Origin: Whalleya microplaca
Taxonomy: Eukaryota; Ascomycota; Sordariomycetes; Xylariales; Xylariaceae
Direction of reading: 5' to 3'
Length of the DNA: 64,000 bases
NCBI GenBank assembly: GCA_022497155.1
Contig: MU385718.1
Location: 62,001 to 126,000, forward strand
Numbering within the stretch: the stretch's first letter is position 1; the number at the start of each line of letters is the position of its first letter. A program made the position numbers and the translations under genes. Positions 1 through 64,000 of the stretch are shown here, one piece after another. A model generated the notes under the pieces. The model saw only the letters and a list, made by a program, of their open reading frames with translations, was not told where the DNA came from and did not search any database.

Positions 1-548
1 GGTAGCTACGGCTGAACTACTGTTATAAAATCATCGCGTCCTAACACGATCTCCCTCTTTCCTCCAACTCCCTTTCCCTACCTTTGCAAAGTCTTCCAAC
101 ATCGACCTTTGTCTCTTTCGACCTTCAACAAACTCTCGCCCACCAAAAGGCAAGCTATTCTTCCCTAGTCGTCTAACTAATCCTAGTCTTAGCTAATCGG
201 TGATGCCTTCTAGGGTCACCAACTCCGAAGACTGATAGAAGCTTAAGGCCTTCACGAGGCAAGGTACGTTCTAGGGCGCTCATAGTCACCTTCAACTTCG
301 CATCGACCCTTGGCTACAGGCCTTGAATCTTCGATACCTTCACTTAGGTTCATGAGGGTATATGGACTACATCAATAGTTTTGCAATGGCCTATCAGAGT
401 ATAATGTGGTCACGAACAATGATGTTATTTCTATTTCTCTAAGGGTGGGGGAACAGATTATATTAACGTACCACAACTGACACTTCCATCTCCAGACATA
501 CCTGTGAGCATCACATCACGCAGGAATTCTCCTGATCCCACCTCCACC
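1..548. other. Intergenic / 5' flank of first RRM-like gene
   Basis: No convincing coding sequence was seen here. The stretch is pyrimidine-rich in its first 200 bases and lies directly upstream of the first RRM-like gene, so it probably holds that gene's promoter and leader. The left edge is cut by the window, so an upstream exon cannot be excluded. Confidence 0.4.
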
Positions 549-1904
549 ATGGCTTCTGACGAGAATGTTACTCCTAACCCCGACCATCGCAACCCTGAGC
601 GTACTGCCCAATTCATATATGGGCAGTTATTTGCTCCACGCCCACAGCCAATAATGGGACGTCGGCCACCAAGTATCGCGCCGGCACCCCAACCTCAGAA
701 CGCTGTCTTAGGCAACACAGATTCCATGGATTTCATGAGACCTAACTGGCCAAGACCCTCGGGTCTCCGAAACGAAGTTGGATTCTCAACACCTGACACA
801 GAGGAGTCGGACCAGGAGAATGAAGTCTCTAACTATCCTATCTTCAACCCCCCTATTCCAACTCGCCGTTATCCTAGTGGGCCTATAAATCCGGCACCGC
901 AGCCATATCAGCAGAGCCACAACCAAACCCCAGTAGTTGGCAGGACTTTTCCCATCGATTTTGTCCGCCCAGTTACATTGAAGTCAGCACTTCCGGCTCC
1001 GCCTGCTATCCCGCCAGCTATCCAGCCAGTCCGACCATTTGGCGATACGTCAACATCCGACGTTTCACGGCCATGGACAAGACTCAACACTACTGGGCAG
1101 TACAATATGGATCGAGAAATGACAAGCACCTCTATTGCAAGACCTATGCATCCAAAAGTAGGCTTTGTTCCTATGTCGAGCGTCCACACTCCTCAAATCG
1201 ATCACCGTTACGGACACCAGATTGACCCGTGGACTCAAATGCATCTCACAGGAGCATCCCCAAACTATCGGGGCAACCCTTGGCTTGAGGCAAACCAATC
1301 TGCTAATATCCCCGAGGAGCTCAACACGTCCATATGGGTTACCAACCTACCGCCCAGCTGCACCCACCGACAACTTCTCGGTGCCATCAAAGGCTGCGGT
1401 AAGGTCTACGCCACAGTGATCAACCCACCGAGGGAATCCCGCTCCCCGCTCAACCAAATCCCTCGCCACACGACCTCAGCGTCCAAGCTCGTCTTCTTCG
1501 ACCGCGCCGGCGCCGAGAACCTGTTCGCGCAGGCCGCGTCGGGCACCTTCACCGTCGGCGGCTACGTCCCGCGCGTGCGCCCCAACCGCATCAAGTCGAA
1601 GCCGCGCGTGCCGGGCCCACAGTGCCGCGTCCTGCACATCGAGGGGCCCAGCGCCATCGTCGACGAGCGCTTCCTGACCGCCTTCTTCCAGACCAAGTTC
1701 ACGTTCGAGATGGAGGCCGTCGTCACACTCGCCACCCACGGCACCCTCACGCGTCAGGAGTGGCGCTTCGGCAGCTTTCGCTGCCAGGCTGAGTCTGCTC
1801 GTCAGGCGATTGCGCGCGAGAAGGAGCGTGCTAACATGACGGAGAGGGAGCGGGTCGCTTGGGGCCAGGTTAATGTCTACTTTGGCGTTGACCCATGTGC
1901 TTAG
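549..1904 (+). CDS. RRM-like RNA-binding protein (paralogue of the gene at 49.3 kb)
   Basis: The 451-residue product has a long disordered Pro/Asn/Ser-rich N-terminal half and a folded C-terminal part. From about residue 258 an RRM-like module begins: the segment SIWVTNLP fits an RNP2 strand, but the RNP1 octamer is replaced by a diverged strand ending VFFDRAG. A second conserved block runs to the C-terminus and ends in DPCA. The same blocks in the same order occur in the gene at 49256-50296, so the two are paralogues. I start at the ATG at 549, which has a strong context (CACCATGG); the frame stays open upstream only through a GTG. GC content rises sharply over the conserved 3' half, supporting coding. 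Role inferred as RNA binding, probably nuclear or cytoplasmic; no target is evident. It converges with the zinc-finger gene downstream. Confidence 0.7.
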   Translation: MASDENVTPNPDHRNPERTAQFIYGQLFAPRPQPIMGRRPPSIAPAPQPQNAVLGNTDSMDFMRPNWPRPSGLRNEVGFSTPDTEESDQENEVSNYPIFNPPIPTRRYPSGPINPAPQPYQQSHNQTPVVGRTFPIDFVRPVTLKSALPAPPAIPPAIQPVRPFGDTSTSDVSRPWTRLNTTGQYNMDREMTSTSIARPMHPKVGFVPMSSVHTPQIDHRYGHQIDPWTQMHLTGASPNYRGNPWLEANQSANIPEELNTSIWVTNLPPSCTHRQLLGAIKGCGKVYATVINPPRESRSPLNQIPRHTTSASKLVFFDRAGAENLFAQAASGTFTVGGYVPRVRPNRIKSKPRVPGPQCRVLHIEGPSAIVDERFLTAFFQTKFTFEMEAVVTLATHGTLTRQEWRFGSFRCQAESARQAIAREKERANMTERERVAWGQVNVYFGVDPCA

Positions 1905-2289
1905 GCTCGGGGTTGACTCTACGGTCATTTACTGTCTGTCATGACCATGTGAATGCAGTAGTCACTTGGTGACTCAGTCAGCATGTTAACAAAGTGCTAC
2001 AAGATAGCAACTGATAGACGAAACTGACATATCCTACCTTACCTGCACTGCGTCATTATCACTAACCCGAGAAGCGCATATATTTGTACTCTCAGCCTCT
2101 TGCTATCGCTGATATATTATTATCCCCATATCTGCTCTGGTGGCAATCTGCCTACTCGGGGAACAATCTTGTCAGGAAGCCAAGCTCACCCACTACTACT
2201 CCTATGCTAAAGTGGTGTCCGGTGTCCTTCTGGTGGGAGGGAGTACAGTACTCAGCATAAATTTATTATCATGTCTTTGATATAACCAA

Positions 2290-2700
2290 CTGGTTTATAG
2301 CAGATACTTACTAGTTCTCAGATAGTACTATTATCGATCGACGTGTTATACACCACATACCTACGTAGTTCGCCTCCATGCGCTCTAACTATTAGTGACT
2401 TCTTCAGACTCTAAGCCAGCAAATTGGGTTTAATCTTTCAGATGAATTTTACTAATTGAAACTACAAGATACATCATCTTAGAGGTGAATATATTTAGAA
2501 GAGGTTATTGCCTAGTGCTTTGGGACTTGGGCAGAAAAGGGGGAGAAGATGGTGATGCCCTATGTTGTATATACGGTACAAGGTAGCAAAAGACTTAAAA
2601 AGTCCTAGCACCAACTACTAACAGAAACCCTATTCAATTTAATAAGCCTAAGTCTTGCTTAATGATGCATCGGAAAAGTCGCATTACATTGTCCAGACCC
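2290..2700. repeat. Dispersed repeat, copy 1 (less mutated)
   Basis: About 410 bp that align along their whole length with 9122-9552. The right halves match best, with shared blocks such as AACCCTA-type tracts, TTTAATAAGCCTAAG and AAAAGTCGCAT. Copy 1 retains many C and G where copy 2 has T and A. Element type is unknown; no terminal repeats or coding sequence were seen. Confidence 0.6.
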
Positions 2701-3112
2701 TTAGTAATATGCAGAATAGTAGATCTAAGAACACCTGAGCACTAATAGATGGGCTATGTACAACGTCTCGAAAACTGAATCCCCGAAGTCTGCATATAGT
2801 TATCCCATGCACGGCGATTACAAACCGAGAGCCTGCCCATTACCTAATCCTTTACTCTGCGCCTTAAGCCTCCTGAGCTACTAACTATAGAATTAGCATA
2901 TTCCAAAATACACATTTAGTATGGGTTTCTGGGGCCATCATGGGGGTGGCGAATGTTATAAGATAACTTAGTTTCAACATCTAGTGCTATTTATAATTTT
3001 GTGGCATAAAAATAGGAGCCTTGGCACCCCAGCAGTTTCCCAAGTGAGTTGAGCTGCATCCTGTTATTTCCTGCATTAGGTTAGACATTTTGGCCTCTCC
3101 ACAAAATAAGAT

Positions 3113-3173
3113 TGTCGCGGGATATATCAGGCGTTATTGCTGTGCTAGCAATAACGGCGTCGTTTTTGCGACA
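3113..3173. repeat. 5' LTR of small LTR element
   Basis: A 61-bp repeat starting TGTCGC and ending GCGACA, identical to 3455-3515. It holds an inner 10-bp stem around a GTGCT loop. Confidence 0.85.
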
Positions 3174-3454
3174 GTTATGAGCCCGGTTCGCGTATGGGTC
3201 CGTTGCGTTTAATAAGTAATTACGCTAACACTCGTATTAAACATGTTCCCTGTACGAGACGACCTTACCGGAAGCTTAGGGTTCGATGCTAGTTTGTGGC
3301 GATGGTTTTCCGTATATCTAGATCGGGCTAGTGGCGCGGCTGTTGGATCAGGGTATATACTCTACCTATTGAGCCAGCTGTAATAGGGTTGTCCCGTTGG
3401 TAAAGAGACCGCGAGGATTCAGATTCAGCCTATTGAGCCAAAATCTGGGGGGTG

Positions 3455-3515
3455 TGTCGCGGGATATATCAGGCGTTATTGCTGTGCTAGCAATAACGGC
3501 GTCGTTTTTGCGACA
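3455..3515. repeat. 3' LTR of small LTR element
   Basis: Second 61-bp copy, preceded by a G-rich tract and followed by the AAGAT target duplication. Confidence 0.85.
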
Positions 3516-5521
3516 AAGATGCTGAGATTGCTGAAGGAACCTTATGTGTTGCAGGCCTGGTTTATGTATTATTATCAAAAGCTAGAGCTATTGGATGTGT
3601 TATTGGGTCAAGTGGCACGCCTAAGTAAGACGCACGGACCGCGGCTGTATAACTACATAATTCGCAAACTACTACATGTTGACTCTTGAGATAATACGCA
3701 ATGCAATGTATAGTACAAATTTGTGACATTCGACGGTGTATGTTATGTCTGGTCACCTAGCAGGTACGGCAAGCAATAGTCCTCCGAGAGAGCCGAAATA
3801 CGCCAAATTGCGTACTGTCCTTGTACCAAGAACCACGGTTATATTTGTAGCCCAGCACTGCATAGCTCAACGTTCCTAGACAATGAGAGGAATAACTGGT
3901 TGTGAGCCCTTGAAATTATTTTTAGAATGACTATTTAATCTTGTTCAAGATACCTAGGAATATTGTGGAATTTGTCTATTAAGTAAGCACCAAATCTAGC
4001 GAGCTCATTTCAGAGGCAAACAGGCTTGGAGTCAAAGGCCAATCTGCAGGCTGAGTCTGAATCAGACCCAGGAACAAGAGAGCAATCCGTCTTCAAATGA
4101 TTCGTTTTGATAAGTGAAGCAATCTTATTTCTTTGTAGATTGTTTCCATTGCAGTTCCCAGTCTGAGACCATCTGGGAGCCAGTTTGACGTCTCGAAGAT
4201 AAGCCGAGTGATGATCGCTCAAAGCTATGATCTTGCTTTTCGTAATGTGCCACGTTCGAAGTGAATGACAACTGAGAGAGTGATTCCTTGGTGAGCTGGG
4301 TAGCACTACCATCAGCTGCTCGCTGGTCTGCTTGGCTGTGGCGAAGGTATTAATTATAATTGACTTATTGGAAGAATAGACACCAATGACTCACGTGGTG
4401 TTCTGAGTGTTTCTGTTTGACATCTTGGGTAAATTGAACTATATCGAAGGGGGTGAAGTTAACTCCTATGTTGTGAAGAGCAGTTCTTGATCTTGTAACT
4501 GATGAAATTTTATAAGCCTGTGTAAAGATAGCGTTGTACGTTATATTGCTCTTAGATCCTTTTGATATGAAGGCAATCATGATATTTATAATTAATGAGC
4601 ATATGTACAATATTCGCCCTCCATTGTCTCACGTGGTCGTATCCGAGATATCCTATATAAAGACCCTCTGGAGGGCAACGGAATAAGAATGAGTTGCCTC
4701 TTCTCGAGTTATAGGTATCCATGGAGGTACACATAACAAGTATGATACATATAACACGTATACACACATGCTAGAAACTGGTGAATGGTATCCGTTCAAT
4801 GATATATTATGAATTCATGGTTTGTGAAGTTTCTTGTATCGTATACTTCGGCCTATCAGGAATCGTGTTCATACGTTACACATATAGATAGGGTAGGGCG
4901 GCAGAGCTCCGCGGGTAGGTAGTGCGTCACCTCCTCAGTAATTTTAGCCTCCTAACTAGCTGCAGCTTATGCTGCCGATCAGAGTGCAGCGAAGGACCGG
5001 TTATCAATCTTGCCCATGCACGTAAATAGCTAATCACTAAATTCAGGCTCGCTTAGTAATTAGTCTAATGATAATTAGGGAGGGAAATATATGGGTCTCT
5101 TGGGGAAAGGGGGGAGGGTTAGGACGATGGTCCTCTTGCAATTGTCTAGTTGAAGGTACCGCTCGGAACGGGAGGTACATGTCAGTGTAGCGGCCCCGGG
5201 CCTCCTCGCGTACTCAATGTGTTACAAGCCCCGAGCTTATTCGCTCATATGGCAGCAGATGCTGACATTTTTGGGCCGTTCGGTCGATGTCCTAGGGTCT
5301 TCAGCCAGCCACTAGCTGTCTCGATGTACATACATTGAATGGGTACCGAACGTCATTCAGTTTGCACCTTTTAATTTCTGAGACTACGATATTATTATGC
5401 TCATTGGTCAAGAGGCAGAGCTTTAGATCATGAGAATGTGACTTGATTAGAATATTTAATAAACCTATGTAGCATGCCTTCTCAAATACTTTCCTGCTGT
5501 TCGGCTTGCAGACATCGAACC

Positions 5522-7459
5522 TCAAGCTCGCTGTATGTCGGGGAGTATTGGCCACCCGTTGCTCGTGTAGCAATCTAAGTTCAAGTCGCCTAGCGCTTTA
5601 ACCTTACTTTCATGTAACCCTTGGTATCTAGACTGCAATCTTGTCAATCCTCCATGCTTCTGTCTTTGGTGCTTCAATAAATTGTCCTTTCGGTTGTAGT
5701 GTTTGACGCATTGATTACAGCGCCATGTGGGTTGCTTCTTGACGGCATGCTTTCGCTTTATATGCTTCTTCAGATTTGCCGCGAGTGCCGAAGCGTCATC
5801 ATTTTTCTTTGTAGTTGCGCTAAAATTGCAGAGTGTACAATATCCTGAGTTAGAACGTAAACTACGCATAGGAGAGCCTTTGGTATGAGCAGTCTCGCTG
5901 AATACTGTGTCAGGATAATTCTCAATAACATCTAAACTATGGCCGGATTTGGGCCTCGTTGTTCTCGCTCCGGGCATGTCAATCCCGAAACTGACAAGTG
6001 TCGAGTCTGAACACTGTGAATGCTGACGACTTGACGAGGTGGACTTATTCTGATACGATATCGTCTGAGTAGTATCAGTTGTATAGCCAGGGCTGGAAAT
6101 TTCCTGGACCATTAATGCATCAACTGGAGCCTCAGAGCCCAGAGAATAGGTGTGACTAGTATCAAGTTCTGGTATTCCGCACGGATAGGTCAACCCGAGA
6201 CGAGGTTGTGATGATGTTCCTGGCCCATGTGCAAATTGCACCAAATCGTGCTGCATATTCGATGGTTGATAATGACCTTCGTGTCCTGCAAAAAGGTCCT
6301 CATCCATAAGACCAGGCGACTCCGTCAGATGACGGTCATATTGCGGTTCCCTTGTGCTGGCTTGGGCGAAATTGTCCCTCACATTGGACCAGTTACCCAC
6401 ATCAAAATCTTGCATAATGGAGGGCATCACTGACGCTTGGAGTTGCGGTAATGGATCCAATGGTCGCTCTGCCTGATTGGCATGACCCCTGAACCTGGAA
6501 TCCTGAACGGGGCCTATCATCTCGTTGTTATTCGCAAAGTCAACACTTGATGATGGAGCGAGCGGGGATGCCCGTTCGGCGTTGTCCATTCCTGCAGGCA
6601 TATAAGGCATTTGAAGTCTCTGCGCGCTGTTCGGAGGTGGTATCCTGATAGTTGGGAAGGGAGGTAATTGTTGTACAGTGCTGTATACAGCAGCAGTAGA
6701 AGAGGCATGGTGGAGATGAGATGCCGGGGAAACGCCCCTAGGCTGTGTTGGGGGTTCAGAGTTCGAGGATAATTCCTGTAGTGTGGACGAAGGGGATGAA
6801 CATGGAAGTTCACTGAGGGACTGCACTTCTAGTCGCTCTGAGTGCTGCCCATTCATTTCGGCCAGGTCACCATGTTGGTTGGTTATCTTAGTCGCGCCTG
6901 GGTACGGTGACGTTGATGTCGACAATCGTTGTGTCTCGTCAGGGACCTTGGCTCCGGAGCACTTTCGTTGAATAGTGTTGCTGATCCTGCGAACTCCATT
7001 CTCAAGTTTTCGCGAGAGGGTCTCTCGTTTCCAAGAACAGTGCGATCTGTCTACCACGTTGAAACGTTGGCATGTGTGACAACAAGGACACCACAATTCC
7101 CCTTCCTTCAACCTGTCGCAGACCTTCAAGTGTTGGATCATGCAGCGAGCATCTTCGAATCGCTGACGACAACGTATCATTGGACATTCGCGCGGTTCAT
7201 CTGGACTGGCACGTCCAGACAAGAAGAAATACTCCATAGTCATAGCCACGAGGCGGCTTCTCGCACAATTATCAACAAGGTTCTCCCGTAAGCTAATTCA
7301 TGAAGTTAATTACAAACTCTAAAAGAACAGAATGAAGAAGCAGCACTCTGATACTTACGGACATTCGTGGAATCCCATGTCGACCTCGATTAGAGCGCGC
7401 TGGGTCTGTACGCCTCCATGAAAGTCACTCGGAACTGGACTTAAACATCGATCGCTCAT
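5522..7459 (-). CDS. C2H2 zinc-finger protein, putative transcription factor
   Basis: Two exons: 7459-7359 and 7292-5522. The 66-bp intron (7293-7358) has donor GTAAGT and acceptor TTAG, and the join is in frame (623 residues). The N-terminal region has Cys/His pairs (near CPMIRC and CPCC). A long Ser/Pro/Gln-rich disordered middle follows. At the C-terminus a partly degenerate finger (CTLC...HIKRKH, around residues 515-545) precedes a canonical finger CNQC-x12-H-x4-H (around 558-580). This arrangement is common in uncharacterised fungal C2H2 regulators, so DNA binding in the nucleus is the likely role. The start is uncertain: in-frame ATGs also occur at 7486 and 7645, the latter running over a small tandem repeat. 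It is convergent with the RRM-like gene. Confidence 0.75.
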
Positions 7460-7608
7460 TTTGAGCTTAGATTTTCTTTCTTTCATATAAAATGGCTTGG
7501 CCAATTTTTCTTGCGCAGCAACCAAGAATCGAGATATTGGAGAAACCAGATAGATTATTGTGAGAGACAATCGGTTCAGTTTTGGACGTCTGACAGGAAC
7601 GCAAGTGC

Positions 7609-7643
7609 GATAATGACTCGAGATAATGACTCGAGATAATGAC
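7609..7643. repeat. 13-bp tandem repeat, 2.7 copies
   Basis: Unit GATAATGACTCGA, repeated head to tail just upstream of the zinc-finger gene's first exon. Confidence 0.8.
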
Positions 7644-8352
7644 ATTGTGCATTGTTGCTCTATCGTGTAAAAGATCAATTGACCTCCAAACTGGAGGGGT
7701 GGAGGGGAGACGTTCCCGTCATCCTATAGCTGTGTGTGGTGTTGTCCTTATGCTTACGCGTTACACTCACCTAGGGTCCGTGGACCTCCTTGTACTGAAC
7801 ACCCTCTCATCATCGAGAATCATATGGGGAAATCGGAAGTACTGTGCAAGTGTGTCAAGCAGGTACCGTGTTCAGGCGGACTGCAGAAGCTGCCTATTGT
7901 GTCGCCAGGAACAGTTCATGTTCATTGGTCCCTCGCAAGGTGAAAATGTTGGCTCTAATGCAAGCTCAACAGACACGTCATGCCGGAGGTGTAGGTCGAC
8001 AGAAGAGAAGATACTTCGGTGAACCATACTGGTAAAGCGGCGCTGGGACTCGGAGTACGGCGCCTAGGTACAGAAGTAAAAGATCTCTCGGTGGTTCGCT
8101 TACGAAGGTGAAGGAGGTCCTCGAGTAGTCAGGTTGTCTCAAGATAGAGGAAGGGTCCCCTCGTATAGAGCTCAAGCGAAGAAACTTGTTTTTGAGGTGA
8201 CTCGGAAAGAGCGGAGATGGCAACTCTATCGGGTCGAAGCATTTCGCTACTGTGGTTTCTGGGTTGCCATCATCAGAGGAAACTTTCAATTTAAATCTTA
8301 GATGAAGAAACTGGACGCACTCGCGATAGATATAGCTATTGTATCAGAGAGC

Positions 8353-8383
8353 GTTCGAGGCAGTGCAAAGCACTGCCTCGAAC
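8353..8383. other. Perfect 14-bp hairpin
   Basis: GTTCGAGGCAGTGC, a loop of AAA, then its exact reverse complement. It is isolated in non-coding DNA with no gene ending next to it, so a terminator role is not supported. Confidence 0.7.
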
Positions 8384-9121
8384 TTAGTCAATTTTTGACT
8401 CGCTTCTCACCAAGGTCCCATAGCACAGCCTAGGTAACCTAAAGATAAACAGCACGAAACCCATGCACGGAACTGCAGATGAAGAGCATAACACTAGAGC
8501 TGTAGTAGTGTCTACGTGCAGGTAACTACCAGTTGTGTCAGAAAACCCTAGTGGCCACCATGAAGGGAGACCAAGCAGTTCTCAACAGAGGCTACAATAA
8601 GGCGAAACAAGGCAACAAAGACGCTTGAGTCGGGCGACATGAGGCGTAGATGGTTCTGCACTTTCAAGGCGCGAACTTTTTCCACTTAGGCAATATGGAT
8701 TTCTATTGGCTAAGATGGTAAATGTAGCATCCAATCATATGGCAACAAGGCATCTAGGGTAATAAATATGTGCTGTGTAACATCGGAAGTACTGCAAGTT
8801 AGATGGATGATGAATACCTAATGGTGTGATACATAGCTAGGTATTATGCTTTTGGGATTTCTGACCCTGTCTATCCAGCTTGGTTCCTTGAAGATAAACT
8901 GTTCTGTTGGCTTAGAAAGATACATCACATTCCTTGGCGTTTGAGTGTTCTGAGACGACCAGCTGATATTCGCAACGGGCTCTTGTACACATATATTTCC
9001 AACCCCCGTCAACCGAAACGGTTATTATCACTGTGGTCCTGGTTATTTTCACGGTAGTATAATGCACCAAACCAAATGTAATCTAGTAGACTAGATACTT
9101 GCCCGTTGGTACTTTCTTCTA

Positions 9122-9552
9122 ACAAATTTAAGTAGCTTAATACTTCCGTACTAGTTTTTAAATAATACCCTTATTAATCGACATATTATAAATCATATAT
9201 ATAGTTTGCCTTTATATACTTTAACTAGTAATGATTATTTTAAACTTTAAATTAATAAGTTAAGTTTAGCTTTTTAAGTAAGTTTTATTAATTTAAATTA
9301 TAAAATATATTATTTTAAAAATAAATAAGTTTATAAAAAGTAATGCCTTAATATTATTATACACTTAATGCTTTTTAACTTAGGCAAAACAAGAGGTGAA
9401 AATAGCGATACCTTATATTATATATATAATACAAGGGGGTAAAAGACTTAGAAAATCCTAGTATCGATTACTAACGGAAACCCTATCTAATTTAATAAGC
9501 CTAAGTTTTGCTCGATAATGTATTAGAAAAGTCGCATGGCATTTTCCAGCCC
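9122..9552. repeat. Dispersed repeat, copy 2 (AT-rich, RIP-like)
   Basis: This aligns with 2290-2700, but C:G pairs are largely replaced by T:A, giving long A/T-only runs around 9240-9330. The asymmetry is typical of repeat-induced point mutation in Pezizomycotina. Confidence 0.6.
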
Positions 9553-10122
9553 CTCTATCCCTCAATCAACTATTCACATCACCCTCACGTTTCCACGGAC
9601 CTACACTATCGACTAAGTATCTGATTATTAAAATAAAGAATTAGCTGAACTTCAAGCGACCCCCGCACAAGCGGCAACAACGTCCGCGACCTCCTCAAGA
9701 ACGGCCAAGAAACCGTAACCCTCATGTGCCGAGTCGATATCACGGCACCGAAGCCGACCGTAGCCCCCGATCCTTTGCCGGCATACGAGGTCGCGGATGC
9801 AGACCGGTAGCTGTACGCCAGAGACAGTACCTAGGTAGTAGTTAGATGGCAACCTTGAATGCCCTGCAACACATCTTACCTAATCAGGTCATTCCATGAC
9901 AAAGACACATTGATTTCGGTAAGCAATCAGGCGCGCAAGCAATGCATGTTTGTCCAGTACAAACACATTGTGCAAACGCCAAAAATTGGCCAGTGCCGGG
10001 CATGGACAGGTCGTGGGGTCGACCTACATAAAGACGCCAGTTGCTCCGTGCTTAACTTGTTGTTCCTTTTTATACTTTACAACGCGTCTGTCGAGAACAA
10101 CCTCGTGAAACCTTAAGCTATC

Positions 10123-12372
10123 ATGGCGGAACAATTAGACCCTGCCCAATTGCGACAGGAGCAAGATCAAGAGATTGCCCAGTTACGTATCGACGAGGCA
10201 AAAAAGCGTATCGCCGAAGCAGAAAAGCAGACTCAGAAAACAACGTTAGATGAGTATATAATTGCCACTCATAACCTGGTTTTTATACACTTCGACGTCG
10301 AAACAGATAAAAGACTGACGTCAAAAGATTTTATTACTAATTTACGAGATAAACTATACCCAACATATCTGCAACCCTGGGATAATTTTCGGGAGCAACA
10401 ATCCGAAACTCTCGAGAAGCTATATTCCACTTTTCCTACTACCGAACGGCTTTTTGAATCCCAAAACGCTTTAAACGCCATAGGCCAGAAAATCTCCGAG
10501 CGACCGATATTAAACGAAAAGACTCTCGAGTATTTTTTACTCGACAGTATCGAATATCCAGTACGAGAAATATTCGATCGATTGCGAGACGTAGATAAAA
10601 TTAGGCGTGAGTTCAATATCGGCGATAGTATTATCTTTGAAAACTACCCCAACGCGATTAGCGAGACCTCCGACGAGGTTGTGGAGCGGCAAGCTCAATC
10701 GACGCTTATCCGTCCCGATGAGATATGTGTCTACCGTGCTACAAGTGATGGACAGTTATCGAGACGTACTATGTTATATGTCAGCGAATATAAGGCGCCG
10801 CACAAACTTACCGCTCCCCATTTCCGTGCCGGCCTTCGTCGTATGGATATATTTAACGACGTTATTAACCGGAAGAAAATCCCTACTGCCGCTGCCGAAC
10901 CGGAAGCCCGATTTCAATATCACGCGGAAAGGCTTATCACCGCTGCCATAAGCCAAATATATAACTATATAATCGAAGGCGGGCTCGATTACGGTATATT
11001 AACAAACGGCGAAGCTATCGTCTTCCTTAAGGTAGATTGGCAAAACCCAGAAACGCTTCTCTATCATCTGGCCGAGCCTATTCCCGAAGTTACAGCCTCT
11101 CCTCCCGATGATCGCCAGTTCTATACAGCTGTATGCCAGTACCTCGCTTTTAGTCTAATGGCCCTCGGGCCGCCAGGCGGGGAGGAATTACAAAGCCGGC
11201 CGCAGGAGGAACGCCAGCGTGCGATAGACGGTTTGAAGACATGGGCCGAGGACTTTGAGACTACGCTGCGGTCTATCCCGCCGGATGAGCGCACACCGCC
11301 GCCAGGCTCTCCATATACAGCAGGGAAAGATTCGCGGCTTGAGCCATTGCGCAAGAAAGCTCGCCTTGGGCACGTCGGAGATAGTCACCATGCTGATCAG
11401 CCTAGGCGGGGCAACTCAGATGATAAATCCTCCGAGTCGCTTCACCAGATGCCTGATAGTCCTAGCACGTCCGAACTACGCGGGGCTCGGCGCAGTAAGC
11501 GGATCCTAGCCCAACGACAACGAGGAGGAGGAGGGGGCAAGCAGGGCCGCCAATATTGCACCCAACAATGCCTCCTTGGGCTTGTCAGGAATGGCCGGCT
11601 TGATAAGTATTGTCCCAATGTGGCACTCCACTGCCAAGGTACGCAACCGCCGCCGCCGCAACCGCTGCCGCCGCAACCGCCGCCACCACAAGGCCTTCCG
11701 CATCCGATTAGCCACGGAGAGTTCCTTCGGCTTTTATCCGAGCAGCTCAAAAAGTCCCTAGATTATGGCGTTACCCGGCTCGGACTTCAGGGTTCGCGAG
11801 GCGCGTTATTTCAGGTTACCCTCCTTGCATACGGCTATACTTTCGTAAGTAAGGCCACAGTACCTGCGTTCATTTCCGACTTCCAGCATGAAGAAAAGGT
11901 CTATCGGCTGCTTAAAGAAGAACAAGGGGCAAATATCCCTGTCTTCCTAGGTACTATAGATCTTAGGGAATTGGATAAGATATATTATTACGATTATCGC
12001 GTTTATATCAAGTATATGATATTTCTCTCTTGGGGCGGCAATATCGACTCGTCGGTTACTACAGAGGAGGTAAGGCGGTGTCTCGATATAATATATCGGG
12101 CGGGAGTGGTTCATGGAGACGTACGGTGGGCGAACATGCTACGCGACCCGCAGACTCGTAGGGTTATAATAATCGACTTTGAGCGGTCCAGCATTACTAA
12201 ACCACCACAGCTGACTTGCGAAAATGAGATCGGATTTTACGACGATATCCTAGCGGCCGCTGCCGAGTTTCCTAGCCGAGACCATAAACGCGAGATAGTT
12301 GGTGCCAATAGTTCAGCTCTCGGTGAAGGCCCTGTGGGGTTGAGAAGACGGGGGCAGCCTGGAGGGCCATAG
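10123..12372 (+). CDS. Atypical protein-kinase-like protein
   Basis: The 749-residue single-exon product starts at an ATG 6 bases after an in-frame stop of another frame. Residues 1-40 form a charged coiled coil (Gln/Glu/Lys/Ala). Residues about 50-420 form an alpha-helical domain found with this kinase family in many fungi. A low-complexity Ser/Gly and (Pro-Pro-Gln) linker follows at about 420-530. The C-terminal kinase fold contains HGDVRWANML (around residue 663) with the catalytic Asp and Asn of the HxDxxxxN loop. IIDFE stands where typical kinases have DFG, so the metal-binding motif is altered. Eukaryotic-kinase-like folding is clear; activity is uncertain. The reading frame breaks into coherent coding in other frames just after the stop, so the 3' end may be a mutated version of a longer protein. 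Confidence 0.7.
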   Translation: MAEQLDPAQLRQEQDQEIAQLRIDEAKKRIAEAEKQTQKTTLDEYIIATHNLVFIHFDVETDKRLTSKDFITNLRDKLYPTYLQPWDNFREQQSETLEKLYSTFPTTERLFESQNALNAIGQKISERPILNEKTLEYFLLDSIEYPVREIFDRLRDVDKIRREFNIGDSIIFENYPNAISETSDEVVERQAQSTLIRPDEICVYRATSDGQLSRRTMLYVSEYKAPHKLTAPHFRAGLRRMDIFNDVINRKKIPTAAAEPEARFQYHAERLITAAISQIYNYIIEGGLDYGILTNGEAIVFLKVDWQNPETLLYHLAEPIPEVTASPPDDRQFYTAVCQYLAFSLMALGPPGGEELQSRPQEERQRAIDGLKTWAEDFETTLRSIPPDERTPPPGSPYTAGKDSRLEPLRKKARLGHVGDSHHADQPRRGNSDDKSSESLHQMPDSPSTSELRGARRSKRILAQRQRGGGGGKQGRQYCTQQCLLGLVRNGRLDKYCPNVALHCQGTQPPPPQPLPPQPPPPQGLPHPISHGEFLRLLSEQLKKSLDYGVTRLGLQGSRGALFQVTLLAYGYTFVSKATVPAFISDFQHEEKVYRLLKEEQGANIPVFLGTIDLRELDKIYYYDYRVYIKYMIFLSWGGNIDSSVTTEEVRRCLDIIYRAGVVHGDVRWANMLRDPQTRRVIIIDFERSSITKPPQLTCENEIGFYDDILAAAAEFPSRDHKREIVGANSSALGEGPVGLRRRGQPGGP

Positions 12373-12375
12373 ATC

Positions 12376-12953
12376 CGTCTCAGCCCAAGACGGTCGAGCG
12401 CGCTCTTGCCGCAAGCTCCGCGGGCTAGCACCAGTAGGCGTGGAGTGGATGCGCAAGCGTCTGGAGGAGTGTATTGCTGCATAAGGCACAGGAGGCGAAA
12501 TTCGACTGGCCTAACGTCGCGGGCCAACAGCCGAGCCAACCACCGCCGAAGCGAGCCCGCGGGGCACCACGAGGTCGATATCGAGCACAAGGCCGCGGTG
12601 GTTCACGAGGAGGCGTTTCACAAGGATTCAGGGGACAAGGTTTAACAAGGGGAACACAGCGTGGCAGAGGCCGCGGCCATGGAACTTTAACGCCGAGGGG
12701 AACAACGGAAGATGCCGCCAGGCAGCTGTTAGATCGGCAGCAAGGTATAATAGCTGCCAGTCAACAGCAGCAGGGTCAGCAGCAGGGTCAGCAGCAGGGT
12801 CAGCAGCAGGGTCAGCAGCAGGGGCAGCAGCAGGGGCAGCAGCAGGGGCAGCAGCAGGGGCAGCAGTTATATCCTGATATCGGGGATATCCTCGATGACG
12901 AACTAGTTGAGGCTGCGGAGGCTGCGTTAGTTATTGACCTAACAGATGACTAA
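12376..12953 (+). pseudogene. Frameshifted C-terminal extension with (QQQG)n tract
   Basis: Coding-like sequence continues past the kinase stop but in changing frames. A stretch reading DPSQPKTVERALAASS (from about 12376) is followed, in another frame, by EWMRKRLEECIAA (about 12443-12481), and after one more shift by KAQEAKFDWPNVAG and an Arg/Gly-rich region (about 12483-12953). The last part contains at least eight 12-bp units encoding Gln-Gln-Gln-Gly and ends in ALVIDLTDD. VIDL plus acidic residues fits a SUMO-interaction motif. The last open segment has no ATG of its own near its start. I read it as the broken tail of the upstream kinase-like gene; a separate short gene is the alternative. 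Confidence 0.5.
12765..12866 (+). repeat. 12-bp coding minisatellite (CAGCAGCAGGGN)n
   Basis: About 8.5 units. The first units end GGT and the later ones GGG. It encodes Gln-Gln-Gln-Gly repeats. Confidence 0.9.
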
Positions 12954-13691
12954 GCAGGTAGTTAGGCAATACAGAGATCCTGAAAAAACACAGCGGAATT
13001 GTGACAATCCTGCTGTAAAAGGCTTATTCAATAAAGGAGGCGATTGGAGGCCTCTGGCAGTTAGTTTGATAATCGTCTCTGATTACCTTATTAGGAAAGC
13101 GGTGTGGCGTGGCAGGTATTTTGTACTACTATTAAATTTGCCTACTATTGAAATAGCAAATCTCTTAATATACATACACATGTAGTTGTCTGTTAGGGAG
13201 GGAGGCCTAAGGCAAGGTATGGTGACCAAAAGTGAGTTGTATTAATGATGGTGTAGTGAGCTACCTGTGACTAGGTGACAATTCCTTATAAGCGGAGGGC
13301 ACGGACCACCCCTATCCACACGAGCCCTAAGCACTATATCTTACCTAGGTACCTAGGTACCAGACCAAGGTCAGCACGTGAACGCGCGCTGCCCACTACG
13401 TCATTGATGTCGCGTCATAGCCCTGCTTTCCAGCCAGCCCAGGTGCAATAGGTAAACGGAGTTCTTTGTCAATTTAGATATTACATGTGCAGCTAGTACA
13501 GAGAATTGGTTCTTCCAGCTAATGGCTTGAGTCCTAATGATACATCAAACATCGATGTTTTAAGCACTGTCTAGGCTTCTTTTTATCCTGGAACACTGCC
13601 AGTGCGAATATACGGCAAACAGCTCTATCCAAGGATGGAATTCCAGGCAGTCTTGGGCGCTTTTAGCCAAGTGGATGGTAGCTTAAATGCA
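12954..13691. other. Intergenic / promoter of CSC1-like gene
   Basis: No gene recognised. It contains a TTACCTAGGTACCTAGGTACC tract near 13344 and otherwise unremarkable DNA leading to the channel gene. Confidence 0.4.
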
Positions 13692-16626
13692 ATGGAGGCA
13701 AAGGTCAGTCTGGATGTCATAAGTGCACCTCTAGCAACTCATACTCTAGCAGTTGCTTTCTTTTAGCACTATCCTTGAATTGCAATCACTAATACCTCAT
13801 ACTATAGCCAAAAGGTTCCGCCTCCCTGGCAGCTGTTATCTCTGCTTTTGTTCCTACATGGGTGAGTCCAAGACTGCTTCTTTCTTCGCGCACCTGCTGA
13901 CTCAACAAGGTAACTGGAATCATATTCGTTGTAATATTTGTGCTCATTAGACATCGATGGCCAAATATATATGCTCCTCGAACATATATTGGCACAATAC
14001 CAGAAAAGTCCATATAACCGAGTATCAGCACATGTTTACCTGCTAACTCCTCGGTAGAGATCGGACCCCTTCTGCTAGCGTTGGATATTTTGATTGGATT
14101 CACGCCATGTATAAGTTGCCCGATAAATTTCTCTTGTACCATCAGTCGCTGGATGCGTATCTCTATTTACGGTTTCTACGCACCATCATCTTCATTTGCG
14201 TAGTCGGATGTTGTCTCACGTGGCCAATCCTCATGCCGATAAATGCGACTGGGGGCGGCTCATCGACAGAACTTGACAAAATTGGGATTGGCAATATCAA
14301 GAAGAAGGAACGCTACTACGCTCACACCGTGATGGCATGGGTCTTCTTCGGTTTCGTCATGTTTACGATTGCTCGTGAACGTCTTTTCCTCATTGGACTA
14401 CGCCAAGCATGGAATCTCTCGAAGCCAAATACCAAGCGACTTTCTTCACGTACCGTTCTTTTCATGTCAGCGCCAAGGGATGCACTCGAGGACAGTAACA
14501 AGCATCGTTTCTTTGGAGATGGAGCTTTACGGATTTGGCCGGTAGCAAAGACTGGTGACCTGGACAGCTTAGTGTCAAGCCGGAAGTCCAAGGTCGAACA
14601 GCTTGAGGCTGCAGAGATCTCTCTGATTCAAAGAGCCAATAAGGAGGGCAGGAAAAACGCCAGGAACGTCCATTCACAAAATGGGAGTACCCCAACTTAT
14701 GATGATCTTCCCGACCCGGTGAAGAAATCTATCAGACCCCGGCATAGATCAGCGGTCCCTCCAATCGGTTCAGTAGTAGATAGTATCGAACAGCTCCGAC
14801 AGCAGATCAAAGAGGACGAGAAAAACATTGAAGACACGAGAAAAATGTACGAGATAGGGGACACACACGGAGCTACATCAGTGTTCGTCGAGTTTCGAAC
14901 ACTTGACGAAGCTCAACGAGCTTGCCAACAGGTTTTCTCTGGTAACTTGCTGGCTTTGACTCCCAGGTATACTAGTGTATTACCGACCGAAGTCATATGG
15001 AATAACCTCACTATTCCACCTGCTCGTCGGATCTCTGAAGAGAGTACTGCCCTGGCTATTGTCATCGTCTTGGTTGTTTTCTGGTCCATCCCAAGCAGCT
15101 TTGTCGGTCTTATCTCTAATATCAGCTATTTGGCAGAGAACTTCGAGTGGCTAAGCTTTTTGAAGAATCTTCCTGATCCAATAATAGGTCTCTTATCTGG
15201 CCTTGTCCCGCCATTACTCACAAGTCTTTTAAGTAAATTTGTGCCGAACATATTTAGATGTAAGGACTAATCGGTGAAGCATGAGCTCGGACTAGTCTGC
15301 TAACGTATCCTAGACATATTTAAGTCATTCGGCAGCCCAACCAATACGGTCACCGAGCTCAAGGTTCAGAAGTGGTACTATGTTTTTCAAGTGACTCAGG
15401 TATTCCTTGTGACGGCTGTTTTCTCTGGAGCCGCAACAGTGGCATCACAGCTGATGGAGAAGATCAAAGACCCTGCCTCGGTCCCGGAACTACTTGCCAG
15501 GCAGCTACCGAAAGCCTCAAACTTCTATCTGACCTACTTCATCATCCAAGGGACGACCTCGGCTGCTGACAACTTACTAAACTATTCAGACCTCCTAAGT
15601 TATATCTTCTATGGTTACTTCTTCGACAAGACTCCACGTCAAAAATTCAACCGTTATACGAGTATGAAGGGGATTGCATGGGGCAAGGTTTTCCCAAAGG
15701 TGAGATAATCATTCAGGGCTATATGACTGAGCTAACACAGCTGAACAGTTCGCAAACTTTGCTATCATTGGTAAGTTGAAAGCTCTTTGGTACTCTGTCG
15801 ACCCTACTCACACAATCTAGCAATCGCCTACTCGTGTATCGCACCGCTAGTCCTTGGGTTTGCTGCTATCGGCTTGTCCCTATATTATTTCTCATATCGC
15901 TATAACCTTCTCTTCGTTATTCAGCCGAAGATGGACACGAAGGGCCTGGCTTATACTCTCGCGCTCCAACACCTCCTGACTGGTGTCTACATCGCCGAGC
16001 TAGCCCTACTAGGTCTCTTCGGTTTGAGAAAGGCCACAGGTCCTTCTATCATAACCGCTGTTCTATTCGTCATCACAGTTATTTACAATGTATTGATGAA
16101 CAAGTATATGGCGCCACTTGAAAAGTTTATGCCGACAGATCTAGCCACTTCAACGGCGAGAGGAGAGGAATCTACAGCGCTCCTCTCTTCCGCAGAGGAA
16201 GGCCATGCACATGGAACCTCACATATCCAACGCTTGGGCGAGCGTGCACATGTCCCATCAACTGTGGCCCAGAATATTGTCAACCCACTGGCGCGATTTT
16301 TTGAGCCACAAGTGTTCGCCTCGTACGACGCTATGAGATCTTGGCTTCGGGAGGGAGATTTTTACGACAGCGAAAATGACGTTCCAGAATATAAGGCCGA
16401 AGATTTGGAGAAAGCGTACTTGAACCCTGTTCTCACGAGCCCGACGCCTCTGATCTGGCTTGCTAGGGATGAAATGGGAGTCAGTCAAAACGAGGTCGGA
16501 GAGAATGAAGAGCAGGGATTGAGGGCTAGTGATCAGGGTGCGTGGGTTGATGAGAAAGGGAAGGTGAGGTGGAGCGTCGAGGATTTTGATCAGTTGCCTG
16601 TGTGGAAGGAGGCTGTTAAATACTGA
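13692..16626 (+). CDS. CSC1/PHM7-family (DUF221) calcium-permeable stress-gated channel
   Basis: Integral membrane cation channel of the OSCA/TMEM63/CSC1 superfamily. Seven exons sum to 2580 nt (859 residues): 13692-13703, 13808-13861, 13910-14007, 14058-15259, 15314-15699, 15749-15770 and 15821-16626. The first membrane span (VTGIIFVVIFVLI) precedes the family signature YAPRTYIGTIPE, then LPDKFLLYHQSLDAYLYLRFL. The cytosolic PHM7-type region (about 130-330) carries VFVEFRTLDEAQRA. The RSN1-type 7-TM region starts near ISEESTALAIVIVLVV and continues through FQVTQVFLVTAVFSG to the IAYS...YRYNLLF helices. The soluble C-terminus is Glu/Asp-rich. Introns 2-6 are 48-54 bp, several with TGCTAAC or CTAAC. 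The 12-nt first exon (MEAK) and the donor GTCCAT at 14008 are the least certain points. It converges with the dynamin-like gene. Confidence 0.88.
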
Positions 16627-17090
16627 GAATAAATGCATATCGCCTGGGCATGTTTGCCGTGCTATCGAGGGTCCTGTTCACGTATTTCGTTCGAATAATA
16701 TCTTCGCAATCACGAACTTACTCTCAAAGATGACCCAGCCTCATTGATAGTAGCAAGGTCGCCTCAGATTTAAGCTATCCATCTCTAGTATAACTAGATT
16801 CTAATACTTCCTAACTCTCACTCACTAATATCAAGATTCCATCTCCTAAACATAGAGAAAGATAAGAAGAAAAAAGGTTAAGTTCTTTACATCCGGATTT
16901 CATAGCTACAATAAAGTGGGTTTACACAGTCCAACTAACTTTGCTATGAGGTAGGATCTAGAAACATATTCTTGGGAAGGTCGCTGCTCTAACCTGTCAG
17001 CCAAGGATGTATAGTACGACAGTTGCATTGTTTTGCTACCGAGAGCGCACCATTCTACCATGGGTCGTATAGTTCTTCGACAGCCACGGG
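16627..17090. other. Convergent 3' flanks
   Basis: AT-rich spacer between the channel and dynamin-like genes, which are transcribed toward each other. No additional gene was seen. Confidence 0.5.
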
Positions 17091-19836
17091 CTATTCATCA
17101 ACCACAGCTCTTTTGATCTTCTTCTTCTGCTTCTTGGATATCTTACTGTATGTCTCAGGCTCGGGCTCAGGCGGGGCCACAGGCTCGGGTTCGGGCTCGG
17201 GCTCGGGCTCAGGCTCGAGCTTGCGAGGCCGTGCCGACGCTGACCAAGGTGATACTGGCGTTGCAGACTCGGGTGTAGTACTCCTACTGAAGAGACTGGT
17301 CACCCGGTCCGATGGTTTGGATGACCTGATAGAGTGCCCCCGTGGCGATTCGCTCCCGCTCCTAGATAGCTTAGAGGTGGGAGAATGGGTCCTTGATGAA
17401 TCTGCTCCTGTATCTAAAACATCTTTCATTGCTGATTATGTCAGACTAGTGATCATTAGAAATATCACGTAAACAATCCAATTTAGACGACTCACAGGTC
17501 ATATGTTGGTGGTGCGATTTACGTAGACGTTGCAAGTCTGTAAGACCACTTGTGAGAATATCTATCTTGTCCATGAGGAACTTTCGTTCATCGGCTTTCT
17601 CCCAATTTTCTGCAGCGATATTCCTTACTGTATCGTCGGTCAACTCGAACACTATCTGGGGTGTGAACAAATCTGGTAGCTTTGAAATAAGGCAGGCTTC
17701 AATTGCGATAGAGCTAAAGTCATCAACTACTTGTTTCAGTGCAACCTATTCAGAGTTAATTCCCTTGATTTCACTATACGTGGAAAGGGTTTACCTTGTA
17801 GTATGCTTCCATCCAATCGACCGCCTCTGAGGCTGCATACAATTCCATGTCTGCTTCTGTGTGTTCGACGATCGCTTCTATGACCTTGTCCAGGGGCGTA
17901 GAAGTGTCCAGGGGCATAGAAGTGTCCAGGGGCATAGAAGTGATATTACCGAAGGGATCTAAGATATCTGCTGCCCATAAACCTTTCTTAATGTTGTCTC
18001 TATAGCGACTTCGTCGAGCCTTCTGTACGTTCTCTGTTAAATAGTGGTTGTATGTGATTGGATGGCCAGTCTCATGAGGCCGTAGTATCTCCGCGACCTT
18101 GTTTTGAAGCTGTTGGTTGAGTTTATTCAGACGGTCGCTGATCAGATCTCTCCAGAGCTTCTCTCTTGTAACTTCGTCTAGAATATGTTCTAGCGTGGCG
18201 CTGACGGCAGTGTCAACAGCTTCGAATAGGCGGCTTGAGAAATCTGCCAACCAGCCTTTCCATGGCTGGCATTGCTCGTGAAAGAGTTCTCCGATAATCA
18301 AAGGGTTATAATTTCCCGAGAGTTCACAGCCTCTCGTTCTCCTCATCAAGTTCTTTACTTCTTTGAGATAATCGGTACGAGATACTGTATTTGGGTCACC
18401 TTTTCTTGCAGTGTCAACGATCCGCCTAGCTTGTCCATGGTGACGCATTTTTTCGGAAAAGTCGGCCAGAGTATTCTGCACAACAGCACGTAGGCGCCTG
18501 CTATACCCCTCCTCTTCGCGTGCATTGCCAAAGAATTTATCACCATATACACCATCAATTGCTGCTGTGATGAGGTGAGAGAATTGGTGACTGGTATTGA
18601 GTAGGTATTTGCGCTGCTCAGTGAGAGTGCCACGGGCAGTTCCCAATTTCTCAACTCTGCTGGAGCAGTCCTCCAGTCCTTGCTCAATCTCATGGATGAC
18701 ATCCGGCAGCTGGTCTAAGATCTGGTTCTTTAGCACCTCGCTAAGGCGAGTACGCAGAGCTGCAACGCCTTTTTGAGCCCTCGGGAGACCAGCCCAAATA
18801 CCTTGATTGAGAAATTCTGCCTCGATCTGGTCCCTCTCCTCATTCGTGTAATTCTTGGTCTTGAAATCCCGATTGCGAACGACGTGCCAACCGAGACGGA
18901 ATTCCACATCCTTATTTTGGGCCAGTTCAAAATATTCGCGCTCGCTGCTCGAGCCCTCATCAAGTGTGTCAGGTTTGGTGATAAGACCCAAAGTCCTGAC
19001 ATGGCGATGGTCGAGCTTTCGCGCAAGCTCTGTTACTTCCTGTAGTGCAAAGTTGCTCTGTGCTGACACGACAGCAAGAATGATGCTGCGGGGATTTTCC
19101 ATCTACACCACCAGAAATCAGTATTCTCTCTCTTTCAAAAATTTTTATGACGGTTTAGCGAGTAATCGAGAGTCCCATGTCTCTGGAGTTTCTACTCCCG
19201 AACATACCCCCTTAAAGAATTATTGCTTTGAAGACAGGACAAAAAGGATAATTAATGACACCAGATGCCACTCACATAAGATTGCACTAGTGATTGTACT
19301 ATAATGGCGTCCTCGGCCGACTGATCCTTGGTGCTTGCCCGGAACAGTCCTGGAAGGTCGACAATAGTCAAATGTGGTTGAGTCGGCCCTGACAGCTCAA
19401 TGCGAAGGATATCCTTACAAAACGTCCTGCCTTGATCTCCGACACCCATGACCTCCTTGGCTTCATCCACTAGGACGCCTATATCGTGCTGATCAGGAAC
19501 TTCAGAATATCCGAATTCCCTGAGGCGAGTGCTATCTTCAGGTGAGCGATCGCTTCCTGGTAAAATCGACACCTCACACTTCTCCTCCGAGTTCGCATCA
19601 GTATGGCGAAGAACGAGCTCAGTTGCAAATCGCGTGCACAAATTGTCCTTAGTTGGAAATGCCATTCCCGAGATCGCCTGCAAGACCGAGCTTTTGCCCG
19701 AGGATTGGTCGCCGCAAACCACGATCTGAGGAAGATTGACATAACGATTTATTCCCTTAGACCGCAGTCTGTCGATGATATCCATCAACATCTTGTGGTC
19801 CTTTGACTGCAAGGACGTAGCGACAGGAGGCGCCAT
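17091..19836 (-). CDS. Dynamin-like large GTPase (Mx/Vps1-related)
   Basis: Membrane-remodelling GTPase. Four exons sum to 2460 nt (819 residues): 19836-19276, 19102-17795, 17745-17496 and 17431-17091. G1 is GDQSSGKSS at residues 42-50, G3 is DLPG at 160-163 and G4 is TKPD at 229-232. The stalk follows (around 250-640). The GED-like C-terminal helices contain TDDTVRNIAAENWEKADERK. The tail is unusual: a Ser-rich segment, (Glu-Pro)n repeats and a lysine-rich end (KKQKKKIKR). A 54-bp stretch of three 18-bp repeats (17889-17942) encodes PLDTS units before the GED. It lacks a recognisable PH domain, as Vps1/Mx-type members do. Introns are 49-173 bp with canonical ends. Exact subfamily and cargo membrane are unknown. 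Confidence 0.88.
17889..17942 (-). repeat. 18-bp tandem repeat in dynamin-like coding sequence
   Basis: Three units, reading GTGTCCAGGGGCATAGAA on the plus strand, encode consecutive PLDTS-type pentapeptides. The first unit differs by one base. Confidence 0.85.
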
Positions 19837-22292
19837 CTTGAGGGGTTGGAATATTATTGGAAGATGGAGGAAAGAAATATGGAGTAAGACAGCGCGCCCT
19901 TCCTAATTTCTAGGATATTGAGAATCATGAATACCTACAGTGACTGTAGAGTGAGATATGTTTTAAAGGGCAGCTTTGAGATATGTTTTGCTTGCCAGTT
20001 TCGATCATCAGGCATTGATGCAGCCAGCCTGCTTCCCTTCTGCATGGTATGACACGTCGGTATGCACCTTTCCTCTCAGTCAAGCAGCCTTTGTACTTGT
20101 CTCCTCAATTGACTAGCTTCCTACATATGTTGCAGCATGAAATGTTAGTACAGAGGAACCATCTCTATTGGTACATGGCGGCTCAATCAGACTTGCTGCA
20201 TAATAGTACTGGTCAGTCAATTGCTTACATCCAATCATACAAGTATCTCAGATATACCCGAATGCAACTCTATATTAAAGTAGTGACAAGTAATAGGGCT
20301 TAATATGACAAAATGTAGAATGATTCATGCAGTACGACTCTGATCTGAACGCATTCTAGGATTTACATTTGCAAGAGCAACAGACTGCAAAGGTAATATT
20401 GATGGTTTTTCTTTTGTTCAATATGACCCAGCAACACCTCTTTTCCATCCATTTCCCTTGTCGATAAATTATCTAGTACTAGAGATCCTACTAGGTACAT
20501 TCCAATGGCTAGAATCCAGAGGTTGTCAACACCTGTAGGATGGGCTATTTACAGTCTCAATTTATAGCTTCAAACGACAGTGACCCGAAACACTGCCAAT
20601 GGGTAAAAATTGAAGTTGACAGTTGAAGCGGGTATTGATCTGTAATATTTGCCCCAACATGGCCACGTACATTAATTGGAGATTTAGAAGACAAAGGAAT
20701 CTCAGCCGGATGATCAGTTGGTGTCGTGTATGCAACGCGCATGACACTGCCTGCAGTGGCCAGTTGCAGTCATATCAAACATACCAATCGCCGCAAGACT
20801 AATTGGCTTATCTCGCTACCTGAACCTAATATTTAGAGCGAAACCATAACAAATGATACTCGAGACTTATGACTCAGGACTATTTTTCTCTGCATGAGCC
20901 GCTGCACCCGCATGCCCCCTTTTCACTGTTTGCTAAGCTGGAGTCTCTTGCAGCCCAACAAGCTCAGTGCAGCGGACCACAATCAAAGTTCATGGATGAC
21001 GAATCGGCTTATATGTAGGCTGAGCATTTATCTGTATTTACAACAGAGGTGACGCATATCTAGCATGCATCAGCTTGCCTACTCATTCTGCAATAATGGC
21101 CCTTGTTGGTATATCATTTACGGACCGCGCGCTAAGTTCGGGTTGCTGCTTAAGGTTGAATAAATATATGTACGAACCCTCCTGGATAAAGGCGTACGAG
21201 GTAGCATATACAACATAAGTATTGTCCCAATCAAGTATGCCTTGGATTTCATGAGAAGGCCAATTGTTTGGAGGGCTGTCCAAGCGTGATAAGGTTGAAA
21301 TCATAGGTGAGAGAGGAGTGGCAGACAAGTTACAACATAACGACACGCTCAATGTCGACGAAGAACTAATCACATGAGCGATTATAGACACTGAGTAAAC
21401 CATGAATCTGCATAAACAATGGCACGGTTAGGAAAGGCTAGACAGAGACTAAGGAGGGCTATGATAAGGTAGCATTTTTCACAATCTATTAGGCATATGC
21501 AAACAGATTCACAGGAAACCATGAAATCGACTCACGAGCACATCGAAGTCGGACTGAAATATTCGCATGCTTCAATGAAAAGCTACTTTATATGGGGCCA
21601 ACATATGTCAACGTTCTCATTAACAGCATTACTTAGGCTACGAGTAACTATTCATGAGAAAGTGCACCAAGCTAGGAGTCTAACGCCTTCAACATATTGT
21701 AACTTTCTTGAGAATCGATACCTTATGACTATAGAATATGAATGATTTACGTAGTTCGGCGTCTAGTAAAAAATAGGGTAGTGTAGATTGATTGACCTTT
21801 TGATGTATGCTTATGGGATATGGATGTTGTAATTCATTTTGATGGTATTTGAAACATTATTTCGTCTCATTACTTATCGGTCAAATCAGCGGATGAAATT
21901 TTAAAGGGTGCTTCTGTATACCTAGGTAAGGTATGCAAGGAGGATGTTGAAGGCTTTCATGTTGGACACTCGAGAGCAGTAACAATGTGAGATGGGTTAA
22001 TGCATAAGGGGCAATAGTTTAACGGGGACAAATATGCAGTTATAGGAATATGCATTAAGCACGGTATGAGGTAATGGAGAATAAGCGGTAAAAGTTCATA
22101 TGAACCCAGCCCTTCATCGAAATGCCTGCCAGCCTACTGCAATTCGATCTGAATTCTTCGAGTCACCAAGGATGCAAGCAACCCTTTTATATGGATACAT
22201 GGATTTATAACTAGCTCGTTGGCCGATTTAGAGGGAGCCAGCTGAAACATTGAATCGCACCTGGCACGCTCTGTTCGTTACATTACTGCACA
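19837..22292. other. Divergent intergenic region, no gene recognised
   Basis: About 2.5 kb separate the divergent dynamin-like and Pml1-like genes. Open frames are below 110 codons, unrelated to anything I recognise and not supported by splice sites. The ends nearest each gene should hold their promoters. Confidence 0.45.
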
Positions 22293-23258
22293 ATGGCTTC
22301 TGCCGAATCATCCCCAGACCCATCGACGCGGTCACGACACGATACCCGAGATTCTTACGAACGCGAGAGAGGCAGCCGGACTTCCCATCGTGGAGATGCC
22401 TCTCTATATAGAGACAAGAGACGGGACAGATCCCGCGACAGGTCTCACGACAGGAAACGACACCGGCGTTCCAGGTCACCAGATGATGCGGGTCGACGCA
22501 GGTCGAGATCTCGGAGCTACGATCGCGACAGAGGAAGGGAACACAGGAGGAAACATTCACGCGACCACGGCAAACACAGACAAAGAGACTCGCACCGCCA
22601 TCGGGCGCAGCAGGACGATTACGGAGACCAAGACACAGACAAAGGCAAAGACAAGGACAGAGACAGGAACAGAGACAGAAGTGGCAAACAATTAGTGAAG
22701 CGCAATGGGCCACTGCCCTCCCAGGCTGACTCTTTCGCCGTCACGAATGGCGAAGAGCCGCCTAAGCCTAAGGAAAAGCCCAATTATGGCCACACGGGCA
22801 CCCTGGCAGCTGCCTCTAACTCGGTAGTGCAATCAGATGGTTCTACTATAGTTTTGAAATATCACGAGCCGCCCGAAGCACGCAAGCCGTCACCGAAGGA
22901 CCAGTGGAAGCTCTTTGTCTTCAAAGGGGAGGACATCATCGACACCGTGCCCCTCAACAACCGCAGTTGCTGGTTGGTAGGCAGAGAACTGACCGTAGTG
23001 GACCTGGGCGCCGAGCACCCCAGCATAAGCAAACAACATGCTGTCATCCAATTCCGCCACCTCGAGAAAAGGAACGAGTATGGCGACAAGGTTGGCAAGG
23101 TGAAGCCCTACCTCATCGACCTCGAGAGTGCCAATGGGACTATACTCAACGGAAAGAAGGTACCGGAAAGCAGGTACCTGGAGCTGAGAGACAAGGACAT
23201 GATCCAGTTTGGCCAGAGCACAAGGGAGTATGTGCTAATGCTTGTGCCAAAGGATTGA
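22293..23258 (+). CDS. FHA-domain splicing factor, Pml1/SNIP1-like (RES complex)
   Basis: The 321-residue single-exon protein begins at an ATG in good context (CACAATGG). Residues 1-130 are an Arg/Asp/Ser/His-rich tract (RDR, RSRS) like that of SNIP1 and related splicing proteins. A conserved linker follows, including PNYGHTG around residue 165 and VVLKY-type residues. The FHA domain covers about 205-318 and shows the phosphothreonine-pocket elements: GRE after the first strands, SKQHAVIQF, and NGTILNG. In yeast and human this protein is part of the RES (pre-mRNA retention and splicing) complex, acting in the nucleus on the Bact spliceosome. The family is usually of this size. The arginine codons in the tract give the region a distinctive GA-rich composition. 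Confidence 0.85.
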   Translation: MASAESSPDPSTRSRHDTRDSYERERGSRTSHRGDASLYRDKRRDRSRDRSHDRKRHRRSRSPDDAGRRRSRSRSYDRDRGREHRRKHSRDHGKHRQRDSHRHRAQQDDYGDQDTDKGKDKDRDRNRDRSGKQLVKRNGPLPSQADSFAVTNGEEPPKPKEKPNYGHTGTLAAASNSVVQSDGSTIVLKYHEPPEARKPSPKDQWKLFVFKGEDIIDTVPLNNRSCWLVGRELTVVDLGAEHPSISKQHAVIQFRHLEKRNEYGDKVGKVKPYLIDLESANGTILNGKKVPESRYLELRDKDMIQFGQSTREYVLMLVPKD

Positions 23259-25842
23259 GTATGGGGCGGCGATTGAGGAGCACAGCCGTTTGGGCTGAAC
23301 GAGTGTGGGCCGCCGCCGCCACCCTACCCCAGTTTGAAGGTTGCAGGCTTCTAGATTATTACGCAGGCCATGCATGGCGCAGCCAGGCACAGGATCTCTC
23401 CAAAAAGAGCCGCATTTGAAGTCCTTGTCATAAATCTTGACTCAACCGTGGAGGAGAGACGGAGACCAAGCTTTCGACAGCATCATCTAGAGAAGGCATT
23501 CTCGGCCCCTGGAGAAAACGAGGCTATCGTCGGTATGAGTTGGCGAGTCACTTGTCTCATTGGCTCTAAAGTTTGCCTTTGCCCTGGAAAGCATTGATCA
23601 ATCATCTGAGGTTGGGAAAAAGGATGTATCGATCACGAGCCCCGATTCCCAATGGAGTATGTGGAACAAAGCCAAGCGGCAGTCCTTCTTCTCAATTCTT
23701 TGGCTCTTGGTGGGCAGAGAATTTCCAAGGAGAGAGTGTTTTAGACTGCAGGAACTGACAGTTCATACGGGTCTCCCGAGGTATCAAATGAGGTTCTAGA
23801 CGGCACCGAGTGGACGTGCCTGGGCTTTGATGATTGGATGGTGATGGTTGGCCCTATGCTAGCCGCTGCCTTTGTCCAACCAGCCAATATGGACCCTGTA
23901 ACCCCTTGCTCCGTTCATGACTACCATATGAGCACGGCGGAAAAGCTTGCCGGTCAGACATCGTACATAACAGTACACAGCAGCAATTTGGTGGAACCCC
24001 AGAACGGTCAAGTGCATGGAAATAGGTCGTCTAACACCAAGTTTCTACAGAGTTAGATCTCGTAAAGCTTCGGAAAACCGAATCTGTGCAACATATCCTT
24101 ATTTTTATTTTATGTTATGATTTCATCTAGGCATGTGAATTCCCAATGTCTAAAGCAGCATCCCAACAATATGATGAGTACCTTTTTACTGGCTGGCTGC
24201 CTCCCAAGACGGCATTCCTGCATAGTATGTACAGTAATGCGCCCCAGACAAGCGAGATGCGGCATTGCGGCAACACCACAGGAACGTCAACATGGGTTCT
24301 CCGGAAACCAACTGTCGTGCAAGGTGTATCCTTTACAAGGCGTTTCAGCCGTTTATCTTGCGCGACTGAAATAAAGATCTCACTTGTACTTCGTAGTGCA
24401 TCGTGCTTTGTAGTCCATTTGCTCCTATGGATTTGCTTCTTTGGATGAGAATACTCGGCATCGAGCTCTTCATGATTCACACGAGTACCTAGATATTGTT
24501 ATTATTAGAGTTAAGCTTCAGGCTAATGCCGTCCCTCTCTATGTAGGGATCTGTGGAACGGCTGGGGCCTTATACTACTACCTTACCGGTACAAGTGCAA
24601 GTAACAGGACTATCCATGATGTTATCAATGTTGGTAGGAGGTACGTAGCGCTGTAAGGGACCAGAAAGTTAAATCCTCTTTTGATGGATGGTCGCCTAAT
24701 AAAATAACTACCTGGCTGCCTAGGAAGATCCCTCCATCGTCATCACTAATACTGTTACTCCATCGCTAACCCCAAACACTAACAACACCCGACATACCCG
24801 CAAGATTTACCTAAAGTAGTATCTACTTTATCAGGATTACCTGTATTTATTTATTCTCAGGTGCGACCATTATGTAGGTAATAGTAAAGGCAGTTACACC
24901 TGTGTAGGAAGCTGCGAACGCCTGTTAGGACACAAAACTAAAATTTAGAAGCAAAACCGAAGGACACATCTCCATCTTCAATACAACTACATACTTTTTA
25001 GGGAACAATCCTCATTCTGTCAATCATCCGCTCGTCTTTGCAGACCAACATCGCGGATTCTGTCAAGTTCAATACATAACCAAAACAATCGCGGTTGACG
25101 TCAATAATAAGCCACCACACGCTTTTTTGACTGTCAGACATACGTCCATGCAATACTATTGGGCTATATTCTTACACTTATAGAAAGTACCGAAGTGTGG
25201 CGGCTCTACGCTAAAGTAGTCCCTGCATTCCCGCATTTTGCAGGGCTGTGAGGGAGTCAGATTTGGGGGGCGACTAGACCGAATATCGCCTAGGCTCGCT
25301 TCCCCGGGGCTCAGCTGTTCCTCCTACTTCCAACCCTCACAGCTTTTACGCCAAACCAGCTGCCCTCCATCACGGGCGGGATCTGCCAAATTTTCTACCA
25401 CACCTGAACCATCCCGTGACGCAAGCTTTCTTCGAACCTTTCTCTGAACCTTTCATGTTCTCTCCCTCTCTTGGTACGATGTGACTTGTTCAAAACTCTA
25501 CTTTTTGACTTTGCCCTGAGCTCGGCATGGTTGAGTCATCCGACCTGAGGCAACGCTCGCTAGCACATGGAGCTCAGCTTGGTTGTCCTATGGAAACTGT
25601 CTTGTAGTCGCAAGCCGGGCTGACCTAGATGACGACCCTCAAATCTATGCCCCCGACTTACCGAAGCCTGTGTCACACGCGACGTCAACTGCAGCAGAAC
25701 CGCACCTTTATATAAGAAGAGGGTTTCGGCTTTGACTGCATTCCCCCTGCTTATTTCCATCGCAAGTCGAAGACACTGGTGCAAGGCTCCAGTCATCACT
25801 TTTCCTTTTCTTTTCTTCTCCTCGTCTTGCCCATAAGTAAGC
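23259..25842. other. Intergenic, no gene recognised
   Basis: The first 400 bases are the probable 3' untranslated region of the Pml1-like gene. The rest contains only short open frames in alternating strands without recognisable domains. The last few hundred bases, rich in CT runs (25790-25835), are the likely leader of the NLR-type gene. Confidence 0.45.
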
Positions 25843-28800
25843 ATGGTAAGTTTTGATTCGTCTCTGTTTATTTCGTCCCATAAGCAGGCCGAACGCGCCA
25901 TCTCGTCTCTGGCAATCTGGGGGTTCAGCGGACCCGGCATCGGGCGGCCGCATTTCCGTCCAAGAATAAGTGTAGCTTTGCTAACCGCCACTCCCGCGTA
26001 GGGCTCAATCAACAAACAGATATCGCGGTACGAAACGACGGCAGTCTACACCCATCCCGATGCCAAAGTCGACATCGTTCTAGTTCATGGCCTGAATGGC
26101 GATCCAGAAAAGACATGGACTGCCAAAAACGGCACGTTCTGGCCCGCCGACTTGTTACCAACGTCCTTAAGGAGTGCACATGCGAATGTCCTCGTATATG
26201 GGTATAATGCCGATGTGTATTCGAAGAAACACGGCTCTAACCCCAGCGATAACTTCATATATATGCACGCACAAACCCTGATAACATCCCTTACGCACTA
26301 CCGGAAAGATGAGCAAACGTCGCAGAATCCAATAATATGGGTCTGCCATAGTCTTGGTGGGATTTTGGTCAAACGTGCTCTGTTGTATTCGAATGACTTG
26401 CGCATGTCACAGCATGAGGACTACCGCTCAATCTATGTTTCTACGTACGGGATCATTTTCCTCGGTACGCCGCATACGGGGTCGGACATAGCGACATGGG
26501 GCACAATGTTACAGGGAATGTCAGATGCTGTAGTGCCCAGAACCTTCTTTCAGTCCGAGTCGGTGCTCTTGAAGACACTGAAGAGAGATAACGAGACCCT
26601 ACAGAACATCAACAATCATTTTCTCGACATCTATCAGCGGTTCAAAATTATCATGGCGCATGAGAACCACAAGACGGATATGAAAGGGACAAGAATGCTT
26701 ATAGTCGATGCAAGTTCAGCTAGTCCGCAGCTACCGGGGGTTACGTATTACGCGATCGAAGCAACTCATTCTGGCATGTGCAAGTTCGAGAACAGAAATG
26801 CGCCGGGATACAGAACTGTGGCGACGGTACTTAGGGACTGGGTCGGAGATGCACCGGACGTTATTCATACCCGATGGAGAGTGGAAGATGACGAGAAGCT
26901 GGCTAGGGCCAAGCATGAAATTGAGGAGAGGATGAAACCATGGGTAGGTTATCCCAGTCGATCGCACCTCTCCGAAGGATAATGTCAGTACCTAACATCT
27001 AGTTAGATTGATTCGCAACGCATTCAGCATACAGGTCAAGGATCCAGTAGGTCACCAGCTTTACCCCTTTTGGAGAATGGTTCAGATCATTCCCACGATC
27101 GGCTTCTTGGGAGCGCATTATTTCAAGACGTTGAATTCCCTTTTGAGATAGAAGAGATAGTTGATGGTCATCGGGCATAAGCAATAGGGCATAAAATACT
27201 GAGGATCTTTGGCTGATTGTTTGGCGTTCTGTAGTTCCACAAAACAATAATGATACCACATTACCACCACCACAAGATCCCTCGAAGCTCGAGGATCATT
27301 CTAGACCCCTCATTACCGGACCAGTAACACCAAACCAGTCTCAGGAAGATATCGAATATCCGTCCCAAAACTCGAAGTCAGACCATGACTCCACTCGAGA
27401 GCCTATCTTCGTCAAGCCGACAGTTTTCCGGCCTAACACGTATTTCAAGGGTCGAGACAAGGAGCTAAAGCTGTTGCATAAGATGCTGATGGACCGTAAA
27501 ATAAGATCTATAGGGACTTCATCCGTTCTAATCCAAAGTATGCCCGGTGGAGGAAAGACTCACCTAGCACGGCAATATGTCTTCCGACACAAGTACGATT
27601 ACCCGGGTGGTATATTCTGGATTAGAGCTAAATCCCAAACTGAAATGAATTATGGCTACTGGGACATTGCGAAGACGGCAGGTCTAGATACGGACGGATT
27701 ACATGATGATCAAAGGATGGTAAAGGCTGTCCAAGCATGGTTGAACAGTCACGACAACTGGCTGCTTATTCTTGATGGCATTCATTTCGACCTTCCGGAT
27801 CTCGAGCTCTATATCCCCTTCGCAAGGAACACCAGTATTATATATACTTCAACGGAGCGCACACCGGGAGAGGATTACCAGTTCGATAACCCGCAAATCA
27901 TGGCGCTAGATTTGCTGACGAAGGAAGAGGCGCGGGAATTGCTCTTTGAGGAAATGGGGAAGAAGCAACCGTACACCCAAGATGATTTGAAACGCGCCGA
28001 AGAACTTGTCAAACTGATGGATTGCCTACCGCTTATGATTCACGTCGCGGCATTGCAGCTCAAAACCACGAGGGAGCCGTTAGCCAAATATTTGAGGTCG
28101 TACCAAAGTCGTCCGAAGGTGGGCAACTTACCGGCGTACCGTGCAGTCCTCGAGCAGCTTCAACATAGAGGCGCTAGTCCTGCACTGAACTTGATGTCTC
28201 TGTTAGCTTTCTATGGCACCCATATCCCTGTGGAGATGATCATTCTTGGTAAGTTTCGAGATATCAGAAGCTATAGCGCTCCGTGCTAATGGTTCCTCCA
28301 GGTGCGAAAGGGTTAGGCAGGGAAACACCGCTCAAATCTATAGACCCCGAAACAAGAAGAATTTCGTTGAACAATACTTTCAAGACCCTTATAGCATTCG
28401 CTCTCGTTGAGAGAAATGAGAACAATGAAGCCTCTACAGCGAGTTCGCAGAGTACCCGCAGTGTTGACATGGGCCAGGACCATCTCGATATCCTGAGGGT
28501 CCATGGAATAGTCCAAGCATTTTTCGTTGACGCTCTTGTGGAGAATAAGCAACTTCAGTTCTGGCTCGAGCGAGCGACCAGTGTATTTTGCCAAGCCTTC
28601 GACGTAAGCGATCACAAAGTCGATGAAGACCCGCAAACAGGAATGCCGGAGGACTACCGACGGTTTTCGATTCACGGCGAAAGGCTATTGTCTCACATAA
28701 ACCGTTTCGAGCGAAGGTATCCGGAGTTAAACCAGTGCCGGGAACTAGTTGAATCACGATTAGAGACTATCGACAGGCGGATTAATCAACTCACTAAGCG

Positions 28801-30880
28801 AATCACGGACGCCTCGAGCCAGGGCTCTGCTGCGATGATTGTGTCGGTGTTTGATCGCACCAACAGCTTGTCAGAAGGCGACTCGGAGACTCCTCCGAGC
28901 CAAAACAGTTTCAGTGGACACAACATCCTAGATGACGGAAACACAACCTTGGAGTCACCAGGGATTCTTAGCAACCAGTACGATGGCAACCCGTACCACT
29001 GGCACGTTAGCTACACGCATGGTATACCCTACACGGACGAAGACGATCTAGATGCCTCGAGGACCATCGTACCACAGCAGGCACCGATGGAGATCTTTGA
29101 ATCTATGTCTATGCCAGGTGATGACGAAATCACCCGCAGAGTCTTTGGGCCAAACCATCGAACCATCAAGAAGCATGCCGAGCGACGATATCGTGATCAT
29201 GCGGGCTCCTGGAGAGCTTCCTCGCAGATATTCAGTGACCCGCGCGTGACCATTAGTCGCGAGACAGCAAAAGGTTTCATTAATCAGACGGCCTCTCAAC
29301 AAGCTAAAGAGCTATATTATTCTACGGACGATGGCTCAGCGGAAGTGACTGAAGCACAGTTAGCACTGAATCATATCAACAAAGGGTCTCCTATATTACA
29401 ACCAAGATCCGACGATAGCGACACAGAATCTGGTGTTGGGAGTGTCCTAAGCATACGTCCAAAGCTCAAAGCTGGGAGAACATCTTATGCTGACGTCAAG
29501 ACCGAGACTTCTGTTGGAGATGATCATCCCATATCTGCAATATTTTCCAGTCCAGGGCCAGCATTGAGAAATGCTGCCGCGACTATTATGCGCCTTAAAG
29601 AAAACGATCGTCCTGTATCACTTGATGGTTTAGCTCCCGTTAAAGTCTCGAGCCCCTTGACTGCTGCGCCACTGACAACCGCATCAATGCCGCCACCGAG
29701 CCCGCCGGCCTCACGGAAGCCGTCGGTTCCTGAAGGTGATAAGTTAGAACAGGTTCCATACCCACTTAGAAGAACACCATCAGGGTCGCCATCAAGGCCA
29801 TCTTCGAACCCACCCTCGCAACAACCCTCAAGACCGCCTTCAGGACCCAAGTCACGATCTGCTAGATCTAGTCCATTGCACCCCACCAGTCCTTTCCCAC
29901 CACCTCCTATTCCAATCGAAATCAACCCTAGCAGCAGTCTACGCTCCCCGCCATCTCCCACTGTTCATTATTGGGACCCTTACAACCGAGGCCCTCAACA
30001 GCCCATAGATGAAGATGGCGAATACCAACCCTTGTCTCGCTCGTTGCCTTCTGGTAGCCTGTCGCACCCACACAACCCGCCCGAAGGTTTCAGTATGATG
30101 GACCATCCAGCACCGTGGGTACCATCGTCGCCCAATCTGCATCCCCAAGGGTACTCTAGCCAGCCAATGTCGCGTGACACAAGCCACCAATCAAATCAGA
30201 GCTTCGCCTCTAACCGCTCGCTGCCTTGCAGTAGCTCACCTTTGGCAAGCAGCTCGCCCGGCTCACAAGTAATGCAGCGCCCCCGTTCCCGCCGTCCCAG
30301 CCTGGTCGAGACAGAACCGAGTCCGCGCCTAGGCGGCTTCTACAACGATCCACCAGTCACCAGCTATTCTCTATACGAGACGGCGCGAGGTCGGAAGCGC
30401 TCCATCTCCGGCGGAGGCCTGCACCTCTCGAACCCATCGGGCCTGCTCTCGCGCTTCAAGAGGGCCAGCGGCAGTGGTAGTCGTCACGGTCGCCAGCGAC
30501 GCGCCGAGTCGGCGGGCGGGCGACTTGTCAACTTCAGGGGAAAGAAGAGCCCGGATCCCAACGCGAATTCCGAGCCCATGGCGCGCTCGGGATCGGGCGG
30601 TATCAAACTCGCCGACGGCTCCGTCGTCGAGTTCGGGTCCCCGAAGGCCGAGGCGTCTTCCGGGGTAGGCAGGCCCAGTACGAAGGCCGGGAGCGTGGGC
30701 GCTGGCAGTCCTCCACCTCCCCCTGCTTCACCCTCTACTCCGGGACGTAGGTCCAGATTGCGCGGTAGCAGGAAGGGACGCAAGAAGGGAAGCGGAAGCA
30801 GCAGTGGACGGGGCAGTGGAAGTGGAAGTGGGGGCGCGGCTGTCGGGCTGGGAATCCAGCACCAGCGGCCGGCTCCTTGA
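25843..30880 (+). CDS. Alpha/beta-hydrolase + NB-ARC protein (NLR/STAND type)
   Basis: Five exons sum to 4698 nt (1565 residues): 25843-25845, 26002-26943, 27007-27166, 27235-28248 and 28302-30880. The N-terminal serine-hydrolase domain shows VLVHGLNG, the nucleophile elbow CHSLGG and GTPHTGSD. The nucleotide-binding domain has a P-loop MPGGGKTHLA (around residue 471), a Walker B LLILDG (around 545) and a PLMIHVAA helix of GLPL type. A helical TPR-like region follows. The last ~700 residues are disordered Ser/Pro/Arg/Gly-rich sequence. Fungal proteins of this build are NOD-like receptors or incompatibility regulators in the cytosol. The first coding exon appears to be the ATG alone, with donor GTAAGT at once and a TTGCTAAC branch site near 25978. 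The two introns at 26944 and 27167 are the least certain (weak donor GTCATC at 27167). Confidence 0.82.
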
Positions 30881-33023
30881 ACTTCGACTTGCTGATAGGC
30901 TGTACAGATATACAAGCAAATTCGTTCACGGCCGGAGCGGATAGATCACCTCACGTTCATTTTAGCATTTACGCGCATACACGGGTTTGCATCTTAGGTT
31001 CGGAAATCTCTGGTTAGGGGGCTGCTGCATACATTCATACGGAGACGAGTTTTTCCCAGGGGTCGTTTGGTTTCGTTTGGTATATATGTATATGTAAGCA
31101 TGGAGAACTGCGGATATCACGAGGGAAGCATATGGGAAGCAATTGAAGGGAAGAAGATGATGATGGAAGATAATGGATAGGTATTTGTGAGAGGGGGGCG
31201 ATATCCTTAGGAAGTTTGTATGCATGTATATGTACGACGACATAAAAATACGATAACTGGTGAAGGGAGTACTATTGGTGTATCTTTTTTGTGTTGTGTA
31301 GAGATTACATGCTAAGAGCACATGCGACTACGTTTAGTCATTAGGCCTCTTCTCTTCCTTTCAGAGCATCGGCCTCTCCAGACACACAATTCAGTTCCGG
31401 TCACTTCGATCAACAAAACATAGATCAGGTGTGACCACGGCCCCCTCCCTTATATCACAGTAAGTCCAATTCCGTAGATACCACACCGCCCGTCCGACAT
31501 ACAATCCAACACCAGGCCTCCGTATCTACCAATAGAATCATCATGAATTCCCCCGCAGTCCGCGGCCACCGCACTGGCGTCAGCCCTCTGCAGCTACCTA
31601 GATGTCCAAGACACGCGGTGAGGGCCGTCAAGCTGTCTGCTTGTCCGCATATACGACATGCAGCTGCATCCGGGGACGCATAAGTGAATTCGCTTCCCGG
31701 GTACAGCGTCTCATATGAGCATATAAGCACTTACAGCTGAGTCATCCAATCACTTTATCGATGCTCCCAGCTGAGCTCCGGTATGAAATCAAAGTATCCC
31801 TATTGGCTAGCCTTGGTACGAGCTCGACGCTATCTGTTATCGGATGTCCTTTTGCGCAGCCGGGAGGACGCCGGTGGTTTTTGCGGATGCGAGCACGGGT
31901 TAGTTACCTACTTAGTTCGTTATCGATCTAGGGACGATGGTGACTTCCAATGTCTAGACTATATACAAACCTGAATATCAGTCATACAATTGACAGTTAG
32001 AATAATCAGGGCATTGTTACACACCGTCCACAACTTGTGCGAGTTGACATGGAATGAAAGCGGCACGCACACGTGGCCGGGCGGCCAGCCACCGGGATCA
32101 GCGAGATCGAGGCTGCTTACTTACATGGATAAGCTTATATAGACTACGATCGCTTACATAATTCCCTGAGGAAAAATCATCCCATTTCACATGTCGAAAG
32201 GGAGACACATGAGCATCTTTTATATCCAGATTCCTCAATTCGAAAGCGGTCAACGTCAATTGGAGATCCGGTGGGGAGGTTAGGGTGAAGCGTCAGCCTC
32301 GAGCGTCGTGCCGGACGCTCTCTGTATCTACACCATCTGACGAATTGGCTCCCAAGGAGAGATAGGGACCCTCGGAGTTCGGTGGATCATAGTAGAACGA
32401 GCAGACCAATTATTAATAATGTATGCCTCCCAGGGAATTGGCTAGCTTCAATACTTGGATGATCAACGGAATAGCATTAACCCTCGTAGTCGACGATACG
32501 CACAACAGCCAAAGAAATGGACCACTACTATGAGCACTAAAGGACCCGACGACACGACACAGCATGTCTCAGGTGCTATCGAAGCAAGCCAGTCTAAATA
32601 TAGACAGACGTGTCGTACTACTCTAGTGACCTCCGCGGAGCCTACGAGATAAGGCATGTCAGCAGTGCTATTCCCGTTACACCACAGCCCCTATCAACCG
32701 AGGGTGATGGAAGCTAGAGCGAGGACCACGCGATGTGATGAGCACGTAAATCCGGGCGTTGGCCTGGGTTATTAGAGGAGATGGCCACACCTCTCAAGGT
32801 CATGGCAACTACGTCGTTCTCGTCGCGTATAAGAAAAGGGGGATGCTTGTCTCTTGTCCATCATACATGTCCTTCTCATGCAGTCTGCATGTATTGCTGA
32901 TAATTTCGCAATTCCTTAAGACGAGCTATTAAAAGACTATCAGTGCTGTCAGGAATCGAACCTCACTCACCTTATAACCTCAGCAGTACCCCTGTACCCG
33001 TCGCCGAGCTCTTCAATATCTGA
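30881..33023. other. Intergenic, no gene recognised
   Basis: 3' flank of the NLR-type gene, then about 1.7 kb of mixed DNA with short frames only. Two stretches look superficially like tRNA pieces (near 32650-32691 and 32950-32965 on the minus strand), but neither folds into a full tRNA. Confidence 0.45.
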
Positions 33024-34957
33024 ATGGAGTTCCCTTCGCTCTCCCCGGTCCAACTGCTAGCGATCCTAAGCATATTGGTGGTACTGGTATCCTACATACC
33101 ATCATGGCTAGCCTTCTTCTCGCTCCCCCGTACCCTCGCACTCGCAAGCGGTAAGGTCAACTACAGCCATGCTCGAAGAAGTCTCGCATACCTCTCGTCC
33201 TAGCTCTCAGGCCATCGCGGGTTACTAGAAGGCTACTCCACGGTACGTCCCCCCACCCCGCTTCTTCCCCCTTATTACCGAGCCGCTGTGCAAAAGACCT
33301 CAATCAGCAACAACCAGCTAACAGACACCAGTCCTCAATCCACAACGACCCCTTCATAATCCCCAGCCCGTCCCTACGCCCCGTGCTCATGCTGCCGCAG
33401 AGCGCGCAGCGCTGGCTCGTCGGCCAGCCGGCCGGCGCGCTCTCGCAGCGCGTCGCCAACGTCGAGAGCTACGCGCTGGACCGCCTGTTCCCCGGCGTCG
33501 ACATGCACAACGAGACCATGATCACGATGGTCAAGCGTCACATGGCCGGGCGGCTGGGACTCGTGCAGGACGTCATGGCGGCGCAGCTGCGCACGCTCGT
33601 CGATGCGCGGCTTGACCCTCACGGTAGCGGTCGTGGTCGTGACGATGACGAGAAGAACCCCACCACGCCCGCAGAATGGCAGACCGTCAACCTCGCCCTC
33701 TTCGTCCGCGACGTCGTCACGCGCACCGGCTACCGGATCCACGTCGGGGCGCAGCTCAGCGCGGACCCGGCCTTCATCGCCGCGTCCTGGGGCATGACGC
33801 TGTGGGCGGGCGTCGGGACGATCATCGTGGGGCAGTTCGCGCCGCCGCTGCTGAAGTGCGGGCTGGGGCTCTTGTGCTCGCTGCCGATCTCGTGGTATAT
33901 CCGGCGGTACCGCCGGGTCATCTACCCCGTATTCAAGGAGCGGATGGAGGCGGTGGAGAGGGTGTTAAGTCTGAAGAACGGCGGTACGAAGGGTGAAGTG
34001 GCGGCGGCGCTAGAGTGTGAATATGAGGATGGCAATGAGAGCTCGGAATTGCCACAGGATGCCATGACGTGGACGGCGCTCACGCTGCACGAGCGGAATC
34101 CCGATGGGGATACACTAGAGGGCATCATCGACAACTTCATAACGATCGTGAGTTGTCATCGCGCTTTCCCCCCTTCCAAGCCAATTCAGGGCAAACTGCA
34201 ACATACTAACCAAGCCTCCACCTAGTTCACAGCAGCCTTCGCCACGATCCCCGTAACGATCCACGCGCTACTAAACCTCATCAGCCTGCCGGAGGCACAA
34301 GCCTACCTCCCGCTCCTGCGCGAGGACATCACGCGGACCTTCGCGGACGCCGCGGCGTGGAGCGCACCGCACACGACGGCGCCGGGCCGCATGCCCCTCC
34401 TCGAGGCGTTCCTGCGCGAGTCGATGCGCTATACGCCGTTCTTCGCGCGCGGGCAGGAGCACAAGGTGGTTGCGAGGGAAGGCGTGTATCTCGCGGACGG
34501 CACCACGCACGTGCCGTACGGCACGATCCTCGCGTGCCCCGTTGCGGGGATCGTCGACGACGAGCGGTTCTATGCGAAGCCGGAGGTCTTTGATCCGTTC
34601 AGATTCCTGGATAAGGTCGTCGATGGGGAAGGCGGTGTGGGTGAGAGGTACACGCTGAAGGCCAATTGCCAGCTCACGTCACCCAGCGATGTGTTCCTCG
34701 GTTTTGGGTACGGGCGTCATGCTTGGTAAGTACGTCCTTATACACTAATGCCTATAGGTGTCAGCATTGTCCTTTGCTAACTCAAACTTAGCCCGGGGAG
34801 GTTCTTCGCAGCGCGGATCATGAAGTTGATGATAGCGTACCTAATCTTTCAGTATGAGTTCGAACCTCTGAATAAGAGGCCTAGAAATTTTGTGGTGGGG
34901 AGTTTTACTATCCCGCCGCTCTTCACCAAAGTCAAGTTCCGCAGACGGACGAGGTGA
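33024..34957 (+). CDS. Cytochrome P450 monooxygenase
   Basis: Heme-thiolate monooxygenase. Five exons sum to 1641 nt (546 residues): 33024-33150, 33211-33242, 33332-34147, 34226-34725 and 34792-34957. An N-terminal membrane anchor (QLLAILSILVVLVSYI) is followed by the conserved lead-in GHRGLLEGYS and SSIHNDPFIIPSPSLRPVLM. The I-helix region is diverged. ExxR is ESMR at residues 390-393. The heme-binding loop FGYGRHACPGR spans the exon 4/5 junction, with Cys492 split by the intron. Length and motif order suit fungal secondary-metabolism or steroid/terpenoid P450s anchored in the endoplasmic reticulum. No biosynthetic partner genes are adjacent, so its substrate cannot be predicted. Third-codon GC is notably high compared with neighbouring genes. 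The exon 1/2 join (33151-33210) is the least secure. Confidence 0.87.
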
Positions 34958-36112
34958 ACTTAGGATATCAGCTGAACGGGATTGAACATAGTACGGCTAG
35001 ATGGGGTTCAAACAGTAGATAGGGGGCTTCCAACTATAGAGGATAGATAGGGGTATGCCATTAGCATCCTCACATAGACTTGGTAATGACGATACAAATA
35101 TTGTATATACTTATATACGTAACGTACATATCAAGGAGTATTTTCAATGTAAGAATTACTATTACATAACACAGCAATACTACAGCACAGTATCAACTTG
35201 CGTAGCCTCACTTCAAGATGAGATCAATCAGTGTCACGATTTCATAAACAACATGAAGCCAAGCACCCATTCACAGATAGGACATAGAAGACATCACTTG
35301 ACGCCAGGCCCCAACATCATCACGAAGCACTCTGTACTTCCCGCAAGTATACGGGTATTTCCCTTCACTCACTCACGCACACACACTCACTAGCACGAAC
35401 AACCCACTCACATAAATGTACCGACGACCCCGTCCCCCGTCCCCATCTCAGTCCCCCACCCGCGCAAGCCAAGCCTCAGCCAGCCAAGCGGGCAGATAGC
35501 AGGAACCGTCGAGGTCCGGGAGGGCAAACGGTCAATTCGCAATGAAGCCGAACCAACCCAAGCCCCCTCCCACAAAAAACAAAAAGTTTTTTACCCTCCA
35601 GGGGCCGCCGGCGTGTCTTTCGATCACAAAAAAAAATAAAAAGTATTTTTGTGACGGACACAAATTGATCTACCGCGTGGATTACAGAGCGTCAAGGAAG
35701 GATCTTGCCTTGTACTCCACCTTGTCCAGCGGAAGGGGAAGGGGGGGTTGTGCTGTCTGTTGTGTGAGGGGGGACTTGCGTGTTGGGTATTGGAGAACGT
35801 ATGAGAAGACGGAGGACAAAGGGAAGGGAAAGGAAAGAAAGTAAGGGGTCCGGACATAGATAGGGCTTGCGACTAGAGACACTACCGTCTGCCAAGATCT
35901 CAATGAAAACACGACGGTGAAAAAAACAACCGGAACGCAAATCCAGACTTTGTCTGTCTTACCTTCTTTCCCAGCAAAACGAAACCCTAGTATTTTTCCA
36001 GATCAGCACAGAGGGGTATCGTACAGTAATCTCTCCATCGTCAACCTCAGTCATATCATTCATTGTTGAATACAGTTGGGTTACCTAGATTAGCGGGTGA
36101 CATGTAACATTA
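34958..36112. other. Convergent 3' flanks of P450 and Nup37-like genes
   Basis: No gene recognised. The interval contains A/T homopolymer runs around 35575-35650, consistent with untranslated or intergenic DNA. Confidence 0.45.
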
Positions 36113-38379
36113 TTACGAGTCGAAGATGACCTTCTTACGGCCTCTCCCTCGCCCGGTGTCCATCGTCTCCAGCTCGCGATCGATCTCCATAATATCCAGC
36201 ATCTCGACCTCCACGTCTCGCTCGTCCTCCTCGTCCTGGCGCTGCTCGACGTCGGCGGCCGCGTTCAGGCTGTCCGCGAAGGCGAAGCCGCTTCGCGGCC
36301 TCGAGGGCAGACGCATCGGCGGCGGTTGTGCTTCTTCCGTTTGCGTTGTATTCTCGTCGGCCGGCACGGAGAATAGGTCCGTGACATTGCCCCTCGAGGG
36401 CTTCTTTCGGGGGCCGACGGACAGGTTGTATGCGACGCTCCCGGGCTGCTCTGGCCGGGGGTGTACGATGATCGCGCTGCTCTCTCTGGCCCGCTCTCCC
36501 AGTCTCTTCCGACGGTCCATAACCCCACCGATCCTGGTTCCGACCACTGTCTCGCTTTCCCGAACGATAACCAGTCGGCTCTCGCCACACACTAGAACTT
36601 CGACCGGTAAGCCTTCGTTGCCCGCAGGGCTCGCGCTGCCGTTCTCGGCAAAGCGAACGATCGCTCCAACCCGAGTGCAACGTTCGCCCATTAGCCCAAC
36701 GCTCAAGTCACCTAAGCGGACCATACGCGTGGGTTGTGCTCCACTGAAGAGATTGACACCACCACCGGCGCCTTTGCGAATCTGCGCGTCCCAGAACTTG
36801 AGAACGCCAGGGATCACGAAGACATGCTCAGCACCGCCTATCCATAGAGTAACGCTCTCATCCGACGTGGTAGTTGCGCTTGATGGAAGCGGCGTCACCA
36901 CAATCCCCCCTTTGACCGATGCAAGACGTCCTGGTCCGTAGGAAGAGGCGTTTATAGCTTCGCGTCTGGAATGGGGAGTCATGGGCACGAATTCGGTGCC
37001 GCCACCCGAGGCACGTGTTGAGGCGGGATTCCGCAAAGGGCTTGTGCCTTCCACATATCCGCTCACGTTGAACTCCGTCAGCGCATCGCCACGTATGCCA
37101 GATCCCGGCTTGCCGAAGAGCGCGGGACCTTGCGGGGATACGCCATCGATATCCCAGACACCCCATTGGCCGTCCGCAAGTAGAACCAAGATTGCCCGTC
37201 CATGGGCAATCCACGATGCCGCAAGTATGGGCTTTCGTGTCGCAGTAGGTCGGGTGAACGGAGGATATAGAGACATGAGCCAAGAGCCTTGGGAAGGAAA
37301 GGGTCCCTCAGACAGGTCGTCTGGTGGCATCGAAGCAATAGCGTAGTCGTAAACCCTGACCGCGTTGGGTGATGCATTGCATAGGAGTTGAGTCGAATTC
37401 GTCGGGTTGAAGGAGATAGAGATAAGGGGTCTAGGTAGAAACTCGGTCTGGAAGGGTTCGATGGGTCGGCCTGCCTTGGCTGCGTCTTCAAGAGGCACAT
37501 CCCACAGTCGCAGCGTGCCAGAAGCCTCTCGAGAATGTGCTGCGACGACGACCCGCGGTGGTGCCTTAGACTCGGACCGCGATCGTTCTGAGGACTTACT
37601 ACGTTCTGAGACCTTGGACCGGATAAGCGCCACCGCTAGGCCATCACTGTATTTTTGTTGGCCAGTCAGCAACGTCATCGTCTCCCCCCATTTCCCATTT
37701 CCAGCTTTCCCAGCTAGCAGGCTCTCCTGCAGCTCTGGGCGCGCCTTGCTAAGAGGTGACGGGGGCACGAGAGGCAGCGTGATGAGGAAGACCTCCCGTG
37801 TCGCACACGAGGCGGCAAAGACTATTTTCTCCTTAAGAATTTCCGTGCCGCCCCACAGAGCATCTTCCGCTAGGCACGGCGTTATCGGTAACGTAGCGAG
37901 GTTGAAGACAGCGGTGCCGAATTCAAGATCGAGAGTTTGTGTGATTTCCGGGTATGGTGAATCTTCACTCAGCGACTCCTCGAACTGTGGCTCGTCGACA
38001 AACGATCCTGCTTTTCCAGCAGGGGCCTCGTCCTCGTCGTCTGAATCCACGATTATCATGGCATCCACGGGAGGCTTGCCATTCTGTTTGCCCTTGGGGC
38101 CATGCTCAGCTTCCTTAACGACATCGGGCTTGAATTGTCGTCCTCCACGCCACACTATCGTTATACCATTCTCATGCCCGTATATCAGAATAGTAGCGCC
38201 CTGGGGAGAGAGAACAGGATAGGTCTCAACGGCATGGATACGACGGGTGAGGTTGTACCTATAATCCAGCCAGTCAGGTCAATGCAAGCAGAAGAAACCA
38301 GAGTTCTCATTGAAGGCACGTACGTATATTGGGTATTCTGTGCGGTCCGACGAACGCGAGGTCCCATGGTTGGAGCCAT
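36113..38379 (-). CDS. Nup37-like WD-repeat nucleoporin
   Basis: Two exons, 38379-38324 and 38258-36113, sum to 2202 nt (733 residues); the 65-bp intron (38259-38323) has donor GTACGT and acceptor TATAG. The N-terminus (QNTQYTYNLTRRIHAVETYP, then ILIYGHENGITIVWRGG) matches what I know of fungal Nup37-like proteins and restores the first propeller strand. WD-like strands include GTLRLWDV, LISISFNP, VRVYDYA and GQWGVWDI. An acidic insert (DSDDEDE) lies near residue 90. The last ~150 residues are disordered, with Arg/Asp/Glu-rich segments and a basic end. In filamentous fungi the protein is larger than human Nup37 and belongs to the Y (Nup84) complex of the nuclear pore. Assignment rests on pattern recognition; another WD nuclear protein is possible. 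Confidence 0.72.
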
Positions 38380-40058
38380 GTCAGCGACTCAGACGTTGCG
38401 ACGAAACCAACCCAAATCCAAATCCACGGTGAGCTGCAGCAGCAGTCGAGCAGAGAATAGAATTGGTCAACAGTGCTAAGCCAGCGAGACTTCACAGCTT
38501 ATCATATGGATACTATGAGCCTCATCATCATCTCGTGTGGAATTTGGGAGATGAAGCAGCCTGGCCTGGGCGTGTGGTGTTGCGAGGTGAGGTTTTCCCG
38601 ATGGATCTATGGTCGCGACTTCTACGCAGTGACGCGACAAACAAAGAAACGACGTCGCAAACCAACCAAAAAGCTCGAGATCACGTGACGGTAAAAGCGG
38701 GCCATTTTCTGTGCACAGACCACATAGCATTGAAGCTCCCACCACACTCAAAATGGATATCGGCATGATTGGAGAGCATGACACGAGCCTCGCCCAATAT
38801 ACCAGGAAATAATGCATTAGCAGCTAAAGCCGCATGTAATAAGTTGCGGCCAATATAACAGTCATATAAGCCAGTTACAATAAGATGGGTATAACGGAGC
38901 ACGTTTACCATAAATTAGGTCCCATGATTGGCCCAGAATCCACGAACCTGTAATTATAGTAAGGTCGGAGTTGGACCCCTACTATGCTCATGTGGTTTCA
39001 GAGAAGCCGATCTCAACGTCATTCGGCGGCAGCACCGCGCCCAAACGGGCAGATCACCATGGCCAGGTTTCCCGAAGGAGTGCAGGGAAACAAGGGCACG
39101 TGTCTAGTGAATTTTATGTCGGTAGGCGCAGACGACGGTCAGCCAACCAGCCCGGCGAAGGCCGCCCTACCCGTCGTCATTACCCCAGATTTGCGATACC
39201 AGATTCCACGTATCGTGGCAGTCCAGGTTTCATAGAGACTTCAGGTTAAGGCTACTATATCTATATGTATATACACACAACACACCCTAGAGCCGCCAAG
39301 CATTTCAAGAGCATTCGTCGTTTTAGTAACGTCTGGGCGAGGAGTATGCGAAGAGTATGTATGCGAGGAGTAGGTATGCAATGGGTATTCGAGGGGGTAT
39401 TACTACAGTAGCTACAGAAAGACGGTTCCCGGTAAAACTAAACACACCATTAGATATTGTTACATGACCAAGTACAGCTCATGAACAAACGTCCATTCAC
39501 TTGGACTATCTGAATAATATACAGCAAAGTCCCCTTCTCAACGTCCACGGATGCCTAATCCTCTAGCGCAGGTCTTTACGCACAAGCTAAGCTGGTATAA
39601 TCTGCTGCACACATGGATCCCTCCGGGACCATGGCACAACGTCCGCTTGCTCGTCTATTATATCTCTCACGTAGCAGAGCGACCAAATGTGTGATCCGTC
39701 ATATTGTGATTGCCTCAAGCTCCGTCGGGGGCTTGAGCCTCAGTAGATCTCGTGAGAAATTTTGAATGTTGTGATATCTAACTGGCCGTGTTGGCACGGC
39801 CAGCTGTTGGTAAGAGTAATAAAATGAAGGAGAGGACGGTGTAGCAGGAAAGGCTATAGCGGTAGATTCTCAACCGACGGTCACGTCCTGTATCATGACC
39901 ACCCCATGCTACACCTCAATACAAATAACGCCAGAGGATCGTCAGGTCGAATCGATCATCCAATGACGAGGAGCCACCATGAAACGCCGTCGATGCCGAT
40001 GGGAATAAAATGTGCTACAAGCTGAAGTCGTTCATCGTGATATCTGCGATGGGGGTTC
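38380..40058. other. Intergenic, with an E-box upstream of the Nup37-like gene
   Basis: The Nup37-like promoter lies at the left edge and the 3' flank of the WSC gene at the right edge. The short frames between them show no recognisable domain. Confidence 0.45.
38681..38688. promoter_or_regulatory. TCACGTGA E-box (bHLH/Cbf1-type site)
   Basis: Perfect palindromic 8-mer 302 bases upstream of the Nup37-like start codon. Such sites bind bHLH regulators in fungi; function here is inferred from position only. Confidence 0.35.
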
Positions 40059-41070
40059 TCATGCGTTGGTCACCTAACACATGAATGTTAGACAATGCTC
40101 TCTATACAGTTACCACGTTACCCCTATCAGGATTACATACCCTCAGAATTCTACGCGAGTAATCTTGGTTATCGGCAATGCTGCCGTCGCTCATTCGTCG
40201 GTTCATAACAGGATCCAGACGAGAATCAGACATCGAGAGGCCGCCGCTGCTGCCAGGAGGTTTTCCACCGCTAATGAAGGCGTTGACAGCAGCATTTCGT
40301 CGGTGCTCCTCCTCAATCTCGGCGTTCCTCTTTCGGCGCATCCAGAAGAACACCCCACCGAGAATACCTCCAACGACGACAACACCCACGACGACACCTA
40401 CAGCAATACCAGTAGTGTTGGTACCGCCGCCTGAGCCGCCGTTCGGATCGGATGAGGCTGTGATAGTCTCGATTTGATCTATTCAAGAGCGGTCAGCATT
40501 GGATCTAAATTGGGATGAAAAGAATGTGCGCAATAAAAGACGGCTCCATACCGGACGTAGAAGCCGGCCCTTCTGATGCCGACGTCTTGCTAGATTCTGC
40601 GCTGCTTGTGCTAGAAGAGGCCAAATCAGACTCGCCGACGGACACCTTCACACCGGTATTATAAACAGTGTAAGTGTCGAGACCACCACCTGCATCAAGT
40701 TAGCACAAGACTTGTTCATTCGGCTGGGTTGTGGTTGTCGCGTACAGGCATCATCACCGAAGCCAGGACACGGCTCTGTGCATTCCGAATCGTCGGTCAT
40801 AGTCTGTTTGTTCGGGTACTTCATGCCGCAGTAGCAGTCCCTCGCGTTGGTAGCTCCGACAGTGAATTGTTTAGCGCGACAAGTCTCGGCGCATTTTCCT
40901 TGCGAGTTGAAGTCGGCCGATATCTGCAGCGTTAATTCTCCCTTCGACTTATAGCAACCGTGAACCGTATCCGTCCCTAACACGGGGTCGGAGGCTGCCT
41001 TCTCCTTGGTCGCCGAGGATATCGAGGCGAAGGCCAGGATGGCCGCGACGGTGACCTGACGAAGCGACAT
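40059..41070 (-). CDS. WSC-domain single-pass membrane protein (cell-wall sensor type)
   Basis: Four exons sum to 816 nt (271 residues): 41070-40746, 40689-40552, 40478-40141 and 40073-40059. A signal peptide (residues 1-20, TVAAILAFASISSA) precedes a WSC domain (about 35-115) with the expected Cys pattern: GCYKS, CAETCRAK, DCYCG, CTEPCPG and DACGG across the first intron. A Ser/Thr-rich stalk, likely O-mannosylated, leads to a Gly/Val-rich membrane span (about 178-200) with a MRRKRN stop-transfer. The cytosolic tail is short (about 70 residues). This is the layout of Wsc/Slg1 stress sensors feeding the cell-wall-integrity pathway at the plasma membrane. The last exon is only 15 nt (VTNA plus stop); reading through intron 3 instead gives a different short end. 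Confidence 0.85.
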
Positions 41071-44000
41071 GTTGCTCGGATAGATGTATACTGAATCGAA
41101 GATAAAAGAAAATCAAAACGCAGCTCCCTCAACCCGATCAACGACTCGAGGATGGCAGGTTTGGTTAGTGGTAGTTTTGGAACTCGATCTCCTCAGGAGA
41201 GTAGCACGCCCGGTTGTGTCGTAATTGGAACTCTATAAGCGGACCCGTCGACCAACACTGCCTCCAAAAATCGAGATGGGATCCACGAAGCCAAACACGG
41301 GGGGGTAAATGAAGACGGGCGAGTTTCTTTGAAGATGAGTTGTTTCTTGCTGGATGACCAGGGTGACGTTGGTTTCTTCCACGCCGTCCTTCTCTGCCCT
41401 TGGGGATTGGGGTTAAAATGGCCGGCAGGTCAAAGGAGCGTGAACAAAACAATGTGCTGCAAGGTCAATGATTTCGATTAGGTTTTCCTTTGTTCTCCTT
41501 GTTGCCGCCTCTCTGCTCATTGGCTGCCGTGACTAATAGCGATGGATGGACCCCAAGTTCAAGTGTCGATAGATAGATAGTATAGTCTGTCTTATTACTG
41601 ATACTCGGGGACAGGAGGATAGGAGCTAGTGTGAACGACGACGAATTGGCGATGGCGTGCCCAAGTGCGACCAGTAGTCTAGTCGAGCTGTCAGGCGAAG
41701 GCAAAGTTTCGTTCGTCTTGTCTTGTCTGGTCTGGTCTGGCTCACCCTTCGAACTTCGAAGTAAGGTTGGAGCTTGGGCGGGATGGCTGGACGGGATGGA
41801 TGACTACGCTTGTTCCCGGTGAGACGACCAAAGGGCTAATGTTGTGTGAGGGTGACGGTGACGGTGAGGGTGGAAAGAGAACAAAACCAGAGTGCATACA
41901 AAAAGAACGAGAGACACGTCGAGATCAGACGAGGAAATGAGTGGACTGACGGCTGCCCTGTGTGAGAGAGTGTGGGAATGGGGTTGTTTTTGCTGAAAGG
42001 GCAGGTCGGGCGGGAAGGGGGGAGAGAGGGACAGACAGAGGGAGGGAGAGAGTCGGAAGGATTGCCTGAGTGATACAACAGTCCGTACTTGGGAACTTGG
42101 GAGCAGAAGCAGGTTACAGTGGATAGCACCTGGCGAGCTGGGCTGCTGTTGGTGGTCAGAGGATGTACCACTTTTCCCGCACTGGTCGCATGCACTGGCC
42201 TGGGGGGGGTGGTCTGAAGTAGTGGGGACTGAATCCGGTGGGCCATGTTCTATACTGGAAAAAGAATGACAAGCGAGAGCGCGGGAAATTGCACTCGACT
42301 AGGGACTAGGGGGGTGTTGGTCAACATAGTCGCCTGGCTTACAGTTTATTTTTATTATAGTCTTTCAACTTTCAACTTCATTTTTTCTCTTTTTCTTTAT
42401 TTTGTTCAATGAGTTCTTATCAGGCGATTCGCCTGCCCCGGGCTTTGGTGGTCATACCTAGGTATAGGTACATAGTAGTTGTTCACTTAAATACCAGCGC
42501 CCATTTGCTTCCGTATCGAGTCGATATTAGGTCCTGCCCACTTCGTCGCTTGGGCTCCCCGGTACCCCTGCAGTGGTTTGCCGACCATGTCCCCTTTAGG
42601 CAATGCCAATTCAATCTAGTGCCACGATACCCCTGGAGATCAAGGATCCTGCTCACCAATCGCCGCCCTGAAATAGCTCTCCGTGGCCCCCACCTGCAAT
42701 GTCTGATTGGCCACTTAATTTATTAAAGAAAAGGAGTAACAGCCCTCCGACTCTATTTGGTCCTTGTGCAACCTGCTCTTGCTTGCTGTGCCCTACTTAT
42801 GCATACCCGTGGACGTTTATTAGCATTATGTAAGTACGCATGTAGCTTAGCCGGTTTGCTGGTGTGTTACACAGTCGCGACGGTCTTCCACTGCACAAAA
42901 GCCAACTCGGAGTTATCCAATCTATCCAATCAACATGGAAGCACATGCTCGAACCAGCAGACTAGTTGAAATTTTACCTTTACTGTACATAGGCAGATAG
43001 GCAGCATTCGCTCAAGATGATTCAGCATCAGACTATTCCGTATCAACCTCACTGACTCACGACTCACGAGTCTGTTTCGGCGTTAATGAACCAGCTCTGT
43101 CATGGTCTTGGCCTCGGCGTTGGGCCTAATGTATGGATGGTATTCGGTGTCATTAGGTGCTGCGATGGATCCTATGGCGGTCTTCTCCGGTCGCCTGAGT
43201 ATTCCTTCTAATAAGTGCAAAAAAGTTCTACTAGCCGTAAATTCTGAGAAATGGAAGCCAAGGCTGCATCTATTTCACTTGAGATGCCTCACATACCTTC
43301 GCGACTTTATTATACAATCCATATACCACTCAGATTACCGACCCGCCAAGCACATAAATGACGACCTGCCTTGCATGCTTCACAATTCTTGGGCAGAATT
43401 ATACGATGATCAATGCATATGGTCCACAGATTGGCATCGTCACATTGTGATGTTCTCTGGTTCTTATGCATGCCATGAGAATCTGCCAAGCCAGACTCGA
43501 AACAGCAAACACGGCAGCACAGAACCAGACAACTCAATTCATCCAAGGCTCGTTTGACGCTTGGTCACGGGAATATCAGATCGCTTCCAAAAGTGACCTG
43601 CTGATCTCATCGTTTTAGCCGCTGTCCCAAGCATCGTAAATTGGACAGTTCATGAGATAGAACTGATAGACTCACGAACGCTTCGGATTGAAACAAAATC
43701 AATCGCGAAGGTTTTGTTCGCACCGAAAATCACACAGGACACAATTACCTATGATCCTGGAATACGGTTTACTGTATCCCGTACTGTACAGAATACTGGG
43801 GTAAACGCCGGTGTTTCTACCGAACCGGGGCCTTTTGGTATGGATGTCTAGCACATTCGATACTTGTCAAGTCCGGCTCGAGTGGCTTGCATGAATTCAC
43901 CTCGGAAGAAGCGCCACCTTGGAAAGCTGAAGCCGCAATTTCCAACCGCGATTTCCGTGCCAATTTTCATTAGGTTTTATTCTATCAAGCTGGTACAGGC

Positions 44001-45406
44001 ACTGCCTCACCATTCTCGTGTTCGTGGCTTCGGTCGTTGATATCTCGGGTATTTGCATGGAAGTGCCCTCGACATCGAACCACACCGATCCATAGTGCAA
44101 ACCTTGTTGTTGATAGGGTAGCCTATTCAGACTTCAACTGACAGCTATTTGATAAATTGACATTTATCGAATACATAGTACAGCTTCACAGCCTAAGGTT
44201 TATAGTAGCGAACAACATCGTCTTCATTGAAACATCAACAGCGATTTGGGTCCAAGCTAGCTTTCTTGTTTCAGAAACACGGAGAATTTCCACAACGTCA
44301 AACTATTCAGCTTCCTCGCGAAGGTCCACGTTACCGCGTTGATTGTGTTGCACAGGTCATCGCAAACCTACTACTGTGCCTCATACTATGTAAAATCTCT
44401 AAATCGACCTACTACCTAATCACGAATCTTCCGAACCTATGGTACCGATGTTAGCGGCTGCCACTGAGACTTGCGCCTATAAAAGTATTCGCACGGACCC
44501 AGCCAGTCCTCAGGGGCGTCCTATGAACTTCCATTTAATCGCGTAAGCAAAAGCCTAATCGATCCTGATTAATATATCATCGGTCCAACCAGCAGCCACT
44601 GCATATGTAGCTTTTCATTTATTTCACGCATCTTCCTCCCATTCGTTTACTGTAGCCTGTGTAGTCCTCCGTGCCATCTCGTATGAAAATTTAGCATCGA
44701 TACGGCTTTCGATAAAGTGGCGCCGCCAAGATCTGACGGCGGGTCATCCGGGTATTTTATTCTCGGCATTGGCCCCCTTTCAGATCGAAATTGCGAGGGC
44801 TTGCCCAGCTAGCCGACGCTAGCCCAGTTGGCCAAACCTCTGCTACCGGTTCCTCGAGCCCAGCTCCGCCGCTGCGAACGATGAGCCAGGTAGGATTCTC
44901 GATACATAAGATGGATGACGAGTCCGCCTAGTTGCTCAAGTTCGAGAACCCATCCTTGATTTTTTACGAGGCAAGCCGTCCATGGCCCGCGGTTGTGGAT
45001 CGATCGATTGGCACGCTGCGTATTCCTAAAGCCCTGGATTCCAGGCCAACTGGCAGGTTTGTCGGTAGTGAAAACCTGTATTGACAGCTGTGCCTCCTGG
45101 CTGGCTACATATGTGCTTCAAGAACTAGCTTGTAGTAAAAGTCAGACGAATGCAGTATCCGTTTCCTTACACGTCGAAGCTGCTCAAGGAACCCGGGGAG
45201 TTTCCAGACATTCTAGTAGACACTTCGGACCGTCACATACTACGAGGAACTGCCATAGGACCTTACTATGCTTGATTTCTAGCCAGGAACACGAAATTTC
45301 CACGGAGTTACACCATACGATAGCTAGTTTTCTACTAAACTAAAAATTTCCAGCCTTGGTTAACATTGCAGTTTGAAGAAAGTCGATATCTAGACGCGTC
45401 ACGCCT
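41071..45406. other. Long gene-poor interval
   Basis: The first ~1.2 kb is rich in CT/GA runs and fits the promoter and long leader of the WSC gene. From 42.3 to 45.4 kb I see only short frames without recognisable motifs or splice support. No repeats with clear ends were found. Confidence 0.45.
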
Positions 45407-46373
45407 TCATAGGTCCTTCAGAGGAGCAAACCCTTTCGCGTCGCCACGACCATAACCCTGCCGCTCGATTTTCGCAGCGTCCTTGTCAGCTTCGAACGCC
45501 TTCACCTCCGGGCTGTCCATCCATTTCACGACATTATCTGCTTGCCACTTCTTAAACGATGCTCCGAGGCCCTCATTAGAATAATCTTTATCGTTTGCCT
45601 GGTCCTTGTGGTATTTGATACGGATGAAATCGGTATCGACAGTGTCAGGATCGAGCGACAAGCTTACGAGAGCATTGATGACGGCCGTCTTGGGGATGAT
45701 CTTGAAAGTCCACTCCTGGACAAACAAATAATAGCAAACGTCAGCTTCTCCTGCTACAACTAACTAGAAAAACACCAGCGCAAGGCAGCGGTATCATCCC
45801 TCAGACCCGCCAACTAACCAACTCACTCACCTCTTCATGTCGAAACTGGATCAAATCGCGATCATTAGTAACGACCTGATACCCGTGGCTCCGAGCGCTC
45901 TTGAACAGCTTCGGCAGCGCGAACCACTGCCCCGCCATCTTGTAGCGGTCGTTGGCGTACACGAACTGGTCGTTGTACACGCAGTCGGGGGTGTAGCGGC
46001 GCACGCGCTCCACGCTCGGCCGCATCTCGTACAGCGCGACGACGTCCTCGACCAGCCGCCGCCGCGCCGGCGACAGCGGCAGCGATTTGGCGGCGTCCGG
46101 CGTGTAGTCCCCCGTCGCGTGCGTCTGCCGCGCCTCGAAGTGCTCCCCCGGCAGCGACCCGTCCGCCGTGAAGTGCCGCTTGGAGCTGCCCGTGGGCGGG
46201 GGGATCGAGGGGGTTGTCATTCTGGCTTTCTGCGGTTGCGGTTGCGGTTGCGAGACGCGTGTGGATGATGGGGTGATCGGTGTTAGTCGTGATATGGTTG
46301 AGACTGTGGGTCTAGTTGATCCGGTAATCGCGGTAGGTCGCGTAGTTTTGAGCAGGCGGAGAGTAGAACGCAT
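45407..46373 (-). CDS. Conserved fungal NTF2-like protein, probable mitochondrial
   Basis: Two exons, 46373-45831 and 45715-45407, sum to 852 nt (283 residues). The 115-bp intron has donor GTGAGT and acceptor TCCAG, and the join is in frame (RHEE then EWTFKI). Residues 1-55 are rich in Arg/Ser/Thr without acidic residues, which suggests a mitochondrial presequence. The rest resembles a conserved fungal family with an NTF2-like fold: CVYNDQFVYANDRYKMAGQWFALPKLF, then strands EWTFKIIPKT and NALVSLSLDP, then the conserved KYHKDQANDKDYS segment. I know of no experimentally fixed role for this family. The C-terminal helix is charged. The first half is GC-rich in codon third positions. Confidence 0.75.
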
Positions 46374-49255
46374 CGTAGTAACACCTATCTTCGAGCAGAT
46401 TGGGGGTTCTTAAGTTCCCAGCGTGAGGGCCGCGCCACCACGGTATAATAACAGCCATTTTCTGCTAGACACGAAGCGTGTATGACGTAGGTGTTCGTAG
46501 ATGGATGACCGCTAGACGCTAGACGTTGAGATAGAAGTTTCTCTCGGGTATGAATGTGCGAGGTTGTACAGATCTAGGCAACTTTAATCTTGGTGATTCA
46601 TTGACTCCTTGAGGCTCAAGTTGGCATCACTGGACTGACTTGGTCCGAGCTTGGCGTCGGGAACTCTAACTTGACCTCAGGGGGTATCTGCTTGCCAGTC
46701 ATTGGACACAACCTTAACAAGTCAGAACTCTAAAACTAGAACGATCTGAAGTAAGATATTTCGTGTGCCTGTGTAGGATCTCGTCCCATGTCAAACGACG
46801 TGGCTGAGCAAAGCCTCAACATTTTAAGACGTCGAGCCTAATTGATAATTCAACCCTCGAACATCATCCGTTGTTCATGTATCTATACCCATAACATCTT
46901 GTTCGTCTAGGTATATAACTTTACCTGTAACATGTGACTCTTCATAGTTAAACTTTCAAACAGGCTTGCTATCGAATGTGACGTATTGACTGGTCGCCCA
47001 GATAGGAGCCATGTAGATTATTACCATTATGTTGAACTTAGTAAAAAGCTGATTGCTGTCTAAGCTATAGATTATACTTTAGCAAGTAGTCATTCATCTT
47101 GTATCCTAGCAACTAGGTATGACATCTAGACGGTCTGTAGAGAGTCTATATAGCATAGAGTGGGCGAGCCATGGATAGCTAATAGATTGTATTTTCACAT
47201 CTTTACTACATGTACTATCTCGTATACATCCGAACTATTCTTGACACTACATACTATCTACAGTATCATCGCCGTCACCCATGCTGTATATTACCATCCA
47301 AGTTCCTCGCATAGGTGTTGTACTACAGCTGCTCTCACTGTTAAAGTTACGCGTAAAATTACCCCTATTAGGATATTCCGAATAACTATGGGAAGATCAC
47401 TTCGACAATACAGGATTCAATTCCAGTTGACAAGCTGGTTGCAATCGGGCAGCATCTAAATGACGATTACACATCCAATCACTATCATAGAATCCAAACA
47501 AGTCTAACAAGTGCCACTCCGAGGTACATGTCCGAAGGTATGATATATAGCTATATGTCTTGATCTTGTGTCCACAAGAGGCTCTTATGGAATTGAATTG
47601 GTCACAGCCATTCAAATTCACATGCCCTTGCACAATGCTTTCTACATAGTCCCTAAAGGTGCCCTGCCATTTAACCGAATTCACTCAGCCTTCATAAATA
47701 TTCGTACCTATCACCAACTCAGAAACCTTAGAACCTGTATGCTTCAACCAATGCTAGCAATGGAAACGCCTGCGCAGCTATAACAAAATCACGTCATTTA
47801 CCTTGGTATCATATATACAATGAATATTGAAGCGGAGTAATAAGATATAATAATTAATGACTCATTTGATTTTACATCAAACTTGATTTCAACAATTAGG
47901 ACTATGAGTGACTCATTTCGATTTACATGATGGATTTAAGGTAGAAATCTAATTCTTCCTCATATCTATAAAACGGCCGTATCACCCTTTTATATAATAG
48001 AAACAACGGATCAGGTACACCTTGAGATAGAATATTCATCTTTTTCCAATCTTCATACCAACTAGTAAACTATCTGAGGTCCGACACTACATTTTAAGGA
48101 CCTGCCAATTTCCAGGGACATATGTTTCCGCCACAACTCTCTATTTTCTGGATTCCTTCCTTTTTGACACCAGAACCTTAGATTAACCGAAGGTCAAACC
48201 AATAGCATGGCAACAATATTTAATAGTTTGCTAGGTTCCTTCCTTGACAAGACTACGATCAGGACCTGAAGTCAGACCCAAATGGCAACTGCAACAATGA
48301 TTGCCTGTTTTCACCTAATGTTTCATGCAGTATGTAACCCAACCGTTTTAGCCTTATAATACATGTATACATGTACCCTTGGCACAATTTGTGTCGGCTA
48401 GTACTCACTTCACGTTCGTTTTACGTGAATACACCATTTCTCCCCCTGACAAATATTTTATATCTTTCAAAATCTTCACTTCTATAAGCTTGCAACTCTT
48501 GCAATTCTTGACGCATGGTTAGCTATTTTACTTTTGTTACCTGCAACATGGAATATTCTCCTTTTCTCTTGTCCATCACCTCTTCCCATAAACCTATCAC
48601 TCCTATCACCGACATGGACAATATACGATTAAAAAATAGATCTAAATCCTTAAGATCTTCCCACTTTCTCTAGAACAGTTCACTATTGTTACGAAATTCT
48701 CTCTCGATGAAATCTCTAACAATGTCTGACTAGGACTCGAGTACTTCCATTTTAAAAGTACACTAATTCCCCCTTCATGTTTAGAATCACCTATCTTTTA
48801 AACTTTTCACTATATATAAATCACTCGGTTGATTTAATACCTATTCTGGCGTTGACAACTCACTTCAACGTCACTGCAACAACACAGTCAACAATTTCTA
48901 AAACGAAGATACCTGGGTACCTGAAGACTTTTGACACCTAAGCAATTAGGAAACTGGAGCAACCTAGAAACCTAGGCAGCTCATTCATCCGGAAGCAAAG
49001 TGGTTTGCCTAGCCTAGACTTTTCAGCTTTGCAATTCGCACATTCTTCTTCCATCTTTTGACTTCCATAATTCTCCCACACTACCACTCTTCCCAACCTG
49101 CCCATCTTGTCAACATAACATTAGTGCCACCACCACTACTGTTGACCATCACCAATACTGCCGATCAGCACCAGTACTGTTGCCCATCCATCACCAATAC
49201 TCTTGGCCATACACCATCAAGACTATTGACATTCACCAACACCGTTGACGTCAAG
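46374..49255. other. AT-rich interval with a decayed ORF
   Basis: No intact gene. Coding-like fragments interrupted by stops and frameshifts occur on the minus strand at about 47.9-48.6 kb. The last 130 bases before the RRM-like gene carry imperfect repeats of a CATCACCAATACTG-like unit, probably in its 5' leader. Confidence 0.45.
47940..48525 (-). pseudogene. Decayed coding sequence, family unknown
   Basis: On the minus strand, runs of plausible protein are broken by stops and frame changes: MRQELQELQAYRSEDFERYK (near 48515-48455), RFWCQKGRNPENRELWRKHM (near 48180-48120) and WYEDWKKMNILSQGVPDPLF (near 48055-47995). The surrounding DNA is AT-rich. A mutated transposon gene is my best guess; I do not recognise the family. 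Confidence 0.3.
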
Positions 49256-50296
49256 ATGGATCACAACATTGATCGCAGCATTGATCGACTACCGGCTCGG
49301 TTCAATCGGGCTTTTCAGACTCGTAACTGGCGCGCTGCTAGAACCACCCTACCAACTTCACTGTCGCCTAACATGCCGTCTTCCTCTCCCCAAGGCTCTC
49401 GCGTCTCTCCTGTCCCAGCGCGCATCTCCATTTCTCACAACTACCCCGGCGACACTACCAATGCCCACAACCCCGATGCTGAGATCCCCGAGCATTCCAG
49501 CTGCTCGATTTTCATCACCAATCTGCCACCCGACTGCACAATCAATATGCTCCTGGGTTCTATCCGCGATGCCGGCAAAGTGTACCAGTCAAGCATCCAC
49601 CCTCCCCGTATGGATCGCCCCACCAGTGCCGGCAAGGTGGTATTCTGGGATCGCGCGGGCCTCGACAGATTCTTGGTCAAGGTGCGTCAAGGTGAGTTCA
49701 TCGTCGGCGACTATGTACCCAACATCACGATGAACCGCGTTCGCGCTCACGAGCAGCCCCCCTTGATATTGTCTCGAGCCGTCCAGGTTCAGGGTCCGTC
49801 GCAGATCGTGACCCCATCATACATGGAGCGTTTCTTCCAGAAGCACTTCACTTATGACCTTAATGAGGTCAGAGTGATGTTTCACAGCGAGCAGCGTGTG
49901 ACCACCCGTATCGAGTTCCGCTTCGCGTCCTACCACGCACAAGCTGCCGCCGCCTGGAAGTGGATTCAATGGGCTAAGAACAGCAAACAAGAGGCTGTTT
50001 ACGACATGGATCCTATGGAGATCGACCTCTGGCGTTATGTCGAAGTCTTCTGGGGCCGAGACCCTTGTGCTCCGCTGAGGCATGTTGCTCAATACCCTCC
50101 TGGACGGGGCTTCCCTCAGCAAGGCATTGCGCAGCAAAGCACTGTCCAGCAAGCTGTTGTCCAGCCAGGTTCTCCGCAGTCAGATGCTTCTCATCTTGAT
50201 GTTCCTGAGTGGCGTGGCTCTGATTTAGACGTTGAGCTAGATGAGCGTCAGTCATATGTGTCTGAATCAGACCTGTCTCATGCAGACACTTCCTAG
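49256..50296 (+). CDS. RRM-like RNA-binding protein (paralogue of the gene at 0.5 kb)
   Basis: 346 residues in one exon from the ATG at 49256 (AAGATGG context); the frame is open upstream but without an ATG. Residues about 84-160 match the RRM-like module of the first gene: SIFITNLPPDC, GKVYQ, then GKVVFWDRAG and GDYVPNITMNR. The second conserved block (VQVQGPSQIV through FWGRDPCAP, about 180-280) also matches, including the phenylalanine-rich FFQKHFTYD. The N-terminus is much shorter than in the paralogue. The Gln/Ser/Asp-rich C-terminal tail is unique to this copy. RNP2 is recognisable but RNP1 is diverged, so RNA binding is inferred from fold only. It stands alone in a gene-poor area. Confidence 0.72.
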   Translation: MDHNIDRSIDRLPARFNRAFQTRNWRAARTTLPTSLSPNMPSSSPQGSRVSPVPARISISHNYPGDTTNAHNPDAEIPEHSSCSIFITNLPPDCTINMLLGSIRDAGKVYQSSIHPPRMDRPTSAGKVVFWDRAGLDRFLVKVRQGEFIVGDYVPNITMNRVRAHEQPPLILSRAVQVQGPSQIVTPSYMERFFQKHFTYDLNEVRVMFHSEQRVTTRIEFRFASYHAQAAAAWKWIQWAKNSKQEAVYDMDPMEIDLWRYVEVFWGRDPCAPLRHVAQYPPGRGFPQQGIAQQSTVQQAVVQPGSPQSDASHLDVPEWRGSDLDVELDERQSYVSESDLSHADTS

Positions 50297-52848
50297 ACAG
50301 CGGCTCCTACACGAGGCTTAAGACCTTCGGCGACTGTACTAGCAAAGATCAACAAGAATAACCAAAGATGTTGATGACAGCATGGGTAACAATAGGCATC
50401 GTCGTCGATGGGATTAGTTATATTGGATGTTGTCGTCGATAGAAGCCATGTGCCTTGAACCTGGGTTGTGCATGGGATAGACTGAATATGCGACGGTGGT
50501 GTTGTCGTCAATGAAAGTGAGATTCTGCATCGTCATCATCTGCATATGACTCCAGAAACTAATATGGTTCATATTTAGGCACGTTAGAATCTACGTCTCC
50601 TCACACGTCTGAACGACATTCATTGCAATCCGGTGTGCGCAATGTGCTTTCAATAGGAACGATCGTTAGAGGGCATCGCCTGGCATGGGAAGTTTTAAGA
50701 GCTGCGTAAGGCTGGATATGGAACTTGTCATCCTGACAATCTTCCCAGAGAGTCATTCATAGAGCATTGGATTGTGCATGATGAGGCCTTTGCACCCGAC
50801 ATCAACACGTCGGTATCGGTATCGACCATTGGATCGACCGACGAAGACGAAAACGGAGACGGTGCAGGGGATGCACCAAAGGAGGTTCCGGGCGGTAGTA
50901 AGAATGCACCGATCGTGATCGCGGACAATGGTAGCGATGCACCGATCGTGATCGAGGACAATAATGGCGGCGAAGCGATCGTGATCGCGGACGACGATAA
51001 ATCCCAGGTGGACGAGGTCAAGATGGCACTTGTCCTTGATGAGGCTGAGGAGGACCCCACCGATGAGGTCTTAGATGGCAAACCTATGGAAGTGGACGAC
51101 GACGACCCGGAGGAGGAAGAGCGGAGATTCGAGAGAGAGGGCGAGGCGTCTGAATTTGACCACATCGTGGACACGTGGGACAGCCCCAAGGACTCGTCAT
51201 GTCTTGTAAACTTATTCGTATATCTCTTGTGTGTGCTATGGTCCCTGTTATTGCAGGGAGATTATGCAAATTAGTATGGCTTATGTAAGTAACATGCCCC
51301 TTTGTATACATAATTTTTGTGCGGCACAATAAGTTGGTTATCCAAATGCCTCGCAACTTCACATGCCAATGTCGAGTGACGAGACTGATGATGCACAAAC
51401 TTCACATCTGACCTTAGTTACCTAAATGGCTTTCCTATGCTGAAAGACATTTCCAAGACCGGACGTTTGGGACATCCAATGCCCGACAAAGCCTAACAGG
51501 GCCAGACTCAAATGTATGATAACAAGGCTAGCCAGTATATGCCGCTCTAGCGGACAGCTTATCAGAGTGTATAATCACACCAGAGGAAGCATAACAGTAT
51601 GTCTCAGTAGTCTTACCGCGATTTCAAGAGCAGCAGAGGCTTTAAGTCAAACCGACACCGGGCATGAGATTAAGCCGATTTGCAAGGTCGACCAGTGGCA
51701 TGACTGATGCTACGGTACATATAAGCATTCATGGGGGCCATTTCGCTGAGGAAAAGAGGATTCAAGTAACACAGGAAGTGTTCTGTCATGCCCACCGCAC
51801 AAAGAAGAGGAGGCTTGGGGGGAGCAGGGAAAGAAAATCTATTACGTGTCGGGATTTCGCGTTTTCTGTTGTGGATTGGCAGATGCTACCTGCTTGTTGG
51901 TACAAACAGGCAGCTGGCGGCTCCGCTCTCACAGCTGTCTTCTAGATTAGGCTGGAGAAGGGCTAAGGTGTGGCTAGGTGCACTGGTGGCCCAGCTGCTA
52001 TCTGTGAGGCATGTAGGCAATATTGGTATTCACTAAATGAGTGGCATCAATCTGTTTATTAGAACTTGTCCTGATTCACGACATTGTATCTCCTTGTTAA
52101 CGTTTCTACCAAGTCATGCCTAGTTAAAGTTCTTGAATTTTTGCTTGACTTGTTAAGTCATCTGCTAAATTAGCCCTTGAATTTACTTTTTAACCCCTTA
52201 AACCCCTTGGATCTCCTGTTAAGGTTTAAGTTAAATGAATTTTAGGAAATTTTTGTGAGAGGTTCACGGATAGGAAAACGGTTAAAGCCAAGTAAAAAAT
52301 AAAACCACGCGGCATAAACTGGTCAATAAACCACCACTAGAAACACTACGAACGTCGAAATTGCCATAATAGGTGGTTATATAAGGGGAAATAACCTCAG
52401 AGGGAGCTATCATCAATTCCTTTCTAGGAATTAGCTGAGTTGATACAAGTTATGCATAAATATAATGAGGTAAATTCAAATCAAATCGAGTTAGATAATA
52501 ACTTAGCTTGATGAAATGCTACTCTCTCGCGAGTGCCTGCTACATTCATAACTAGTAAGTTCATTGTAACCGTCAAAATCATACACCAATGCCTAAGGAA
52601 ATGCCCATTATGTCATAAATTAAGCCCCCATAAAGGAACAAGATTGTGTAAAGAAGGATCTTATGAAGTCCTTATATACAAACCAGAAATCTCCTTAGCT
52701 GGAAACTCTCACTATGCGGCATCGACATAATACAACACCTTACTCAACCCTAGTATTTCTAGACATACGTGTATGTACAATCTTGCGTAAGATGCAATTT
52801 CAGTAGCTTTCCTGTGATGACTAACCTGCGACAGTACCAGCGCTGCAA
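50297..52848. other. Interval with an acidic ORF, otherwise empty
   Basis: Apart from the acidic open frame listed separately (50774-51274), I see no gene. The region 52.0-52.6 kb is AT-rich and featureless. Confidence 0.4.
50774..51274 (+). CDS. Acidic ORF with repeated SUMO-interaction-like motifs (boundaries uncertain)
   Basis: An open frame rich in Asp/Glu. Three tandem units APIVIADNGSD, APIVIEDNNGG and EAIVIADDDK (about 50905-50999) each show three branched hydrophobics followed by acids, the form of a SUMO-interaction motif. A run of Asp/Glu (VDDDDPEEEE) follows. The frame is open upstream to 50699 without an ATG, so the true start lies in an upstream exon I could not place. Near 51200 a GTAAAC after CATGTCTT could be a donor, in which case the hydrophobic last residues are intron translation. 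Expression and function are unknown; it lies 480 bp downstream of the RRM-like gene on the same strand and could be unrelated to it. Confidence 0.35.
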   Translation: MHDEAFAPDINTSVSVSTIGSTDEDENGDGAGDAPKEVPGGSKNAPIVIADNGSDAPIVIEDNNGGEAIVIADDDKSQVDEVKMALVLDEAEEDPTDEVLDGKPMEVDDDDPEEEERRFEREGEASEFDHIVDTWDSPKDSSCLVNLFVYLLCVLWSLLLQGDYAN

Positions 52849-53589
52849 CTAGTATCGATCGAATCTAACGCCATTGCATTGATCACCGCGTCCTCTTTTC
52901 GTATTTCTAGCATACTTCCCGGCAAAGCGTTTCCCTACCGCCCCAATACGCACGACTTGGCCTGATGCCTGATCACCATCGCCCCTGTGTAAGTTGCGAA
53001 GTACCTCAAAATTACTAGTAATATCTAGTACTCTTTCATCTGCTATAGCACTTGAAGTTCCATTGTCAATCCCATTGACTTGTTCGCCTATTCCTTCATG
53101 AACATTATCTTGAAACTGAGCTAGTGGGAAACTCAGTGGAGTTTCTCGGTATAATTCGCAGTGGCTAAGCTCTTCCATTGTGTAAAAGGACTTTCCTGAA
53201 AATATGCTAGGGAATGCTCTCTGATCATTATGCTTTCCTAGCACAATCTCATCTGATGCCTTGCAGGTGCTGAGTAGTCTCTGAAGCTTAGCATCATAGA
53301 AAGCATTGGAATCAGGAGTAATAGTAATGCTTGGCTTGTGACTTTTTGGCACATCTTCGTCTTGAGGCATTCGTAGCGTGGGCTTGTTCTTCTTCCGAGG
53401 CTGTTCTCCCTGTCTTATAGGGCGATTGTCCCCAGACCCAGAGATGGCCCCAGCCCTTAGCACAAAGGAAGCATTGGATGCCGACTGAGCAGAAGCATTT
53501 ATGGGTAATCCGCCGCAAGTAGCATGACGTCGAGCCCGATTGCGTTTGTGTTTGTTGGAGCGAGTGTGGTTGCGGGAACGTTTTGCCAT
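52849..53589 (-). CDS. Basic protein with paired N-x3-G-x-G-x-Q-x2-G motifs
   Basis: 246 residues, single exon, start ATG at 53589. The N-terminus (residues 1-25) is dense in Arg/Lys/His and looks like a nuclear or nucleic-acid-binding signal. The middle is polar and unrecognised. The C-terminal 60 residues carry two copies of the motif at 199-210 (NLHRGDGDQASG) and 229-240 (NTKRGRGDQCNG), 30 residues apart, preceded by ITSNFEV and linked through FAGKY. The gene at 55216-56160 has the same order and spacing (ITSKFNV ... FAGNY ...). The rest of the two proteins is unrelated, so the C-terminus is a shared module. An amyloid-type signalling motif is inferred from its repeated Asn/Gly/Gln pattern and terminal position. 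Confidence 0.6.
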   Translation of the reverse strand: MAKRSRNHTRSNKHKRNRARRHATCGGLPINASAQSASNASFVLRAGAISGSGDNRPIRQGEQPRKKNKPTLRMPQDEDVPKSHKPSITITPDSNAFYDAKLQRLLSTCKASDEIVLGKHNDQRAFPSIFSGKSFYTMEELSHCELYRETPLSFPLAQFQDNVHEGIGEQVNGIDNGTSSAIADERVLDITSNFEVLRNLHRGDGDQASGQVVRIGAVGKRFAGKYARNTKRGRGDQCNGVRFDRY

Positions 53590-55215
53590 TGGTGTAGCTG
53601 ATCAAAAATGAAGTGGGACGTATGTAGTACTGGTGTCTTGTTGGAGTCTTATAGGACAGAAATATCTAGACTTCCACAGGAGGCCCAATATTCTTGGTAA
53701 TCCTTGAAATTTAGATGGACTGGTGTCGATGGGACAGGCTGTAATATGGAAGGGGATGACTTCCAAAACGACAGAGGAAAGGAGGGGTAATTGTAGGTCT
53801 ATTGAAAGACCTCATATGTGACGTGGCCGATACCGATTCCTTTACCTCCGGGTCTACCTTTAAGAATTAGGCCTTGGACGGCTGAACTCAGAGTGCCGTC
53901 CCCAGCTTGTACGACCACCAATGCACTGCGTTGTAACCCTACTGATACTGCCTGCGCCGGAGAGAATGTCATTCAGACAGTCCAGACCTTGATGTACTAT
54001 GACGTGGCTTGATGATTGAATAGATGGGGGCACATCTAAATATAAGATTAGAACAAGGTTTGATGGAAGGAATTAGCGACTCTTCTGACTGTGTCAAGCC
54101 TACATACTATGCAAAGGATGATAGACTCAATGTACAGCGTAGGAGACTAAAAATAAAACGTCCAGGCTGTCTCTATCAATAGTATAAGATCCTCGATATT
54201 TTCCAGGGGACACTGTTCTGAGGCACATGAAGCCGCACGTAGAGGGGCTCAAAATGGGTACAGCCTACCACATAGAATACATAGTGTCCATAGAAGTTGC
54301 TGGGAAGTAAGCGCTACCACGAGACATATGCATAGATCTTGTCATCACCTTGATTGAACGTAAACTTGAAAGAGCTTACAAAGGTGCTCCGGGCTGTCAC
54401 CAATCCATAATCTAATCTACAGCAATATGTACTAGGAGCGGAAAGCAGAAGGCCAAGAGATCGGCTATCTTGTATGGATAGTTCTCTAGGTAGCCTTTCT
54501 GCTTAGTTCTATGCACACTCACTGCATTACCTCCTCTCTTCCTAGGATCCTCCAGTGGTAATGTGCTTACATAAGGCAGTTCATATATAAGATATTGTTA
54601 GGCTTGGATGAAATTGAACAATAGCGCATTGGAAGCAAGAGTGTGTGTAGTATTGGCAATCAAAAACAAGAAAAAGGTGCTCCGTAAGCATCGGTATAGG
54701 AATAAGGATCCCGATGCTCTGGTGATACAACAGGATACATTGATATACCATTGGTCCGTCTGAGAGATTTCTTGTCTGTGCTGGCCAAACTCCTTCCATG
54801 CCAACATTGCTATCACTGTTCCACTACAGGCTTGGACGTTTGAAGCTCGTATATTTCATATGGTACTCCTGTAACGAAGCCGTTACCACAGGTCTTGATT
54901 TGAAATAACAAAAGGCGTGAAAGGTAAAATACTTAGATTGATCGCTGGCTAGCAAAGAGGGACTATCTAAGGGACAGCGGATTATAGTCCTTTTTATATC
55001 TGAATAGCTTCCTAGTAACTAAGACTGGATTGCCAAGCCACTAGGGCCTTGGCAACCACCTGGTTGCCAAGCCATTATCCCTTGGCAATCACTTGGTTGC
55101 CAAGCCATTTCCTCTTGGCAACCATAAATCACGTGGTAGCTGGTTGCGGGGATATTCAGGAATGGGTGGTTGTAACAACTCCCAACTTGAAGCATCCGTT
55201 CCAATGCAATGATAC
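53590..55215. other. Spacer with solo LTR 1
   Basis: No gene recognised between the two motif-bearing minus-strand genes. The right end holds a solo LTR (54870-55177). Confidence 0.5.
54870..55177. mobile_element. Solo LTR, copy 1 (308 bp)
   Basis: Begins TGTAACGAAGCC and ends GGTTGTAACA, is flanked by a 5-bp target duplication ACTCC (54865-54869 and 55178-55182), and is about 90% identical to 61008-61284. It contains an extra ~31-bp tandem unit of the TTGCCAAGCC / CTTGGCAA type compared with copy 2. It ends 38 bp past the stop codon of the gene at 55216-56160. Confidence 0.85.
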
Positions 55216-56160
55216 CTACAACCGCAGTCCGATGACTTGGTCGCCTTTGTTGGTCTTTATATTGCCCTTGTAATTACCAGCGAATGGCATAGGCAAGCAT
55301 CCCTTTTTTATATACTGGCCCACGACCTGATCTCCCACACCACTCATTTTGTTGTTCATCACGTTAAATTTGGAAGTAATCTTAAGTAGTTGCTTGCTAG
55401 TAACTCGATTTTCTTTGCTTTCGATCATGGTACCGAGGATCTGCATTCCAGCTCCGGTATGATGATTGTTCTGGAGCTCGACAGAAGGAGCATCGGTATC
55501 GGGCTTCGTACTGTTGGAGTCGAACTGACATCCGTATTCCGCTTCTTCATCCTCTACTCTAGGAAACGGACTGCTGTGAAATTCGGCAGAAGCGGGTGGG
55601 GTTGAGGACATGGCAGAAGTGTAGCCACTATCGCTCGATTCGAAGCCGGTACGTAGGCATTCAGGTAACTCTTGTTTGCTGTTCTTCGTCATGTCCATGT
55701 TGTAGTTGTTAGAGTTCTCAGTTAAATGGTGCGCTGATTGTATGCGGAGGCGCTCAACCTGTACTCGAATGTCACCTAGCACAGTTGAGTTTGAATTGGC
55801 AATATAGAGCAACAATGTAATTTTTTTCTTTTCGAGTAAACTGAATATTTCGCCGTAGTGCTTTTGCTTAACAGCGAATGTTATTGATGCGAGAAAGCGA
55901 TTCCTATTTTGATAATCGCGAGGCACCTGAATAGCCTCGATAGTTCCAATAAGCTCAGTGGTGTATCTTTTAATCTCGGTTGTTTGCAAGGAGGGGTTTG
56001 TAGCGACTTCACGGAGGACGCATTGTGATTCTTGGATGTCATCTAAGTATCTTCTTAAGGTAGCAGTAGCCCCTATGACCGTGCGGAAAAAGGCGCAGAT
56101 AAGTAAGCAATAATCCGCAGCTTGTGCTACAGCGACAATTGTTCCAAGTAACTCTGCCAT
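55216..56160 (-). CDS. HeLo-like helical protein with three C-terminal amyloid-like motifs
   Basis: 314 residues, single exon, ATG at 56160. Residues 1-140 are predicted helical and have the look of fungal HeLo-like / SesA-type N-terminal domains: a hydrophobic first helix (LLGTIVAVAQAADYCLLICAFF), a conserved-looking NPSLQT, and KKKITLLLYIANS near 120. These domains act as membrane-disrupting or signalling effectors in fungal cell death. A disordered Ser/Pro linker follows. The C-terminus carries three copies of the 12-residue motif at 232-243, 270-281 and 300-311, the last ending 3 residues from the C-terminus. The last two share flanks with the gene at 52849-53589. The domain layout (N-terminal helical effector, C-terminal repeat motif) is that of HET-s-type amyloid-controlled effectors; family assignment is by pattern only. 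Confidence 0.6.
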   Translation of the reverse strand: MAELLGTIVAVAQAADYCLLICAFFRTVIGATATLRRYLDDIQESQCVLREVATNPSLQTTEIKRYTTELIGTIEAIQVPRDYQNRNRFLASITFAVKQKHYGEIFSLLEKKKITLLLYIANSNSTVLGDIRVQVERLRIQSAHHLTENSNNYNMDMTKNSKQELPECLRTGFESSDSGYTSAMSSTPPASAEFHSSPFPRVEDEEAEYGCQFDSNSTKPDTDAPSVELQNNHHTGAGMQILGTMIESKENRVTSKQLLKITSKFNVMNNKMSGVGDQVVGQYIKKGCLPMPFAGNYKGNIKTNKGDQVIGLRL

Positions 56161-57023
56161 ACAGCTTTCTTAGATATAAGAAGCAGACCTCGTTTAACTG
56201 AGAAATCCCGAACCGAGATTCGAAAGGATTGGTACTACCTAGGTTCAAAAGACAGACGCATATATATAGGTATCTCATAATATGCAGAGGCTCAGTACCT
56301 CTATAAGTGGGTATGGGGTCCTCCGAGTTTTTATTTCACTACATAATACAAATTCCGTTGTAATGCAAGAGCAACACAGGTTACGCTACATATAATCTTA
56401 CGTAATTGAGGCATTGCTAGGCATAATTAAGTGATAATTGTCAAACTTCACTGCATTGTCGGAGCCTTTTCTACAAGAAAGTGAAAGTCTAGCCAAGGCA
56501 AAGTAAGGCAACAGAAATATAGGACAATTGCATGCTTGAAACAAACACACCATATGTTTAAATAAAGCCCAGGCCAATCGCGAAGTCCGAGAATCCCACC
56601 CACCTTCTCCTTTATCCGGAAGCGAGTAATTGATGAAACTTGTTGGGGCTACTTTGCTATAGTGCCACTGGAAAGTGCTTTTTGGGGCGTTAATAACAAG
56701 CTGAAATGCAGTTCGAGGATGGCTACGGCTGTAGCCAGTGCCAAAAATGACACCCTACGCATCACATTGGGGTCTTGAACTATATGAAGCGTATCGCAAA
56801 GGCTGATTTTGAAGTAAGGCGACTAAAGGAAAACGTAGCTGCCCAGTAGCAATACATAGACGAACTTATTTTACATATTCCAGACCTCTTCTGGAGGTAG
56901 CAAAGCTGACAGGCGGCCAAGGGCACAAGATTCCCATCTAGGACTCATAGACGTAGATAAAGCGCTTCACTACTCATCACCTTACGAATCAAGAGGTAAG
57001 TTGAGCTTTCGTGGCCAGAATCG
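56161..57023. other. Divergent promoter region between motif genes
   Basis: 863 bp between the minus-strand HeLo-like gene and the plus-strand membrane protein, which are transcribed away from each other. No gene was seen; the promoters of both lie here. Confidence 0.5.
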
Positions 57024-57683
57024 ATGACACAGCAGGACGGTCAAAATAGGGCTATAGAGCCTCCACCAAGGGCATACTTACATGACAACCAAAATTTTGG
57101 CGATGACCAAGTTATTGGGATAAAGGCAGATATTTTCGGTGGTATTCACAACTGGGTTCAAAGCCACACGGGCGCGGTTACTATCGGCATTGTGGCTATT
57201 GTAACATTGGGCTTGACTCTTGGACTTGTATTGGGCTTGAATGGAGCAAGCAAGTGAGTTGCATCTGCCTTACCTGTGTGCCCCGCGCTACCACCAATAC
57301 ATACCATTATCTGCAACCACTAACCATGGTCCAACACCAATAGAACATCGTCCAACGCGTCACCATCTCCGGGCGCTGCGCCCCCCAGCACCGTGCCGAC
57401 CTCTTCGCCAGTGTCTCAGATTGCTCCGATGACAACCCCGGTGGCAGAGAGTTGTACATACGGGTGTTTAAAAGAGTATTTGGAGACAGGTAGCTGCGAT
57501 TCGGGATGTCCTGGAGAGCTTTGTACCGATGATAATGGCTGCCTCGACCCATATCCTTGCATCACACACATATGTTGTCGTACTGGTTGTAAGCCAGGCT
57601 GGAGCTGCAGTTCCGAATGCGCAGATGGCTTAACATGCGTATCAGCCTCGGCTGGTACGGCAGCTTCAACATGTGTGGTATAA
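57024..57683 (+). CDS. Membrane protein: cytosolic motif tail, one TM helix, Cys-rich ectodomain
   Basis: Two exons, 57024-57253 and 57344-57683, sum to 570 nt (189 residues). The 90-bp intron has donor GTGAGT, branch CACTAAC and acceptor ATAG. Residues 1-50 lack a signal peptide and contain NQNFGDDQVIG at 22-32, a one-residue-shorter form of the neighbours' motif. A strong Gly/Leu/Ile/Val membrane helix spans 51-72. A Ser/Pro/Thr-rich stalk follows (about 75-112), then a 77-residue module with 14 cysteines, including a CC pair. With a short N-terminal tail and no cleavable signal, a type II-like orientation (tail inside, Cys module outside) is likely but not proven. I do not recognise the Cys module; a lectin, chitin-binding or receptor-ligand domain are options. 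It reads as a small receptor whose cytosolic tail could nucleate the neighbours' motifs. Confidence 0.65.
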
Positions 57684-60600
57684 TTTGGAGTGATGTTTTT
57701 TAATTACGATCTAAATGAAGATAGTTTGTCCAGAAAATCACAGGAATTTATACCATAGACAATAGATTAGACTAATACTAAGTTGTATTATGTATACTCA
57801 ATTTAGTGTCCCCGACTTTAGGTATTGTAGAAAGAAGAGAGTTGGCGAAAGCATAGCATCAGCACAAATTGAGGCTATTCTTTCCCCATAAGCAATCTCC
57901 ATGGTTATTATATGGTAAATCAATATGTCTATTACCCCTTGCCTCTACGCTTAATTAACCCTTAAGTAGTTAAATACCTAAGCAAGCTTTGATATTAAAG
58001 TAAATGATCAAGACTAGCCTCAATTATGAGGAACGAATACAACGGCTATACTACCAGCTCTAATGATGACTTTTTCTCGGAGTACTCTTTGGTGAAATTG
58101 GCTTAATGTTAAGATGCTCCTTATGGTGTCGTCATGCCCCTTAGGTGTTTGGCATTTCTTGTACATCAGAAATGATCGAGGGTTCACGTATAGCTAGTAA
58201 TTATGAGACACTTTCTACCACGAGAGATACCTAGATTCACATGAAAGGCGACGAAATATGTTGGTTGAATGGATAATATTGAGCATTCAATATTCGACAC
58301 CGTCGATGTTCTATGTAGGTATGACTCTAGAGGTGCTTTGGAGGGGAGTTTCGAGGATCAGATTAGTTTCCTACGATTGATGACTGTAGTGTTTGGTCGC
58401 AAGATTATAATGATAGAGGAGTGTATAAATGATTATTGCATAACACTTAATGAGGCATTGGGTTTAATAGATAGGTAACGCGCAAGACTAAGAGGGTGTA
58501 TACAGAAACTTAAAACAAAACGTAGCCCTGAAGTTAAGTAGAAAGACGTTCGGAATGCTACCTTAATTACATAGTATTTAATATAAGAACGGATTTGCGA
58601 TTTGCTTATAACTTGATTAGTTGACGAAGACCAAAAGTTTGCTAAGTTTATTATACATTATAATCACTTTATTTCCTTCCTTTTACCCGCTTTTTTCTTA
58701 TCCTTTCATATTCAGTTGTTTGAAAGTGTGTATTGGCGTAAACAACCTCTGCGTATCTATTAGGCAATGTGTAGTAGCCTAGAGTAGTCCCGGTAGACTA
58801 TTTTGCCGGCTTTGGTTTATCAGCACAATTTTGACATTTGGTGGTACGATCGGTCATCATCACCGAGTCCCGGCCGTCTGCCTCGTGGTATCCCTGGCCG
58901 CACTGCGTTTGTAGTGTGACTGAAATTACATTCCCGCAATCGGAGCAAAGTTTCCGATACCACGTACACATAGTAGTTATTAAGGTGTGGAAATAGGGAG
59001 AGATTTAGTCTCTGGCCTGGCCTTGTCAATGAATATTATGGAGGTTCGCAGTGAAGCGCAGTACAAGTGGTATTTCTCAGTTTTGCTAAAGGACTGTATA
59101 CAACTAAGTATGCTCGTAGAACGGGTCAAACTGGTAGAATTTATAACTACCCCTGGCTAGCTCTGAGTCAGCGGTGCCACTTTTTCAGTCAAATAACAAT
59201 TTGACTCAACTTGACTCGACTCGATGCTTGTCAAGTCGAGTCATCTCTTATATGTACAATACTGTGAGGTGCCTTGGGCTGTATCAACCCCTGAATCTCA
59301 AATCAACAGACTTGATCCCTTGTTTAGTAAAACCGACAACCCACCAACCAGAATGATCAGAGAAAGGCCCCCCAATGGACATCTCCAAATCATTCCTGAA
59401 TGGCGTGGTAGAGTGCCGGAAATCATTCTATCGGGGGATATTATAGAAACTTGAGTTTTGATGTATGCTTCTGATACCATGTGAATAGTGTCTGCGCTCA
59501 GATGCCCAATGTCAGTAACTTCTATACCTAGATGATGAATCGTGTAGGGATTTGCGCAGTTAATTCAGACATCGCTAAGTAGCTCGTTCCCTTTGATGAG
59601 CTCAATTGACCCCAATCCGAAGGGACCTGTTGGTATGTTTGCAGTAGGGAGTTGGTTTGCGGTTGCGGACAGGGGCACACGGACTGCCAAGAAGCTGTTC
59701 TGCCGAATGCTAATATCTTCGTGTCTGCAGAGAGAAAGGCACACGCTCGATGAGCTGTCTCGCGATCTTGCTATGACTACCATGGTACGCCCCGACGTAA
59801 CACTATCCCCGTGGTCACCCGATATCATGAACACCCTTCCACGGACAAACCACGACGAGATTCGCATCCGGAAGTTTGGCTTAGCATCGCTTCTGATTGT
59901 TGACACTATCTCTTTAGGAAGAAGATAAATATGGGAAGATTCGCGCTCATCTGCAGTATACTTGTCAGATGATTCAGAGTATGTCTCGCCTCTGGTTCCT
60001 TGCTTCTAGTTAGGAAGTCGTGATCTCTTTGTAATGACAGACAGATGTCCATCGCCAACATTGTAGGAAGGTGACTAACGCTGGTTGCCCATCATTGCAC
60101 AGGATAAACCTCCTGTTCTGTTGTGCATGTAGTTGTGGCCATTGGATCTATGATCTGGCCGAGTATTGACTAGGTTGTAAATATGAATGGTATTACCAGG
60201 GGCCCTCAGAGAACGTTTCATGCTAGTACTATTTGGTAGTTGAACTGGTTCTTCGTCCATTGTGCCCTATGTTATCGCGTCCAAGGAGGTGAACTGGTCG
60301 TGCCATTGGCGCTCATCTGCAAGGACCTTTGGACTCCCTCATATGATGTGGATGGGCTGACAGCTTGTATCAATTGTTGCCCCCAAGACTCGTGTCCACT
60401 GTGGTGGTATGTTGCAGCGTGCGCCTCAGAACGGGGATCCTCAGTTGACTACCAAACGCATTTGGTTCAGAACCTGACCAAATCTCCGTCGCTTCTGTTG
60501 GTCCTTTTCTTTGCGCTCATGGAGCAATTGGGATGGAGGAGTGGAGATAGCATAGGTAACGTATCACATCCCCAAGCGAGCCCGGAGGGAAAACACTCAA

Positions 60601-61007
60601 TGTTCGCTCCAACCTTTCACCGATGCTTACAAGTACGGACAGATAGGCAGCTGGTACATTGCGGCTCAAATACAGTACAATCCCTTTCAGAAAGCAAGAA
60701 GTGGGGTAGACATTCCTATTTGAGTAATCTAAGCCTCGTATGTAATACATGTAGTTTAATGCTACGATGTAAGCGCTCTACCTAGCTAGGGGTCAGACAT
60801 CACCATTCCCGATAGATCATCCGTCCATCGGCCAATCCCGTTTTAGCTCACCAATTCTAGCTCCGCTCACCGAAACTATGGGGAGCCAATCACGTAAGCT
60901 CAATTACCGCTGTCGGGAAGGTATGAAGGGGCATCTGACGTAATAACCGAGTTTTGTTAGGTATTCTATTATAATTGAAAGTCAGGCCGTGCGTCCGAAT
61001 ATAACAT
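57684..61007. other. Repeat-rich interval without an intact gene
   Basis: AT-rich from 57.7 to 58.7 kb. A coding-like fragment lies at 59593-59928. Other frames (58269-58478 and 60240-60785) have ATGs but no recognisable domain and no supporting context. A short inverted repeat with stem TGACTCGACT lies at about 59213-59244. Confidence 0.4.
59593..59928 (+). CDS. Possible exon or gene fragment, family unknown
   Basis: About 111 codons of coherent protein-like sequence (DPNPKGPVGMFAVGSWF, then HTLDELSRDLAMTTMVRPDV and DEIRIRKFGLASLL) with balanced amino-acid use and a possible acceptor (CTAAGTAG) just upstream. An in-frame ATG lies at 59599. It may be the last exon of a truncated gene; I could not find the rest. 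Confidence 0.3.
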   Translation: MMSSIDPNPKGPVGMFAVGSWFAVADRGTRTAKKLFCRMLISSCLQRERHTLDELSRDLAMTTMVRPDVTLSPWSPDIMNTLPRTNHDEIRIRKFGLASLLIVDTISLGRR

Positions 61008-61284
61008 TGTAACGAAGCCGTTACCACAGGTCTTGATTTGAAATAACAAAAGGCGTGAAAGGTAAAATACTTAGATTGATCGCTGGCTAGCAAAGAGAGA
61101 CTATCTAAGGGACGGCGAAATACAGTCCTTTTATATCTGAATAGCTTCCTAGTAAATGGAACTTGATTGCCAAGCCGCTAAGGGCCTTGGCAACCATCTG
61201 GTTGCCAAGCCACTATCCCTCTTGGCAACCATAAATCACGTGGTAGCTGGTTGCGGGGATATTCAGGAATAGGTGGTTGTAACA
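61008..61284. mobile_element. Solo LTR, copy 2 (277 bp)
   Basis: Same family as 54870-55177: begins TGTAACGAAGCC, ends GGTTGTAACA, and has a 5-bp target duplication AACAT (61003-61007 and 61285-61289). One internal tandem unit fewer than copy 1. It contains the same ATCACGTGGTAGCTGG block near its right end. Confidence 0.85.
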
Positions 61285-61689
61285 AACATCAACTACATAT
61301 TCATCTTGATTGTTTGGACCAGTCCCATCTTTCAGCACAGGCCGTGAGCTTGTTGCAGCTTGATTAAAAGTCAATTGGACTACTACAGTACCGAACTTCA
61401 GGCCTCACCCAGGACACGCGGGTAGCAGCTGAACGTGTACCTAGGATCAAATATAGACAGCTTTAGTATGGACATACAGGATACACGTATAATAGGCTTC
61501 TTTCGTACTTACGTACAATGAATTTTTATGGCGTTAGAGTGGACAAGGTAAGGCTGGGAAAAAACCACCTAATGACTCAGGCCTGCAGGTAGCTATCAGC
61601 TGGGATGCATAGAAGCAGTCTCGATGGAAATAGAAGATACTACATTTTTATGCGATTTAAGTAAAGAGCATACACGTGTAAAATCGGTA

Positions 61690-62018
61690 CTTGCTATGGC
61701 TAATTCGCCTCGACACGCCCCTAGGGCGTTGCGCTTTAACTAATAAAAAGCCTATATAATATAAAAATTTCCGATATATATCCGCTACCACCTTAAATAT
61801 TAATAAATAAATATAGATTTATTAAGTATATATATTCTTGTTTTAAATATATAATAGTGCGTAATAAAAATACTTTAACTTATATAATAAATTATACTAA
61901 AAGCTAAGTCGCTTTTATACTCTACTGATATATATCGGAATTTTTATATTACTAGGGTCTTTTACTAGTTAAAGCGTAACGCCCTAAGGGCGTATCGAGG
62001 CGAATTAGCCATAGCAAG
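61690..62018. mobile_element. Long-TIR MITE (Tc1/mariner-type, TA target duplication)
   Basis: The 329-bp element starts CTTGCTATGGCTAATTCGCC and ends with its reverse complement; the terminal inverted repeats extend about 95 bp at roughly 90% identity. TA dinucleotides flank both ends (61688-61689 and 62019-62020). The interior is almost pure A/T and has no coding capacity. Several arm differences are C/T or G/A, consistent with RIP or deamination. Confidence 0.85.
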
Positions 62019-62854
62019 TATATATAATGCAACGTTGATAGGGCGACGTCGACACCAATTTCTCTATCAGTAAATGGTCTTCCAGACCCAGGACAATATG
62101 CATACCATGAGGTTTACCGAAAAACGATATTCTTTGCATTATGATTCCTGGATACTGTTGCAGAGGCGAAAAGCTGATCAGCATTTTCTCTTGATGCTTT
62201 GAGTTGGAGTGAAGGCCAATGAGAGTATACATCTTGGGTGGCAGTGTCGGAGCCTCACCGAAATTTATGGTATACCAATTGACGCTTCTCAATTGAGCCG
62301 CAAATATGGACTTCATAAAAAGCCGAGGTCTGTCTGGCGACCTCTCTACCGGTTTCCTCGAAGATCAACGGATTCGGTTCGGGATAGACACTGCTTACAG
62401 CAAAACGACTATATGGTGGATATACTTCCTTCGTAGTATATTTTTTCTAGTGAATGGATGTATTATCTCTTAATTTCACACGGCCATTTAAGGCGCTGCT
62501 GACCTTACGCCTCCCTCTACCCTCCCTGACCTCCCTAACTTTAAACTATTCCTTGCTAGGGCCATTAACTCCCTGCCAAAGCTTTTCATAAATATATTCA
62601 TTTATAACTATTTACTGCGTTATTCTGCTTGTTTTTTATCGTAACTAGTAACTGATTTATATGTTCCCGCGGCCTAGATGGCTTAGTACAAGAGGGATCC
62701 GCCTTATTGGTGGACCAATGGTGGTCGTGATAGCTTCAACCTATGTCACGCGAAACGTTAGCTCTGTCTCCCAAAAAGGAGGTACTCTAACCGTCCTATA
62801 CACCATAGAAGCGTCGCTGTACTTAGGTAGTTAGGACTCGGACGTAAACAAATT

Positions 62855-62882
62855 CATCATCGTCATCATCATTATCATCATC
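62855..62882. repeat. Imperfect (CAT)n microsatellite
   Basis: About nine CAT/CGT/TAT-type triplets in a row. Confidence 0.8.
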
Positions 62883-63160
62883 AGTGATAGCTTCAAAATA
62901 CGTATTGTAGACTATTATTAAAACAGTACTTATATCTTACTAGTAAAATGTATCGCGGGGAATATATATCCACTATTAAGTGGACTACTGGGCGCTTACA
63001 AAGGTCACGTGTGTATGTATAATGCACCTTAAAAGGACTTTTACAGTACTGTGGAGCACCTAGAATCAGTGTGCTTCGTATGGCGTTTACATATAATCAC
63101 AACAACCCCTCAGTACAACTCAAGTAGTTAGTTAGTTTCATCAACGTTCAACCACCACTT

Positions 63161-63834
63161 TTGCCCACAACTACAGTGAAAATAGCCATTTCACAAAACG
63201 ACCAGAGCCTCTTATCCTTCCGAAAAAAGGCTAGCTGGGCAATACGTGGCAAGAAAAAATTTGATAACTTAATACCTGATCTCGACTTTTTCATCACCGT
63301 TTTGGAGAAAGTGGGCGCCCACTTATTGCAATTGGGTATCGCGAACCTCTACTCTTAATTAAAGTTGGCTATGTGCTAACCACTCCATGAATAGACGAAA
63401 GTGACCACGATACAACATAGGCTCTTAGAATAGAAGGCATTGCAATAACAGAGGGTCACGCTGAAGACACCGCCAGGAAAATGAGCCGACTAACAAGTAC
63501 TGGGACAGAGACAATGCTAGTCCAACAACCAAGGACTCACCCGACCCCTCAAGAAATTAGAGAGGCTGTCCAAGAGAGGATGCAGGCGATCCGGTCATCC
63601 AGCACCCTGTCTTCAAACGCCCAACAAACGACTACCTCAGATAGATCCTCGGCAACACACCATCACTACAAAGGAAACATAGCTAGGGGCGACGCCAAGC
63701 AGTTTTGTGGCGATATTGGACAAGTACCTTCCAATGCAAGAAAGCATTTATATGATAGCAACATTGCGGAAGACCGGGGCATGCAAATTCTGGGAAATCT
63801 TGACATCCAAACGGCCATCAGCTTGTGGGATTGA
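63161..63834 (+). CDS. Truncated HeLo-domain protein with two C-terminal amyloid-like motifs
   Basis: Proposed exons are 63161-63335 (5' end incomplete) and 63434-63834; the join is in frame (intron donor GTATCG, acceptor ATAG). The first segment, FRKKASWAIRGKKKFDNLI followed by EKVG, closely resembles the last helices of the HeLo (HET-s N-terminal) domain, but the first ~120 residues of that domain are not found upstream. After a polar linker the end carries two motif copies, NIARGDAKQFCG and NIAEDRGMQILG, 28 residues apart; GMQILG also occurs in the first copy of the gene at 55216-56160. If the 5' part is truly missing, translation could start at the ATG at 63481 and give a 117-residue motif-only protein. 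Either a degenerate effector or a small motif-only regulator is possible. Confidence 0.5.
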
Positions 63835-64000
63835 AGCCGTGAGGGTTAAAGAGTTGTAGGGCTATGTCCACTTTCCTGTTGTTTCCCCAAGGCTCCCTTA
63901 AGGGTTCATGATTTCGTCACGTCTTTGAAATCAATGATTCTTTCCCACAAGACTACTTTCTTTTGTGGAAATATTTGTATTCGTTCATTTGCATCGCTTC
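63835..64000. other. 3' flank at window edge
   Basis: No feature seen; the region is cut by the window end. Confidence 0.4.

Follow-up and report, generated by a model that had tools for sequence, protein, structure and literature searches.

A repeat motif shared by clustered genes of Whalleya microplaca suggests amyloid signalling from a membrane receptor

Within a 64-kb stretch of the genome of the wood fungus Whalleya microplaca (hereafter, the window), four neighbouring genes share a short motif that is best read as a candidate undescribed, HRAM-like amyloid-signalling motif, and we judge the chances evenly balanced that these genes form an amyloid-signalling module in which a membrane receptor takes the place of the NLR. 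The receptor-plus-effector reading of an earlier note on this DNA fits the data in most respects (C-terminal repeats in the effectors, a copy on the membrane protein, clustering, and conservation across genera), and was unsupported in one, a HeLo-like domain in gene 2.

A six-frame scan of the window with the pattern given in the earlier note (N-x3-[GND]-x-[GA]-x-Q-x2-G) returned 8 exact copies in total and no further match. All seven of the exact copies previously reported were recovered in place, and one more, NVHEGIGEQVNG at 53071–53106, had been overlooked. It lies in gene 1 (52849–53589, minus strand; an open reading frame of 246 residues with a very basic N-terminus), which thus has three copies, as gene 2 does, all in its C-terminal ~90 residues (the other two being NLHRGDGDQASG, 52960–52995, and NTKRGRGDQCNG, 52870–52905, likewise on the minus strand). 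The 314-residue open reading frame of gene 2 (55216–56160, minus strand) comprises a conserved N-terminal region (residues ~1–147), a variable linker and a C-terminal three-repeat region with NHHTGAGMQILG (55432–55467), NKMSGVGDQVVG (55318–55353) and NIKTNKGDQVIG (55228–55263), placed by the pattern scan and by alignment of relatives. The reported spacing of 28–38 residues near the C-termini was borne out, successive copies being 37 then 30 residues apart in gene 1, 38 then 30 apart in gene 2, and 28 apart in gene 4; subtracting 21 from each leaves linkers of 7–17 residues (7, 9, 16 and 17). The genes had been described as otherwise unrelated, which does not hold for genes 1 and 2, since their C-terminal three-repeat regions are homologous (33 of 90 residues identical, 37%) and have the 37/38-then-30 spacing in common. 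In 100 simulated windows of matched dinucleotide make-up, the pattern occurred on average 0.07 times per 64 kb and at most once per window, against 8 exact copies plus one shorter copy within 11 kb here, a comparison that overstates the case because the pattern was derived from these very copies (held-out profile tests, run separately, are given below). LTR-like repeats are also present in the cluster region.

Two relatives of gene 2, from Hypoxylon crocopeplum (P0002, 53%) and from a metagenome (P0003, 43%), retain all three motif copies and their spacing. Invariant columns across the three proteins numbered 70 of 147 in the N-terminal region, 4 of 80 in the linker and 28 of 87 in the repeat region. 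The HeLo-like N-terminus previously suggested for gene 2 was unsupported, with no match to PF14479 (HeLo) or PF17111 (HeLo-like) and a probability of 1% (E 0.052) when hhalign compared it to four HeLo proteins encoded in the same genome. A DUF2624 assignment was rejected (E 0.01, far below cut-off), as was the sole NCBIfam match of gene 1, VgrG_rel (E 0.005; 15 bits, far under the cut-off of 275); gene 1 had no Pfam match and no recognisable effector domain. The AlphaFold2 model of gene 2, of very low confidence (mean pLDDT 39), placed helices over most of residues 2–147 and strands where each of the three copies has its Q-x-x-G; we take this as a hint only. Searching proteins with the gene 2 repeat region alone returned two proteins from 17 candidates, both found before; this search overlooked the repeat-bearing P0003 and is therefore insensitive.

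The copy previously described as one residue shorter (NQNFGDDQVIG, 57087–57119, plus strand) is the single copy in the N-terminal tail of gene 3 (57024–57683, plus strand), which encodes, in a splice model with an intron at 57254–57343, a 189-residue single-pass membrane protein that is probably of type II. Its product is identical to the annotated, already known W. microplaca protein F5B20DRAFT_531246 (P0004), and a 59% relative from Annulohypoxylon nitens (P0005) has the full-length motif, NRNDGSGDQVLG, in its tail. A hydrophobic span at residues 48–76 (57165–57251; 19-residue hydropathy windows at least 1.6), a probable signal anchor, is followed by a Cys-rich domain (57453–57680) with 58 of 76 residues identical in A. 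nitens and no Pfam family (P0004 had no Pfam match); all 14 cysteines of P0004, and 14 of 15 in P0005, are located after the span. Net charges flanking the span in P0005 (+3 before, −1 after) favour an N-inside topology, and those in W. microplaca (0 before, +1 after) lend it no support, so that the type II assignment is in part a prediction. The AlphaFold2 model of the membrane protein was of very low confidence (mean pLDDT 41), and a bacterial promoter scan 5′ of gene 3 gave no match and is uninformative here.

HeLo is the classic amyloid-controlled death domain, and a partial HeLo domain had been claimed for gene 4. The match was confirmed at 63188–63316 (plus strand; PF14479 positions 135–176 of 205, E 1e-6, with 136–176 in a second search; 49% identity to residues 151–193 of the HeLo protein at locus L005), covering part of the domain's last third only, and the first two thirds were absent from the 64-kb window. 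Downstream, an open reading frame (63481–63834, plus strand) holds two C-terminal motif copies, NIARGDAKQFCG (63676–63711) and NIAEDRGMQILG (63760–63795). Gene 4 is thus probably a decayed HeLo remnant, which would leave gene 2, and perhaps gene 1 as well, as the live effector.

When each of the four genes served as query in ordinary protein searches, neither the membrane gene nor gene 4 was connected to the other genes, and BLAST related P0005 to P0002 at E 0.013 only, so the link to the membrane gene rests on the short motif. For this link, a profile of 14 effector copies, built with the tail excluded, gave the membrane tail from A. nitens 17.6 bits, a score that none of 2000 shuffles of the same protein equalled; with a profile restricted to the three copies of gene 1, this tail scored 11.5 bits, again unequalled in 2000 shuffles. 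The held-out W. microplaca tail scored 0.8 bits (28 of 2000 shuffles as good), and the gene 4 copies, the weakest of the effector repeats, 3.3 bits (8 of 2000). These last two values, together with the truncation of gene 4 and the LTR-like repeats nearby, are what a reading by chance or decay, with short matches scattered among unrelated genes of a repeat-bearing, partly decayed region, has to offer. Set against it are the excess of exact copies over expectation, the recovery of the A. nitens tail by profiles built without it and the persistence of the motif in relatives from other genera; we consider this reading very improbable overall, strongly opposed for genes 1–3 and possible for gene 4. 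Searches from gene 2 and gene 3 turned up relatives of both in no genome other than that of W. microplaca.

Elsewhere in the W. microplaca genome, protein searches found neither the repeats of genes 1 and 2 nor the membrane protein outside this locus, with one marginal exception for the latter (contig C59, E 0.83). The DNA pattern G-x-G-D-Q-x-x-G matched 41 times genome-wide, compared with 15 for a reversed control; among the 30 matches read in context, the Asn and flanking residues were found in only three, all in genes 1 and 2, and the other 11 were judged from the matched letters alone. One of the others (L048, C32:307342) has GEGDQIVG within an open frame of 31 residues, 13 residues ahead of a stop; the motif profile gives it 13.2 bits (E 0.03). 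An alternative is that the cluster belongs to a divergent HRAM/HET-s-type system with a distant NLR, the membrane-tail copy being a decoy, an inhibitor or a later capture. Such an arrangement would agree with the repeat number, the linker lengths and the HeLo remnant of gene 4, amyloid signalling between non-adjacent genes has been suspected (PMC9815663), and the same genome holds, on contig C44, a canonical-looking HeLo/NLR pair with HET-s-like repeats (read by eye). Those repeats, however, failed to match the motif profile, as did the upstream parts of about 50 of some 75–80 NLR-type loci (30 of 48 NACHT matches scanned as loci, plus 20 of 43 further NACHT/NPHP3_N places, counted by eye, as 931-base stretches), in a six-frame scan that ignores introns and from which an intron-split copy would escape. 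No NACHT or NPHP3_N was among the matches listed for C9, and the single NB-ARC gene listed there, ~25 kb from gene 1, had no motif match. We regard a distant NLR as rather unlikely.

Whether the motif belongs to a non-amyloid family had also been raised, and sequence searches of the cluster genes against Pfam, NCBIfam and PDB gave matches far below cut-off throughout, except for the gene 4 HeLo piece. In PDB the motif profile matched only MORN repeats, and these weakly (E 0.49 and 0.69). These matches, and the lack of a recognisable effector domain in gene 1, would suit a homotypic assembly or scaffolding repeat that is unrelated to amyloid and gathers proteins at the membrane. MORN repeats are contiguous, unlike the copies here with their 28–38-residue spacing, and no Pfam MORN was among the families listed at E up to 10 (a level at which HMMER's filters drop many weak matches); a MORN identity was rejected on these two grounds. 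Moreover, effector C-termini with short repeated G/N/Q motifs, next to a HeLo remnant, follow a known amyloid-signalling layout (PMC4518210, PMC9815663), and we think a scaffolding role unlikely.

For the amyloid-signalling module, we infer an amyloid fold, ligand sensing, templating, signalling and cell death as follows. Gene 3, as a type II membrane protein, would sense a ligand through its Cys-rich outer domain and then cluster, gathering cytosolic motif copies that could nucleate a cross-beta (beta-arch) fold. This template would convert the three C-terminal repeats of gene 2 and, probably, those of gene 1, and conversion would activate or recruit the N-terminal parts, that of gene 2 being a helical, possibly membrane-targeting domain; gene 4 may be a decayed HeLo effector from the same system. 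Fungal amyloid-signalling systems in the literature consulted are switched by intracellular NLRs, and no system with transmembrane receptors was found for fungi among the open-licence papers listed. If the membrane protein does bear the receptor-side motif, fungal amyloid signalling could couple to extracellular signals, which would give substance to a parallel with RHIM signalling by membrane receptors in animals. The broader proposal is that fungal amyloid signalling can begin at the cell surface, with a type II receptor that has a Cys-rich ectodomain and a new cytosolic amyloid motif and that templates clustered three-repeat effectors; this fungal counterpart of insect PGRP-LC would be, as far as searched, the first fungal case without an NLR driver, and we consider it plausible while leaning somewhat against it. 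The cluster offers a small set of parts on which these ideas can be tested: the tail peptide, two regions of repeats and a domain that is a candidate for ligand binding.

The earlier note could match the motif to no named class, and comparison with the features of HRAM, PUASM and PP likewise placed it in none of these; beyond the likenesses below, other features of HRAM and PUASM fail. HRAM was compared by published position features (PMC4518210) over 16 copies, with the Gly set as position 19. Shared with HRAM are loops of 7–17 residues (6–18 in 154 of 155 HRAM cases; PMC4518210), repeats at the effector C-terminus, the invariant Gly at position 19 (16/16 copies here), some resemblance by repeat order, the presence of a HeLo remnant among the clustered genes, and a single copy on the receptor-side protein with several on the effector; HRAM5 also has a Gln three before the Gly (position 16), as here. 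HRAM is hydrophobic at positions 5, 8, 10, 16 and 18 and prefers Arg/Lys at 15 (PMC4518210), a pattern that the motif here lacks: position 5 is F/Y/L/V in 14/16 copies and 18 hydrophobic or Cys in 13/16, but all 16 copies have Asn at 8 and Gln at 16, 10 is polar in 12/16, and 15 is Lys in 1/16 and acidic in 11/16. Genes 1 and 2 have three repeats rather than two, and the receptor side is occupied by a membrane protein, the search for a linked, motif-bearing NLR having found none; an adjacent NLR with one N-terminal copy is common but not universal for HRAM (98/155; PMC4518210). The cluster genes had no match to PF11558, a profile that fits 38/155 HRAM cases (PMC4518210); a second search with it matched in no genome at all and is therefore weak evidence.

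PUASM (NLR32; FxGxGxQxxGxGxF, with a PNP_UDP effector; PMC9815663) shares the core G-x-G-x-Q-x-x-G exactly with 9/16 copies; 16/16 lack both the F that precedes this core and the G-x-F that follows it, no PNP_UDP match or NLR was found, and the motif here is repeated two or three times. The PP/RHIM core, G-hydrophobic-Q-hydrophobic-G (PMC9815663), differs from the Q-x-x-G of 16/16 copies, none of which places a Gly at the second residue past the Gln. Bacterial amyloid signalling sequences (BASS), with two- or threefold effector-side repeats (PMC9815663), resemble the cluster in repeat multiplicity, compared by description only. For the sigma motif, the cluster genes had no Pfam match in a search in which short models may drop out in HMMER's filters. 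PGRP-LC of Drosophila is a type II membrane receptor. In an antibacterial immune pathway it carries an amyloid motif that is RHIM-like (PMC7885112), and it offers the nearest parallel for gene 3, from another kingdom and with other domains.

A six-frame scan of the window with the pattern N-x3-[GND]-x-[GA]-x-Q-x2-G returned eight exact matches, all on the coding strands of genes 1 and 2 (three-repeat proteins) and gene 4 (a candidate HeLo remnant), against a mean of 0.07 per window in 100 simulated windows, a contrast that overstates the case because the pattern had been derived from these same copies. The exact copies listed in the earlier note were all found again, together with one that it had overlooked (53071-53106). 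Held-out profile tests, with significance taken from 2000 shuffles, are fairer evidence than the pattern count. A profile of 14 effector copies, built with neither membrane protein included, scored 17.6 bits on the Annulohypoxylon nitens relative of the gene 3 membrane protein (0 of 2000 shuffles as good) and 0.8 bits on the annotated protein identical to the gene 3 product (28 of 2000). Held out in turn, gene 1 scored 10.0 bits (0 of 2000) and gene 4 3.3 bits (8 of 2000); gene 2 and its two relatives, held out together, scored 10.4-13.0 bits, each with 0 of 2000 shuffles as good. The three copies of gene 1 alone gave a profile that scored 11.5 bits on the A. nitens protein (0 of 2000), 0.7 bits on the gene 3 product (40 of 2000) and 1.2 bits on gene 4 (32 of 2000). 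These scores tie genes 1 and 2 and the A. nitens tail together independently, join the window's own membrane tail through its A. nitens relative and leave gene 4 as the least certain member; ordinary whole-protein searches linked genes 1 and 2 with neither of these two, the membrane gene or gene 4.

Genes 1 (52849-53589, minus strand) and 2 (55216-56160, minus strand) have 90 C-terminal residues in common (37% identity; E 3e-16 as a single comparison, E 6.6e-11 in the genome search), in which three repeats follow one another in like order and spacing (37/38 residues, then 30). Repeats of the same order in different proteins were more alike (0.49) than those of different order (0.36) or those within one protein (0.40). 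The gene 2 orthologues, similar to begin with, are part of this comparison, and when gene 1 by itself was compared with the rest the gap was small (0.41 versus 0.35). The repeats of the HET-s-related amyloid motif (HRAM) are described, in excerpts of PMC4518210, as grouping first by subfamily and then by order. In both relatives of gene 2, from Hypoxylon crocopeplum (53% identity) and a metagenome (43%), none of the three copies has lost its Asn, Gln or Gly. Across the three proteins, the N-terminal region has 70 invariant columns out of 147, the repeat region 28 out of 87 and the linker 4 out of 80: gene 2 comprises two constrained parts with a free linker between them.

Gene 3 (57024-57683, plus strand) has one intron, and its splice model reproduces, without a difference, the protein of 189 residues annotated as F5B20DRAFT_531246 in Whalleya microplaca, a xylarialean ascomycete; the window very probably comes from that species. 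One motif copy lies in the short N-terminal tail of the protein, which is followed by a hydrophobic span (residues 48-76) and a Ser/Thr/Pro-rich stalk, and all 14 cysteines lie in the C-terminal part. The A. nitens relative is 59% identical overall. It shares 58 of 76 positions of the Cys-rich domain and, within the motif stretch, 10 of 16, compared with 6 of 12 before and 3 of 8 after the motif (a modest difference on small numbers). Because this relative carries the full-length motif NRNDGSGDQVLG, the short copy in the window reflects local deletion or divergence. In the protein database search, the relatives of gene 2 and those of gene 3 came from different species. Structure predictions for gene 2 and for the gene 3 product both fell below useful confidence.

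The partial HeLo domain that had been proposed for one gene of the cluster was recovered in gene 4, where a piece at about 63188-63316 matches HeLo profile positions 135-176 of 205 and, in another HeLo protein of the same genome, residues 151-193 only; the first two thirds of the domain had no convincing match within the window. The downstream frame (63481-63834) holds two motif copies, and candidate introns between the two pieces exist, none of them decisive. From this arrangement, we take gene 4 to be a decayed HeLo effector. Genes 2 and 3 are flanked by a direct repeat of approximately 300 bases (54870-55178 and 61008-61285; 92-93% identical), the ends of which resemble a solo LTR by eye, and an AT-rich stretch at 61690-62017, with inverted repeat arms seen by eye on either side and RIP-like dinucleotide indices, is probably a transposon relic. 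Elsewhere in the window, the frames at 49058-50296 and 423-1904 appear by eye to be relatives of each other, with a similar RNA-binding-like central stretch.

When 16 motif copies were aligned to HRAM with the Gly set as position 19, they resembled HRAM in keeping Gly 19, the loop lengths and mostly hydrophobic residues at positions 5 and 18, but differed in an invariant Asn at 8, an invariant Gln at 16 (also a feature of HRAM5 in excerpts of PMC4518210) and a position 15 that is mostly acidic rather than basic. The PUASM centre G-x-G-x-Q-x-x-G, as given in sections of PMC9815663, is equalled in 9 of the 16 copies, although its flanks and PNP_UDP effector are absent here; the same sections report threefold repeats for bacterial motifs. 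As the earlier note had supposed, the motif is not assignable to a named class: because HRAM and PUASM features are partly absent and the copies do not match the PP/RHIM core, we call it, with caution, a putative undescribed HRAM/PUASM-like class, set apart from HRAM by published position features rather than by subfamily profiles.

In the fungal systems described in sections of PMC4518210, PMC9815663 and PMC12881547, the amyloid-signalling receptor is an NLR, often encoded by a neighbouring gene. At least 48 NACHT and at least 78 NPHP3_N matches were listed for the 48.1 Mb genome, and among the matches listed none fell on the contig of the window (C9). An NLR-type gene at 26002-28289 combines an alpha/beta-hydrolase frame with a following NB-ARC domain (27513-28115), the sole one on the contig among the matches listed, and the motif profile had no match inside it. 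Nor did the profile find a copy in 30 NLR loci and 20 further upstream stretches, which cover approximately two thirds of the NLR-type places in the genome, and no NLR was recognised among the open frames listed for the 30 kb to the right of the window. A canonical-looking amyloid-signalling pair was seen by eye elsewhere in the same genome (contig C44), where an NPHP3_N gene (436198) has an N-terminal stretch similar to the two C-terminal repeats of a neighbouring HeLo protein (437226); these HET-s-like repeats had no match to the motif profile. Near C15:25840, a HeLo protein is followed by a frame with, by eye, two repeats of another HET-s-like kind. At C32:307342, GEGDQIVG near the stop of a short open frame scored 13.2 bits with the motif profile and may represent either a chance match or the final exon of a further gene with the motif.

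By analogy with NWD2/HET-S, single receptor copies brought together in a cluster would nucleate a fold that would then be copied by the effector repeats. Because the receptor-side copy sits just before the membrane span, the trigger would be an outside ligand that brings the receptors into a cluster; whatever goes beyond the sequence facts in this scheme is, at each step, inferred. The nearest parallel for the architecture of gene 3 is PGRP-LC, a membrane receptor. RHIM-like amyloid motifs have been noted in PGRP-LC of Drosophila, according to excerpts of PMC7885112.
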